The notes: generated from the sequence alone by a model not told the origin. A DNA stretch of 64,000 nt from a candidate division SR1 bacterium Aalborg_AAW-1 (GCA_001007975.1 CP011268.1:806001-870000), one strand, 5' to 3'. Positions 1 through 64,000 are shown, numbered from the stretch's first letter. Translations and numbers: made by a program.

Positions 1-119
1 GTGCTATTACCGACAAGCTCTTGGAGGAGATCTGTACCATTATAAGCAAAACTTGAAAACAATGCATTCAGACCGAGAATGAGTGTCAGAAGAACTCGTT
101 TGTATGTATATTTGAGCAT
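1..119 (-). CDS. N-terminus of a secreted protein (runs off the window)
   Basis: The minus-strand frame starts at an ATG at 117-119 and is open to the window edge. The visible 39 residues begin MLKYTYKRVLLTLILGLNA and continue FSSFAYNG, which is a typical signal peptide: a basic start, a hydrophobic core and an A-Y cleavage-like site. The protein is therefore probably exported. Nothing of the mature domain is visible, so no function can be assigned. It diverges from the small lipoprotein gene to its right. Confidence 0.55.
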   Translation of the reverse strand, partial: MLKYTYKRVLLTLILGLNALFSSFAYNGTDLLQELVGNS

Positions 120-211
120 GTAAGGAATAGATGAGGAGTAAAATTCTATTATGTTATTCTAACTATAGAGAAATAAGTATACAATGCAATGCTCGTCAAT
201 ATACTATTGTC

Positions 212-240
212 TTGACTTTGTACTATAAAATTACTATATT
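212..240 (+). promoter_or_regulatory. Sigma70-type promoter of the 281 gene
   Basis: A TTGACT -35 box at 212-217 and a TATATT -10 box at 235-240 are separated by exactly 17 bases. The start codon follows about 40 bases downstream, after an A-rich leader with no Shine-Dalgarno. Confidence 0.7.
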
Positions 241-280
241 CGGACTTCGTCCAAAAATAAAAAATTAAAATTACTAGATT

Positions 281-601
281 ATGAAAAAACAAAAATTCCT
301 TTTGATTGCTATTACTATTGTGTCAGTTATGTCATGTACACAAGGACAGGAACAAAAACCTACTAACGTTGAGAAGAGGAAAATGGTTAATTTGCTGATC
401 TGTTCAGAAAAAGGTACACAGTATGAAGTGGTACAAGAAATACCGCTTGATACTATTCCTTATCAGAAGGGACAAGAACTTGTGATAGCGCAACCCAGTA
501 AGAATGTACCTGATTATTGGGAAATCCCTAAGTCAGATACTGAGTATATTCAGTATCGCAAAGGGAAAGTAGATACTATTCAATCTATTTATTTTGAATA
601 G
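281..601 (+). CDS. Small predicted lipoprotein
   Basis: This 106-residue protein has a lysine start, a hydrophobic stretch and a lipobox-like VMSC at about residues 16-19, so Cys19 is the likely lipidation site of an exported lipoprotein. The mature part is polar and has no motif I recognise. The gene has its own promoter and a strong terminator and contains no UGA codon, although it does contain GGN glycines. The ATG follows an A-rich leader, as in the next four small genes. Function unknown. Confidence 0.7.
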   Translation: MKKQKFLLIAITIVSVMSCTQGQEQKPTNVEKRKMVNLLICSEKGTQYEVVQEIPLDTIPYQKGQELVIAQPSKNVPDYWEIPKSDTEYIQYRKGKVDTIQSIYFE

Positions 602-609
602 TTAGTGTA

Positions 610-633
610 AGCGAAGATTTCTTCGCTTTTTTT
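610..633 (+). terminator. Rho-independent terminator after the lipoprotein gene
   Basis: The arms AGCGAAG and CTTCGCT enclose a short loop and are followed by a run of seven T. Confidence 0.85.
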
Positions 634-647
634 GTTATTATATTTTA

Positions 648-676
648 TTGACTTTTTGTAGTTTGTTGTGTATAAT
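648..676 (+). promoter_or_regulatory. Sigma70-type promoter of the 699 gene
   Basis: TTGACT at 648-653 and a perfect TATAAT at 671-676 are 17 bases apart. The box spacing shows that the ATG at 699, not an earlier one at 648, is the start of the downstream gene. Confidence 0.8.
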
Positions 677-698
677 ATTGGAAATAAAAATAAAAAAT

Positions 699-1061
699 AT
701 GAAAACAACAGAAGAAAAAAAAGAAAATAACCAGACTATTATTGATTTGGTTGCCTGTTTTAGTCCTACTGGTGTAGAATTGAAGCAAAATGAAGAAATT
801 GTGAATATTTTAGATTCAGATTTCTTTAGAAAATATTTTGCAAAGAAACCTGTTCCTTCAAAAGAGCAAATTATTACAATGATTTTTGATCTTAGATCAG
901 ATGCTTTAATTCTCTCTAAGAAAGAAGTATTATTTCAAGAACTTACCGGAATTGCTACTAGACTCTTTTCTGCCAAAGAAGTAGATATCCAGGAAATATT
1001 GGATCATCTTTCTTCTAAGAAGAAGGAATATAGTGAAACAATTATGAAAAAAAATCGTTAA
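699..1061 (+). CDS. Hypothetical small soluble protein
   Basis: The protein has 120 residues and begins MKTTEEKKENNQ. It is charged, predicted mainly helical, and has no transmembrane segment or motif that I recognise. An in-frame ATG at 648 lies inside the -35 box of the promoter, so the 699 start, which follows the A-rich leader shared with neighbouring genes, is preferred. It is a single-gene transcription unit with its own promoter and terminator and has no UGA codon. No function can be proposed. Confidence 0.65.
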   Translation: MKTTEEKKENNQTIIDLVACFSPTGVELKQNEEIVNILDSDFFRKYFAKKPVPSKEQIITMIFDLRSDALILSKKEVLFQELTGIATRLFSAKEVDIQEILDHLSSKKKEYSETIMKKNR

Positions 1062-1068
1062 ATTACTG

Positions 1069-1094
1069 ACCGACTGTTTTCAGTCGGTTTTTTT
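1069..1094 (+). terminator. Terminator after the 699 gene
   Basis: ACCGACTG and CAGTCGGT pair across a TTTT loop, followed by a T run. Confidence 0.9.
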
Positions 1095-1123
1095 ATAATG
1101 TACTGAAATATACTTATTGTCTC

Positions 1124-1152
1124 TTGAAAAAAGCTTTACTTTTCTGTATAGT
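1124..1152 (+). promoter_or_regulatory. Promoter of the 1170 gene
   Basis: TTGAAA at 1124-1129 and TATAGT at 1147-1152 have a 17-base spacer. The ATG lies 18 bases after the -10 box, so the 5' leader is very short. Confidence 0.65.
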
Positions 1153-1169
1153 ATGGTAAAATAAAAATT

Positions 1170-1376
1170 ATGAAAAAAATAAAAACTATAGTATTACATG
1201 CTATTAGTAGTATGATGATACTTTTTTTTGCTCACTTTATGTTATTGTCCCTTGTTTTACTTATCATTGAATTGATAGGGATTTCACTACATCCTAGTGA
1301 GATATTTTATCCCAAAACAATGATAATTATCAGTATTGTGTTATTTGTCTTTATTATGAAAAAGAGAATAGCATAA
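1170..1376 (+). CDS. Small two-helix membrane protein
   Basis: The 68-residue protein is almost wholly hydrophobic. There is a long membrane stretch at about residues 10-37 and a second at 48-63, and it ends in a basic tail (MKKRIA). It is probably an integral membrane peptide with both ends cytoplasmic. It has its own promoter and terminator. No family recognised. The length is close to that of small toxins or membrane modulators, but nothing else supports such a role. Confidence 0.55.
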   Translation: MKKIKTIVLHAISSMMILFFAHFMLLSLVLLIIELIGISLHPSEIFYPKTMIIISIVLFVFIMKKRIA

Positions 1377-1385
1377 AATTGTTGT

Positions 1386-1413
1386 CCATTATTGTTTCTA
1401 ATAATGGTTTTTT
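1386..1413 (+). terminator. Terminator after the 1170 gene
   Basis: CCATTATT and AATAATGG form the stem, followed by six T. Confidence 0.85.
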
Positions 1414-1443
1414 ATACTTAAAATTTATATTTTTATAAAAGTA

Positions 1444-1472
1444 TTGACATTTTTGTATTATTTAATTATGAT
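1444..1472 (+). promoter_or_regulatory. Consensus promoter of the 1498-1915 pair
   Basis: A perfect TTGACA at 1444-1449 is followed after 17 bases by TATGAT at 1467-1472. This is among the best promoters in the window. Confidence 0.85.
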
Positions 1473-1497
1473 ATATTCAAACAAAAAATAAAAAATT

Positions 1498-1887
1498 ATG
1501 AAAACAGAAATTATTATCGCTCTTGTAGTGGTGTTCTTTAGTGTAGTATGTTTTATACTATATATGTTATGGAAACACTCACAAGAAAAAAAAGAAAAAC
1601 GTAAGAAGAGAAATGATCTACACATGGATACTTTCTTTATCCCGCCAACTGATAGTTCTCATCATATCCATATGAACGGAGAACAGTTTCAAGGGTTTGG
1701 TAATGGAGGAGAATTCGGTGGAGGAGGAGCTTCTGGAAGTTGGCCAAGTGCTGAAGATATAACTCCTGATGTGGCAGAGGCATCTGAAGGATTATTAGAA
1801 GGTGCTGGGGAAGCACTAGGAAATGCAGCAGAAGCTGTAGGTGATACCATTGGAGACGTTCTTGGTGGTATAGCCGATGGATTATAA
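1498..1887 (+). CDS. Single-pass membrane protein with Gly-rich segment and amphipathic C-terminus
   Basis: The 129-residue protein has one membrane helix (about residues 4-24), then a strongly basic cytoplasmic-type anchor (EKKEKRKKR), a Gly-rich stretch near residues 64-82, and an Ala/Gly/Glu-rich amphipathic C-terminal segment. All 19 or so glycines use GGN codons and none uses UGA, unlike most genes here. It is the first gene of a two-gene unit with the 1915 gene, 27 bases downstream. Function unknown. Confidence 0.65.
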   Translation: MKTEIIIALVVVFFSVVCFILYMLWKHSQEKKEKRKKRNDLHMDTFFIPPTDSSHHIHMNGEQFQGFGNGGEFGGGGASGSWPSAEDITPDVAEASEGLLEGAGEALGNAAEAVGDTIGDVLGGIADGL

Positions 1888-1914
1888 AAAGTATAATGTC
1901 AAAACAAAAAAGTT

Positions 1915-2148
1915 ATGTTTAATTTTATTAAAAATTTGTTTAAGAAAAAAGGTCCTTCAAAAGAACCTAAAGAAGGAAAAAATTTAGAAATTGTTCACAA
2001 ATCGTGTGAAAATACTATTTACTATTCGGATCATGATATTCGATATGGAGACAGAGAATTATTAGATGCGGAAGGTTCTTGCATGCAAAGGGCATATATT
2101 GATTGTCCTCATTGTAAAGAACAACTCACTTTTTCATTCAATGATTAA
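1915..2148 (+). CDS. Small Cys-containing protein, possible zinc ribbon-like
   Basis: The 77-residue protein has a basic Lys-rich N-terminus, then a C-terminal part with CPHC (about residues 67-70) and two further cysteines upstream (near residues 34 and 58), enough to bind one metal ion. It follows the 1498 gene in one transcription unit and ends before a strong terminator. There is no UGA codon. A Zn-binding role is inference from the cysteines only. Confidence 0.55.
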   Translation: MFNFIKNLFKKKGPSKEPKEGKNLEIVHKSCENTIYYSDHDIRYGDRELLDAEGSCMQRAYIDCPHCKEQLTFSFND

Positions 2149-2155
2149 TTACATT

Positions 2156-2182
2156 GCCGACTGTATTTCAGTTGGCTTTTTT
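2156..2182 (+). terminator. Terminator of the 1498-1915 unit
   Basis: GCCGACTG and CAGTTGGC pair across a TATTT loop before six T. The T tract overlaps the stop codon of the convergent recG. Confidence 0.85.
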
Positions 2183-4610
2183 ACGCCAATAAATGCTGTA
2201 TCTGTTCTTCTACAAATTTTTTCAATCCTGGAAGTCAGTCGAGTTTGGGATGATGGTCGAGGAGTCGTTCTGCTCAGGATTTTACTTTTTCGATAAATTT
2301 CAGATCGGTGAGGATTTCCATCGGGAGATCAGTCTGTCCGCTTTGTCTCGTACCGAGTATCTCACCAGCTCCACGATATTGGAGATCGATCTGTGCAAGT
2401 TTAAATCCATCTTGTGTCTCTTCCATGGCTTGTAGTCTCTTGTAAGTATCTCAGGTTTTGCTTTTTGTTTCTAAAAAACAGTACGAATTCAGACTATTTC
2501 TTCCTATTCTTCATCTCAACTGATGAAGTTGTGAGAGTCAGAATCTCTCTGCATTGTAAATAATCATCACGGTCGCTTCGGGTATATCTACTCCTACTTC
2601 TATTACAGTCGTCGCGACGAGTACGGTGTATTTTCCAGATTTAAAATCATTCATGATCTGATCTTTTTCTTTGGGTTTCATACGTCCATGTAACAATCCG
2701 ATCTGTGATTCATAGTCAGGAAGGAGTTCTCTTGTAGCTTGAAATACTTCTGTTACATTAGCAAGTTCCATAGTCTCGCTTTCTTCGATCAGTGGTGCTA
2801 CGACGAAGATTTTTTGTCATTCGTTGATCTTTTGTCTGAGCCATGGTGCTAGTTTGATCCATTCTTTGTGATCGATGATTTTTGTCGTGATGGCTTTACG
2901 ACCAGCTGGTAATTCGTCGATGACACTCACATCAAATTCTCCAAAAAACGCCAACGCCAATGATCTTGGGATCGGAGTAGCACTCATCTGGATGATATGC
3001 GGTGTGCCATGATCATGAAAAAAAGCTCTCTGTCTGACTCAGAACTTATGCTGTTCATCGATCACGACCAATCATAGATCAAAGAATCATACATTGTCTT
3101 GTAATATCGCTTGTGTACCCACGATGACTTGGATGTTTCCATTTTTGATCTCTTCTTTCATATGTGCCTTTTCTTTCGCTGTTCTACTTCCTTCGAGAAG
3201 ATCGACTCTGATACCGAGTGGTAAGAAGAGTTTCGCCATACTGAGGTAATGTTGTTTGGCAAGTATCGAGAGTGGAGCGAGGAAGACGATCTGTTTGTTA
3301 AACTTCTTGATGATATAATACCCGATGATCGCTGCGACGATGGTCTTTCCTGATCCTACATCTCACTGGAGTAATCTCATCATAGGTTTCCCACTATGAA
3401 GTGATTCGATATTTTCTTTGATCACTTTTTTCTGTGCTGTAGTGAGTTCAAATGGAAGCGAAGCGATAAATTCTTTGATGATATCAAAATCTGGTATTCA
3501 GTGTTGGTCGGTAGAAAAAATACTTGTATCTTGATATTCTTGTCTCGCTAACAGTGAATGTAATTGTATCCTGAGTAACCTATCAAAGTAGACTCTCTGC
3601 TGTGCCATCTGTAAGAGATCTTCGCTATCAGGAAAATGCATATTGCGAATCGTCGTCTGTACATCCAAGAGTCCAAATTCTTTGAGAAACTCGTCAGGAA
3701 GATATTCTTTAAAATAGTCTGGTATGACTCAGATAGCTTTTCGCATATTGCGAGCAATCCATGATGGTGATATACCCAGAATTTCTGAATAGATAGGATA
3801 GATACGATCAATATTTCGACTAGTGGAGACTGGTTTAGATGTTGGTAGAGGTTGTATAGTTTGAAGTTCATAACTCAATAACTTTATCCTCTGATGATCA
3901 TCGCTATAGTAGAGTATACCTCCAGAAAAGTTGTGGTGCTGACAGTATTCTTTGAGTCTGATATAGGCATCAGTGATGGATAATCCATCAGCTTTGGGAG
4001 CGAGGAGAAGAGTATGATTGATAAGTAATGCACGATCGGTATGATCAGTACTTTCATATCATCTGTCAGATAATTCTTTTTTCAAAAAAGCCAGATAGAG
4101 GAGATTATGTTCATCGATCGTATTGGTATTGTTTTTGGTGATACGATAGAGTTCTTGTTCGAGGAGTTGGAGAGGTGATGGTGCAGATTTTCCAATAGCG
4201 AGAGTCTCAGTCTCTTCATCGATGTCTGGTGGAGAAGTCTTGGTCGCATCAGGATGACGGAAGATTATCTTGCGATATTCAAACACGACTTTCCCCGTGA
4301 TGATATACCACTGACCGACTTCATAGGATTTAAATGCCCATGGATTGTTAAACAAAGAGATCACTGCCTGACTTCCTTCTTCGTCTTGGATACGGATCTC
4401 GTAGAGTTTCTTCGGAGATTTGGTCGGGATGAATTTTTTCTCTACGACAAATGCTTTTACGGATTCTATCTCACCATTGGCATCGAGAGCTTGGATAGGT
4501 TTGATATTTGATCTATCTTCGTGCGTCCTCGGAAAATTCATCAAAAAATCTTTCACAGTCGTGATATCTGCTTGAGCTAGTAAAGAGATATAACGACCAG
4601 TAGTACGCAA
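2181..4610 (-). CDS. recG: ATP-dependent DNA helicase RecG
   Basis: RecG remodels stalled replication forks and Holliday junctions. With UGA = Gly the frame gives about 809 residues. In order: an N-terminal wedge/OB part with FPRTHEDRS, a Walker A in LLQGDVGSGKT, a DEQH box, HKFGVRQR, SATPIPR, a [13 protein letters not shown] segment and the hallmark [17 protein letters not shown] (its first Gly is UGA at 2538-2540). The family is usually near 690 residues; the extra length lies between the OB part and the motor. No ATG was found at the N-terminus: I used the TTG at 4608-4610, but the frame is open to 4673, so a non-standard start upstream is possible. Confidence 0.93.
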
Positions 4611-4702
4611 GATTGTCTTGAGATGTTCTGCTGAGATGAGAGTGAGATAATATGGTAAAATTATATTATCATACTATCGTTTTTTAGAGGAGTTTCAAGT
4701 GC

Positions 4703-5863
4703 TTATAGTTGAGATAATTTTTCTTGATGTTCGGTTTTGTATGTTTCATATGATTCTTTGAGAACTGGAATAATATCAGTTATAAATTTATCATGATGTA
4801 TATATTCTGCGATAGTTTTATAAAAAGTTCAAAATGGCTCTATCATAATATTATAAGGAATATGGATATCCTTTTTTTGAAATCTTGTATTTTTACTGAT
4901 TCATAATCTTTGTTGATATTGAGAAAAAACATATTCTTTATCTGTCATATAATTTATTTGAGCAAGAAACATTTCCAGAGCATTTGTATGTTTATGTAAT
5001 ATTTTTTCTAATGCTGGAAGATCTCTATATGCAGTGATATCGATCATCGCGTTGAGATTATCAAATCTATCAGTAAATTTATGAACTGCTCATTGGATAC
5101 GATTGTTGTCAACTGACTTGTTCGTATATTCTAGTTGTTCTAGATTATATAATACAGCTCATAGTTTTTTATAATCTCTTACATCTCATAACTGTGCGAT
5201 AATATCATCTATTTGTCTTTTATAAACTTCATTTTTTGATCATAATCACTCTATTTTGATATCGTTTGCTAAAGAGAGCAGTTCTTCTATTAGCGCAAGC
5301 ATCGTTTCTTGATCTATCTTCATATGATCTATAGCATAATGTTGGCTTCTGATGGCATCATACAAGCTAGAGAAGGTATTAAATGTCGTTTGTATCGTAA
5401 AGCATCTTTTTTCTCCTTGAGTAAGTTTTCTCTTACTATCTGTATGGATGAGGCGAGTCTCATTTCTAAAAATAATGATATTCCCATCGACAAAAATCAC
5501 TCTTCATGACTCTTTATTCAGATATTGTGCCTTATTAAAGATATTTTTTACTTGTAATCATAAATTTGGATCACTTCTATTAAGTTTAAAAATCTCTACA
5601 AATTGTGCTGGTAGTTTATTGGGATCTATATCTATATAGGACAGTAAGGTATCATATATTTTTCTCTTTGAAGTACTATCTTTGGCTATATCTGATCGCT
5701 TTTTATTTTCTAGAAAATAATGATCTTCTATTCCTATGGCTCTTTGGAGTGATTTGTAAAGAGCTGATCATAGTAATGCTTGTGATTTAGTTCGAGGATA
5801 TGATTCCTTAAGAGGAATAATATGTCAAAGTTGTATTCCTTTTTCTTGAAGTCTATTAGTCAT
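4703..5863 (-). CDS. Hypothetical helical protein between recG and the repeat-protein island
   Basis: The protein has 386 residues with UGA = Gly and begins MTNRLQEKGIQLGHIIPLKE. Its N-terminal part has PRTKSQALLGSALYKSLQ. A central short beta-like stretch reads VIFVDGNIIIFRNETR, and the C-terminal half is long, charged and helical. No signal peptide, membrane helix or known catalytic motif is seen. It lies about 30 bases after the stop codon of the first repeat protein on the same strand and may be co-transcribed with it, which would tie it to that system. I do not recognise the family. Confidence 0.7.
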
Positions 5864-5891
5864 GAGATATATAGTATATAAAGTTATAATA

Positions 5892-8099
5892 TTATTCAAT
5901 ATCTTCAGTAGTAGAGAATTGCATATCATAATCACTGAGTTCCTTAGCTACCTGATGATAGAAATCTTTGAAATGTTTATAGTCGAGCATGATATATCTC
6001 TTGTCTAAGGGTATACGAGAGATCAGTGTAGGAGTTTCTGTGATGATGTTAAATAATGATCTACAGAGATCTGTTTTGTGTTTCCAAGTATGAGATTTTT
6101 TATCATAATAATCCACTTTATGATCAAAGACGATAAGATCAAATTTATTTTTATAGAGTGTATTGGTAATATGGTCATATTTACGTTGAGCTTCTCAGGA
6201 GAATGATCATCACTTATGTTTCTGTGTATGCGGATTATAGGGATGATATTCTAAGAAAGTATCTCCTATTTTGAAATCAATACTATTTTGCTTTGATCCA
6301 TTTGTCCTCACATGAAGATTTTGTCCTTCTTCCCGTTGCTCTACTATTCAGAGTTTATAAAGGATAATTGCAATCCTTCTTTCTTCTAAACTATCGAATC
6401 CTATCTCTATAGTATTATCTTGATATGATCGTTTGTAAGGAGACTTCCCCAAAACTTGTTTATATATGATTGAATCATTTTTAAGTAAGTCCCAATGGGC
6501 TGATTTTCTAAGAGCTTGATAAAAAGCACAAGCACCAGCATATTGTCCCTCAGGAGATCCTATCCAAGAAATACTCTTTCCAAATCGTCATTTATTTTTC
6601 ATAAATTGAGCAATATCGTCAATTGAAGCAGAATCAATCCATGTCCAATCTTGTAGTTCTTTTTTATCTACGCCAAATATTTGTTTATAAGTAATAGAAT
6701 CATTTTTAATAGTTTCTCGAAGAGATGTTGATTGGAGTTTACCATAAAATTTTTGAAATCAAGACATAATCCCTTCAGGAGAAAATATCCAACCAGCACC
6801 TTTACCGTATCGTCATTTATTTTTCATATATTGGGTAATATCATCAATAGAAGCAGAATCTACCCGACTCCACTTGTGTCTTAATTGATCAACCCCAAAT
6901 ATTTTTTTGTAAATATTAGAATTGTTTTTGATTTTATTTCGATTTTTACTTTTTGTTAAAGCAGCATAAAATAAATAAGCTTCCTGTCTTACACCTTCAG
7001 GAGAACGCATCCAATTAGCACCTTTACCGTATCGTCATTTATTTTTCATATATTGAGTAATATCGTCAATTGAAGCAGAATTAAGCCAAGATCGGTCAGT
7101 TATTTTCTCAACTCCAAAAACTTTTTTATAAATAATAGAATTATCTTTAACTGAATCCCAATAAGATCGTTGTCTTCTTATAGCATCATAAAAAGCACAA
7201 GCACCTTGTTTTTTTCCTTCAGGAGAAAACATCCACCCAGGACCTTTGCCGTATCGTCACTGATTTTTCATATATTGAGTAATATCGTCAATTTCAGCAT
7301 TTTTTAACCAAGATCGATCATTTAATTCTATTTTTTTAATGCCAAATATTTGTTTATAGATTTTAGAATTGTTTTTGATTATTTTTCGAATAGATCTATC
7401 TCCTAACGCATTATAAAAAGCATTAGCTCATTGTTTTATCCCTTCAGAAGATTTTATCCAACTAGTACCTTTGCCGTATCGTCATTGATTTTTCACAAAT
7501 TGAACAATATCTTCAATGGAAGCAGAATCAATCCATGACCGATCTTGTTGTTGTTGTTTATTAATCCCAAAAACTTGTTTATAAATTTTAGGATCATCTT
7601 TTATAATATTCCAAATAGTTTGTCTTCTAATAGAATCATAAAACATTATACCTTTTTGTATAGATCTTATTTTTCAAATACCTTTTCTATATCGTCATTG
7701 TTGTCTAATGTACTGTTCAACTTCATTAGGAGAAGCATTTTTTAACCAAGACCAATCTTGTGGTTGTTGTTTATCTATACCAAAGACTTGTTTATAAGTT
7801 TTAGGATCATCTTTAATTGAGTTCCAATGATTTGATCTTCGAAGTGCTTGATAAAAAGTACTAGCACCTGCTAGTTTTCCTTCAGGTGATATCATTCGGC
7901 TTATACCTTTACCAAATCGTCATTTATCTTTAACATATTGAGCAATATCCTCAACTGAAGCAGTCTTTAGCCAAGACCAATCGTTTTTTGCTGGAGTATT
8001 TTCTATAGTTTTTTTGAGCTCTGCAGAAGTATAAGCGATTACAGTTTTCTTTTTTGATACAGCGAGAGGAGTGGTGATGGTAGGTTCTAATACTTCCAT
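5892..8099 (-). CDS. Modular repeat protein A with nuclease-like C-terminal domain
   Basis: The 735-residue protein starts MEVLEPTI and has about seven tandem repeats of 71-75 residues. The repeat pattern is W-L/I-x-x-A-S-x-D-D-I, then GR(Y/F)GKG, then SPEG, FYxAL, a variable stretch, IKxD and YKQ(V/I)FG. The Gly opening each GR(Y/F)GKG is UGA. The repeats are followed by a ~180-residue domain found in all three paralogues (FDSLEERRIA, SIDFKIGDTFLEYHP, GEAQRKYDHI, DLIVFDH). The E...D...ExH order in mixed strands resembles a PD-(D/E)XK nuclease core with His replacing Lys; this is inference. It has its own promoter and is the last of three tandem paralogues. Function unknown; modular nucleic-acid recognition is plausible. 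Confidence 0.85.
6440..8010 (-). repeat. Tandem coding repeats of protein A (7 units)
   Basis: Repeat boundaries marked by the UGA-Gly of the GR(Y/F)GKG motif occur at 7920, 7695, 7482, 7257, 7035, 6813 and 6588, giving periods of 225, 213, 225, 222, 222 and 225 bases. All are multiples of three and fully coding. The repeats are diverged from one another, so they are not a recent slip product. Confidence 0.9.
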
Positions 8100-8129
8100 A
8101 TTGAGATATATGATAAATTCTTCAGATAA

Positions 8130-8157
8130 ATTATAGTTATATTTTTTGTTTTGTCAA
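8130..8157 (-). promoter_or_regulatory. Promoter of repeat protein A
   Basis: On the minus strand TTGACA (8152-8157) and TATAAT (8130-8135) are 16 bases apart. The -35 box begins inside the T tract of the preceding terminator, as in the other two paralogues. Confidence 0.85.
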
Positions 8158-8179
8158 AAAATCTCTCATGAAGTGAGAG
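8157..8179 (-). terminator. Terminator after repeat protein B
   Basis: CTCTCA and TGAGAG form a hairpin followed on the minus strand by a T run that merges with the -35 box of gene A. Confidence 0.75.
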
Positions 8180-8233
8180 CATTACTTATAAAAATTATTA
8201 CATCCAGCAATACACATATAATGTGTATTATAA

Positions 8234-9982
8234 TTATTCTTGAGATTCTATAGATGTTGATTGCATATCATAATCACTAAGTTCCTTAGCTATCTGATTA
8301 TAAAAATCTTTGAAATGTGTATAATCAAGCATGATATACCTCTTGTCTAGCGGGATACGAGAGATCAGTGCAGGAGTTTCTGTGATGATGTTAAATAGTG
8401 ATCTACAGAGATCTGTTCTCTGTTTCCAAGTATGAGTCTTTTTATCATAATAATCAACCTTATGATCAAAGACGATAAGATCAAGTTTATCTTTATAAAA
8501 TGGATTGGTGATATGGTCATATTTGCGTTGAGCTTCTCAGGTGAAAGATCATCACTTATGTTTCTGTGTATGTGAGTTATAGGGATGATATTCTAACAAG
8601 ATATCTCTTATCTTGAAATCTATACTATGTTTTGTAGAGTTATTCGTTTTTACATGAAGATTTTCCCCTTCTTCCCGCTTCTCTACTATTCAGAGTTTAT
8701 ACAGGATAATTGCAATCCTTCTTTCTTCTAAACTATCGAATCATATCTCTATAGAATTATTTTGATATAATCGTCTATAAGGAGATTTTCCAAATACTTG
8801 TTTATATAGTATGTTATCATTTTGAATAATTTTTATAAGATTGGTCCTTAATCTAAGAGCATTATAAAAAGCACTAGCACCATTTAATATACCTTCATCA
8901 GAGCACATCCAACCAGGACCTTTAGCATACCATCATTGTTGTTTAATATATTGTTCAACATCATCAGGGGAAGCTGTATCAAGCCAAGATCGATCAGTGT
9001 TTTTATCTAAACCAAATACCTGTTTATATAATATATTATCATTTTGAATTATAGATCGAACTGGCCTTAATTTTATGGCATTATAAAATGCATTCGCTCA
9101 AGAATTTATTCATTCTTTAGTTCTCATCATTCGACCAGGACCTTTAGCATACCATCATTGTTGTTTAATGTATTGTTCAACATCATCAGGGGAAGCTGTA
9201 TCAAGCCAAGATTGATTTTTAATATCCTTTTTATTAATTCAAAAGATTTTTTTATAAATTATAGAATTATCCTTAATCTTATTCCAAATATCTTTCCTGA
9301 TAAGAGCAGTATAAAAATAATTAGGTTCACTTTTTTCATTAGATTTCATTCGACCAGGACCTTTAGCATACCATCATTGTTGTTTAATGTATTGTTCAAC
9401 ATCATCAAGGGAAGCTGTATCAAGCCAAGACCATTTACTTTTATTTGTTCAGAATATTTGTTTATAAATATCATCATTATTTTGAATAATATTTCGTATA
9501 TTTTGTTTTCTTAATTTGTCATAAAATTTATGTTTATTACTATTGTCTTTAATGGTTCGATTGATATTTTTTCAAAACCATCATTTTTCTTTTAGAAAAT
9601 TACTAATACTATTAATAGAATCAAAATCTATTGAAGTCCAGCTTTCCTTTGTTTTTTTATTTGTTCAGAAAACTTTCTTATATAAATTAGGATCGTTTTT
9701 TATTTTTTGTCGAATTGGCTTTCACCTGAGTATAGTATAAAATGATCATGCTCAAGATTTTAAACCTTCATCAGATTTCATCCAACTCATACCTTTCTCG
9801 TATCGTCATTGATCTTTTATAAATTGAGTAATATCATCGACAGAAGCTTTATTTAACCAAGACCATTTACTTTGATATGATTTGTCTATGCTTTTCTTGA
9901 GTTCTGCAGAAGTATTATCGATGATGGCTTTTTTTTTCGATAGAGAGAGAGGAGCGTTGATGGTAGGATCTAATACTTCCAT
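8234..9982 (-). CDS. Modular repeat protein B with nuclease-like C-terminal domain
   Basis: The 582-residue paralogue has about five repeats and the same C-terminal domain (FDSLEERRIA, SIDFKIRDILLEYHP, GEAQRKYDHI, YDMQ). The start MEVLDPTI matches the starts of A and C; in-frame upstream ATGs exist but lie over the promoter. Several repeats carry GWYAKGPG in place of GRFGKG, so the units differ from those of A. It is flanked by near-identical intergenic segments. The C-terminal domain is almost the same as that of A, while the repeat arrays differ in number and sequence, as expected for a fixed effector with a changeable recognition array (inference). Confidence 0.85.
8775..9890 (-). repeat. 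Tandem coding repeats of protein B (5 units)
   Basis: Five repeat boundaries are seen, the first near 9806 and the last near 8933, with a period of about 220 bases. Two adjacent units share very similar borders (the GWYAKGPG motif followed by W or R), which suggests a recent unit duplication. Confidence 0.85.
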
Positions 9983-10013
9983 ACTTGAGATATATGATAA
10001 ATTCTTCAGATAA

Positions 10014-10041
10014 ATTATAGTCATATTTTTTGTTTTGTCAA
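10014..10041 (-). promoter_or_regulatory. Promoter of repeat protein B
   Basis: TTGACA (10036-10041) and TATAAT (10014-10019) on the minus strand with a 16-base spacer; the layout is the same as upstream of A. Confidence 0.85.
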
Positions 10042-10063
10042 AAAGTCTCTCATGAAGTGAGAG
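10041..10063 (-). terminator. Terminator after repeat protein C
   Basis: The same CTCTCA/TGAGAG hairpin as at 8157-8179, followed by a short T run on the minus strand. Confidence 0.7.
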
Positions 10064-10117
10064 CATTACTTATAAAAATTATTATATCCAGCAATACACA
10101 TATAATGTGTATTATAA

Positions 10118-12556
10118 TTATTCTTGAGATTCTATAGATGTTGATTGCATATCATAATCACTGAGTTCTTTGGCTACCTGAGCATAAAAATCTTTGAAAT
10201 GTGTATAATCAAGCATGATATATCTCTTTTCTAGTGGGATACGAGAGATCAGTGTAGGAGTTTCTCTGATAATATTAAATAGTGATCTACATATCTCTCT
10301 CTTGTGTTTCCAAGTATGAGATTTTTTATCGTAATAATCAATCTTGTCATCAAAGACGATAAGATCAAGTTTATCTTTATAGAGTGGATTGGTAATATGA
10401 TCGTACTTACGTTGAGCTTCTCCAATGAAAGATCATCACATATGTTTCTGTCTATTTGGGTTATATGGATGATATTCTAAGAAGGTATCGCCTATTTTGA
10501 AATCTATACTATGTTTTGTAGAATCATTCGTTTTTACATGAAGATTTTCTCCTTCTTTCCGCTTCTCTACCATTCAGAGTTTATACAAAATAATTGCAAT
10601 TCTTCTCTCTTCTAAGCTATCAAATCCTACTTCAATATTCTTATCTTGAAAAGGTCGTTTGTAAGGAAGTTTACCAAATACTTGTTTATAAATCTTAGAA
10701 TTATTTTGAATAGAATTCCATATATCTTTTCATCTCATTGCATTATAAAAAGCACTAGCACCTGCTAGTTTCCCTTCAGGAGAGTTCATTCGGTTTGCAC
10801 CTTTCCCAAATCGTCAATTATCTTTCATAAACTGGTTAATATCGTTGATTGAGGCAGTATTGATCCGAGACCAAATTTCCTTATCAACGCCAAAAATTTG
10901 CTTATAAATAACATGATTATCTCTAATTGAAGTTCGATGAATTGATTTTTGCAGTGCTCAATAAAAAGCGATTGCGTTAGATTTTTTCCCTTCAGGAGAT
11001 TGCATCCAAGTAACACCTTTACCAAATCGTCATTTATCTTTAATAAATTGGGTAATATCATCGAGTGAAGCAGAATTAAGTCGAGATCGGTCATTTGTTT
11101 TATTAACTCCAAATACTTTTTTATATAAATTGGCATCATTTTTAATAGATTCCCAAATAGGTTTTTGAATGAGTGTGCTATAAAATGAACCAAATTTAGA
11201 ACGTCTACCTTCAATAGAATTACTCCAAGTAACACCTTTCCCAAATCGTCATTTATCTTTAATAAATTGACTGATATCATCGATAGAAGCAGAATCAATC
11301 CAACTTAAATCCTCAGGAATTTGTTTGTTAATTCAAAAAACTTTTTTATAAATTTTAGAGTTGTTTTTAATAGAACTTCGAATAGGACTAATCATAAGAT
11401 TTTGTAAAAAAACAGCAGACCCAGCAAGTGTTCATTCTTTTCACCTCATCCATTTAATACTTGTTCAAAACCATCAATTATCTTTGATAAATTGACTGAT
11501 ATCATCAATAGAAGCAGAATTTAACCAAGACCGATCTTTTTGTTCTCTTTTATTTTTTCCAAACACTTTTAAATATATTTCAGCATCAGCTTGTATGATA
11601 TCTCGAATAGGTTTTGTAATTAAGGATGAATAAAAAGCTCTAGCACCAGAATTAATACCTTCTTGAGATTGAGTGATCCAAGAAATACCCTTTCCAAATC
11701 GTCAATTATCTTTCATAAATTGGGTAATATCATCGAGTGAAGCAGAATTTAACCAAGATCGATCATTTGGAATTTGTTTGTCAATTCCAAAAACTTGTTT
11801 ATAAATTTTAGAGTTGTTTTTAATAGCATTCCAAATATCTCTTCACCCGATTGAATCATAAAAAGCACCAGCACCAGCAAGCTTTCCTTTAGAGGATGTC
11901 ATTCGCCTGGCTCCTTTTCAATACCATCATTGTTTTTTTACATATTTGGAAATATCATCAATAGAAGCAGAATCAAGCCATCACCATTCTTTCGTTTGTC
12001 TTTTTTTTATACCAAAAACCTGTTTATAGAGATTAGGATCATTTTGAATAGATTCCCAAATAGGTCTTGTCTTTACGGCATCATAAAAAGCACCAGCACC
12101 TAATTTAACACCTTCAGGAGATTGCATCCAAGTAATACCTTTCCCAAATCGTCAATTATCTTTCATAAATTTGGTAATATCTTCTATTGATGCAGTATTT
12201 AGCCATGATTGACTTTTTCTAATTTTTTTGCTAATTCAAACAACCTGTTTATAGAGATTAGGATCATTTTGAATAGATTCCCATACTTTTTTTGATCTTA
12301 AACTCCGATAAAAATGAGAAGCCCCTGATTTTATACCTTCAGGAGAATACATCCGAGGTATACCTTTCCCAAATCGTCAATTATCTTTCATAAATTGAGT
12401 AATATCTTCAATGGAGGCCGTATTTAGCCAAGATCGATCATTTTTTACTGGAGTATTTTCTATGGTTTTTTTGAGTTCTGCAGAAGTATGAGCGGTGATA
12501 GCTTTCTTTTTCGATACAGAGAGAGGGGTGGTGATGGTAGGATCTAATACTTCCAT
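10118..12556 (-). CDS. Modular repeat protein C with nuclease-like C-terminal domain
   Basis: The largest paralogue has 812 residues: a ~35-residue leader (MEVLDPTI, then SAELKKTIENTP), about eight repeats and the shared C-terminal domain (FDSLEERRIA, SIDFKIGDTFLEYHP, GEAQRKYDHI). One UGA-Gly of A and B in the C-terminal domain is GGA here, direct within-family support that UGA means Gly. It is the first of the three tandem copies, downstream of gatB with its own promoter. The conserved leader, fixed C-terminal domain and variable array make a common mode of action likely; target and effect are unknown. Confidence 0.85.
10675..12450 (-). repeat. Tandem coding repeats of protein C (8 units)
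   Basis: Eight repeat boundaries lie between about 12378 and 10815, spaced by roughly 215-235 bases. The stretch between the FY motif and the IKND motif varies most from unit to unit, while W-L, A-S-x-D-D-I and YKQVFG are kept. Confidence 0.88.
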
Positions 12557-12587
12557 ATATGAGATAGATGATAAATTCTTCAGATAC

Positions 12588-12615
12588 ATTATATTCATAT
12601 TTTTTGTTTTGTCAA
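12588..12615 (-). promoter_or_regulatory. Promoter of repeat protein C
   Basis: TTGACA (12610-12615) and TATAAT (12588-12593) on the minus strand, spacer 16, as for A and B. Confidence 0.85.
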
Positions 12616-12637
12616 AAAATCTCTCATGAATTGAGAG
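12615..12637 (-). terminator. Terminator after gatB
   Basis: The arms TCTCTCA and TTGAGAG are followed by a T run on the minus strand, again merging with the next -35 box. Confidence 0.75.
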
Positions 12638-12655
12638 ATTTCTTTATATATTTGA

Positions 12656-14092
12656 TTATTTCCTCAACTCTCCCTCCAACAACTCCTTTGCCTTATTTGG
12701 ATCGATTTTCCCAGCCAGGGCTTTCATCACTTGTCCGACAAAAAATCCGATAGCAGTCTCTTTTCATCACTTATATTGTTCTACGATCGTAGGATTGGCA
12801 GCTAAGATCGTTTGGATGACTGAGATGATCTCATCGTCGTTTGATTGTACAGCATCAAATCAGAGTTCTTTGATAAGTTCATCAGGAGATTTTCCTGTAG
12901 CGATCATCTGTTCCATGATCATCTTGTATTGATTTGAGATGAGATTTCCTTCTTCGATCATACGAAGAAATGCGACAAATTGTCCTCTATCAAATTTCAA
13001 CTCAGATAGTGTCAGAAAGTGTTCTTTGGTATATGCCAACATTGGTCATGCTATCCATTTGACGGTCTGTGTAGGATTACATCCATCATCTAGACAGGTA
13101 AGGAAGTAGTCGAGTGTCTCTTTGTCATTGATCAGAGCATTGATATATTCTTTGTGAAATCCAAACTCCTTGCGACAACGAGTGATAAATACTGATGGTA
13201 AGAGGAGTGGAGCAGTATCAATTTCATCCAGGATCTCACGAGTAATCGTCAAAGGAGGAAGATCTGGCTCTGGCATATAACGATAATCGAGAGCATCTTC
13301 TTTTGATCTCATGACAAACGATTCTCCAGCGATATCATCTCGTCTACGTGTTGCTTGTACTATCTCTCCTCCTGATTCTAACACAGCTACTTGTCTGTTA
13401 TATTCGTGATCGATCGCTCTCATGATGGCTGAGATAGAGTTCATATTTTTGATCTCGTTTCTGGTCCCTCGAGTACTATCTTTACTGATAGAAATATTCA
13501 CATCCACTCTCATCTGACCTTTTTCCATATCAGCATCAGAGATATCATTATAACGAGCTATTCTTTGGAGTTCTTTGAGAAATGACGCTACTTGATCAGA
13601 GGTATGAAATTCGGGTTTGGTAACAATTTCAATAAGCGGAGTCGCAGCACGATTATAATCGATGAGACTTGCTCCTGCCGTATGGATAGACTTCGCGGTA
13701 TCTGTCTCCATTTGTATCTGTTGGATGCCTATAGTTTCAGATTGTTCAAAAGATTCATTAAAAAATTCTACCTGACCATCTGTCATGGTTGGGGTGTGAA
13801 ATTGAGTGATTTGATATCCCATGGGAAGGTCAGGATAGAAGTATGACTTTCTATCAAATGCTGACGTAGGATGGATAGTACAGTGTAATGCACGTCCCAT
13901 GAGGAGTGACTTCATCATCGGTTCGACCTGTAAGATAGGTAATGCTCCTGGTTGTCCAGTACACACGGGACAGATATTAGTATTGGGAACCAGCATCTCC
14001 ATATCTTGACTATTTGTACAGGCACAGAAGAGCTTGGTAGAAGATTTGACTTTGAGGTGAATTTCAAGACCGATCGTGAGAAAGTAGGACAT
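12656..14092 (-). CDS. gatB: Aspartyl/glutamyl-tRNA amidotransferase subunit B
   Basis: GatB, with GatA and GatC, turns Glu-tRNA(Gln) (or Asp-tRNA(Asn)) into the amidated form. The 478 residues match the family length. The N-terminus has GLEIHLKVKSSTKLFC, then NTNICPVCTGQPGALP, DYNRAATPLIEIVT and YRYMPEPDLPPL; the C-terminal tail (GFFVGQVMKAL...GKIDPNKA) is the YqeY-like domain. UGA-Gly occurs at 13046-13048 and as a Gly-Gly pair (KGGKETAIGFF) in the tail. asnS is also present in this window, so Gln-tRNA is the likelier product. The neighbours gatA and gatC are not adjacent. Confidence 0.95.
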
Positions 14093-14249
14093 ACGTGAGT
14101 AATGATATATAAGGCAAAATAATAGTCAGATAGTAGTCTTTTTATCCTTTTATTGCAAGATAAAATCTTTATATCATTCTATTGATATTTGTTGTAAAAT
14201 ATTTATAATATATAATTATAGAAAATGTTTTATTATTGAATTATACTAT

Positions 14250-15053
14250 ATGGTAGATATCCCAAGGATGGAATACGATGATATTGATTTTGGATCTTCT
14301 TCTTATAATAAATTATTTTGAAGATTTGGTCAATCAGTCCATGGATTAAAATGGAATCCAGAGTTGGACAAAATATTAGGTTTACGTGCTGCTCCAGTTT
14401 CACAAAGACTTGCTGCTATTTTGGGTATCAATAAAATATATACCCTTGAACAGGTGAAATGAGTATTCGAACGTATTCAAGAAGAAAAAAATCAAGCAAT
14501 CATACCATCAACTATTAATGATGGTGATGTTTTGAGTAATGAATTTGAGAAAATGGTAGCAAATAGTAAACAATATTATGATGTTACACAATGACTTAAA
14601 GATCTATTGCAATTTCAAGAACTTCAAGATCAGGTTCTAAAAAGAAAATTTACAACTATTCTTCATGATTTTCTATTGCAGCAGAAGATGAAAAGTGTAT
14701 TTTCTCGTCATTCTAGTATATGGAGTGATGTGAATAATCTTTATACACTTTATCCTTTAGCAAAAAGCGATATTCATTCTTTAATTCTTGCTGTTCTTGA
14801 AAGAGATGATATCAATATTTCAGAGAAAAAAAATATTATAAAAAATATGGTTACTTCATGAGTATCCACAATATATATGTTGACTTATGAGTATCCAGAA
14901 TATCATAATAATATTCTTGACACAGCTCAAGAATTCTATCGTATGACACCAATAGAACATATGAGTATTACAGCAGTAGAAAATATAGTACAAGAATTGA
15001 TTAATAAGAGGGAACATCAAAAAAGTAATTCTATAGACTCACAGAGAGAGTAG
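14250..15053 (+). CDS. Hypothetical soluble protein
   Basis: The 267-residue protein has four or more UGA-Gly codons and starts MVDIPRMEYDDIDFGSSSYN. It is mainly helical and charged. Near residues 55-75 it has a short segment RLAAILGINKIYTLEQVKGVFERI that looks like a small helical fold but matches no family I can name. There is no signal or membrane helix. It ends at TAG, converging on the MBL-fold gene, and lies divergent from gatB. Function unknown. Confidence 0.7.
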
Positions 15054-15058
15054 AATGT

Positions 15059-15880
15059 TTATGATAGAGTATATTGCTCGCCAATTTGATAGAGTCCAAG
15101 TGTGATAGTTGAATCATGCTCAAGAGCTTCTTGTAATCTTTCTAAAGGAGCAGTTCTTTTTTCTTTACTGAGTATAAAGGTATTCCAATGTATTGGTATA
15201 AATACCTTGCTATTCATATCTTTTGCCATTTTAAGAGCTTCTTCAGGTGTACAGTGTTGAAATCTAAAAGGATCATATGCTCCGATAGGCATGATAGCAA
15301 CATCAACATGCTCTGTTGACCATTTTTTGAAAGCATGGGTATAGGCAGTATCTCATCAGAAGACAATTTCCTTTTTGGTATTGTTTTGTTGAAATTCGAT
15401 CATATAAGAGTTGTGACCAGCTCCATTCAGTGCTTCTTGTGAACGGTCAGCATTTCGAGGATATCTTGCTCATCGGTGCCTTGTTTCTCAAGCTGTTATG
15501 CGTATTCCCAGTATTTCTAATTCCTGATCCCAATCAAGCTCATAAATTTCTTTTCGTTGAAAATTTTTGACCCATTTTTTGGTATTCATGGCGGTAATAC
15601 AGGTGATCTTATATGGTTGTTTATGTGTAATCGCTCTCAGTGTCTGAACATCGAGATGATCCATATGAGCATGAGAGAGTAAGATGATATCTATAGGAGG
15701 TAATTGTTCTACTGTCATAGCAGGAGGCGTAAATCTTTTGGGACCCAAAGTGGGAAGTCATCGTAGTTTAATTCCAATACGAGAAAAAAGTACAGGATCA
15801 GTAAGGATGGTTAGATAAGGTAACTCAATCAATACTGTAGCATGTCAGAGTCGTGTAATAGTAGTACGTTCCTGTGACAT
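15059..15880 (-). CDS. MBL-fold metal-dependent hydrolase (UlaG / NAPE-PLD-like)
   Basis: The 273-residue protein has GHATVLIE near the N-terminus, ILTDPV, then the zinc-binding HAHMDHLD (about residues 75-82), a downstream His in GAGHNSYMIE, the metal-bridging Asp in GGDTAYT, and a final HW. This order fits the UlaG/NAPE-PLD branch of the metallo-beta-lactamase superfamily, which hydrolyses lactones or phosphodiesters; the substrate cannot be told from sequence. It is cytoplasmic, with no signal. The stop lies six bases from that of the convergent 14250 gene. Confidence 0.85.
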
Positions 15881-15889
15881 AGAAGAATA

Positions 15890-16399
15890 TTACTCATCTA
15901 AAATAGTATGTATCGTTTTACTATGTTCATAAAGTATCTCATAAGGTATATCCTTTTGGAGATAATAGATGAGAACACTTGCAAGATTATCTATGTGTTC
16001 TGGTTTCAGATAGTGAAAAAATTCATAATCCTGACCCTCATGGACGATGAGGATCATTGATTTAGAGTCAGGATTCTGTTTATTTGTTTTGAGATAACTC
16101 GTATTCTTTTGTTCGTAAAGTTGTTTTTTTATAAGAATAACAGGAGTAGTTGAGTAGGGGATGCTCTTGTTACTATAAGCATCAGCAATATAATGAAGCA
16201 TAGCTCTGATACTACGATAACGGTACCAAAAGAATAGGTGAAGAGACAACGCAGCAAAAAGGAGAAAAACAATGTTACCAATAAGGAATATCCTTATAAA
16301 TTTCTCTCCAATACTTTGTGGTTGCCAAAAGAAATATGATCATAATGCGATTATGATGAGTGTCGTAAGTATGAGTATTCTCTTGCTGCGTTTCTTCAT
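15890..16399 (-). CDS. Two-helix membrane protein, unknown
   Basis: The 169-residue protein starts MKKRSKRILILTTLI. Two membrane helices lie at about residues 7-22 and 36-56, followed by a soluble C-terminal domain (SMILIVHEGQDYEFFHY). UGA-Gly occurs in the first membrane region. It is encoded between pyk (11 bases upstream) and the MBL gene on the same strand, so the three are probably co-transcribed. No family is recognised. Confidence 0.65.
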
Positions 16400-16409
16400 A
16401 GTTGTTGAA

Positions 16410-17858
16410 TTAAGAAATATATGATTTAGCTTGTACTATTTGGAGTGAAGGATAGACAGCATCTCCTTTGACAATATCTGTAATGACAATGACATTATCT
16501 TCTAGAGTAATATCTTTTCTGGTGATAAGATCTTGCATAGCTTTTTCTAATCCATTGACATGATAGTCGTAATCTCCAAATCTAGATTTAATACCAAAGT
16601 AGAGAGCTGTATTTGTAAAGGTATTCCAATTTTTTGTGAAGGCAAAAATATTGGCTTTAGGTCTATAAGAGGACGCAATCTTTGCTAATTTACCTGATAT
16701 TGTAAATATTACAATAGTGTTAATTCAGAGACTGTCAGAGATCTCTATTGCACTTCTCATAAGAGCTTTTCTTTGAAGATCAACATCTCCTACATAGCGA
16801 TTATCTGTAAATTCTTTATAATGATATTGTATATTTGCTTCTGCTTGCATGATAATTTTATTCATCATTTGAATTGCTTCTACAGGATATTTACCTTGCG
16901 CAGTTTCTCCAGAAGTCATAACAGCATCTGCTTTTTGCATAACGGCATTGAAGATGTCTGATACTTCAGCTCTTGTTGGGAATGGAATTTCCATCATACT
17001 TTCAATAAGTTGAGTAGCAACAATAACTAATCTTCCATTAACTTTACAAAGATCAACAATTTTCTTCTGCCATAAAGGAATAAGAGATACATCGATTTCA
17101 ATTCATAGATCTCCACGAGCAACCATAACACCATCAGAAGCAAGAACAATTTCTTCGATATGATCAAGACCTTCTTGATTTTCTACTTTAGAAATAATTT
17201 GCATATTTTTACCATGTTCATGACTATCAAGGAGATCACGAAGTTCTTTAACATGAGCAGCATTTCTTACAAAACTCATCGCGATATAATTAAATCCTTG
17301 CTCCATACAGAATTTTACATTCTCTACATCTTGAGGAATGAGTCCAGGAAGTTTGATTTGAATGCCAGGAAGATTGACATGTCTACGTTGTTTGATAGTA
17401 ATGTCATTCAGTGCTTCTACAAGAAGATAATTTGATCCTTTTTCTTTAACAAGAGCATCAAAAATTCATGATTCAATTTTAATAACATGTCCGATTTGAA
17501 GATCTTCTACAAGATAGGGATAATCACAATATTGATCAAGTTCTCCAAATGTTACGTTGTTATCAACAAAGATTTTAAAGATATCTCCTTTTTTATATGA
17601 TTTTGTTCCTTCATAGTCTCCTAATCTAATTTCAGGTCCTTTAAGATCTCCTAAAAGTGCTAATTTTGTTTGACCTTCTTTATTGAGTCTATGTACTATT
17701 TCTACAATACGAGCAGTATTCTCATAGTCTGCATGAGAAAAGTTGATTCTCACTACTGTCACTCCAGATTTATAGAGTTCAAGGATTTTTTCTTCTGTCC
17801 ACGTAGATGGTCCAATAGAAGCGATAATTTTTGTTTTTTTAAGATTGTGTCAATTCAT
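16410..17858 (-). CDS. pyk: Pyruvate kinase
   Basis: Pyruvate kinase makes pyruvate and ATP from phosphoenolpyruvate and ADP, the last step of glycolysis. The 482 residues include KTKIIASIGPST at the N-terminus, VVRINFSHAD, LLGDLKGPEIR, the active-site segment with FNYIAMSFVRNA and KVENQEGLDHI, and VMVARGDLG followed by the FPTRAEVSDIFNAVM region and the MTSGETAQGKYP loop. A C-terminal allosteric-type domain follows. The start is an ATG followed by Asn and a UGA-Gly. It is one of few central-metabolism genes in the window. Confidence 0.95.
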
Positions 17859-17876
17859 ACGATTTCAAGAATAATA

Positions 17877-18329
17877 TTATAAAAAAGATTCATATCACCA
17901 TCTTATAGATGATCGTACATCGCTAAGATAGCGATTCCGCTGCTTATTTGGAGCATTAGAATCATAGACTATATCAGTAGTAGTGATATTACCTGTTTGC
18001 ATTCATGCATTCTCGCCAGTAGAGATGACTTGTATATCTCATGAGATGGTAATAATATTTATGATTTTCTCACCAACAAAAATTTGATTATTTTCATGAG
18101 CAAAAAAATAAGGAGCATATTCAGACTGTAAATAAGGTGCGAGAAAATTGTTAATATAGTCAGTATGTTCTTGTGTGTCTATAACAGTATCTTTAATATC
18201 ATCGATAGAAGTGAGGATATTTTGATAATTAACGATAGCTCTAATAGCGCTCATCATCAACAAAATATTGAGTACAATAAGGCCGTACTTAATAGTTCAT
18301 ATATTTTCTTTATATCGAGTAGAAGGCAC
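17877..18329 (-). CDS. Single-pass membrane protein coupled to nrdR
   Basis: The 150-residue protein with UGA-Gly codons has one membrane helix near residues 14-30 (IKYGLIVLNILLMMSAI), then an extracytoplasmic domain with a short coiled-coil-like start and GDIQVISTGENAG later. The likely start is a GTG at 18327-18329, only nine bases after the nrdR stop; a TTG/ATG cluster near 18263 is the alternative. One membrane helix followed by a helical stretch resembles small division proteins in outline, but no motif confirms that. Confidence 0.55.
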
Positions 18330-18338
18330 GAACAGTAT

Positions 18339-18776
18339 CTAGCTAATAAAATGTTTAAAATCATCAATTGTTTTGAATTGCTTGTAGACAGATGCAAATC
18401 TAATGTATGCTACAAAGTCAAGATCTTTCAATGCATAGACAACATCTTCACCAATAGTTTGAGAAGATATTTCATTCCCTTGTTCTAACCATTTAATTTC
18501 TAGATTAGTAATAAGATTATGAATTGATTCTACACTTACAAGATTTCTTTTTGCAAAGGCAAGCATAATAGATTTTTTGAGTTTGTCTCTATTATAAAGC
18601 TCTTTTGTTCCATCTTTTTTTATTACCATAAGTTCTGTAAAACCGACTCTTTCGAATGTAGTAAACCTTACACCGCAACCAAGACATTCTCTACGGCGTC
18701 TTATTGTAGTATTAGAATCGACATCTCTAGAATCTGTAACCTTTGTTTCAATGTGGTGACAACGAGGACATTGCAT
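18339..18776 (-). CDS. nrdR: Transcriptional repressor NrdR
   Basis: NrdR binds (d)ATP and represses ribonucleotide reductase genes. The N-terminal zinc ribbon MQCPRCHH...DSR...RRRRECLGCGVRFTTFER has both CxxC pairs, and the ATP-cone follows (KKDGTKELYNRDKLKKSI to VAYIRFASVYKQF). About 145 residues is the normal length. The ATG at 18774-18776 gives the canonical MQCP start; a TTG two codons upstream is less likely. It has no UGA codon and ends with TAG. Confidence 0.95.
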   Translation of the reverse strand: MQCPRCHHIETKVTDSRDVDSNTTIRRRRECLGCGVRFTTFERVGFTELMVIKKDGTKELYNRDKLKKSIMLAFAKRNLVSVESIHNLITNLEIKWLEQGNEISSQTIGEDVVYALKDLDFVAYIRFASVYKQFKTIDDFKHFIS

Positions 18777-18840
18777 AAACAATGACGAATTACGAATTAA
18801 AAATTATCTCTTCAACTCACTATCTTTTCTACAAAATATA

Positions 18841-18872
18841 AAACTCCTTACAGCATATCATTGAAGGAGTTT
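18841..18872 (-). terminator. Terminator after the Clp ATPase gene
   Basis: AAACTCCTT and AAGGAGTTT form a stem on the minus strand ending in a T-rich tract, directly after the clp stop codon. Confidence 0.75.
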
Positions 18873-18882
18873 GTTCTTGTGT

Positions 18883-21588
18883 TTATTTTGATTTTGTTTT
18901 TGTTGATGTGTGTGATGTTGAATTATTCATGATTTGATCAATAAGTTCTGGTTCGATCGTATCATAGATATATTTATCAATTGGTCTTGCTCAGAACTGA
19001 GGATTATAAATATCATCAATAATGGTGGAGATCTTTTTGTCAGAGTAGTGAGGTATTTTCAATCCTGATTTTTGTGACCAAATACGAAGAAACTCCTGCA
19101 ATCTGATTTTGAAAATGTCTTGTAATAATGGTTTTGTAATTGGTTTGAAGATTATACTATAATCTATTCTATTTTGTAATTCTGGAGAGATGAATTCTTT
19201 AACATGTTCTTTCACTTTCGTTGTGATCTGTTTTCGATCGCTGTCAGAATATTCTCCATTTTTTTCATTAGTGTTGTGATCTCAAAATCCTATAGAAGCT
19301 TTTTTCTTACCAAATTCTTCTGCTCACAGATTAGATGTCATGATAATAATAGTACTTTTGAAGGAAATCACACGTCATTTGTTATCTTTGATTTGCCCTT
19401 CATCAAGTATTTGAAGTAGGATGTTAAGTACATCACGATTAGCCTTTTCAATTTCATCAAGTAAGATAACAGAATAAGGTTTTCTTCTGACTTGTTCAGT
19501 AAGACCACCTCATGATTCATATCCTACATATCCAGGAGCAGATCAGATAAGTTTAGAAACAGTATAGCTTTCCATAAATTCAGACATATCAACACGAATA
19601 AGTGCTTTCTCATCTCCAAAGTAGTCTTGTGCAATCAGTTTTGCTAGGTATGTTTTACCTACTCCTGAAGGTCAAAGAAAGAGAAATGATGCAATAGGTT
19701 TATTTTTTTCTACGACCGATAATCTACTTCTTTGTAAAGTTTTTACTACTGATTCTACAGCTTCATCTTGCCCAAGAATTTTGGTACTCAGATGGTTTTT
19801 TAATCTTTGGAGTTTTTCTATTTCTGATTCGGTAACAATTGATGTTGGTACTCCTGTTTTATCTGCAAGAACACGTCCTACATCTTCTTTATCAACTACA
19901 GGACGAAGATGAAGAGGAAGTGCTTTTGAGCTTCTTACCGTATGGAGCTTATCTTTCAGCTGCTTTTCTTTGAGTTTGAGCTCTGCAGCAAGGAAATAAT
20001 CTTGTTCAGTAATCGCTTTTTGTATCTCCTCTCAGAGTGTAATGATTTCTTTATTGATGGATTGATGATGTTCGTCTTGTTCTACAAGAGTAGTGAAGGT
20101 AGATGCACGTGCTGCTGCTTCATCAATAATATCAATTGCTTTATCAGGAAAATATTTGTTCATAATATATCTTTGAGCAAGATTGATAGCACTATCAATA
20201 CTTTCGTCCGTAATATGTACATTATGAAACTCTTCAAAATGTGATTTGAGTCAGAGTAGGATTGTTTTGGTATCTTCTAGTGTTGGTTCATTGATATAGA
20301 CTTCTTGAAATCTACGTTTGAGAGCTGCATCTTTTTCGATATGTTGTTGGTATTCATCAAAGGTTGTGGCTGCGATAAGTTTTAGTCTTCCTCTTGCAAG
20401 AAGCGGCTTGATAAGCTGTGCTGCATCATCTGTGCCCGCAGCTCCCCCAGCACCGATCATGGTATGAATCTCATCGATGAAAAGGATAATATTATTGGTC
20501 GGATCTGTTGCTTCTTCCATGATAGCTTTGAAACGAGCTTCAAAGTCTCCCCTATATTTAGTCCCTGCAACAATACTAGAAATATCAAGCATCACAATTC
20601 TCTTGTTTTTAAGCTTTTCTGGAACGGTACCTGCAGCAATATGTTGCGCAAGTCACTCAACCACAGCAGTTTTACCAACCCCTGCTTCTCAGATAAGGAG
20701 AGGATTTGATTTTGTTTTTCTTAAAAGTGTATAGGTCATTTGTTCAATCTCTTGTTGTCTTCCAATGACAGGATCAAGACGACCTTCTTTGGCTTCGTTT
20801 GTTAAATCAGTTCCATAAATATCAACCATAAGTTTTTTTTCTTTTGCTTTTTTTTCTGTAGTTGAGTTTGTTTTTTCTTGATCTTCTTGATCAATGACAT
20901 CTGACTCATAGTTGTTGTGGGGAAACAGTTTCCCATCTGAATCTTCAACAAACTGTTGTTCAGATTGTACTCAAAATGCCTCGATGAGCGTGTCAATTTC
21001 TTGGGAGTTCGTAATAGAAAGCATAGCGATATCATCAGCTTGTAAAGAAAGTCTCTTCATGAGTGTAGTGACGATATTGAAAAATGCAAATGATCCTGAC
21101 TGAAGAAGGATGTTATTTTCGGACAAACGGTGAGTCTGTGATATAATGTTCTTGACAGAAATATTGTTTTCTTTGCAATATTTTTTGAATGTAGGAGAGA
21201 GATCATGGATAGCTCCATACCATACCGCAAAAAAATCAAGATAGTGAAGTCCTTGTTTGGAAAGTATAGTGTGATTTTTATTGATAAATTCTGGAATCAG
21301 GAGTGATTGTTGAGATCCTGCGAATGCTACTGATGGTATATCTGATTGTGGATATGATGATGAGTAGAGTTTGAAATAATTGAGAAAATTCTTCGTATCA
21401 CTTATGCCTACAAGTTTCCAAAAGAGTGAAAACATTTCAGGATATCTGGGTGATCGTTCGATAAGTCCACGAATCATGTCTTCTCCACGAGCAAGAGTAT
21501 GGTTTTGTTTGGTCTGTTGCTGTTGGATGAGATAGAAAAGGGTATCAATATGGTCAGTAAGAATACAGTTCTTAAATGGTTGTTGCAT
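18883..21588 (-). CDS. clpC: ClpC-like AAA+ ATPase with divergent N-terminal domain
   Basis: A 901-residue two-ring AAA+ unfoldase. D1 has [18 protein letters not shown] with UGA at 20689-20691 in the P-loop lead, then [15 protein letters not shown] and an arginine-finger region (ALKRRFQ). D2 has [14 protein letters not shown] with UGA-Gly at 19672-19674, [18 protein letters not shown] and a C-terminal [10 protein letters not shown]. The short middle domain is more ClpC- than ClpB-like. The first ~240 residues have little similarity to the usual Clp-N double repeat. It presumably works with ClpP, which is not in the window. Its terminator and neighbours suggest a single-gene unit. Confidence 0.88.
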
Positions 21589-21750
21589 AAAGTTTTTGGT
21601 GTGTAGTGTTAGGTAAAAACTTCTTTACTGACTATACGAATTTGTCTATCAAAGTGCAAGGAATTTTTTGAAAAAACGTTAATATTATATAATTAAAAAT
21701 TGAGAATTAAAAATTAAAAATACTATTTTAGTGTAAATTTATTTAAAATA

Positions 21751-21780
21751 AAAAACCTCAATGCATTCATGAGGTTTTTC
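21751..21780 (-). terminator. Terminator after the 21786 gene
   Basis: AAAAACCTCA and TGAGGTTTTT make a symmetrical hairpin with T/A tracts on both sides, so it could also act on the plus strand. Confidence 0.85.
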
Positions 21781-21785
21781 ATATT

Positions 21786-22097
21786 TTAGGATTCTATAAC
21801 AATAGGTGTCCTAATTATTTGCGGAGTTGTTATATCAATAGATTCACAATTTACTTGAATTTGATCTATGGAATATCCTTCCCAAATATCATTTTCACGA
21901 TATTCTTCAACTATTGGTGAATCAATAGCCCACATTTCTCTAAAATGTTTTTTTACTTTTTCTGTCTGTTCTTGAGAATTAATGTCTAATGAGTATCGTT
22001 TTGCGTATTTTTTATCTTTAGATACTGTATGACAGCTATCTACATGATAAAGCTTTGTTCCTGATGGAAGTAGATAAATAATTACAAACTGTTTCAT
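21786..22097 (-). CDS. Hypothetical small protein
   Basis: The 103-residue soluble protein begins MKQFVIIYLLPSGTKLYHVD. It looks like a small alpha/beta fold with a central DSCHTVSKDKKYAKRYSLD. It lacks UGA codons and has its own terminator and an A-rich leader, like the 281-2148 genes. No family is recognised. Confidence 0.6.
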   Translation of the reverse strand: MKQFVIIYLLPSGTKLYHVDSCHTVSKDKKYAKRYSLDINSQEQTEKVKKHFREMWAIDSPIVEEYRENDIWEGYSIDQIQVNCESIDITTPQIIRTPIVIES

Positions 22098-22203
22098 ATT
22101 TTTTATTTTTAATGTTTTTTTTTAATTTTATAATTATTTATTTTTTAAAAGTCAAGTTTTTGTTGTCATAATTTTCTCTCTTGCTTTTCTCTTGCGAATT
22201 CGT

Positions 22204-22545
22204 ATGATACTCCTTAGTTGATTTCTATCTCACTGTTCTCATTCTACTAACAAGAACAAAGGTGAAGATATTGCATTCTATGAAGAGATAATACAGAGAA
22301 TACTATGGCTAGATTATTCTCTCCAGATACGATACACTCAAGTACATTCTATATTACTTACATTTTCGTATATTATTATGAGCTCTCAAGTACTGCTCAT
22401 TATCGATAGGAATCACTACGTATGGACAAGGAAAATCATAAAAATTATCAATTATACTAATCGTCTATCAAAATCTGCATTCTTCCCTTTGGTCAGAATA
22501 TCAGTTTCTTTAGTGCGATTCTGCATAAACTCTTATGTAGAATAA
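22204..22545 (+). CDS. Doubtful 113-residue open frame upstream of the helicase
   Basis: With UGA = Gly a frame runs from ATG 22204 to TAA 22543-22545 and is open further upstream. It holds one UGA and is rich in Ser, Ile and His, with two hydrophobic stretches. The stop overlaps a strong inverted repeat. Composition is unlike the certain genes nearby and no motif is visible, so this may be chance or a decayed gene. The alternative is that 22100-22690 is wholly non-coding. Confidence 0.25.
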
Positions 22546-22745
22546 AATTAGAATTTCTTCCCTAAAGGGATTTCCTTCGGTCAATTTTATTCTGCGTCGA
22601 GTATATCAATGAATAATTATAAATTTTTGTTGCGTGACAAGGCCAAAGGTCACAGAGATCACATACAAGGTGTGATAGGGGATATTTTCGTTGTCTTTAC
22701 ATCGAGTAGGACTCGATAGGTGTCAGAGATACCACACTTTTTATT
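22525..22745 (+). ncRNA. Structured 5' leader RNA of the DEAD-box helicase (candidate)
   Basis: In about 220 bases before the helicase start there is an 11-base perfect inverted repeat (22539-22549 with 22583-22593) that encloses CCCTAAAGGG. Four hairpins follow in a row: GTGAC/GTCAC (22634-22653), ATCACA/TGTGAT (22658-22676), ATCGAG/CTCGAT (22701-22717) and GGTGTC/GATACC (22719-22733). Loops share purine-rich AAGG/TAGG elements. RNA helicase genes are often controlled through long leaders (known for csdA/deaD), so a regulatory leader is likely; a separate small RNA is the alternative. It matches no RNA class I know. Confidence 0.5.
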
Positions 22746-22759
22746 CTTACTATTTTTTT

Positions 22760-24403
22760 ATGTTATTTACAGAATTAGAACTGAAAGAGCCTATTTTACG
22801 TGGACTCAAACAACTTGGATATGAACAAACTACTCCTATCCAAGAACAAACGATTGTTGCATTTGCTAACGGTAAAGATATTGTTGGACAATCACAGACA
22901 GGAACTGGTAAAACAGCGGCATTTACTCTTCCTCTTTTGAATGTCTTAGATCCTGAATTAAAGAAAATTCAAGCTATTATCTTAGTGCCTACTCGCGAAC
23001 TTGCACAACAAACGCAAGAAGAATTCTTCAATCTTGGGAGATTTGCTCGTATTAGAGCACTTGCTGCCTACGGAGGGAAAAGTATCCGCTTTCAGAAAAA
23101 ACTTATTGATGAAGGAATGCATGTTGCTGTCTGTACTCCAGGTCGTGCTATGGATTTAATTAAGAGAAAGTTTATCGATCCTGATGTGATTAAATACTTT
23201 GTCCTTGATGAAGTAGATCGTATGCTTGATATGGGATTTGTGGATGATGTAGAGCGAATCTGGTCTCAATGTCCAAATATTCAACAAACAATGTTGTTCT
23301 CAGCAACTATTACTTCTGAAGTGAAGACTATTATCAATCAACATCTTGATAAAGATCATACCTTTATTCAAATCGAGCCTGAGCAAATTGTTGTAGATCG
23401 TATCGATCATGCATTTACGATTGCTCCTCATATTACGAAGCCTGATCTTCTTATCAATTGGATCGAATCTCATAAAGATCATAAGATTATCGTCTTTACT
23501 CAGACAAAATATGCGACATCTGATATCGCTAATATGTTGTATGACAAAGGATACAGTGTAGGACAACTCAGTGGTGATATGGAACAAAGAGAACGTCAGG
23601 AATCACTCAGAGCATATAAAGAAAATAAAATTAAGATTATGGTAGCAACCGATGTTGCTTCGCGTGGATTGAATATGAAAGATATTGATCTCGTGATCAA
23701 TTTTGATGTTCCTCAAGATCCAGAAAGTTATGTTCATCGTATTGGGCGTACAGCAAGAGCTGGTAAAGAAGGTAAAGCTATTATGTTTGTCTCAGAAGCA
23801 GAAATGAAGACTGTTCAAACAATCGAAAGAAGAAATAAGATCAAAATTAAACAAATTGATGCAGAAGGTAATGAGGTAGAAAGAAAAGCGACTTCTGACA
23901 GAGGTGGAAGAGGAGGATCAAGATTTGGTCGTTCTGGAGGTAGTCGTTTCTGAGGAGGAAGATCTTCATGATCAAGTGCACGTTTCCCTTGAGATCGTGG
24001 AGAACGTGGAAGCGATCGTTTCTGAGGAGGAAGTCGTTTTTCGTCAGATCGTGGTGAAAGAACGAGTAATTATAATTCAAGAGAAGAAAGAAGACCATTT
24101 GGAAGTGAAAGAAGATTCTCAAGTGATTCAAACTTCAGAAGTGAAAGAAGATCAGATGATCGTGGAGGTCGTGAATTCGGTCAGCAATCTCGTTTTTCAA
24201 GATCTGAAGGATGAGAAAGAAGATTTTCATCAGATCGTGGTTCTAGATCCGGATCAGATCGTGGTGACCGTTTCCAAGGTTGAAGAAGTGATAGTCGTCC
24301 TAGATCAGGTGGTAGATTTGAAAGACCTTCTACAAAGGAAATTATGAAAGATTTTATCCCAAGTAGTAAACCAGAAAGAGGAAGCTATTGGGGAAGAGAG
24401 TAA
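22760..24403 (+). CDS. DEAD-box ATP-dependent RNA helicase with RGG-rich tail
   Basis: The 547-residue protein has the core motifs in order: Q motif (TTPIQEQTI), QSQTGTGKT, VPTRELAQQ, TPGRAMD, a DEVD in the DEAD-box position (residues ~155), SAT, VFTQTK, ATDVASRGL and HRIGRTARAG. From about residue 390 a ~155-residue Arg/Gly/Ser tail follows (repeated RF, DRG, GGR), suited to non-specific RNA binding. The core has no UGA while the tail has at least six UGA-Gly codons. The tail reads smoothly through these to TAA 24401-24403. The start at 22760 gives the canonical MLFTELELKEPI. It resembles the CsdA/DeaD/RhlE group; the exact subfamily is uncertain. Confidence 0.93.
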
Positions 24404-24422
24404 AAGAGTATAGGCTTTATGT

Positions 24423-24453
24423 ATCCTAGTTATAGTGTGACTAGGATTTTTTT
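24423..24453 (+). terminator. Terminator after the helicase gene
   Basis: ATCCTAGT and ACTAGGAT pair and are followed by a run of T. Confidence 0.9.
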
Positions 24454-24457
24454 GTGC

Positions 24458-24486
24458 TTGCAATATTGTTGACATATATTTATAAT
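24458..24486 (+). promoter_or_regulatory. Promoter of the 24517 gene
   Basis: TTGCAA at 24458-24463 and TATAAT at 24481-24486 are separated by 17 bases; a second TTGACA lies at 24469-24474. Confidence 0.65.
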
Positions 24487-24516
24487 ATTGTATTGATTTA
24501 TTTTATATGTGACAAC

Positions 24517-25542
24517 ATGAATACAATTAAGCCATTGGATAAAACCTATAGCTTCGATTTGGATGGAAATATTGCTCATTTGAATACTCCTGTTTTATTC
24601 GAAGAAAAACAAGCAGATTGATCCCGAAAATTGATTGAAATATCTGTAAAGGACTATGATCACAATCCTAAATATGCTGATAGAGAACAATATAGACCTC
24701 TAGATAATAATCGAGAAAAAACATTTATGCATGCTAGAGATTCGTATAAGAATGCTAAACATAGATGAGTTGAGTGATTGAAAATTGATATGCTTGAGGC
24801 AATTAACAAACAACAGTTTGGTCCAAGTTTTTATAGGTTATTGTTTGATGTGTGGTTACAATGAAGATCCTTTTCTATCAACACTGCTCGTGGTCACACA
24901 CCAGATAACATTAAGAATAGTATCCAAGACTCTCTTATGACCTTACTCTCTCCAAAATGATTGTCAATCATGGCACAAAATATCAGAAATAGATATCAGT
25001 TGGTGAATAATGATAGTGATACGACAGTAATTTGGTGGTATTTAGATCGATGTACGATGTATTATGGTTGAGCAAATATAGAATTAAGAAAACATCACAT
25101 GATCTCACATATAACAAATTCTTCGCTTATTAAAACAATTTATCAAGATAAATATATTCACTGGTTTCATGATTTTTCAAAAGAAATACTCAAATCTGAG
25201 ATTGATTATCCGGTAAAGATGTGATTTAGTGATGATGGTTATGACAATACGAAGTATATGTTAGAATGTTTTCTTTCTATGAGAGAAAAAAAGACACTTC
25301 CCTATGATAATATGAAATTTAGAGTATATTATACGGGTGAACATATTGATGTTGTTCAAAAGAATATTGAAGAAGAAATAATAAAGATTCTTGGTTCTAT
25401 CGATGGTGTTATTGTTGAAAAAAAACAACATTCTCTTGCTGATTATTACAAAGAATTACAAGTTAATGGAGAATCTATTTTTCAAGATGATAAACATAAT
25501 TATGATGATAAGATATATGAATCATTGAAAATTATGTTATAA
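24517..25542 (+). CDS. HAD-superfamily-like protein
   Basis: The 341-residue protein has at least eight UGA-Gly codons. The N-terminal YSFDLDGNIAHL is a HAD motif I (DxDGN), INTARGHTPDN fits motif II (T/S after a hydrophobic strand), and a late VKMGFSDDGYDN fits motif IV (GxxDD). A lysine for motif III lies between. A Mg-dependent phosphatase or phosphotransferase is likely. The cap between motifs I and II is long. The C-terminal ~85 residues look like a separate small domain (FRVYYTGEHIDVVQ). The substrate is unknown. It has its own promoter after the helicase terminator. Confidence 0.65.
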
Positions 25543-25562
25543 TATTTTTCTTATGAAAAAAA

Positions 25563-25636
25563 AGCGAAATACGGGACTCGAACCCGCAACCTCGTCCTTG
25601 GCAAGGACGCGCTCTAGCCAATTGAGCTAATTTCGC
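25563..25636 (-). tRNA. tRNA-Gly (anticodon GCC)
   Basis: The minus strand folds as a full cloverleaf: acceptor GCGAAAT/ATTTCGC, D arm GCTC/GAGC, anticodon stem CGTCC/GGACG with loop TTGCCAA, and T arm GCGGG-TTCGAGT-CCCGT. The anticodon GCC reads GGC and GGU. The discriminator is U, as common in bacterial tRNA-Gly, and CCA is not encoded. It cannot read UGA, so a separate tRNA-Gly(UCA) must exist elsewhere in the genome. Confidence 0.97.
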
Positions 25637-25693
25637 ATGACTATGAGCTATCGGATTGATAACTCATAATGGTTGATCATCTATTGGGTTATA

Positions 25694-26107
25694 CTATGCT
25701 TCAATAATTTCAAGTTTAGAATCTCTTTTTTGAGCTTCAATAGTTTTGTTTTTACTTAAAATTCCTGTTGCACCAAACCATACAATAAGTACACCAAAGA
25801 ATTTGGTAATATCTCAGGCATAGACATGCGTTTCTGTATTGTTGAGGAGGAGATATTGTCCGAAAAAGATCAGTCCAATACCAAGAATAAGGAAAATTCT
25901 TTTTTGGTAGGGATGATAAATAGGGTAAAGGCCATAGACTACACCTACATATCCAGCAGCAAATACCATAATCAAAATACCAAGGATGTTCATTCCAATA
26001 TATTCAGCTTGTACCGCAGTTGCACCAATGACAAGGAGATAGACAGCATACGCAATAACTGCTCCAGAGATAACACTGACGAGAATTCTTTTGATAGTAT
26101 CTAACAT
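25694..26107 (-). CDS. Four-helix membrane protein, unknown
   Basis: The 137-residue protein has four hydrophobic segments (about residues 8-27, 38-60, 68-86 and 100-118) and a polar C-terminus (KNKTIEAQKRDSKLEI). A UGA-Gly at about residue 98 joins what would otherwise be a truncated 97-residue protein to its last helix. It stops about 60 bases before the tRNA-Gly gene. No family is recognised; the layout resembles small DUF-type membrane proteins. Confidence 0.65.
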
Positions 26108-26168
26108 AAGTATATGAAATAGAGTATAAATTACTTGTACAACAATACAAAATCAGTATAACAAATCA

Positions 26169-26822
26169 ATGGATTTTTTACCAAAAATAGTATATCAAGA
26201 CGACGATCTTCTTCTTGCACGAAAACCTCATGGTCTAGCGTCATCATGGGGTCAGGAACTATGTTTTTTGGATAGTATAAAAAAGAATAATTCTGACTGA
26301 GATATTCGATCTCATCAGATATCCGTGTTTGGAGAGGAGTGAGAGTATGGATTGCTCAATAGATTAGATACGGTCACCGCTGGATTGTTGTATTTTGCCA
26401 GATCATATGAAGTAAAAGCAGAATATATGCATCTGCAATCTCAAAATCAGATCCAAAAAACCTACTATGCACAAGTCTATGGTACTCCTAGAGCTCAGTT
26501 TGGTTGGATTGATTCGCCTATTTTTCATCATCGTGATGATTCTACTCGTATGACGTTGGAGCAGTCACAGTGAAGAGGAGTGGGACAGGAATCTCATAGT
26601 TACCGAGAGATGGTAGAAGGTACACCAAGATGAGAATTTGCACGATTGAAGGTGGTGATACAAAGCGGTACTCGTCATCAGATTCGTGTGCATCTGGCAA
26701 GTATCGGACATCCAATTGTAGGTGATAGACTCTATATGACGCAATGATTGAGAAAGAGATATGAGATATCTGAGCTTAGTAGTAAGATAGAATTGGTAAG
26801 TGCAGGAGTTTATTTTTGTTAA
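26169..26822 (+). CDS. RluA-family RNA pseudouridine synthase
   Basis: The 217-residue protein has the catalytic segment [16 protein letters not shown] with the RLD aspartate, an N-terminal [16 protein letters not shown] strand-turn region, KTYYAQVYG, and the C-terminal [19 protein letters not shown]. It lacks an S4 domain, so it is the short catalytic-only form. It isomerises uridine in rRNA or tRNA; the site cannot be predicted. Six or more UGA-Gly codons are present. It is divergent from the 25694 membrane gene, with about 60 bases between. Confidence 0.92.
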
Positions 26823-26845
26823 AAGATTTATTCTAGTCATAAAAC

Positions 26846-27370
26846 ATGAAGAAAGTTTGGATTATTGTTTTGGTTATTTTATTGGGAATTGTAGGATTTA
26901 TTGCTTATTATAATCGTTGAGTAGATTTCTATTTTCAAGACAACACAATTCGTAATAATTTATTTATCCTAAATGCAAATTCAATTCCTGAAGAACTCCG
27001 CATGATTGGTAGTATCGATGCAGAAATATTTTCTTGAGTTGTGACACAAGATGATAGTGTGGCATTACTTGATAAAATACACTTGGATGATAATATGTTA
27101 TGATATCGCTTAATCTTTTCTTATGGTGATGGTATGAATCTATATATTCGTGTAATTGGTAGAGATGTTTGGTATTTCGATGTATATGGAAAATATTGAT
27201 TATGACCATGCTATAATAAGAATTCAAGATGTGGGAGTATATTGGATATGATTATTCATACAAGAGTACCACATAAGGTTCAAGATATCGTTCTGGTTCA
27301 AGATAATAAACAGACAGTATTGTTGTGAACTGGTGGAAATCGATTAGAACAAGTAAAAAGATGACCATAA
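26846..27370 (+). CDS. Membrane-anchored extracytoplasmic protein, unknown
   Basis: The 174-residue protein begins MKKVWIIVLVILLGIVGFIA, an uncleaved signal anchor or signal peptide, and the rest is soluble beta-rich sequence with two cysteines in GPCYNKNSRCGS that could form a disulphide. It ends in LGTGGNRLEQVKRGP. Eight UGA-Gly codons hide it under the standard code. It is in line with the pseudouridine synthase and following genes. Function unknown. Confidence 0.7.
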
Positions 27371-27398
27371 TAATAAAATTTATATCATACAAAGCATC

Positions 27399-27662
27399 AT
27401 GATATCAAAACAAGAGAAAGAACATATTATCAAGCATCATAAACATACAATGTTATGATATGAAAGGATTAATAAGAAACTATGATTATCGTACAATCAT
27501 GATACAATTGATAAATATATAACAAATGTATTAGTAGGAACTTCATTGTATGATTGTACAAAAATATGAAAAAATTATTATTTTTATAATAGTCAGGAAG
27601 GTATAAGAGTTACCATTAATTCACATAGTTATTCTGTGATTACTGTTGATAGAATAAAGTAA
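27399..27662 (+). CDS. DUF3781-like small protein
   Basis: The 87-residue protein ends with KIGKNYYFYN followed by IRVTINSHSYSVITVDRIK, the pattern I associate with DUF3781 (short proteins with a conserved GKNYY and INS-x-TY-x-ITVDR end). The N-terminus has ERINKKLGLSYNHDTIDKYI. Three UGA-Gly codons interrupt it under the standard code. The family has no established function. The match is from memory of the family pattern. Confidence 0.6.
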
Positions 27663-27707
27663 ATCACTATGTTATTCATACTTAAAATTTATAACTTATA
27701 ATTTCCT

Positions 27708-28478
27708 ATGTCTCCCATCCTTTCTCTTATTCTCTCCAAATTACAAGAACAGACCATTGTCTCACCATTTGTGATCGTCCATGGTCCGTGAGTCGATTCA
27801 CAACGGTCTGCAATACGTGAAGCGTGTCAGACAGCGACTGGATTTTTTGCTCATCAGGATATCTTAGATATCAAGGATTATTCGTCACTGCTTGGGAAAG
27901 ATCATAGTTTGAAAGTAGAATACAAAAAAAATACAGATTCTGACTTATTGCACAAGCAGGAGTCTTATGATGATATCTGATCGAGAGAAATCAATGAGCG
28001 ACTGTCGATGGCGCCTGCAGGAGATATGAAAATATTGATGATAGAACATATAGATAGAGCAACAATTTGAGCTGCCAATGCGTTACTTAAATCTTTAGAA
28101 GAACCACTTCCTCATAGATTTATTATCGCCTCGACAACGAATAAAGATAGTATCCTGCCTACTATTCTCTCCAGAGCGTTGCTTATCCATTGTGATGCTT
28201 CTTATCATCCTGATCAGTTGACTGGAGAGCAAAAAGAATCGTTTGACACTATCGTATCTGCTTTACAGACGAAAAATATTGCAATCCTGACCAAGTGAGC
28301 GACTCAGATAGCGAAAGAATGATGGAGTAGGGAATTTCTGAGTAATCTGTTGTCATATTATGATAGTCATGATCGTTATGATTTGATTCCACTTATTATC
28401 CAGATCTTGCGTCAGATAGATAGTAATGTGAGTGTAGAGCATAGTCTGTTTCAATTGTTTTTATTGTTGATGAAATAA
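27708..28478 (+). CDS. holB: DNA polymerase III delta' subunit (clamp loader)
   Basis: The 256-residue AAA+-like protein has FVIVHGPGVDSQRSA at the N-terminus in the P-loop position but without the lysine of a true Walker A, as in inactive delta' subunits. It also has MKILMIEHIDRATIGAANALLKSLEEPLPH and FIIASTTNKDSILPTILSRA, the typical sensor-1 and SRC-like region. It loads the sliding clamp together with tau/gamma and delta. It is shorter than the ~330-residue E. coli protein. It is followed without a gap by the ABC exporter gene. Confidence 0.85.
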
Positions 28479-30242
28479 ATGACATTCCGACAAACAGTAA
28501 AGAGGTTTTTTGAGCCAGCGTACCATATGTGACGAGCTACATTTAGGGCAATACTTTGGTATACTTTTATCAATATTCAGGCACCTATTAATGTGTTTTT
28601 TATTGGTATGTTATGAAATACTTTAGAAACGAGTGATATGGAACATACAAAAAATCTTTTATTTATTTATATATGAATTCTTATAGTGTTACATATTATT
28701 TTAGAATATATAAAAAAATGGTGATGGGCAGAACTCTATTTTCCACAACAAAGATATATACAAGATAAATATTTGAAACAATTTTCTACTATTAATGGTA
28801 ATTATATAGAATCTGTTGGAACATGAAAATTGATTTCAATAATGAGTGCTGGTTTTGAAAGATGGTCTGGACTTATTGAAAGTCTTATTTGATATATTGT
28901 ATGATTTGTAATAAATTTTATAGCAGGTATATATTTTGCTCTAAATATATGACGATTGTTTGGTATATGATATGTAGTATTATTTTTAATGGTATTTAGT
29001 ATTTCTATCTATTTAGATAAACCTGCATGACAATATAGAAACAAGAGACGTGATGTAATGAATGAGTATTCTCGTGGTTTAGTTAGATTTATTATGTCAA
29101 GAAATGAGATTATACAGAGTGATAATACTAATTATGAAGTCAATAGAATTGGAAAATATGTAGATCAAGCAACAGAATTTACTATGAAACAGGTTGTTCC
29201 TCAATCACGTATGTATAATATTCCAAGATTGATTATTGATATTTTTAGGATAAGTATTTACATTATATGATGAAAACTATATTTTGATTGAACTCTTTCC
29301 CTTGGCTCATTAACAGCGATGTTATGATTTATGTTGGTTATAGATCAAGTTATCATGAAGAGTATTCAGTGATATAAAGATGTTGTAAAAAATATTAATA
29401 TAGTTACAAAATTATGGGAGACATTTGATACAGCACCAAAAATGATCTGACTGTCTCAAGGTGGTCTGTATACCTTTTATGATTGATCTATAGAGCTAAA
29501 TAATGTAGAATATTCTTACAAAGATACTCATAAAGTCTTTGATGATTTTTCTTTAAAGTTGTCTTGAGGACAGCAAATTGCCTTGGTCTGACCATCAGGG
29601 TGAGGAAAATCCACTCTTATGAAGCTTATCTCTTGATATATATATCCTCAGAAGTGAAAAGTACTTATAGATACACAATTTTTGCCAAATTGAAGAGATC
29701 AAGAAAATATTTCACTTCAATCATACTATAAAAAGATTGCATATCTTACTCAAGAACCCAGTGTATTCGATGGGACGATTTATGAAAATCTGACCTATGC
29801 TTTGTCACAAGCAGGATTGAGTGATGATGAATTAAAGAAAAAAATACAAAAAGTTATTGTTCTGGCAAAGTGTGAGTTTATCTATGATTTTGAGTTCTGA
29901 CTACAGACAGAGATTGGAGAGAGATGAATTCATCTTTCTTGATGACAAAAACAGAGATTAGCGATAGCAAAAATTATGCTTAAAGATCCTCAAATTATCC
30001 TCTTGGATGAACCAACATCAGCTTTAGATAGCTTCAATGAGGAACTTATTACACAAGCTATGCAAAATCTTTTCAAAAATAGAACAGTTATTATTATTGC
30101 TCATAGATTACAGACAGTAAAAAATGCAGATCGTATTTTGTATATAGAATGATGAAAAGTAATCGAAGATGGAACACATACATCATTGATCAAGAAGAAT
30201 GGGAAATATAAAAAAATGCTTGATCTTCAGTCAGGATTTTAA
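28479..30242 (+). CDS. ABC exporter (fused permease and ATPase)
   Basis: The 587-residue protein has about six membrane helices in the first 320 residues, then an ATPase domain: [15 protein letters not shown] (two P-loop glycines are UGA at 29589 and 29601), a Q-loop in [17 protein letters not shown], the [13 protein letters not shown] signature, [12 protein letters not shown] and an H-loop in [10 protein letters not shown]. It is a homodimer-type lipid, peptide or drug exporter; the substrate is unknown. The start codon abuts the holB stop. More than twenty UGA-Gly codons make it one of the densest genes. Confidence 0.93.
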
Positions 30243-30309
30243 GTTTTCCTTGCTTTTAATACCCGAAATCACTACACCATTACTAACTCTTTCATCTCAC
30301 TACACATAC

Positions 30310-30849
30310 ATGGAACAGTATTTTTGGAAAACAGTGACTCGTTTAGGGCAATGACCTTGAATTTTGATATGGCCACTTGCTCTCCATTTTTTACCATTAT
30401 GGACAGGAATATGATTGTCTTATCCTACATTATGGGATGACCCTTATGCTATTGTACTATTAGTGGCTATTTTTATGAGTTATTCATGATGAAGTGTTGT
30501 TAAATTTCTTTTTTATAAGCCTAGACCTATACCACAACCATTCAAAAATTTGTTAGAGAAAATAGATGCTTCTTCATTCCCCAGTATTCATACCGCTAAT
30601 GCGACAGTTGTGGGGTTGATACGATCTTGGTGGTGACATCAATCTATTATGGCGTGAGGTGATAGATTTCTTATTATACCAATTCTGGTAGGAGTTGTTG
30701 GTATTTGTTCTGCTATTGCACTTTCTCGTATTGAACTTAAAAAACATTATCCTATTGATGTATTAGCAGGTTTGTTATTTGGAGTATTGATTGTTGCTCT
30801 TTTAGGAATTGCTTATTGGTATGGGTTACTGTATTGGTGGTATATATAA
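30310..30849 (+). CDS. PAP2-family membrane phosphatase
   Basis: The 179-residue, mostly hydrophobic protein carries the three phosphatase motifs: KFLFYKPRP (about residues 64-72), FPSIHTAN (about 89-96) with the catalytic His, and SRIELKKHYPIDVLAG (about 139-154). It probably dephosphorylates lipid phosphates such as phosphatidic acid or undecaprenyl diphosphate. Many UGA-Gly codons lie in its membrane segments. It follows the ABC exporter and precedes the DUF817 gene by 17 bases. Confidence 0.88.
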
Positions 30850-30866
30850 TTAGTTTCTTGATTAAG

Positions 30867-31646
30867 ATGAAAAAGAACCTATATTTTCTTTATAATCTGG
30901 GTATTGAACTTATAAAGAGTTCTCTTTTTTGAATATTTTTTTTCTTATCTTTCGCTTTTTGAAAATATGTAACAAGTTTTTGACTTATGCTTGGTGATTT
31001 TATGTTTATTAGTGTTGTTTTTATACAAATTATACTCATAACCACTCAGTATGAATCATGGAAAGAATGTAAAATTATTCTTATTTATCATATTTTATGA
31101 TTTATTATGGAAGCGTTTAAAACTCATCCAGCAATATGATCATGGCATTATCAATATATGTGATTTTTTACTCTCTTGAGTGTCCCGTTGTATAGTGGTT
31201 TTATGTATTCTGCTATAGGAAGTTTTTTATTTCAAGCAATGCATAGATTAAAGCTACAGTTTGAATATTTCCCAAAGTTTATTATTGCTATTCCTATAGT
31301 TTCTCTTATTTATATTAATTTTTTTACTCATCATTTTATATATGATATTCGCTATTTTTTGATTTTTCTGATTGTTATTGTGACTTATAAAACATATACT
31401 TATTTCACTATAGAAGGTATACAGTATCGTATGCATACTTTACTTAATTTATTGTTAGCTGCTTGTTGTATTTGGGTAGCTGAAAATATGGCAACTTTTT
31501 TAGGAGTTTGGTTATATCCTAATCAGGAATGATCATGGTCTCCAGTATCTATACATAAGCTTTTATCACGATTTCTTCTTTTTATTCTTTCAGCAGTTAT
31601 AGTGAGTTATTTTATGAGAGATACTATTCATTATAAAAAAATATAA
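30867..31646 (+). CDS. DUF817 integral membrane protein
   Basis: The 259-residue multi-pass membrane protein has signatures I associate with DUF817: MEAFKTHPAIGSWHYQYMGF, VPLYSGFMYSAIGS, INFFTHHFIYDIRY and WVAENMATFLGVWLYPNQ. About seven hydrophobic helices are seen. The function of the family is unknown. It lies directly between the PAP2 gene and a ferredoxin-reductase-like gene, all on the same strand with short gaps, so a shared membrane or lipid-redox role is possible. Confidence 0.85.
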
Positions 31647-31662
31647 AACTTAATATTTAATT

Positions 31663-32397
31663 ATGTATTGGTATATGATGATTACAACAATAGGACTTAT
31701 TACTACGATAGAGTATTCTCCATCAGGAGAAGTCGTGATTATACATGTTCAGGTGAGTGAACCACTCAGTTTTACTGAAGGACAATTTATGCTCTTACAG
31801 ACATTGATTGATGGGAAACTTGTGAAGAGATCATATAGTATTTGTTCGACTAACCAAGACTTACAAGACAGTCAGATTATCTCTTTTTCTATTAAACGCA
31901 AAGAATTTGGTGTTTTTTCAACATGGGCAACGAAAGTAGCCAAACCAGGTATGCAAATCACGATGACGTGACCATTAGGTAAGTTTGTGGATAAAAAATT
32001 CTCAAGAAATTATTTGTTCATTTCGGTATGAAGCTGACTTTCTCCTTGTCTTTCAATTTATAATTATTTATTTCGTACGGGTGAGTATAATAAAATTGCG
32101 AATCTTTTTGGAGAACAAAAAGTAGCACATATACCTGACACGGTGATGAAAGCGTATACGAAAATGGACGATAGAATTTATAATCAGATCTGTCTATCTA
32201 GAGAAATGAATACCACATATCCATCGGTTATGAGATCGGGTTATGTACAAGGAGCTCTGGATGATGCACTCGCATTTCTGGATACGGATGATATGACTGT
32301 TTTTATCTGTTGATTGCCTGCTATGTGTGATGAAGTTAGAGACATTTTGCTCTCAAAATGACTTCCTAGAGAAAGATTGGTTATAGAAAAATATTAG
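31663..32397 (+). CDS. Ferredoxin-NADP reductase-like flavoprotein
   Basis: The 244-residue protein has an FAD-binding barrel with FTEGQFMLLQ and KRSYSICST (the RxYS flavin motif), followed by an NAD(P)-binding half with ISVGSGLSPCLSIYNYLF (UGA-Gly), FICGLPAMCDEV and a C-terminal VIEKY. This is the order of FNR-superfamily reductases such as ferredoxin-NADP reductase Fpr or flavohaemoprotein-type modules. The electron partner is not evident; there is no iron-sulphur or flavodoxin gene in the window. It ends with TAG. Confidence 0.87.
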
Positions 32398-32442
32398 TAC
32401 ATAGTGTAGAGTTAAAAGTGTAGAGTTCAGATCTTTTTATGA

Positions 32443-32470
32443 AGAAAAAAATCCTAGTAAACAGGATTTT
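32443..32470 (-). terminator. Terminator after the large surface protein gene
   Basis: AATCCTG and CTAGGATT pair on the minus strand, with a T run following. It overlaps the stop codon of the gene. Confidence 0.7.
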
Positions 32471-35400
32471 TAATTTTCATAAAGAGTATAGGTTAGAGTC
32501 CCTGTATAGGTTCCTATGGTTTGGTATGCAGGTATGTTTACTTGAAGATTGATTTTTGATCAGTAAATACCTTTTATCCCTCATCAAGTACCACTATTTC
32601 TTTTTATAAATGTGACAGGTGAAGATAGGCTCGTAAATGAGAGAATACTGCTATCAAGTATGACTGCTGGATTTGTACTTCCAGAGAGAGTAGTGATAGG
32701 ATCTGCTTTGATTTGAATGTTGCTCTTTGAGATCGTGGATCAGGTACTCGTTAGGTCTGAAATAGATAGTGTGGTATAATAACCACTGAGACTTCATTTA
32801 CTATCATCAAGCGTAAAATATTCAGATTGTATGTTCATACTTTGTCAGGTATTACTTCCATTTATGGATCAGATATGTAATGCACTTGGAGCATAAATAC
32901 ATATATCTCATGGCGCTATACTAGGTAATTCTACTATAAATGAACCAGAATATTGTACTGATCTATTATAAGGATTGGTCACAGTAAGTATTGTATTTTG
33001 TAATCATGTACCCAGTGATGGACTTATGATTCAACTAGGAAGTGACCATGTTCCATTTCCATGATTAGTTCCTGTATAAGTAGTACCATTAAGAGTAATA
33101 AAAATACTATCGAGAGGTCATTGTATTGTACCAGTAAGTAGTGGAGATCCTGTCATTACAAGTGATGTTGTTAATGTAGCAGGTTTTGCATAGATTGTGT
33201 AGATTTGTCCACTGCTCAAACTCGTATTATACATTCTTATATCATCTATACATCATCCAAAATAATTACTTGGAGTACTATCAGCAAACCTTCCTATATT
33301 TAATCTTTTATTCACATTAGTATCATAGGCTGTACTTACTGTATTGGTACCTTGTAATACGCCATTCACATAAATTTGTCTATTGGTAGGTGATGTAAAT
33401 ACTGTTGTAACCAAGAACCATTCAGTTGCATTAGCTGGTGTTGTTCCATTCGTATATCTTGCAGTTGTATTCTGTGCATTTTGTCTTCGTATTGTTGCAT
33501 TCAATTCTGTATTATACATTACACTTGTTGAATTTGATCTTGCATAGGATATAACTCCTTTAATTCCAGTTGTATTATTGGTCCTTACCCAGCTTGACAT
33601 AGTAAATGGATAACTTGTTACAAGATTTCCTACTCTTTCAAGATATTGATTCGTCCCATTAAAACACATGACTGTTTCTCCATTTTGATTGGCTGTTGTT
33701 ACGCCGTTGAAAGAAGTAGCATTATTACCATTTCAAGAGATATCCGTAAAAAGTCATGCTCCTGTTACAGATCCATCATATTGCACAATAAGTCCAGTAG
33801 CGCTAGGTATGAGTGAACAACTACTAGGAGTACCTGTACATTCTCGTCCTGATTCTATTTGACAACTTAAACTACATCAATCTCAGTTTGTGCTATTACT
33901 ATCATCACACTGTTCACTGGATCATGTTTGTAGTATTCCATCACCACAGATAGGCGCAGAGGCATCAACATTGAGATTGAATCAGTAAAAAATCAATCAA
34001 TCTGCTCAGGCATTGTCTCATGCTCTTATAGTCCATGTCCCAAAAGGTGATTTATTATAAAGAGTACTTAGACTTCCTACAGGCTGTCTTCATTCTCCAT
34101 TCAAGTTCCATATTCATCCTGCTACAGGTGATGTAGCTTCTTGATCATACGTAATTTGAGCTTGTGGACAATTCGTATTAGGAGTTGTATATGTCCCTGC
34201 AGTAGCGAGTGATACTTGTGTTCAATCAGGATGTATGAGAATAAATGATTTCTCATTAGGATAACAATTGGTGGTTCATCGTGGTCAAGTTGGAGATTCA
34301 TTATCGATAGGACGAAAATCAATTCCAATATTAATATCATTGATGAGAGATCCTGTATCGAATTGAACTCCTGTTGAGATTGTAATACTAAAATCTTTAG
34401 TACCATTATCAATATAATGAGTAGCATTAGCTCCTCCTGTATAAGAGAACATAAAGGTTGACGCTCCACAGGTATAAATAGTGACTATACCATCTTCTAC
34501 TATCGTAAGATTATTCTGATCTTCAGCTTGGCCATTATTACATTGAGTATTGGGATTTGTACTCAGACTATCGGCTGTGAATCATTCTTGTCCTTCATGG
34601 TAAACTTGTACTTCAATAGGGGTACCATCACTATCAGGTACTTGAATAAGAATGGGGACTGGTTGTGAGAAGATAAGATGTTCATTAATTTGTCAGAATT
34701 TTATTGTTTTTATTATTCATTCTTCACTTGATGATGGAGTATTGAATTGGTGGATTCCTTGTTCTTTTTTGAGCGTTGTAAGAGGACCAATATAAGGAAT
34801 TAATTCCCCAACATAAGTAGGAAGAATATAATTGTCTCAATTGAAAGTAACGGTGCTATCAATAATAGCTTGTAACGAATTTTGAATTGGTTTTTCTTCT
34901 TGAATTACAAATGAATTGATATCAAAGAGAGTACCTTCAGCAGTTTGTATATGAAGTCAGTCAGGTAGATATGCTGATACTGATTCTGTTTCATCTAAAT
35001 ACAGAAACCCAGAATTGATAGTTAGTTCACTATTAGTGCTTTTATTTTGTGATTTTCTTCATAATGGTTTATTGTTAGTATTGATAATATGATTAAGTAA
35101 TGCTTGTGATCATTGAATTGTTGTAATTTTTTTGTTATGAAAAAGAGGAGATTCTAAAAAATTTCATTGTTGTGTAAGAGTGTGACTTTGTACGATGGCA
35201 ATATCTTCATGATCATATATATATGTTGAAAGATATTCCACTAATGGTATAGGTTCCTGCATTTGAGTACGTACTGGATCAAGTACATACCATTTACTAT
35301 CAGATGCATAAATTATTGTAAATCTATGAGATTGTCTGATTGTCGATCAATCAGGACTAGTAGGTTGTTTAGTTACTATATCGATAACGGTTGCATTATG

Positions 35401-36204
35401 ACTACGATAGAGTGATTCAAGTACATTAATAAATGTTGCTCAAGTTTGATTTGTGCCAGTAAAAATACTATTTTCTGACGCGGATGTGTATGATAGCTTT
35501 TTGATTGTTGTGTTCCATATATCAATAGCATTACCTCTTATAATAGGTTTGATTCCTGATTGTATATCTGATGCTTTTAAGATGTTATTAATATTCAGAT
35601 AAGTAATATAAGAACAATATGTATTATCTGAGTTATGATCAATAACATTATATGATTCTATTGTATCTTTGATAAGGCGTCATTGACTATCAAGTACAAG
35701 AGATTTACTTGGAGCAGTTATTTCTATATTTTCTTTAGGCTGTTCAATAATGTCCTGATTCTGATCGATAGTATCATTTCATTCTTTTTGATCTGTTTCT
35801 AAGATATAGTCCTCAATATACGTTATTATGGTATTATCATCTTTACTTCCTGATATAAAATCATGTCATGTATTTATATCAATAATAACTTCTCCAGTGT
35901 TGAATATGCCAGTATCTTCTATTAATGTAGTAGTTTCTGTTAGATTATCAGCTCATGATGATAGATCTATGTTGTTATTTTCTATTATTGTATCCTTGTT
36001 ATTGTTTTGTCATTCATTTTCTTCTAGAGGTAATGTTATGTATTGTGTAGTATCTTCATTAGTTAGTGGTTGTTGGATCAATTCACTGATTATTTCATTA
36101 TCACTTGCAATACTACTAAAAAATGATGCCACAGTGATTGTTAGTATAAAACTAATGACAATAATGATAAGGTATGAAAACTTTTTAATAGGATGTAGTG
36201 ACAT
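32470..36204 (-). CDS. Large multidomain surface protein (LamG-like, P-domain-like, Cys-rich, WxL-like)
   Basis: The 1244-residue protein has an N-terminal signal anchor (residues ~8-32), an acidic Asn/Thr-rich stalk and a transglutaminase-like or adhesin-like middle part. A proprotein-convertase P-like beta domain (GIDFRP...GGIWNLNGEG...GTWTIRAGD) and a Cys-rich DUF4215-type segment (CGDGILQTGSSEQCDDSNS) follow, then a LamG/concanavalin-like domain (FNGTNQYLERVGNL to LNIGRFADS). The last ~130 residues resemble those of the 36375 protein and end GTYTGTLTYTLYEN. This end fits a WxL domain with Tyr for Trp. It is probably a giant adhesin bound to the cell wall. Confidence 0.85.
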
Positions 36205-36329
36205 AAGATTTGGTAAATTGAAATGGTATAAGAACAGTATAATAATAATTTTTTATTAATAAAATTATGATATATATACCGTTATTTTAACATTCTCATT
36301 TCTTATTTATTATATGAAAATAGTGACAA

Positions 36330-36356
36330 ATAAAAAAAAGCTCAATTATGAGCTTT
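36330..36356 (-). terminator. Terminator after the 36375 gene
   Basis: AAAGCTCA and TGAGCTTT form a stem with a long T tract on the minus strand. The gap to the next gene (36204) shows that the large surface protein has a separate transcript or relies on read-through. Confidence 0.85.
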
Positions 36357-36374
36357 CTTATATGAACTATTCTA

Positions 36375-36977
36375 TTAGTTATTATATAAAGTATATACTA
36401 ATGTACCTGTATACGTACCAACTGATTGGTATGCTGGTATAACGAGTTGTAGACTAGGAGTAGTTCCATATTTACCAATACGTCCATAATTAGCTGCATT
36501 ATCTCTTTTGATAAGAGTGACTGGATTGTTGAGTGGTTGGTATGCACCTGCTACTGCTGAGTTTACAACTACACTTGTGTTAGCTGTTCCTGCCATAGTT
36601 GTGATACCACCATTTGCTCTCATAGAAATATTTGATGATGCTATACTATTGGTACCAGAACCTTGTAGATTTCCAGACATTTGAACAGTTGTATAATATC
36701 ATGCATCAGCGCCTTTAAGATCTTCTACCCAGAATGGAGTTGCAAAAGTACCATTTACTGTTTGACTTGAAGTTGATACATTATAATTACCAAAATTAAA
36801 TGCTCCTTCGCTACCAATACATATGTCTCCTGGATTGATAGCAACAGTAACAGTAGTAGGTGTACTACAATTTGATCCTGATCATAAACATGCAGTACCT
36901 GCATCTACAAATGATGCTCCAGCAGTTACAACACCTGCTAATACTGCTAGTGCAAGTAATTTTTTGTTAATTTTCAT
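36375..36977 (-). CDS. Small secreted WxL-like surface protein
   Basis: The 200-residue protein has a clear signal peptide (MKINKKLLALAVLAGVVTAG) and one pair of cysteines after it. The mature part shows FWVEDLKGADAGYYTTVQ and ends GTYTGTLVYTLYNN. In Gram-positive WxL domains these places read V-x-D-x-RG-x-x-x-GW and YTATLTWTL, so the domain looks like WxL with Tyr at both signature Trp positions. WxL domains hold proteins to the cell wall. It is the first of four surface genes on this strand with the larger paralogue downstream. It is likely an abundant surface protein, judged by the short neat gene and strong terminator. Confidence 0.8.
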
Positions 36978-37023
36978 GGTTTTGTTTATATTTATTATAT
37001 AAAAGAATTTGTCAACGACATAA

Positions 37024-38319
37024 TTATATTATTCTTATTTTTTTATTTGTCAAATATTTTAATACTTTTTTAATTTTTGTATATAAATAATGTAGTTTTT
37101 TATAAATTATTATTATTATTTTACTTCAGTAACTTGTTTGTAAGAAATAAAGTATAATAATACCTCACCATGTAAAATAGATCATAGTATATCATAGCGT
37201 TGGTAAGATACTATCTTTGGAATTATGATAGGTAATAATATCATAAAATATGGCAGAATCAGGAGCAATATTATGATATCATGCAGTTTCATTGTGTTTT
37301 TCATCAGGAATAATAACACACATACCATAATTACTCATACATAACTTTCTATATTCATCATAATAAGCTAGAAGATTATTTTTAAGATTGTTAAGATCTT
37401 TTTCTCTTCATTCAGATTTATTATATTCTACTTTTTTATTGACACTTTCTTGAATATGAGATAGGACTCAAGAATCTGTACCAGGAGTAGTATCGTCTCC
37501 ATGAGATACAATTCATGATGTAGTTGATCAAGAAGAATTATTTGTTATCGGTTGTTCTTTAAATGGTATGGTTCGTCATCCTCAAGATGAAGATGATGAA
37601 AAAGTAGAACTATTATTGATATGGAAGAAATGAATATTGCTTGATGATGTATTACCTAGATAATCTATAGCTTCCACATACCAAAATACTGTTCATTGTG
37701 GTAACATATTTGTATCTAATGTGAGATGAGGTTCGTTGAGCTCTATAGATGTTGATCCAGAAAAAATAGGGACTAATGAAAAGTAAACTCTATATTTTTC
37801 TAATCCAATTCCTTGATCACTGCTTGATGTTCGAGATAAAGATAAGCCTGTAATAGTAATGATAGTATTGTCTATTGGTGTTGTAATGATTGGTGCTGAT
37901 GGTGGGGTTGTGTCTAACTGTAGATTAATAATATTACTATATACAATTCAACTTGTTGATGAGATAAAATGAGATTGATAAGTATATGTTTGTAGTTCAT
38001 CGGGGATTATAACACTATGTTCGTGATTATAATGATGAGTAAAAGATTCTCCAGTCAGAACAAGACTGTGCTCATTACGATATAAGTTGTATACTGACGC
38101 TTGTTCTGCACTAATACTTATAGTGACATTGGGATTGCTTGTCCAAAGTATTCATCATGATGATAATAAGAGTTGTCATGTTGTTGGAGCTATTTGTCCT
38201 GAATAAGGATAAATTATTTGTAATCCTATACTAATTCATGCTGTAGATGATACGATTCCATAGATGAGATATGCAAAAATAGCTACTAATCACAATAAGA
38301 TTGTATGACTATAGTACAT
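37024..38319 (-). CDS. Membrane protein with Ig/FN3-like extracellular domain
   Basis: The 431-residue protein begins with a membrane segment (TILLWLVAIFAYLIYGIV), has an FN3-like beta region (TPPSAPIITTPIDNT...GLEKYRVYFSL...FWYVEAID), a Ser-rich linker, a helical charged part and a second membrane helix (IYFTWGGIIILYFLQ) before a basic tail (SKIIIIIYKKLHYLY). About twenty UGA-Gly codons are present. It sits between the WxL-like protein gene and the DUF916-like gene, so it is probably part of the same surface machinery. No exact family is recognised. Confidence 0.75.
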
Positions 38320-38378
38320 ATAATAATGTTTAATTTTTGTGTAGAGAGTCATTATTCTCATAAGGTAAAGTTTGCTTA

Positions 38379-39572
38379 TTATAACTGTGGTTTTTTAGGT
38401 TTTGGTAATGATGATTGCTTTTTGGAAATACGTGTTGGCAGTTTAATTTCCTTTGTTTTTTTAGGTTTTACTGATGGTGATTTTTCTTTTGGTGTTATAA
38501 TACTATTTTTTACTTGTTTGTTGATATTTTTTTTAATGTATAATTTATAGAGTTTATAGATTATAGCTATAATGATAAGTAATATGAACCAAGGAAAGAA
38601 ATTGTGATGAGCCTCATCATAGAGTGTCACTATCTCTTGTGGTGCTTGCAATGCATAGGTTCATAAATAGATTCCTTCATAACTCATGATACCTTTCGCT
38701 TGTATAGGACCTCAAAGTATTCGTGTCATGTATCGAGGTATTGTATATTCAAATGTTCTTGTTTGTCATGGCAAGATAATTTGATCACTGATTTTTGTGG
38801 CGCTTTGTATGATATACCAGTCATTTATAACCATATCTACATTACCTGTCACACCAAGATTACCCTTATTAGTTACATTTCGTTTTATGTTATATGTCCA
38901 GAAATCTTTTGAAAAGAATTCAGATCGTTTATGAGATACGCGATAGATATAAAAATTAGGATTGTCGCTAAGATTAGTATATAATTCACTTTCAATAGGA
39001 CTAGATTCTACAAGAAGTTTGAAATCTCCTTGTACGAATGCATCAATAAATGAACCCACTCTTGAAAAGACATTGAGCATATTACCTCAAACTTCTTCTG
39101 TTTGGTTCTGAGCATCTAAGGCATGATAGGTAAGACATCCATAACTTGAACCAGCAAAACCTCCTGAGTAGAGTATATCGACAAAAATTCTTTTTACACT
39201 ATTAGGTTGAATTTCTAGCGTTTCTGGATAATTGCTCACATATTGTCAGAAATTTGTTTTTTCTCATTCAGGAAGACATGCTTTATTTTGAGATGAATCA
39301 TTAGTAACTGTCGCATCGACGAAATTGATTCCAATGGAGGCTTTTTTAGCGCTCGTATTGATGAAATCTATACAAATCACTGATTTCTCATCAATTTTAG
39401 CATCAATGAAAAGAGATTTGGCATCCGTATTTTTGGGATCGTTACAGTAGCGTGCTTTAATTTCTTTAATATCGGTCGTTGCGGTTGGTAACTCTGCCGA
39501 TTGAGCGAAAGTGGTTCCATATATCACTAATCAAGCAAGAATAAAACTAATAAATACAATAAATTTTTTCAT
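38379..39572 (-). CDS. DUF916/WxLIP-like membrane-anchored surface protein
   Basis: The 397-residue protein has a signal peptide (MKKFIVFISFILAG...FAQS), a long beta-rich extracellular region (ICIDFINTSAKKASIGINFVD, LPGQTRTFEYTIPRYM, GPIQAKG), a C-terminal membrane helix (WFILLIIIAIIYKLYKLY) and a strongly basic Lys/Pro/Ser tail. This layout (signal, two beta domains, membrane anchor, basic tail) is that of DUF916/DUF3324 proteins encoded next to WxL proteins in Firmicutes. The sequence similarity is not strong enough by eye to be sure, but the neighbours support it. It is the first gene of the surface cluster on the minus strand. Confidence 0.72.
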
Positions 39573-39712
39573 GTGTGGGTAAAAAGGAAAATAAAATATA
39601 TTGTTATGATAATGAGAATATAAAAAGAAACAATATTCTGACACAGTTGGATGATGAGCTTGTTGTATTTTATGAGAGTTGTGATATAGATAGTGAAAGT
39701 AGGTATTGATTA

Positions 39713-39741
39713 TTGACATTTGTTTATTTTTTTCGTATAAT
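39713..39741 (+). promoter_or_regulatory. Perfect consensus promoter of the 39781 gene
   Basis: TTGACA at 39713-39718 and TATAAT at 39736-39741 with a 17-base spacer, both boxes at full consensus. Confidence 0.92.
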
Positions 39742-39780
39742 GTAAATACGAAAATAAAAATAATATAAAAAATAAAAATT

Positions 39781-40173
39781 ATGAAACATTTAGATTTTAA
39801 AAAAACATTATGGAGTCTTGCTTTTACTGTTCCCACTTATTTAATATTAAATTATTATTTTGGATTAGGATGGTATATGCTTATTTTGGGGGTTATATTA
39901 ATGTCATTATTTATTAATGGGGCAGAACTATATTATCGCCTTGAAAAATCTAAACTCCAACAAGAGTTCAAAGATATTCCTAAAGAAAGAATCTTTGATT
40001 TCTTGGGAAATAATAATGAAAAAATTTATGATTTTGATGGTACGCATAAATATGTATTGGTTTATGTGACATGTATACTTGCTTTACAGTTAATATTTAT
40101 GTTTTCTTACGAACTTTTATATATATTTATATTGTTGATAATAGCAAGAATATATCTTACTTATAAAAATTAA
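39781..40173 (+). CDS. Small membrane protein, unknown
   Basis: The 130-residue protein has hydrophobic helices at about residues 11-27, 29-45 and 97-125 with a charged central loop (YYRLEKSKLQQEFKDIPKERI). It has no UGA codon, a perfect promoter, an AAAAATT leader and its own terminator, like the five small genes at 281-2148. Family and function are unknown. Confidence 0.65.
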   Translation: MKHLDFKKTLWSLAFTVPTYLILNYYFGLGWYMLILGVILMSLFINGAELYYRLEKSKLQQEFKDIPKERIFDFLGNNNEKIYDFDGTHKYVLVYVTCILALQLIFMFSYELLYIFILLIIARIYLTYKN

Positions 40174-40216
40174 TTAAAGAAAAAATTATATTAATTGATA
40201 TAATTAAAATTATTAG

Positions 40217-40244
40217 CCATTTTATTTTTATAAAATGGTTTTTT
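40217..40244 (+). terminator. Terminator after the 39781 gene
   Basis: CCATTTTA and TAAAATGG are followed by a T run. Confidence 0.88.
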
Positions 40245-40341
40245 AAATCAAAAATTCACTCTTGCAATACCTTCCTAAAAATCTATTATGGAATCATTGT
40301 AACAACCAGATCCCCGTTATTTTATTTCCTGAGCACTGATC

Positions 40342-42774
40342 ATGCCAACTACAACTTCATCTAAGAAAGTTTTATCTTTAACTCCTAAAACTTCAAAAAT
40401 ATCATTTGATATTGATCCCAAAAAAGGGAAGCATCTGGTCATCGTTGAGTCACCAGCAAAATGTAAGACGATCGGAAAATATCTCTGACCTAATTTTACC
40501 GTTATGGCATCCTATGGTCATATTGTTGAACTTGCCAAAAAAAATATGGGTATCGATGTTGAGAATGGTTTCGCTCCTCAGTATGAGATTGATCCTGACA
40601 AGAAGAAAGTCGTCTCAGAGCTCAAGAAAGTAATGAAATCAGTCGATCAGGTATGGATAGCCACGGATGAAGACCGCGAAGGAGAAGCTATTGGACGACA
40701 TGTGGCGAATGCTTTGGGATTGAAAGTAGAATCGACACCTCGTATTACCTTCCATGAGATCACGAAACCAGCATTGGAAAAAGCAATCACTTCACCTCGT
40801 ACGCTTGATATGGATCTGATCAATGCACAACAAGCGCGTCGTGTGCTTGATCGTCTAGTTGGTTTTCAGCTTTCACCATTATTATGGAAAAAAATTAGAA
40901 CCTGACTGAGTGCAGGTCGTGTGCAGTCGGTGGCAGTAAGACTGATCGTGGATAGAGAGAAAGAGATTCAATCCTTTGTTCCTACTCCTAGTATCCAGAC
41001 CCAAGCTCTCTTTTCTACTCCTGCATGAAGTTTTCTTGCTAAGGCAGACGTGATATACTCATCAGTCGATGAAGCGAAGATATTTCTTACACAGGCGTCA
41101 GAAAGTATGTTTTCAGTTTCATCAGTCATAGCAAAACCAGCTAAAAAATCACCATCAGCACCGTTTACTACTTCTACACTCCAACAAGAAGCATCGCGTA
41201 AGATTGGTTTTTCAGTGGCACAGACGATGCGTGTCGCACAGAAACTTTATGAAGCAGGAGCTATCACTTATATGAGAACCGACTCGGTAGCGATGTCAGG
41301 AACAGCAATTGCATGAGCTACGAAAGAAATCGAAGCTCGTTTTGGTAAAGAATCTGTACAAGTAAGAAAGTGGACTAACAAAAAATCATCAGCACAAGAG
41401 GCTCACGAATGTATACGTCCGACAGATTTCTCACGTGAGATAGCAGGATCTGATAGTGTAGAACAGAAGCTTTATCGTCTGATATGGCAGAGATCGATTG
41501 CTTCTCAGATGACTGATGCACAAGCAGAGAAAACAACGGTGAAAATTGATGTTTCTGGAGCAAAAACAGGATTTACAGCAACAGGTGAAGTCATTAAAGA
41601 GCCAGGATTTTTGCAAGCATATGGAATTGATCCAAAGAAAGCGAAACTAGAACAAGAAGAGGATGAAGAGATTGATGCAGAGAGTGGTTCTCAAGGTTTG
41701 CCAATACTTGAAAAAGGACAGCTCTTGGATCTGATGAAGATGACATCGCTTACCAGTTATGACCGTTATCCTGCCAGATATACCGAAGCAAGTTTAGTAA
41801 AAAAACTCGAATCAGAAGGTATTGGTCGTCCATCGACCTATGCACCTACAATTTCTACTATCATCAAGAGACAGTATGTTATTCTTGAAGATCGTGAAGG
41901 AGTGATGAAAGATTTTGATAAGTTAGAACTGATCCCAGCTACGAATAAAAACAGTGAATGAACTCCGCTCTGAAACTTTCTCCTTACTCAAGAAACTATA
42001 AAAAAACCGTATGGATCGGAAAAGAAAAAACTTTTCCCAACCGATACGGGTACGATAGTTACAGATTTCCTTATCGAACATTTCCCTGATATTGTTGACT
42101 ATGGGTTTACGGCGAAAGTAGAGGAGGAATTCGATGAGATCGCAGAAGGGAAAAGAGATTGGAAGAAAATGTTAAGTTCATTTTATACGCCATTCTCTGT
42201 CTTGATCCAAAAATCTGGTGGTGATACTGTGCAAAGAGCAACGTGAGAGCGTATTCTGGGAACTGATCCTAAGTCAGGAAAACAAGTTTCTGCTCGTCTT
42301 GGTCGTTTCGGTGCCTTTGTGCAGATTGGAGAAAGTGATGATCCTGACAAGAAGTATGCTTCGCTTAAACCTGGTCAACGTCTGGATACTGTCACGTTTG
42401 AAGAAGCGCTGAGCTGCTTTGATTTGCCTCGTAATTTGGGAGATTATAAGGGTAGTGATATCATCATAGCTATTGGTCGTTTCGGTCCTTATGCGAAATA
42501 TGGTTCGATGTTTGTATCACTTGGAAGAGACAATGATCCCTATACGATTGATTATGATACAGCAGTTGTCTTGATAGAAAAGAAGATAGAATCTGATGCG
42601 AACAAAATCATCACGAGTTTTGAATATCAGGGAGAACATGTGAGTATAGAGAATGGTCGTTATGGTCCCTTTATTAGATTTGGAAAGAAAAATATTAAGA
42701 TACCAAAAACCATGCATGAAGGTATCAAAAAAGTGAGCCAAAAGCAGTGGAAGGAACTTATTGATGCAGCATAA
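40342..42774 (+). CDS. topA: DNA topoisomerase I
   Basis: Type IA topoisomerase relaxing negative supercoils. The 810 residues include the Toprim domain ([31 protein letters not shown]), the [17 protein letters not shown] segment after a UGA-Gly at 40903-40905, the active-site Tyr in [10 protein letters not shown], and [15 protein letters not shown]. The C-terminus has several GRFGPY/GRYGPF repeats in place of zinc fingers. The N-terminal extension of about 30 residues before KHLVIVES is unusual but follows the only ATG seen. Enough GGN glycines remain that UGA is a minority here. Confidence 0.96.
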
Positions 42775-42825
42775 TGATTGATCTGTATGTTTTATAATAC
42801 ATATCATAATTTAATAATATTATAC

Positions 42826-42881
42826 AATAATGAGATAGGAAATATATATTAGAAACTAATATTTCTACCTATATCATTATT
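42826..42881. repeat. Imperfect inverted repeat between topA and the nitroreductase gene
   Basis: AATAATGAGATAGGAAATAT (42826-42845) is largely complementary to the segment at 42859-42881, making a long A/T-rich hairpin. There is no T tract after it, so it is not a standard terminator. The rest of the 245-base gap holds no gene I can see. Confidence 0.55.
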
Positions 42882-43020
42882 CTTAAACAACTATCTTATA
42901 TATATAATTATATCTTTTACATGTAATAGTGTAAAATACGCTTGTAATTATAAAGTTATTTTAGTATATAAAGTAATTGCAAATTGTTGCAGGATATTTT
43001 ATTATATATTATATGAGTTT

Positions 43021-43659
43021 ATGAATAGTACAGAATTATTGAATGCTCTCAATTGGAGGTATGCTACCAAATCTTTTGATAAGGAGAAAAAGCTTGATGC
43101 TAATCAGCTCGATACCCTTTTGGAATCTTTGAGATTATCGCCATCAAGCTTTGGTTTACAAGGACGAGGATTTGTTGTTGTAGAAAATCCAGAGCTTAGA
43201 CAACAGCTCCTTCCTTACGCACGAAATCAGCCACAAGTAGTCGATTCATCTCATCTTATTGTTTTATGTCGTAGAACTGATGTAGATGCTGATTTCGTCA
43301 ATCGTTATTTTGAAGATATAGCTCACACAAGAAATATAGATATCTCTGCATTAGATGGATATAAAAATATGGTATTAGGTTCTGTAGAAGGGAAATCAAA
43401 AGAAGATTTGGCTATTTGGTTAAGTAAACAGACCTATATTGCTCAATGAGTACTCCTTACTACATGTGCACTACTTGGTATTGATGCTTGTCCTATGGAA
43501 TGATTTGATAGTGCAAAATTTGATGAAATATTAGGACTATTTGATTATAATCTTGCATCGTGTGTTATTACTCCTGTAGGATTTAGATCATCAGATGATG
43601 GATACTCTCATGCTCCGAAAGTAAGATTTGCAAAAGAAGATCTTATTGTTATAAAATAA
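43021..43659 (+). CDS. NfsB-like nitroreductase family protein
   Basis: The 212-residue protein begins NALNWRYATKSFDKEKKLD, the phosphate-binding R-x-x-xK-x-FD pattern of FMN-dependent nitroreductases, followed by [52 protein letters not shown] and a final GFRSSDDGYSHAPKVRF. Its length and order fit the NfsB/dihydropteridine reductase-like group using NAD(P)H. Two UGA-Gly codons near the middle. It lies 14 bases upstream of the DinB-like gene, so both are probably in one transcript. Confidence 0.92.
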
Positions 43660-43673
43660 TTTTACTCTTTATT

Positions 43674-44195
43674 ATGATAATATCTATGATATCAAAACAA
43701 ACATTTATTGCAAAACTTCAAAATGAAGTGCGTATTATAAAACACCTTGCTTCTAAAGCTACTACACCAGAATTATTACATTTTAGATTGTCAGATAATC
43801 AGAGAACTACTGCTCAATGGTTAGCATATATTGCATTAGTGGGAGTTGCTGGTGCGAAAGATATTCTTAGTGATGATGCGTCAGGATTTGAAACTTTTAT
43901 GGATGATATGGATAATTTTGATGTAAATAATTTTGATACAATCTTTGATAAAAATGTAGCTGATATGATAGCTATTATTAACGCTGTATCTGATGAAAAA
44001 TTACATGAAGAAAAAACAATGTTTGGTAGATTCACTGATACAAGAGCGGGACATCTTATGACTTCTGTATATAATTGGCATGTAGCATATAAGACTCAAA
44101 TATTTTTACAACTCAAAGCAGCAGGACTCAAAGATCTGGGTACGATGAACCTTTGGGGTGGTATGGATGCTCCAGTGAAAGAATCATCACAATAG
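43674..44195 (+). CDS. DinB-like four-helix protein
   Basis: The 173-residue helical protein has the typical DinB-superfamily end: HLMTSVYNWHVAYKTQIFLQLKAAG. DinB/YfiT-like proteins often bind metal or thiol cofactors; here the expected trio of histidines is only partly visible, so catalytic activity is uncertain. It has no UGA codon. An internal start (MISKQ, 43683) is equally possible. It follows the nitroreductase gene directly. Confidence 0.7.
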   Translation: MIISMISKQTFIAKLQNEVRIIKHLASKATTPELLHFRLSDNQRTTAQWLAYIALVGVAGAKDILSDDASGFETFMDDMDNFDVNNFDTIFDKNVADMIAIINAVSDEKLHEEKTMFGRFTDTRAGHLMTSVYNWHVAYKTQIFLQLKAAGLKDLGTMNLWGGMDAPVKESSQ

Positions 44196-44302
44196 AAAAT
44201 GCTATATATCGTTCATACTATGAACAATAGTGTAGTATAAAATATTTAATAATGTTTACATAGTATAGAGAACGATATTTATTTAACCTTATATCATAAT
44301 AG

Positions 44303-44605
44303 ATGGATACTATTCTTTTTCAAATTCCTATCATATGATCTGAACAATATAGTGATGTGGTGGTACTTTGATGAAAAAGTTTGGATATTGCGATTCAAAA
44401 AAAATCAGGAGAATTATGGTTTAATTTGGGGTGATATGATGATCTTTCTTATCCTCAGTCTGAAAGGGATTTATCCACTATGAGTAGAATAGCAAAAGTA
44501 TTTTCTGAAAGTATAGTTTCTTATATTGATGTTCTTCCTAGTGTCTCATGAATACTGTTGAAAGAAGCTATACAGATTATCAGAATTGATAATTATAGAT
44601 TATAG
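44303..44605 (+). CDS. Hypothetical short protein hidden by UGA
   Basis: The 100-residue protein begins MDTILFQIPIIGSEQYSDVVVLGGKSLDI and continues with QKKSGELWFNLGGYDDL. Five UGA-Gly codons make it invisible in standard gene finding. A mixed alpha/beta fold is likely. It ends with TAG before a bidirectional terminator shared with the convergent HxlR gene. No family is recognised. Confidence 0.65.
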
Positions 44606-44625
44606 TATAAGAAATAATATAAAAT

Positions 44626-44653
44626 AAACCTTATCCATTGGATAAGGTTTTTA
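44626..44653 (+). terminator. Bidirectional terminator between 44303 and hxlR-type gene
   Basis: AAACCTTATCC and GGATAAGGTTT form an 11-base perfect stem with T/A tracts on both sides. Confidence 0.88.
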
Positions 44654-44704
44654 TATTGATAGTATCTGTCGTTAATTGAATTAATTTAAAATTTTAATCA
44701 GTCA

Positions 44705-45019
44705 TTATGAGTGAGATTGTGCAAAATGTGCAAGTTCTTCTACTTTTTTAGAAAGAGCTGCACCATTTTTAGTGACAGAATATCTAATTTTGAGAGGTTT
44801 AGTAGAAGTCACATTTCTTAGGATATATCATGCTTCTACGCCTTCATCAAGTCTTTCAGTAAGAATTCTTGAATTGATGTTATCCAGTTTTTTTTGGATT
44901 TGAGTAAAAGAAAGTTCTTCATGTTCTCCAAGCACCTTGATAAGGATAATCATCCATTTCTTCCCAAGAAAGTTGAAGAGTTTGCTAATAGGGCATGCAT
45001 CAGCTGAGATAGTTTTCAT
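44705..45019 (-). CDS. HxlR-family transcriptional regulator
   Basis: The 104-residue winged helix protein has CPISKLFNFLGKKWMIILIKVL, ELSFTQIQKKLDNINSRILTERLDEGVEAGYI and a P-LKIRYSVTKNGAALSKKV wing. The Cys near position 9 is the usual redox- or electrophile-sensing Cys of the family. The start MKTISADACPIS (45019) suits the family better than an earlier in-frame start. HxlR regulators often control nitroreductase or quinone-detoxifying genes; the nitroreductase gene is 1 kb away, so regulation of it is a fair guess. Confidence 0.9.
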
Positions 45020-45101
45020 ACTGTATATAATAAAGAATAAATAGTACAACAACTTGTTTTTCTAAAGCTATGTATAATTATCTTACGTAATAATGCAAGC
45101 T

Positions 45102-46793
45102 TTAGTCTTTGGTGAGGGTACTATATTTCTTTTTATGAGAATCTGGTTGTTCTACTGCATAAGTAATATCCTTATATCCATCAGTAACTTCTCTCGACAT
45201 ATTTACTAGTGAAGAGATATCCATGTCTCCTACATTACCTTTCACAATATAGGGCGCAATATGGTTGAGAATATCATCACGATAGCTTGAAACTTCACGA
45301 ATAGTTTCAGATAATGATTGTGTATCATCATATGAAGTTCAATCAATAATACTATAGACTCCTTTGTTGATAGCAATGATATGATCTATCATTTCATAGG
45401 CAATAATAGAAAGTTTTTTATCAAGCGAATTTTTAACTGTTTGAATATTCTCTCTTACATTTTCAGTTGCTTTACAAGCATTGCTAAGACTGATAAATTG
45501 TTTTTGTAAAAGCATGAGTTTCTGACGATTAGCAGCGTCGAGATCAGAAAGTGAGAGTTGGTTAATATAAGCAAATACAGTATCAAGTTGTTCTTTGATT
45601 TCTTGATACAGTTCTCTGTGTTGTTCATTATCAAATTTTATCATATTGTTGAGCACTGCGGCGTTAGGTTCTTGATTCCTAATACGATGAGTATCGATAC
45701 CCCAAATACTTGATATATACTCTAATACTTGTCCGATGAGATACTTTTTGTCAGTTTCTAAGGCATTGATTGAAAGGGTTGCCATATCGTCATCGTACTT
45801 TGTTTGTTCTTTATGAAGAGGATGTTGAATGATTTGTAGTGGATAGATTTCTTCTTTTTCAGGAATGACTCGTTGAATAAGTTTCGTAAATAAACCTAAA
45901 AATGGAATAAAAGCAATTGATGTAATGAGATTAAAAACGAAATTGATAATTGCATTACCGATAACAGGATTCTCTTTAAAGCCCAGAACGTCCAACGTCA
46001 ACCAAATAAATGGATAGAAGAGAATAATACCAATAATAACCGTAATAATATTAAATAAGAGATTGGCAATTCCTATTTGTCTTTTTGCTGTCGTTCCAGA
46101 GAATGAAGCAATCAATGCGGTAAAGCTTGTTCCAATATTTGCTCAAAGAATGATAGCAAAACCAGCTTCGAAGGTGATAATACCACTACTAAGCGCAGCA
46201 AGAGTCATCACTCCTACAGCACCACTTGATTGGACCATAGCAGTTACAATCATACCTATAAGTCCAAAAATCCAAATACTCATATCTTTGTATTGTTCGA
46301 AGTTGAAGACTTGAGACATAACTTCTACATTTTCTTTCAAAAAATCGATTCCTAAGAAAAAAAGACCAAATCAGATAAGTAGTTTTGCCCAATATCCTCG
46401 ATATTTTTTTCCTGACAGGATCATGATAATACCACCAATAGCAATAAGGGGTAGCGCAAACATTGAAATTTTAAATTCTCAAAACCCCAAATATCCTACG
46501 ATGAGTCCTGTTGCTGTTGATCAGATGTTTGCTCCTACGAGAACTCCCACAGCATTCACCAATTTCATCATACCAGCACTGACGAATCCAAGAGTGAGAA
46601 GAGAAACTAAGGTGCTACTGTTTAATATTCCTGTTACGATAGTTCCTACTAATGTTGCTTTCCATCATTTGTCAGTATATTGTTGGAGAATTTGACTCAA
46701 CTTGGGTCACCCTAGTTTCTTGAGTGATTCTTCAAACATCTCCATTCCAAAACGTATCATACCAAGTCACGCAAAGAGTATCCATCGATTCAT
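45102..46793 (-). CDS. Na/Pi cotransporter family protein with PhoU-like domain
   Basis: The 563-residue protein starts MNRWILFAGLGMIRFGMEMFEESLKKLG, has about eight membrane helices and two inverted QSS/NSST-type motifs (LNSSTLVSLLTLG and MVQSSGAVGVMTLAALSSG), followed by a ~200-residue cytoplasmic helical PhoU-like domain (ATLSINALETDKKYLIG to KKLSIIAYEMIDHI). It belongs to the NptA/YjbB group, which moves phosphate with sodium. Several UGA-Gly codons lie in membrane helices. It is the only phosphate transporter in the window. Confidence 0.92.
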
Positions 46794-46921
46794 TAATAAT
46801 GAGCAATTAGCAATTAAAAATTAGTAATTATTTATATAATACCAAAAAAAATAATTCTGACAAGAGAACATTGTTTTAGATAGTATATTAAAGTTTACTT
46901 GTTGTTATTTCACGATTTAAT

Positions 46922-46949
46922 AAAAAATTCTCTCAATACTTAGAGAATC
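46922..46949 (-). terminator. Terminator after the 46972 gene
   Basis: ATTCTCT and AGAGAAT pair on the minus strand and are followed by six T. Confidence 0.75.
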
Positions 46950-46971
46950 TTGTCTGAGATGCTATAGCGTA

Positions 46972-47712
46972 TTATGCATTAATCTTATCTTCAATGGTAT
47001 GAATATTAGATGGTGTATTTGCTTTCAGTTTCTTATAGACATATGCTTGAGCAAGAGAAACTGTAGGAATAGCCCATAGAAGTCCAACTCCAAGAGCAAG
47101 CGCTCCTAGTAAGATGATTCCAGCATAAGCAAACCCTATTCCAAATATTTGCCAGAAATTGTTTTTTGTAGCTGCCCAACTTGCTTTAATACTATCGATA
47201 GCACCGTATCATTCTGCAATATAGTACTGGAATAACGATAATCTTGTTGCGATCCAGATACCAGGAAGGATAAGAGCTATAATACCTGCAATAACAGCTA
47301 ATCCTACAAGAATTCCACCTCCAATGAGACGAGCTACTCTAATCCATGGACTAGAAGTAAGGATGCTATATTCCGGTTTTTTATCTTCAAGGATTTGAAG
47401 ATTGGCTTTTACTAGTCCAAGTCCAAGCCAAGCACCTACGACACCACTAATAATAGAGAGAATGTTGATGATTATCGCCCAAACTCCAACTGGTTGTACA
47501 GAAGGCATATTTGTCATTGGGTCAGTGATCATTTGCGTTGCTCCTGGGATTTGTTGGATGATCCAAGTGATGAGTGTTTCTACAGCACCAGGAATCATAG
47601 TAATAAGAAGTAATACAACAACTGTTTTGAAGTATTTTTTAACAAGACCCCATGCAGTTGAAAGTACTTCTTTAATAACAAATGTGTGTGATGAAGGAAT
47701 AATTTCTGACAT
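46972..47712 (-). CDS. Polytopic membrane protein (GlpM/DUF975-like in layout)
   Basis: The 246-residue protein has five to six membrane helices, with conserved-looking features: AWGLVKKYFKTVVVLLLITMIP at the start, a middle LGLGLVKANLQILEDKKPEYS, IIALILPGIWIATRLSLFQYYIAEGYGAIDSIKASW and a last FGIGFAYAGIILLGALALGVG. The 'RLSLFQYYIAE...AIKASW' pattern occurs in DUF975 and glycerophosphodiester phosphodiesterase membrane domains. Only one UGA-Gly. Likely a membrane structural or transport component; function unknown. Confidence 0.75.
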
Positions 47713-47834
47713 ATGCGATATAGATATAATATAAAAACTTAATCACATACTATCGATCTTGTTTTACTATTGCAAGTGTATTTTGATTTGCAAGTTCGAA
47801 CAGTAAACGATATCATAGTACTACTATTTATTTG

Positions 47835-49031
47835 ATGATAAACAGAATGAAAGATCATATCTACGCAGTTCATTGTTGGATTAAAGGATGAGGCGCACTC
47901 AATGTCTTAGAAGCACTTCTTCATAAAAAAATACGTAACTGACAGTCAGTGGGTGCAATTTTTACGTTGTATTCAGATAGAGATTGGTTGAGTATACAGA
48001 GAGAAGATAAGGATAAGAGAGGAAGTAGAGAATGTATCCAGATTCCTATTATTACTGCTTTACCACAACGACTCAATAAGCTTTTTCGTTGGGCTGATGT
48101 TAAGAAACCTCCACTTATTACTTATTTTCTCGATTATCGTAATCTGATGCCGTTTTTCCCTCAGTTGATGAAATTGTTATCTCATAAACTTATCCGTACA
48201 TTGAAACAACAGGATGCTGATATTTTGATTTCATCGTATGCCGTAGCAAAAAATATTGATGTTCCAGAGTGAATATTCAAAGAAATCTATTTTCATCAAC
48301 CTATGCATTATATTCGGCCTCTCTATGAAGAATACGTGGGATATATGAAGTGATGGAAGAGACGACTCTATAAAAAAATAACGCCAATACTTCGTCGTCG
48401 AGATAGTCAATCGAGAAGCTATGATATTATCTATGCGAATAGTGAAAGTACGAAACAACAAATTCAAAAAATTTATTTTCCAGAACAACAACTAGATATT
48501 CAAGTGATACATCCACCGATTGATGAAGCATTTTTTTATGAACCTGTTGTAACAGTGCCAGACAACTATTTTTTCTATATCAATCGTTTGACAAAGATGT
48601 TTAAGCATTTGGATAAAATTATTCATCTGTGTAATGAATATAAGATACCTCTCATTATCGCTGGGGATGGTCCTGATAAGATAGAACTTATGAAAATGGC
48701 TGGACCAACGATTACGTTTGTGGGATGGGTGAGTGATGAACAGACGAAAATATCATTGATGAAAAAATCGAGATGAGTTATTAATATTGCTCATGAAAGT
48801 TTTGGAATTGTGACTGCGGAAGCATTATTACTTGGAGTTCCTATTTTCTGATACAACGGAGGAGCGACACCAGAACTCGTCGATGAACAGAGTGGATTGT
48901 TAGTTAACTCTTTAGAAAAACAAGAACTTTCTGACCAGTTTAGAAAATTTTTAGCTCAAGAGTTTGATCGTAAAGCTATTCAAGGCAGAGCGAGACAAAG
49001 ATTTAGTGAAGGACAGAAGTTCTGGAATTAA
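47835..49031 (+). CDS. Glycosyltransferase family 4
   Basis: The 398-residue protein has GT-B features: N-terminal HCWIKGGGALNVLEAL, an IIYANSESTKQQI linker before the C-terminal nucleotide-sugar domain, FFYINRLTKMFKHLDKIIH, IIAGDGPDKIEL, ITFVGWVSDEQ, and the HESFGIVTAEALLLGVPIFGYNGGATPELVDEQSG motif with the EX7E glutamates. It transfers a sugar from a nucleotide donor to a glycan or lipid. The acceptor is unknown, but it is the only clear surface-glycan enzyme here. Its TAA overlaps the convergent small gene by three bases. Confidence 0.9.
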
Positions 49032-49222
49032 TCAGTTTCGTCCAACTGTGTAGTTGTGATTTCTTCTAAATTGGCTTTCTCGATATCATTCTCTTGTTGT
49101 AAAGCATCTGCTATGTTCTGTTGATAAGATACTTCTTGCCACCAATAAGCATTTTGTGCAGAGTGAGGACTATTCTGCATGTCAAGATTAGGATTTTGTA
49201 TTGTTCAGATTTGTTCGTTCAT
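49028..49222 (-). CDS. Small acidic hypothetical protein
   Basis: The 64-residue acidic, Gln/Asn-rich protein starts MNEQIGTIQNPNLD with one UGA-Gly. No membrane helix or motif. Its TAA shares the sequence TTAA with the stop of the convergent glycosyltransferase. Its reading frame uses codons like the neighbours, but its short length keeps the call uncertain. Confidence 0.45.
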
Positions 49223-49268
49223 AGGAGATAAGAATAGAGATAATAAAAGAATAATATAATATGTAAAT

Positions 49269-49991
49269 TTATAATAAGTGATGAAGAGAAAAGAGGAAAT
49301 TATGTTGTAAAAGGTTGGTAATAGTTTTTTTGTAATTGTCATCATCAGGATCGTATCCATAATATCTTACCATATTACTTTTTTTATGAATTGCAATGAT
49401 GAATATTCTGGGTTCTATAGATCAATTCTTGCTGCGATTAAAGAGTTTATATTTTTCGTCTTCTTTACCAATATCTGATAGAGTATATCAACGAAGTATA
49501 TTTTTTGCATAGTTTTCTATGGTATCTACTGTAATATGTGGTCAATCATGAAAATAAGACAAACTTTCTTTTTCTATCCCTAACTCTTTTAATTCTTTAG
49601 TGATGATTTGGGGAGTAATAGATTGTAATAACTCATTGTCATCTAACAGGAGTGTGATATCTTTTGTTTTATTTATGATGGTTTTCCAGTTTGCTTTGTG
49701 ATGATGAGCATCTTCTAATGTAATGATAAGATTATAAGGAATTGTTTCTTTTTCTTCTTTAATATCTATAAGCCAATTTATTATAGAATCTGTATAGATG
49801 TTGTTTACGCCGACTTCTAATGCAGCTAGTGCAAGTTTTTCTTTAAATGTTTTTTCATCTTTTATGTCAGAATGAAATGGTTCTAAAAAAAGTTCTAAAA
49901 GATGCTGATTATAACGATTATAATATTTATCATCAGTTCATTGTGGATTGAGTTTGGTTATGGTATTATAGAGAGTAGGATATCAGTTCAT
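49269..49991 (-). CDS. Hypothetical soluble protein
   Basis: The 240-residue protein begins MNGYPTLYNTITKLN. It is helical and charged, with YFHDGPHITVDTIENYAKNILRGYTLSDIGKED in the middle and PRIFIIAIHKKSNMVRYYGYDP towards the end. It has five UGA-Gly codons and no signal peptide or membrane helix. The start region contains an approximate repeat of TCAGTTCATTGTG (49933 and 49984). It lies 47 bases upstream of the 49028 gene on the same strand. Family unknown. Confidence 0.7.
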
Positions 49992-50139
49992 TGTGTTATT
50001 TATAGGAAAAATATCTATCTACTTTTGATGATAATTATTTTATATAAAAAGTCAAATATTTCTTATGATACGCTTGAAATAGTATTCTTCTTTGCTATTA
50101 TTACATTACTATTGTTTTATTTATAATGAGTATGTACTT

Positions 50140-51372
50140 ATGAAATTATTTGATGATATGCTTCAGTGGATTCGTTCTTGGACTATGAAGTCAAAAGAAG
50201 ATGGTATTGTAGTATGAAAATCAGTACCAGCTGTCCCATCTCAAGTTACAAAACCTGAATGAACTCTTATGAGTTATGGTCAGATGACTGTTTTTTGGGT
50301 GATTGGTGCGTTGATAGCGTATGTAGCGTATTTGGTTTTTAATTCTCTTTCTTTGATTTATCTTGTATTGACGGGATTACTTATTTCTGTAGCTATAGAA
50401 TCATTTATTATAAAATGACAAAAATATTTGAAAAATAGATGAATTTCTATTGCACTTATGTATTTGTTTTTAGTTGTATTTATGCTTGCTGGAGTGGTAA
50501 TTATTCTACCTTTTTTACTGAAACAATTATCGTCTATTATTTCAATGATTATTAGTGAAATTTCATTGATGGGACAAAAGATTTCTAGTATGGGTATAAC
50601 TGCCTATGTTGAATCATTGAATTGGATACCAGGAATGATAAAAAATTACCTTCTTGATTCTTTGGGATCAAATACATCAGAACTCCAAACAACTATTATG
50701 CAAAATATTTCTACATTGGTGTCTACAGGAAGTAGTTATGCTAGTAATATTGGTGGAATGGCATTATCCTTTGTATGATCTCTGTTTACTATACTGTGAC
50801 AAATTGCTCTTGTGCTTACCATTGCAGTATTCTTTTCGATAGAGAAAGAACGTGTAGTACATTTTTTTGTAGATCATACATCATCATCACTCGCTCGTAC
50901 TCAGTTTATGTCAGAAAAAGTAGATCTTTTCTACAAAAAAATGGGTACTTGGTTGAAAACACAACTTGCATTATGTCTCTATATTTTTATAGTGGTATAT
51001 ATTGCTTTGATTGTATTGTGATGGTTTGGAATGCCATTGCCAAATAGTTTTTCCTTAGCTCTTATGGCAGGATTTACAGAATTTATTCCTTATTTATGAC
51101 CTATTTTGGGAGCGGTTCCTGCAGTCATTGTGGCGACTATTATTTATGGTTGGAAATGATTAATTGTAGTGAGTATTGTCTATGTTATTATTCAGCAAAT
51201 AGAAAATAATGTATTAGTCCCTATGTTAATGAATAAGTCGTTAGGAGTTAGTCCACTATTGATTTTGTTGTGTGCATTGTTTTTTGGCTCTATCTTATGA
51301 TTTATAGGTATATTGCTTGCTGTTCCCTTTGCTATTTTGATTACGATGGTGGTGAAGAAAGACTTTCAATAA
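50140..51372 (+). CDS. AI-2E family transporter (permease)
   Basis: The 410-residue membrane protein has eight predicted helices with the layout of the AI-2E (YhhQ/PerM/TqsA) family: an N-terminal pair, a long extracytoplasmic helix-rich loop (MIISEISLMGQKISSMGITA), ALVLTIAVFFSIEKERV, and the conserved core AGFTEFIPYLGPILGAVPAVIVATIIYGW and QQIENNVLVPMLMNKSLGVSPLLILL. Substrates vary in the family and the name does not prove AI-2 export. About ten UGA-Gly codons occur, several in the core. Confidence 0.92.
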
Positions 51373-51440
51373 ACATATACTCAAGATTTGCGTTATAGAT
51401 CAAAATTGGTATACTTGCTTATATATAATTTATTTATTAT

Positions 51441-51448
51441 AGGAGGAG
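51441..51448 (+). promoter_or_regulatory. Strong Shine-Dalgarno before the 51453 gene
   Basis: AGGAGGAG lies four bases upstream of the ATG. Nearly all other genes in the window start after A-rich leaders with no such element, so this is unusual here. Confidence 0.8.
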
Positions 51449-51452
51449 TAGT

Positions 51453-51989
51453 ATGAACAATTCGTGGAAAGAACGAGAAAAAATATTACAAGATGATAGT
51501 AGAAAAGATTTTATTGAAAAGCGAAATAAGCAAACGAAAGATTTTGGGAAGGAAAGAATTTTTTCATTATTTCAGGAATGATATACCTTTTATAAAGAGA
51601 ATCCTTCAGAGGAAAAATTTAAATTTACAGTAGGATCTATTATTGAAAAAATTAAACAACAAAAAAATAAAGTATATCTCAAGGGAACAAAGAAAAAAAG
51701 TAGAGAAGCTGCTGTAGAAATAGCGAGTTTGTTTGGTAAATTTATAAGTCTTAAACGTGATAGATGAGATGATATATTTAATGCTTTGTGATGATCTTTG
51801 GATAGAGTAAAAGCGCATTGAAGTCAAAAAAAAAATCAACAAGCATGAACACAATCTCAGCTCTGAGAAGTATTGCAACAAAATATTGTCAATAAAGCAG
51901 ATAGCGATATATCTAAAGATTTAGATGATCTTTACAATGATACTCCAGAAAATTATAAATATGCACGACAGTACTATAATAACCAATAA
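51453..51989 (+). CDS. Hypothetical charged helical protein
   Basis: The 178-residue basic protein is Lys/Gln/Glu-rich and mainly helical, probably coiled-coil in the first half (EKILQDDSRKDFIEKRNKQTK), then FKFTVGSIIEKIKQQKNKVYL and an acidic C-terminus (SDISKDLDDLYNDTPENY). Eight UGA-Gly codons. A strong Shine-Dalgarno decides the start. No signal, no membrane helix and no known family. The Lys/Gln-rich composition could suit a nucleic-acid-associated or phage-like structural role, but this is a guess. Confidence 0.7.
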
Positions 51990-52082
51990 TGATTTTTGTT
52001 TTTCTATTGTTTGGTTTCTCTTTCTTGATTTTAGATAGGAATTTCCTATAGTTATAAGTATAGTTTTATATAATTTTTTTGT

Positions 52083-54056
52083 ATGTCATCGAGAATTCGT
52101 AATTTTTGTATCATAGCCCATATAGACCATGGAAAGAGTACTCTAGCAGATCGTATGCTAGAAATTACTGGTGCTATGAAAAAAGTCGATCATGCTCAGA
52201 CACTCGACACCATGGATATCGAACAAGAGCGTGGAATAACTATCAAGATGACACCAGCACGTATGCAATGGAAAGGTATTGAACTGAATTTGATTGATAC
52301 CCCTGGTCATGTGGATTTTCAGTATGAAGTGTCACGTTCTCTTTCGGCAGTAGAAGGAGCGGTATTACTTATTGATGCGTCACAAGGTATCCAAGCTCAG
52401 ACACTTTCAGTTCTCTATTCTGCTATTAATAGTGGACTTACGATTATCCCTGTCATGAATAAGATTGATCTTCCAGCAGCCAATCCTGAAAGAGTATCGA
52501 AAGAAATTGAACATCTTGTGGGGATACCTGCATCAGAAGTGATAGGAATTTCTGCAAAGACAGGACTCAATGTAGAATCCGTACTTGATGCTATTGTAGA
52601 AAAAATCCCACCATTTGTTGAGAATCAACTTGATGATATAGACGCAAAAGCATTGATTTTTGACTCGGTGTATGATACCTATAGAGGAGTGGTAGTGTAC
52701 GTGAAAGTATTGTCGGGAAGTTATAAAATAGGAGATGTTGTTTATCTTCCACACTCAGAGAAGTCATTTACGCTCACTGAAGTGGGATATCTCACTCCGA
52801 AATACCAAAAGGATAAAGAACTTTCATCGGGTCAGATATGATATTTTTGTACCTGACAAAAATCAGTAAGAGATGCAAAAATTGGAGACACCATATTGAA
52901 AGTGAAGAGTGAAAAATTAAGAGTTAAGAGTGATTATTCACTTTTGATGCCCTATGCGGTACAAGGATTTTCAAAAGCGAAACCATTCGTCTATGCAGGA
53001 GTATATCCTATTGATACGGTAGAGTATGATAAGTTGAAGGAAGCGTTTGATAAATTATCGCTGAATGATAGCGCAATATCGTATGAACATGAAGTATCCA
53101 AAGCACTTGGTTTATGATTTCGTTGTGGATTTTTGGGTATGTTACATATGGATATTATCAAAGAAAGATTAAGTAGAGAATATGGGATTGAAACACTGTT
53201 TACTACTCCAACTGTAGCCTATTTGGTGAAAGCGAAAGGATTTGGAGATGAACGCTTTAGGTCTGGCCGTAATGTGATTGAGATGGTTGTGTCAGGGCTA
53301 TTTATCCATGTAGTTAATAACTTCGCTTCAGGACTCTCTGTAGAACAATATGAAGATTATTCTGATCATCAGTTAGCTGATACCTATACCAAAGAACTCC
53401 ATGATCGATTAGTAGTAAGATCAGGATCTGATATGATTACGAAGTGAGATATTGATATGATTTATGAACCTATTGCTGAAGTAGAAATTGTGGGTCCAGA
53501 AGAATATGCAGGTGCTATCATGAAATTAGTGCAAGAATATAGAGGTTCTTTACTCTCGATGGAATATTTGGATCAGACACGTGTTGTATGGAGATATGAA
53601 ATGCCTATGGGTGAGATGATTGTTGATTTTTATGATAGACTCAAGTCTTCTACGAAGTGATATGCTACCCTCAATTATGAATTTAAAAAGTATCAGTATG
53701 CTGACATGGTCACGTTGGATATTCTGATCAATGGAGAGAAAGTGGAAGCGTTTAGCTTGATCGTTCATGAATCGAAAGCATATACTATTGGTTCAGATAT
53801 TGTGGAAAGGCTTAAGGATCTGATTCCTAAGCATCTGTTTGCTATCCCTCTCCAAGCAGCTATCGGTACAAAAGTTATTGCAAGAGAAACAATCTCTGCT
53901 CAACGTAAAGATGTGATTGCAAAATGTTATGGATGAGACATATCCCGTAAGCGTAAACTTCTTGAAAAACAAAAAGAAGGTAAGAAAAAGATGAAAGCGA
54001 TGGGTAATGTGAATGTACCAAGTGATGTCTTTATTAAAATGGTAACTAAAAACTAA
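52083..54056 (+). CDS. lepA: Elongation factor 4 (LepA)
   Basis: LepA is a ribosome-associated GTPase. The 657 residues have all G motifs ([24 protein letters not shown]) and the LepA-specific [18 protein letters not shown] (UGA-Gly 53115-53117) and [18 protein letters not shown] near the C-terminus. The start [20 protein letters not shown] is canonical. Between IGDTI and the conserved [11 protein letters not shown] it has an extra ~11-residue Lys/Ser-rich insertion coming from a short DNA repeat (52901-52932). Seven or more UGA-Gly codons. Confidence 0.96.
52901..52932 (+). repeat. Short A/G-rich repeat inside lepA
   Basis: The segment contains GTGAAGAGTGAAAAATTAAG followed by AGTTAAGAGTG. 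A similar string lies in the non-coding stretch at 63497-63527, and related AATTAAAAATT microrepeats occur at 18783, 21697 and 46802. In lepA it is in frame and adds residues to domain 2. Confidence 0.6.
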
Positions 54057-54076
54057 TCTGCTTGCGCAGATTTTTT
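54056..54076 (+). terminator. Terminator after lepA
   Basis: ATCTGC and GCAGAT with a TTGC loop, followed by a T run; the stem starts at the last base of the stop codon. Confidence 0.88.
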
Positions 54077-54157
54077 ATAAAATGTCAATTTTTCTCTTGT
54101 ATTGACATATTGTATTGATTAGTATGATAGGAGTTGTTTATATTGTAGAGATATCTT

Positions 54158-56251
54158 ATGACTCATCGCCCAACAGTATCTATTCAGTCACTATGATGAA
54201 TACCAAATTTTGAAAAACAAACTTCTATTACCTGATCAGCTCATGTACTTACGTATAAGGCACTTGCAAAGAAAGTAGAACAAGAGATTAAAGTTCTCCT
54301 TGATATGGGTTCTTTTGGTGATAATAAAATAAATATAGTAGATCAGTTACAGATAGAAGGAATTGGAGATCTTTCTCAATTAGATGCTGTTATTATCTCT
54401 CATGTACACAACGATCATCTAGGTAATATCATACAATTGATTAAAGCATGATATACTGGATTGGTCTACATGTCTCATACGTCCAAAGCTATTATTCAAC
54501 CTATCTTATATGATATGCTGGCATTAGCTTCAGTAGAACATGATTTGATTATATCAAAAAATACAAAATTTGGTATCAAAGCTGATAAAATGCTTTCTCT
54601 TGTCGAGTCCTATGAAAAAGATAAGCATTGATATGAAAAATCACATCACAAACATGCAAAACAGAAAAAGCAAAAAGAAGTTACTGAAGAGGAATATCTT
54701 AGAGCGAAAGAATTTTTAAAAAAGTATAATATTAACTACAATAGCGATATTGTTAAATCATACCTACCTGTTCCTGATTTGCCATTTGAGGAAGAAGATA
54801 TTATACAGTTTTTATCACAAATTAGATCATTTGATAAAGAGGAGGATTATCCACTTGTAACCAAAGAATGATTAAAACTCAGAGCAAAATTCTATGAAGC
54901 TGGACATATTCCATGAGCAGTACAGACCATATTGAAGTTTGGATATGATCCTTATAATAGTGGTGCTCAGCATCAGTTATTGTATACTTGAGATCTCGGA
55001 AGACTGAAGGAACCTGAGATAGTACCAGAACCATCTCTTGTTAAGGAAAAAGTAGATCTAACACTTATGGAATCTACGTATGGTAATAGAATACATCAAG
55101 AAAGAGGTACTGATCAAGAGAGACTGATAGAAAATATAACTACAGCACAAGATCTTTTTATGCTACCAGCTTTTTCATTGGGAAGAGGTCCTGAAGTGGT
55201 AAAACTTCTGATTGATGCAATTGATATTGGTACTTTAGTGTTGTGAGAATGAGAGAAAATTTTTGTTGATGGAAAACTGACCAAAGAAATAGCAATGAGA
55301 TTATTAGAAAGAGATCCACAAACATATAAATTTCTTACTCATCCCGCTATTAAATTTATTGATTCAACTCATCATAGAAAACAAATTTATGAACAAGAAT
55401 GAAGAAAAATTGTTATAGCGAGTGGAGGTATGATGCAATGATGATCAAGTGTTCCTATTGCGAACAAATACATGAGTGATAAGAATGCGGTATTTTCAAC
55501 TGTAGGATATCAAGCGTATGGAACATGGGGAAATTATCTCCAAAATAATAAAGGGTTAGTCTATACAGCAGATAGATTTAAGCAGATGAAAAATAAAATC
55601 TATCACCATGAATACACCATTGAGAAAATTATAAATAGAGAAGCACAAGAAGCAATTCTTATTTCTGGACAAGGTACAAAAGAATTGATAACAATTTTAG
55701 GAGATTTATATAAGCTTTTCACTACTCACAAATATCGTGAGCATATTCAACTTCAAGATGATGAATATATTTATATACCTCAAAGGTTTTGGGAAGATGA
55801 GAGAAGAGGTAGTTCTACTATTAAGAAAGCAGAAAGTTTCCTTAAAAAATATGATACAGAAGTATATCACTATTTCTATGATAAAATAAAAATTATCGAT
55901 GAAGATACTGATTATGATGATGACAAGAAATATATTCCAACTTGACCAGGTATCCATATTTTTTGGGATTTGATCGGTAAGAAATATATGAATTCAAAAA
56001 TGGATCATTATTCATCATTTTCGGGGCATGCTGATCGTGATGAATTGATTGCTCTTTTAGAATGAAATCGTCAGAAAAAAAATCACACTACCATATTAGT
56101 TCATGGTGAAATGCCTGCTAGAAAAGAATTGTCAGAGCATATTCAAAAAAATAGACTAATCCCAAATAAGACAATTCTTCCTGAACTCTATGATGTACTG
56201 ACCTTTGATTGTGAAACTGGAAAACTTATAGAACATAAAAAAGAAGAGTAA
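54158..56251 (+). CDS. Beta-CASP metallo-beta-lactamase, RNase J / CPSF-like
   Basis: The 697-residue protein has the MBL motifs SHVHNDHLGN (motif 2), AGHIPGAVQ (motif 3) and TGDLGR (motif 4), then beta-CASP features MESTYGNR, IVIASGGMMQGGSSVPI, FSGHADRDEL and a final ILVHGE. This order is typical of CPSF73/YSH1-type nucleases or RNase J-like exonucleases. A long charged insertion follows motif 2 (a His/Lys-rich KSHHKHAKQKKQK stretch then a helical part), so the protein is larger than the ~450-residue short form. About sixteen UGA-Gly codons. A role in RNA processing is probable; endo- or exonuclease activity cannot be told. Confidence 0.88.
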
Positions 56252-56289
56252 TCCCTAGAAGCTTACTTTTTTATGTATTCTTGTGAAAA

Positions 56290-56793
56290 TTAGAGAACGA
56301 GAGACTTTATAGCTACTTTGATGGCATCAGCAAATTCTTGTGTTTCATCGGGAAGAGTAATAGTATGGATTTCTATACGTTCGATAATATCATCTTGTTC
56401 AATACTATTCACAACATCCATATCAGTCAGATCTACTACTTTTCCAAATACGGTATGTTTACCATCTAATCGAGGAGTCTCGAGATGGGTAATGAAAAAT
56501 TGACTTCCATTCGTACCAGGTCCTGCATTTGCCATAGAGAGCACTCAGGCGCTATCGTGTCTGAGATCGGGATGGAATTCGTCAGTAAAATTATATCCTG
56601 GCCCACCAGTTCCTGTTCCTAGAGGACAACCTCCTTGAATCATAAAATCATTGATCACACGATGGAACGTGAGTCCATCATAGAAGCCTTCTTGTGCGAG
56701 AGTGACGAAATTAGTGACCGTATAAGGAGTTTTTTCTGACTCGAGTGTGAGACGAATCGGACCTTTGGAGGTGTATAGAGTAGCGTGATGCAT
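56290..56793 (-). CDS. Cyclophilin-type peptidyl-prolyl isomerase
   Basis: The 167-residue protein carries the cyclophilin core: [35 protein letters not shown] with the catalytic FHRV arginine, then [30 protein letters not shown] (the first Gly is UGA at 56545-56547) and [11 protein letters not shown]. No signal peptide, so it is cytoplasmic. It catalyses cis-trans proline isomerisation in folding proteins. It lies convergent to the beta-CASP gene. Confidence 0.95.
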
Positions 56794-56832
56794 GAGAGTA
56801 TATATGAATTACAATTATAAAAGATGAAGTTA

Positions 56833-57900
56833 TTAGTTATGCTGTCCTAGGTATTTAATCTGACGAATATGACTTATAAATGCTTGTGTTATCGTTTTGT
56901 ATGAGTTATATGTGATTCCATATTTTGCACATACTTCTTGAACAATAGGAGCTATTTTGGGATAATGAACGTGAGAGATATGAGAGAAAAGATGATGTTC
57001 TACCTGATAGTTGAGCCCTCAAAGAAGCCAAGTTCGTACTTTATTACCCATGGCAAAGTTCGCCGTTGTTTGTAGTTCGTGAACTATTCGATGTTCCGGT
57101 ATTCTAAAATCAATATGTGATTTCATCTGCGTTTTTTCCAGAACATGAGCGAGTTGAAATACAGTATTTAAGACGACTCCCATAGCAAAGAACATGATAA
57201 ACATCCCTAATAATGCTTGCCATCGTCCGACAAATAAGGCAGGTATAAGGAAATAGATAGCTATCATAGCTACCTTTGTCCCTCGAAACAGAGAATGTTG
57301 TCAGAGTGATAATTTTTTGAGTTTCATACTACCAACCTTTCTGGTGAAGTATCTCTTATAATCTCCATAAAACATCATCGCAATAATACCTAAGCCATAG
57401 AGCGGAAGGAAATACAGATGCTGAAATCTATGAATAGGTTTTCTCTGCTGATCAGGATGAAAACGGAAGATAGGTCGAGAATCGATATCATCATCATATT
57501 GATCAATATTCGTATAGGTATGATGGAGTACATTGTGCTGCATTTGCCAGAATGAGAGATGAGAACCGAGGAGATTCATGCTATATCCCATGAGTTGATT
57601 GAGCCATTTTTTCTTTGAATACCCTCCATGTCCACCATCATGCATGACATTGAAACCAATCAAACCTCCGATCAGTCAGAAGAGAATATAGCTTCCAATC
57701 ACTGCTCGAAGAGATTGTGCTACAAAAAGGATAAGACTATACGCAGCAATCCAAGCTACGAAGAGAATGATGGTTTTACTATACAGATGTCGATTCCCTT
57801 TATCACTGATATTATTAGTTTCAAAATGGTCTTTTACCTTTGTCTTGAGTTCGTTATAGAATTCTTTGGAGGTATTGAAGTTGAATTGGATAGGTTTCAT
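56833..57900 (-). CDS. Membrane fatty acid desaturase
   Basis: The 355-residue protein has the three His boxes of acyl-lipid desaturases: HDGGHGG (about residues 87-93), HNVLHHTYTN and QVEHHLFSHI, which bind the diiron centre, and four or more hydrophobic segments. The N-terminus begins FNFNTSKEFYNELKTKVKDHF as in delta-type desaturases. It would put double bonds in membrane acyl chains, needing O2 and an electron donor; the ferredoxin-reductase-like protein at 31663 is a possible donor but is far away. O2 dependence is notable for a lineage often found in anoxic sites. Confidence 0.92.
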
Positions 57901-57923
57901 AGATAGCTTTTGATAGAAATAAA

Positions 57924-58427
57924 TTATTCTTCTTGAAGATCATCATCATCAGATGATTCTTGGTCTGTATCATTCGTATTATTTCTTGAACGGCGTCGTT
58001 GTGATATTTTATCATTCGTCTGAGGGATGAGTCTAGCAAAGATCGTGGTAATCAATGCAATCGCATAATAATCAAAACCAATAGCCATCCCAATCGCTCC
58101 CGCAAGCCATACTCAGGCAGCAGTGGTCAGATTTTTTACTTTGTTGTCATTGATAAAGATGAGTCCGGCTCAGAGAAATCAGATACCTGATACGATCTGG
58201 GCAGCAATCCTCGAGGTCGATGCAGGATCGATGTTTTCTGATAAGAAAGTAAAGAGCATCGCTCCGATGATGACGAAGGTGAAGGTAGTGATACCCGCAT
58301 TTTTTCCTCTGGCTGCTCTCTCTTGTCCGATGATATATCCAGCGATAATACAAACGAGTATTTTGATGATAAATTCTACTTCTACGCTATTGTGTAGCAG
58401 TGAGAGATAATAACCGATATGATCCAT
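57924..58427 (-). CDS. MgtC/SapB family membrane protein
   Basis: The 167-residue protein has EFIIKILVCIIAGYIIGQERAARGKNAGITTFTFVIIGAMLF, the MgtC hallmark GxERxxxxKxAGxxT, followed by SRIAAQIVSGIGFLGAGLIF and TTAAGVWLAGAIGMAIG (glycines partly UGA), then a basic and acidic C-terminal tail. MgtC proteins are linked to Mg2+ limitation and intracellular survival. Three of the family helices are visible and a fourth is probable. It sits 23 bases after the desaturase stop on the same strand. Confidence 0.9.
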
Positions 58428-58451
58428 AAGAAGAGTAGTGATAATAAAAGA

Positions 58452-58682
58452 TTAACTTTTCTGACTGTCTTTCCAGTCTAGATAGAGTTCTTCGACTTTC
58501 TCGCGAGCTCGAGGAGTCTTACGGAGAAATTTCAGCGAAGAATTGAGACTAGGATTGTGATTGAAACAATTGATCGGAACCATCTCTCCAAGTTTTGCTC
58601 GTCAAAATGCCTCGTATAATTCGAAGACGATCTTGTGAAGTGAAATACCGTGTAGAGGATTGTTGGGTTGTAAATGATCCAT
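58452..58682 (-). CDS. VF530-family (DUF2132) DNA-binding protein
   Basis: The 76-residue protein reads [26 protein letters not shown] with [37 protein letters not shown], the pattern I associate with VF530 (PF09905), small proteins with a DNA-binding-like helical fold. One UGA-Gly (AFGRA) hides it under the standard code. It lies 24 bases upstream of MgtC on the same strand. Cellular role unknown. Confidence 0.88.
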
Positions 58683-58718
58683 TGAGTAACTTATTATAAA
58701 GTTAGTTTATAATGATTT

Positions 58719-58982
58719 TTATTTTTTAGATATGATGGTATTGAAATATTTGCCAACATTTGTAATTGCTTGCATTAATATTTCATTATTGATATCTTTT
58801 AAATATTTAAGTCTATAGGGTGTTGGTATATTTGGATTATCGTCAAAATTTGTCTTTGTAAGGAAACAGACTTCTTTTTGTGTCATGACAATAATACTAT
58901 GTGCAAAACCATATAGTTCCCTATCAGCATATTGCTGAATAGTTTTATCAAGATAATGATAAGCCTCGTTTTGAATTTTCAT
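58719..58982 (-). CDS. Hypothetical small protein
   Basis: The 87-residue soluble protein begins MKIQNEAYHYLDKTIQQYADRE and ends with a Lys-rich end (FNTIISKK). No motif or UGA codon. It is encoded between VF530 and asnS on the same strand with gaps of about 36-60 bases, so an operon with either is possible. Not recognised. Confidence 0.55.
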   Translation of the reverse strand: MKIQNEAYHYLDKTIQQYADRELYGFAHSIIVMTQKEVCFLTKTNFDDNPNIPTPYRLKYLKDINNEILMQAITNVGKYFNTIISKK

Positions 58983-59040
58983 AATACTACATTAATACAT
59001 CAACTAAATTTATATAGAAGTTTAGTATAGGGAATAATAT

Positions 59041-60336
59041 TTAAGGCGTAATCCTATTCGCATATCTAGGAAATGGAATAGTTTCACGAATATGATGCAA
59101 TCCACAAAACCATCTGACTAATCTCTCCAGTCCATATCCAAATCCAGCATGAGGCACAGTACCGTATTTACGGAGATCAAGATACCAGTCGAAGGTAGCA
59201 GGATCTAATCCATGATCTTTGATCTTCTGTAGCAGTACATCATAGTCATCATCTCTGGTGCTACTTCCTACAACTTCTCCACATCACTCTGGTGCTAGTA
59301 AATCACTACAGAGAGCGAATCATGGCATGTTTGGATCTTCTTTGGTATAGAAAGCTTTGATACCCATCGGGAAGTGTGTCACGAAAATCGGAGTATCTAC
59401 CATCTCCATATATTGCATCTCGATATCTGATCCGACATCATCACCTTGCTTCACCTCGAATCATTTCGCGATGAGATCATCGACCCATTGTGCATGCGTC
59501 ATACGAATCCATGGTTTGTCTACGATAGACTGGAGTGGTGTCGCATCACGCCCAAGTAAGGTCAGATCTTTTGCGTTTTTTTCTAAGACTTGGGTGATGA
59601 TATACTTGAGCATATCTTCTTGGATCTGCATGTTTTCTTCTTGTTGGACAAAAGGCATCTCTGCATCCATCATCCAGAACTCATTGAGATGTCTTCTCGT
59701 CTTACTCTTCTCAGCACGAAATACTGGTCCGAAATCGAAGACACGCCCTACTCCGTACATCGCCGCTTCGATATAAAGCTGTCCGGTTTGGCTGAGGTAC
59801 ATGGTCTCACCATTCACATGTTCGACTTCGTAGAGTTCTGTCGTCCCTTCTGCAGCATTGGGCGTGAAGATCGGAGCATCGATCTTGGTAAACCCGTTGT
59901 CTCTCATCCAATCATAGGTCGCATGGATGATGGTGTCGCGGACGCGTTGGATCGCTACTTGCGACTTGCTTCTCAGATACAGATGTCTGTTGTCAAACAA
60001 GAACTCTGGTCCGTGATCATCTTTCGTACCCAGAGGATAGTCTTTCGCTAATCAGAAAATATGGAAATTTCTGACTTGAAGTTCGTATTCATCTTTCTTA
60101 GGGTGTTTAGAGATGATTCCTGTGATGGAGAGCGATGATTCTTGTCCAAGACTAGCGAATTCATCGAAACTCTCACCGAGAAACTGTGGTTCTGCGACAC
60201 ATTGGATGTATCCTGATCCGTCACGAAGTTCGACGAAAGCGACTTTACCAGATGATCTGATGTTTTGTACCCAACCAGAGAGGGTGATTTCTGTATCGAC
60301 GAGAGAGGAGGTGATGTGGGAGATAAGAGTTTTCAT
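59041..60336 (-). CDS. asnS: Asparaginyl-tRNA synthetase
   Basis: Class IIb synthetase charging tRNA-Asn. The 431 residues include an OB-fold anticodon domain (ITLSGWVQNIRSSGKVAFVELRDGS), motif 2-like PVFRAEKSKTRRHLNEFWMMDAEMPF, TQTGQLYIEAA-type region and motif 3 HAGFGYGLERLVRWFCGL followed by HIRETIPFPR. The lack of the large insertion of AspRS, and the FWMMDAE and IPFPR signatures, support AsnRS over AspRS. UGA-Gly at 60052-60054 (HIFGLAKDYP). The start MKTLISH at 60336 is preferred to an upstream in-frame ATG. Confidence 0.93.
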
Positions 60337-60368
60337 AAGTAGAGATTTTAAAGTATAAAGTAGAGATT

Positions 60369-61325
60369 TTATTTTTTTTGTTGAGTTTCTCATTCAATTA
60401 TTTCTATTTTTGGTGGATTTTTAATATTGTTTCGCATTTCTTGTTCTCAAATATTTTTAATATTGTTGTTAATAAATTCTTTAATTTGTTCTTGTTTTAT
60501 AGGTCAGTAGTGTTGTTTATATATGTTATTATTTATAATATTTTTTCGTAATCACTCTAAATATATTTTCATTTCTGATTGAAGATCATTATTTTTATTA
60601 TTTATATAATAATTAAATATAAGTTTTGTTGATTTTATTATTTCTGATGGAAAATTTATACTTTTCTTTTCGTTGATTCGTTGGTTTATTAATTTTTCTC
60701 AAAATAACTTGTCTGGAAAAAATTGATATATTGCACAATAATTTGTATAACTTTCTTTTAAACATGCTAATAATATTTCATAATTTTCTTTTCTTTTTCT
60801 AACAAGATTTTCATCAAGCACTAATATATTAGGTTGTAAATTATCTCGATCTCATGGATTCTCTTTCAATCTATCAAATCGATAGTTGGTCATTGTTTCC
60901 ATAATATGGTTATATATTCTAGTATCTTGAGATTCTATTTTTTTTTGAATATTACTCATTTCTAATAATTGAGTATCAATAATTTCTCATTGTTTTTTAT
61001 TTAAATCGTGTAATTCTTTTATATTCTTTTCTAATTCTTTAACTTCTATTATTTTTTTCTCAATATTATTTTTAAAATAAATTCAAATTCAAGCTACTAT
61101 AAGAGGTACTAAAACAGACATTACAGAAATTAAACCATTAGTCCAGGTTATTTGAGACGACAATCCTCAATTAGCTATTTGAATTATTTCCTTATATTCA
61201 TTTCCTAACTCAGATTTTATTTCCATAACAATATTTCCTGTTCATAGTGTTTTTTCTATTTGAGAAATTCTATTATTTTGTCAGGAAAGTAGTTCTAAAA
61301 TATATTGGTCTCAAGTCATTTGCAT
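60369..61325 (-). CDS. Coiled-coil membrane protein, unknown
   Basis: The 318-residue protein begins MQMTGDQYILELLSGQNNRI. There is a helical part, one membrane helix (about residues 60-83, ITWTNGLISVMSVLVPLIVAG), a long Lys/Glu coiled-coil (KKIIEVKELEKNIKELHDL...), then a helical domain with FRFDRLKENPGDRD-like and CAIYQFFPDKLFGEK motifs. Asn, Lys and Ile are abundant. Eleven or so UGA-Gly codons. It is immediately upstream of asnS on the same strand, with a 32-base gap. No family recognised. Confidence 0.72.
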
Positions 61326-61333
61326 TTAAACTA

Positions 61334-61370
61334 ACTAAAAACTCCCATCATAATACATACGATAGGAGTC
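61334..61370 (-). terminator. Terminator after the 61502 gene
   Basis: ACTCCTATC and GATGGGAGT pair on the minus strand across ~11 bases, followed by five T. The ~130 bases between it and the 61502 stop contain no gene I can support. Confidence 0.65.
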
Positions 61371-61501
61371 AGGATATTGTAAGAACTACAAAACTCTCTA
61401 CCGTGTCAGGCGATTATTATTTGTAGTATTGAGGACAAAATGTGAGTGTGAGTAGAGTATCATGGTGATGATTGTAGGAATATACTTTGATAAATCAATA
61501 C

Positions 61502-61717
61502 TTATGCTTCATTTTTGTAAGACTCTTGTTGTTCAGTATTTACTTTTTTTGAATAGAATATATTGCCTTTTTCATCAACTTTCCAATCTAAATCTCTTGT
61601 AAAGTATGAAGATTTCATAACAGCAATTGCTAGATGTTCTTTCCAAGAACGAACTTTTTGATTGAGTGTTGTATCTTTTTCTGAATTCTTATGAGAAGAA
61701 AGTACTTCATTTGACAT
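61502..61717 (-). CDS. Hypothetical small protein
   Basis: The 71-residue polar protein starts MSNEVLSSHKNSEKDTTLNQ and has WKEHLAIAVMKSSYFTRDLDWKVDEKGNIFY. No signal, membrane helix, known motif or UGA codon; it is Lys/Glu/Ser-rich. It ends with a probable terminator downstream. Not recognised. Confidence 0.5.
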   Translation of the reverse strand: MSNEVLSSHKNSEKDTTLNQKVRSWKEHLAIAVMKSSYFTRDLDWKVDEKGNIFYSKKVNTEQQESYKNEA

Positions 61718-61792
61718 CAGTTACTATATTTAATAAATAAAATTTATTATATACTATTTTAGTAGTATAAGAATTATAATATAATTAATCAA

Positions 61793-62056
61793 TTAAATAG
61801 TAAACCTTTTACATGCTTCTAACTCTCCTATTTTGACTTTGTTGATATGAGTAAAGGTTACGTTCGAGTCATGCTCGATAAATTGTAGTGCTTTTTTGAT
61901 ACAATAGTCGATTTGATAGGCTACAGAGATACAGACTCTATGATTATCGACTAATCCCATTCCCATATAAATATACTCTCCTAACTGAAATTGGTCACTG
62001 TGGATGAGTCTAAGTTCAGCTGCGATATCAGGTAGTTGGAGAAAAGTGTCCATCAT
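61793..62056 (-). CDS. Hypothetical small protein
   Basis: The 87-residue protein begins MMDTFLQLPDIAAELRLI and contains LGEYIYMGMGLVDNHRVCISVAYQ and a C-terminal KVKIGELEACKRF. A small alpha/beta fold is likely. No UGA codon. It lies 74 bases downstream of hemW on the same strand and might be co-transcribed with it. Not recognised. Confidence 0.55.
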   Translation of the reverse strand: MMDTFLQLPDIAAELRLIHSDQFQLGEYIYMGMGLVDNHRVCISVAYQIDYCIKKALQFIEHDSNVTFTHINKVKIGELEACKRFTI

Positions 62057-62130
62057 TATGTAAACAGATATAAAGCTCCCTGTTTCTATACTCCAAAGAT
62101 ACTCTTTTACAAGAGCAGGATCGTTTTATT

Positions 62131-63492
62131 TTATTCCATCAACTCCGTGATAATACTATTGTAGACATCCATTCCTGTGTCAGTGAGTTTCAGAGAAACT
62201 CCATTACACTCACATAATCCTTGTTCTTCATACAATTCTATTTTTTCTTCTCGGTTATCAACCAAAAGTGTCGTCATAGGAGCAAGATGGTGTTCTGTAA
62301 AGGTTTGTAATATCTCAGTTTGTGATGATTGGAGAAGATAGGCTTGGTAAATTTCTTTTCTCGCTTGCTCATCGATGATGACTCCATCCATGGTTCTCAT
62401 TCCCATGAGAAATTTTTCTTTCAAAAAATCTGTTTCTGACAGGAGTTCGGTTTTTTTCTCATCGATCCGTGTTCAGGCAGTGAATCTTTTGAGATCAGGA
62501 ACGATAGAGATATGTCAGGAGTGAAGTGCTCAGTGTTGAGTAGTAAGTAGTAAGTCAGGAATAATTCTTGCTAAATTCTCTTGCTTCAAATGGCTTGTCG
62601 CACCAGTACCTAGTCCAAGTCGTTCATCCATAGCTCGATAGACACGATTGTGGATACTGTTGGCTCCTGATCTCGAGTAATTGGAAATCTCATATCTCTG
62701 ATATCCAGCATCGAGGATGATGTTTTTGAGCAGTTCAAACTCAGCGTACACATCGTCATCGGTTCCGTATTTCTTCAGTCAGAATCCTGCTTTTTCATAA
62801 TTATGATTCGCAATCTGTTGGTTAAACCATGCTGATCATTCAAACAATTCTAAGGTATAGAGTGAAAAACTATCAGCAAATTCACTTTCTACAAAATTCT
62901 GAAAAAAATCAAGTTTTGCCGGATCTCGAAGTTGAATATCACCCTTGCGTGTCGTGTTAAATTTACCAAAAGCGATAAAATCGAAATTGAAAATATTGTG
63001 ATCCATCCTTACTTTCGTAAGCTTACGCAAAAAATCGACACATGCTTGGAAATTATACTGTCTCCCTGACTCTTCCAATACTTCATTGTCAAAGGATTGG
63101 ATACCAATACTAAACCTAACTCTAGGGAAATTCTTGTAGTGCTTCGAAATAGTTTGGATAAGCTCTAACATATCATCGACAGGATCAGGATTGATTTCGA
63201 TACTGAGTTCTTCGAGGTAGTCCAACTTCCATACTTGTCCGATATGGTCGATAAGTTTTATCATTTCCTGACTACCGATGATACTCGGTGTTCCACCTCA
63301 GAAATAGATCGTTTTGATCTCTTGGTCTCATAGCTTGGTTGCAAAATCATCGATCTGACGATGAAGTGCGTCCAGATAGCTGGTTATGAGCGGCGCAGGT
63401 TCTTGGTTAAGACTCGTCAAAGGTATGACATTGAAACTACAATATCAGCATTTGTGATAACAGAACGGGATATGGATATAGAGAGAAAGCAT
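62131..63492 (-). CDS. hemW: HemW-like radical SAM protein
   Basis: The 453-residue protein begins MLSLYIHIPFC followed by the 4Fe-4S motif C-x3-C-x2-C (the first Gly after the second Cys is UGA), then TIYFGGGTPSIIG, VRFSIGIQSFDNEVLEESGRQ, YEISNYSRSGANSIHN and LGLGTGATSHL, all typical of HemN/HemW enzymes. The usual extra Cys after CxxxCxxC of HemN (needed for coproporphyrinogen oxidase) is not evident, so a HemW-like role in haem handling is preferred. No other haem gene is in the window. It ends just before the 61793 gene. Confidence 0.88.
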
Positions 63493-63496
63493 AGAC

Positions 63497-63527
63497 AGTT
63501 AAGAATTAAGAGTGAAAAATTGCCAAT
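63497..63527. repeat. Non-coding copy of the A/G-rich microrepeat
   Basis: AGTTAAGAATTAAGAGTGAA continues with AAATT here, just upstream of hemW, and closely resembles the string inside lepA at 52901-52932. Confidence 0.5.
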
Positions 63528-63555
63528 AGTATAGGTATTTGGTGAGATGATGCAA

Positions 63556-63581
63556 TAAAAAACCCCTTCTCTATGAAAGGG
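63556..63581 (-). terminator. Minus-strand terminator-like hairpin upstream of hemW
   Basis: CCCTTT and AAGGGG pair with six T after them on the minus strand. It would end a transcript starting to the right, i.e. the very small open frame at 63601-63669 or antisense RNA from the pyrH leader. Confidence 0.6.
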
Positions 63582-63600
63582 AAAGATGTTTTATATCTAA

Positions 63601-63669
63601 CTAGATGTTATGGTAAGTTAATTTACTTTTATGTTCATTATTATACATCATAATGTAAGTTTCATACAT
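63601..63669 (-). CDS. Possible 22-residue peptide gene
   Basis: The minus strand has ATG at 63667-63669 after a GGAG element about four bases upstream, reads MYETYIMMYNNEHKSKLTYH plus two residues, and ends with TAG just before a terminator hairpin. The combination of ribosome site, short frame and terminator suggests a very small gene or a short regulatory RNA. The evidence is thin and chance cannot be excluded. The rest of the 300-base gap to pyrH shows no other gene. Confidence 0.25.
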   Translation of the reverse strand: MYETYIMMYNNEHKSKLTYHNI

Positions 63670-63794
63670 AGCTCCAATGGTAGTTTATATAATATTATGC
63701 CGAATTCAATACGTTTTCTTTATTCTAACTTATCCTTTACAAATTACTCTCAGATTATTATAGTTCAGTCAGAATTTTATTTTTTGCAAACACG

Positions 63795-64000
63795 ATGAAA
63801 AGAATCCTGCTCAAACTCTCTGGTGAAGCGATCAAGGCGCAATCTGCTACAAATTATGATCCTGATTTTATGGATATGCTTGCTCAAAAAATTATCGGTT
63901 TGACACAGCAGTGATTGCAAGTAGGTATTGTGGTCGGATGATGAAATCTCTACCGTGGAGTGCAGGGGACGAATATTGGGATTACTCGTGCGACTGGAGA
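63795..64000 (+). CDS. pyrH: UMP kinase (N-terminal part)
   Basis: The 68 visible residues read MKRILLKLSGEAIKAQ, the amino-acid-kinase start, then LQVGIVVGGGNLYRGVQGTN, the UMP-binding VVGGGN-x-x-RG loop with three Gly coded by UGA or GGA, and TRATG. UMP kinase phosphorylates UMP to UDP. The gene runs off the right edge. It starts 300 bases after the divergent hemW gene. Confidence 0.93.

Follow-up and report, generated by a model that had tools for sequence, protein, structure and literature searches.

The window, a 64,000-nt stretch of SR1 DNA (bases 806001-870000 of a single 1.04-Mb contig) read with TGA as Gly (genetic code 25), probably encodes a WxL/WxLIP surface system of a diverged, Trp-less SR1 (Absconditabacteria) branch, in which a WxLIP-like protein would complete and tether WxL-like domains displaying LamG-type modules. 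The locus consists of four minus-strand genes between positions 32470 and 39572 encoding exported or membrane proteins (P0001 to P0004; Table 1), which are broken when translated with table 11 and long and intact with table 25. All four products begin with a hydrophobic export or anchor segment, and all lack LPxTG; the genome encodes one sortase. Gaps of 17 bases (P0001-P0002) and 46 bases (P0002-P0003) separate the first three genes, and a strong terminator-like hairpin follows the third, so that P0001, P0002, and P0003 may form one transcription unit and P0004 another. On the plus strand, at 39713-39741, a perfect consensus promoter (TTGACA-17-TATAAT) lies ahead of a divergent gene at 39781.

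Table 1. Genes and features of the WxL/WxLIP-like locus
Feature	Position	Strand	Parts or basis
P0001, WxLIP-like, 397 aa (signal peptide and DUF916/PGBD-like domain, then a putative second Ig-like domain, a C-terminal TM segment, and a basic tail)	38379..39572	-	Non-SR1 WxLIP profile; hhalign; PF06030 in relatives; Cys signature; TM and charge
P0002, FN3-like two-TM protein, 445 aa	37024..38361	-	Relatives adjoining WxL/WxLIP genes; TM
P0003, small WxL-like, 200 aa (signal peptide, one WxL-like domain)	36375..36977	-	Pfam; non-SR1 profile; AlphaFold2
WxL-like domain of P0003	36384..36875	-	Alignments; residue census
Intrinsic-terminator-like hairpin with T run, between P0003 and P0004 genes	36334..36359	-	
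P0004, large WxL-like, 1244 aa	32470..36204	-	Signal peptide, N-terminal region, DUF4215, LamG, C-terminal WxL-like domain
DUF4215/myxo_disulf_rpt Cys-rich repeat, P0004 aa 741-782	33859..33984	-	Pfam and NCBIfam scans
LamG (Laminin_G_3), P0004 aa 849-1001	33202..33660	-	E = 1.1e-18
WxL-like domain of P0004, aa 1083-1242	32479..32958	-	Non-SR1 profile, 2.4e-16; alignment

Common descent of the P0003 and P0004 domains with WxL domains, over their whole length, is well supported by sequence comparison. In both proteins the domain sits at the C-terminus of an exported product, and the two copies share 42% identity over ~155 residues (E = 6.8e-27), in keeping with an initial annotation that had described two exported proteins ending in a related domain. 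The GYYTT and final YTLY-type motifs quoted there are present as described: P0003 contains WVEDLKGADAGYYTT and has the C-terminal end GTYTGTLVYTLYNN, while P0004 contains TLDDSKGSLSGYYTT and has the C-terminal end GTYTGTLTYTLYEN. The Pfam WxL model (PF13731) covers the whole domain of P0003 at 24.0 bits (E = 4.6e-5), missing the gathering cut-off of 25 by one bit, and the Pfam scan gave no WxL match for P0004. As a non-circular test, WxL and WxLIP profiles were built without any SR1 sequence and scored on the window ORFs together with reversed decoys. The non-SR1 WxL profile matched P0003 (4.7e-18) and P0004 (2.4e-16) but no other window ORF and no reversed decoy. Profile-profile comparison of the WxL domains by hhalign gave 97.6% (E = 4.3e-12), and the control, the WxL profile against the unrelated WxLIP profile, gave 0.3%.

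Iterated searches of CPR loci gathered 29 proteins with a WxL domain, and a DNA-pattern scan from a four-sequence WxL alignment yielded four loci. Among the CPR relatives, Pfam WxL matched 17 of the 20 scanned (best, 8.7e-10). The CPR WxL profile recovers genuine Firmicute WxL proteins, including an Enterococcus faecalis small WxL at 67.6 bits and others from Pontibacillus and Lactiplantibacillus plantarum, and also matches small or C-terminal domains in Clavibacter, Cellulosimicrobium, and Streptomyces. The profile fails to find several other WxL proteins of Firmicutes, most of them large, so the distance between the CPR and Firmicute domains is real. Taken as a check on the initial annotation, the profiles point to WxL and WxLIP and not to another family. 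The WxL profile found no WxL chain among PDB sequences, and its weak glycoside hydrolase matches there were discarded.

Neither signature site of P0003 or P0004 carries Trp; the two sites are occupied by GYYTT and YTL, the latter within VYTLY in P0003. Replacement of Trp by Tyr had been proposed as a mark of this locus, and Tyr is indeed found at both signature sites, but the change is not special to it and follows a lineage-wide trend, as the second Trp is gone in 62/62 CPR and 3/3 Actinobacterial domains. At the first Trp position the 62 CPR domains have W in 28, Y in 23, F in 5, and H in 3; at the second, F (23) and Y (21) are frequent. The three Actinobacterial domains keep the first Trp and have Leu at the second site. 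Firmicute references mostly keep both, with one L. plantarum protein having Tyr at the second site. From this census of CPR, Actinobacteria, and Firmicutes, a second-site Trp seems to be a trait of Firmicutes, and within the sequences compared loss of the first Trp is typical of SR1. Because the Trp-x-Leu motif is absent and the Pfam cut-off was missed, we class P0003 and P0004 as a Trp-less WxL-like branch and not as strict WxL proteins.

Homology of P0001 to the DUF916/PGBD domain of WxLIP is also well supported by profile evidence. A Pfam/NCBIfam scan of P0001 alone gave no significant WxLIP (DUF916) match and no DUF3324 match, and the homology is therefore argued through relatives. P0001 directly reaches relatives at E ~1e-5, 12 of 14 of which match WxLIP_PGBD (PF06030; best, 4.9e-13). 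When P0001 and its closest relative were used as a profile against other CPR WxLIPs, hhalign gave 98.6% (E = 1e-15). Among the window proteins, the non-SR1 WxLIP profile matches P0001 alone, at 2.9e-16; one reversed decoy scored 5e-4, twelve orders of magnitude weaker. The WxLIP family profile matches the Enterococcus faecium WxLIP structures 9i1y and 9i25 (9i25_C at 2.2e-6), the latter titled as WxLIP bound to a long WxL, and the CPR WxLIP profile matches genuine Firmicute and Actinobacterial WxLIP proteins. The DUF916/WxLIP-like neighbor named in the initial annotation is thus borne out by this match and by the signal peptide, C-terminal TM segment, and basic tail of P0001. As to the profile check suggested for the protein at 38379, the DUF916/PGBD part stood, through the non-SR1 profile and hhalign, while DUF3324 had no Pfam match.

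P0001 nonetheless departs from the described family. The NQIDKxxxYFDLK motif of the WxLIP N-terminal region is absent, with NTDAKSLFIDAKI in its place, and for this reason we class P0001 as a diverged WxLIP homologue, not a canonical WxLIP. Four Cys residues (aa 43, 67, 99, and 146), which probably form two disulfides, are conserved in 17/17 SR1-family WxLIPs examined, and the pattern occurs in 0/9 reference and 0/8 other CPR WxLIPs. In the phylogenetic tree, 22 SR1 WxLIPs form one clade (support, 100/100) on a long stem (1.04), separate from the Firmicute sequences (99/95) and from a group that joins Actinobacteria with the other CPR. One SR1-family WxLIP, L075, falls outside the SR1 clade. 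A hydrophobic segment at aa 321-346 precedes a Lys-rich tail, the last 60 residues including 19 Lys/Arg and 2 acidic residues. By the positive-inside rule, this arrangement suggests that P0001 is anchored in the cell's own membrane, as opposed to the host membrane proposed for Firmicutes.

The association of the two families recurs. Among 49 genomes of the SR1 family, 21 have WxL, 21 have WxLIP, and 18 have both (Fisher p = 1.4e-7), and for 45 of the 56 WxLIP places a WxL domain is found no more than 10 kb away; the 11 that are left are on contigs without a WxL match. Homologous loci therefore do have the DUF916-like neighbor that the initial annotation expected. It had also proposed a search of CPR genomes for the same four-gene order. 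At least five further SR1 genomes (L084, L094, L095, L097, and L098) have all four genes, a P0002 relative included, but in several orders, that of the window occurring in L097 with one extra gene on the opposite strand. Across the phylum sample, WxL was found in 29 of 380 genomes and weak WxLIP-profile matches in 168. Of the 27 genomes with a best WxLIP E <=2e-44, 24 also have WxL, with the limit that ~10 of these top-scoring genomes gave sequences to the profiles and their scores are inflated accordingly.

Several loci are unusual in other ways. Three SR1-family genomes of 1.0-1.2 Mb (G383, G400, and G479) have nine WxL-domain matches each, a marked expansion given their size; beside a small WxL in G400, a seemingly giant ORF (>5,700 aa) was dropped, as the sequence is masked (N) and the length unreliable. 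In a same-class genome (L023, 11506-13961), three tandem WxLIP-like genes stand beside a small WxL. WxLIPs of families f31 and f41 (L026-L030 and L032) carry LysM after the C-terminal TM segment in 9/14 members; LysM is wall-binding, and simple topology would oddly place it inside the cell.

P0002, which the initial annotation had called an anchored beta-domain protein, has an N-terminal hydrophobic signal or anchor, an FN3-like region, and a C-terminal TM segment; aa 78-244 give a weak NCBIfam match to an exoglucanase model (E = 0.0021). Relatives adjoin WxL/WxLIP genes in L082 and in the five genomes with the full set, and P0002 is a fourth, conserved component that only this SR1 lineage has. 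The L082 contig (CAMZLL010000154.1) is labelled "uncultured Cryomorphaceae," yet its small WxL, adjoining the P0002 relative, is readable in code 25 and 62% identical to P0003; it is probably a mis-binned SR1 contig. As in P0004, LamG is carried by the large WxL proteins of L083/L098 (2880 aa) and L084 (2088 aa). The sole PDB match of P0004 is to the DUF4215-type repeat of pappalysin, and no family was found for its N-terminal 500 aa. Within that region, aa ~170-500 (34700-35700) show a Cys followed by SHRFTIIY and WYVLDP, a Cys-His-Asp hydrolase-like spacing (papain or transglutaminase-like) with no family match.

This SR1 bacterium is tiny and probably lives attached to a host, whereas the WxL wall-anchoring system is familiar from gut bacteria such as Enterococcus. 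In the published proposal for WxL systems, WxLIP inserts a strand into WxL and so completes its sandwich, WxL domains bind peptidoglycan, and the complex forms a platform (PMC10599100, PMC9772566). An AlphaFold2 model of P0003 (pLDDT, 70.6) has FimA-type donor-strand pilins as its nearest folds, with self-complemented FimA at Z 8.3, middling by the tool's own note. The AlphaFold model of P0001 was made from three sequences and is poor (pLDDT, 48), giving weak support at most: it aligns with 9i1y_B over both domains (Z 9.8, rmsd 18.4), a score equalled by many unrelated Ig-like chains, and its first domain resembles FimC/SfaE chaperone domains (Z ~9). Foldseek matches of this model to transglutaminase, Factor XIII, and RbmA were set aside as generic Ig-like similarity. 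A FimA-like P0003 and a WxLIP/FimC-like P0001 would fit donor-strand complementation, which we infer from the models. On this scheme, P0001 would stay in its own membrane through the C-terminal helix, with the lysine-rich tail inside, and its first Ig-like domain would give a strand or hairpin completing the incomplete, pilin-like WxL beta sandwich, as E. faecium homology and the FimA/FimC-like models suggest. The captured small and large WxL domains could then make up a platform located at the thin wall or the membrane, from which P0004 would project its LamG and Cys-rich modules towards a partner cell, and the four conserved Cys, probably as two disulfides, would stiffen the SR1 WxLIP. Wall binding and adhesion by the WxL-like proteins are presumed by analogy. 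More tentatively, and with rather more doubt than belief, the SR1 locus may represent a four-part, disulfide-stabilised WxL module, its WxL matches rising to nine per genome, where a FimA-like WxL receives a strand from a membrane-bound WxLIP resembling FimC. This would be a donor-strand surface system without an outer-membrane usher, showing large LamG adhesins on host-attaching CPR cells and having an FN3-like fourth component not known from Firmicutes.

Other explanations account for parts of these data. Direct peptidoglycan binding might have been lost, the WxL domains being held by membrane-anchored P0001 alone, with Tyr-for-Trp and the four-Cys WxLIP marking a membrane-tethered version. 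The loss of both signature Trp in the SR1 clade and the long branches and unique Cys pattern of its WxLIPs speak for this reading, but we consider it unlikely, since the genome encodes PBP transpeptidases and Trp loss need not affect wall binding: in models of the Firmicute proteins these motifs lie buried, with the predicted N-acetylglucosamine site on another face (PMC9772566). The similarity of the WxL domain to self-complemented FimA and of the first WxLIP domain to FimC/SfaE, together with tandem small WxL genes in relatives, could also mean that P0003 assembles into a polymeric fibre through donor-strand exchange, P0001 acting as a membrane-bound chaperone, in a Gram-positive-type counterpart of chaperone-usher pili. 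FimA-like sandwiches are common, however, and published work presents the Firmicute complex as a platform and not as a fibre (PMC10599100, PMC9772566), which makes a fibre less probable still. Convergence is disfavoured and appears very improbable. Under it, unrelated beta-sandwich surface proteins would share a similar C-terminal beta strand, as the absent signature Trp and the position of P0003 just under the Pfam cut-off would allow, but the non-SR1 profiles pick exactly three of the four proteins, for both families at once, the gene association recurs across genera, and the WxL-WxLIP profile control is negligible.

A diverged WxL/WxLIP branch, our preferred reading, extends a system that has been described nearly exclusively in Bacilli, with Firmicutes accounting for >91% of its known sequences (PMC9772566); a search of the open-access literature returned no paper linking WxL with Patescibacteria, CPR bacteria, or candidate phyla. 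The WxL/WxLIP set is found across CPR, and a distinct SR1 branch has lost both signature Trp with the gene cluster kept, so the Trp-x-Leu motif is not a defining feature of the system. For this reason such loci escape both annotation by name and the curated Pfam cut-off. The finding also provides concrete candidate surface proteins for SR1, and with them a lead on the way these bacteria construct their outer surface.

Compared with known systems, the SR1 locus shares with the Bacilli clusters (small WxL, large WxL, and a WxLIP of DUF916-DUF3324-TM, as in E. faecium locus A and L. plantarum) adjacent genes for a small WxL, a large WxL with a C-terminal domain, and a membrane WxLIP-like protein, as well as profile homology. 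Unlike them, it has no Trp at either motif, no Pfam match to DUF3324 or, in P0001, to DUF916, four conserved Cys in the WxLIP, a fourth FN3-like two-TM gene, and no LPxTG protein in the set. Other CPR loci (f31, f41, and others) likewise hold small WxL, large WxL, and WxLIP in one neighborhood, but they usually keep the first Trp, their WxLIPs group with Actinobacterial DUF916 proteins and not with the SR1 clade, and many have LysM after the TM segment. In the Actinobacterial clusters of Clavibacter, Cellulosimicrobium, and Streptomyces plasmids, DUF916 stands beside a small protein and LamG, GH43, or RICIN proteins, with WxL profile matches; these differ in having the first Trp, Leu at the second site, and no Cys signature. 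On three Actinobacterial plasmids (L079, L080, and L081), DUF916 genes lie beside small unannotated or RICIN proteins that match the CPR WxL profile, along with LamG or GH43 proteins, and these sets are apparently unannotated WxL-like clusters. Chaperone-usher pili (FimA/FimC) resemble the SR1 proteins in the predicted folds of the WxL domain and the first WxLIP domain, a likeness drawn from models alone, whereas the SR1 WxLIP-like protein is membrane-anchored.
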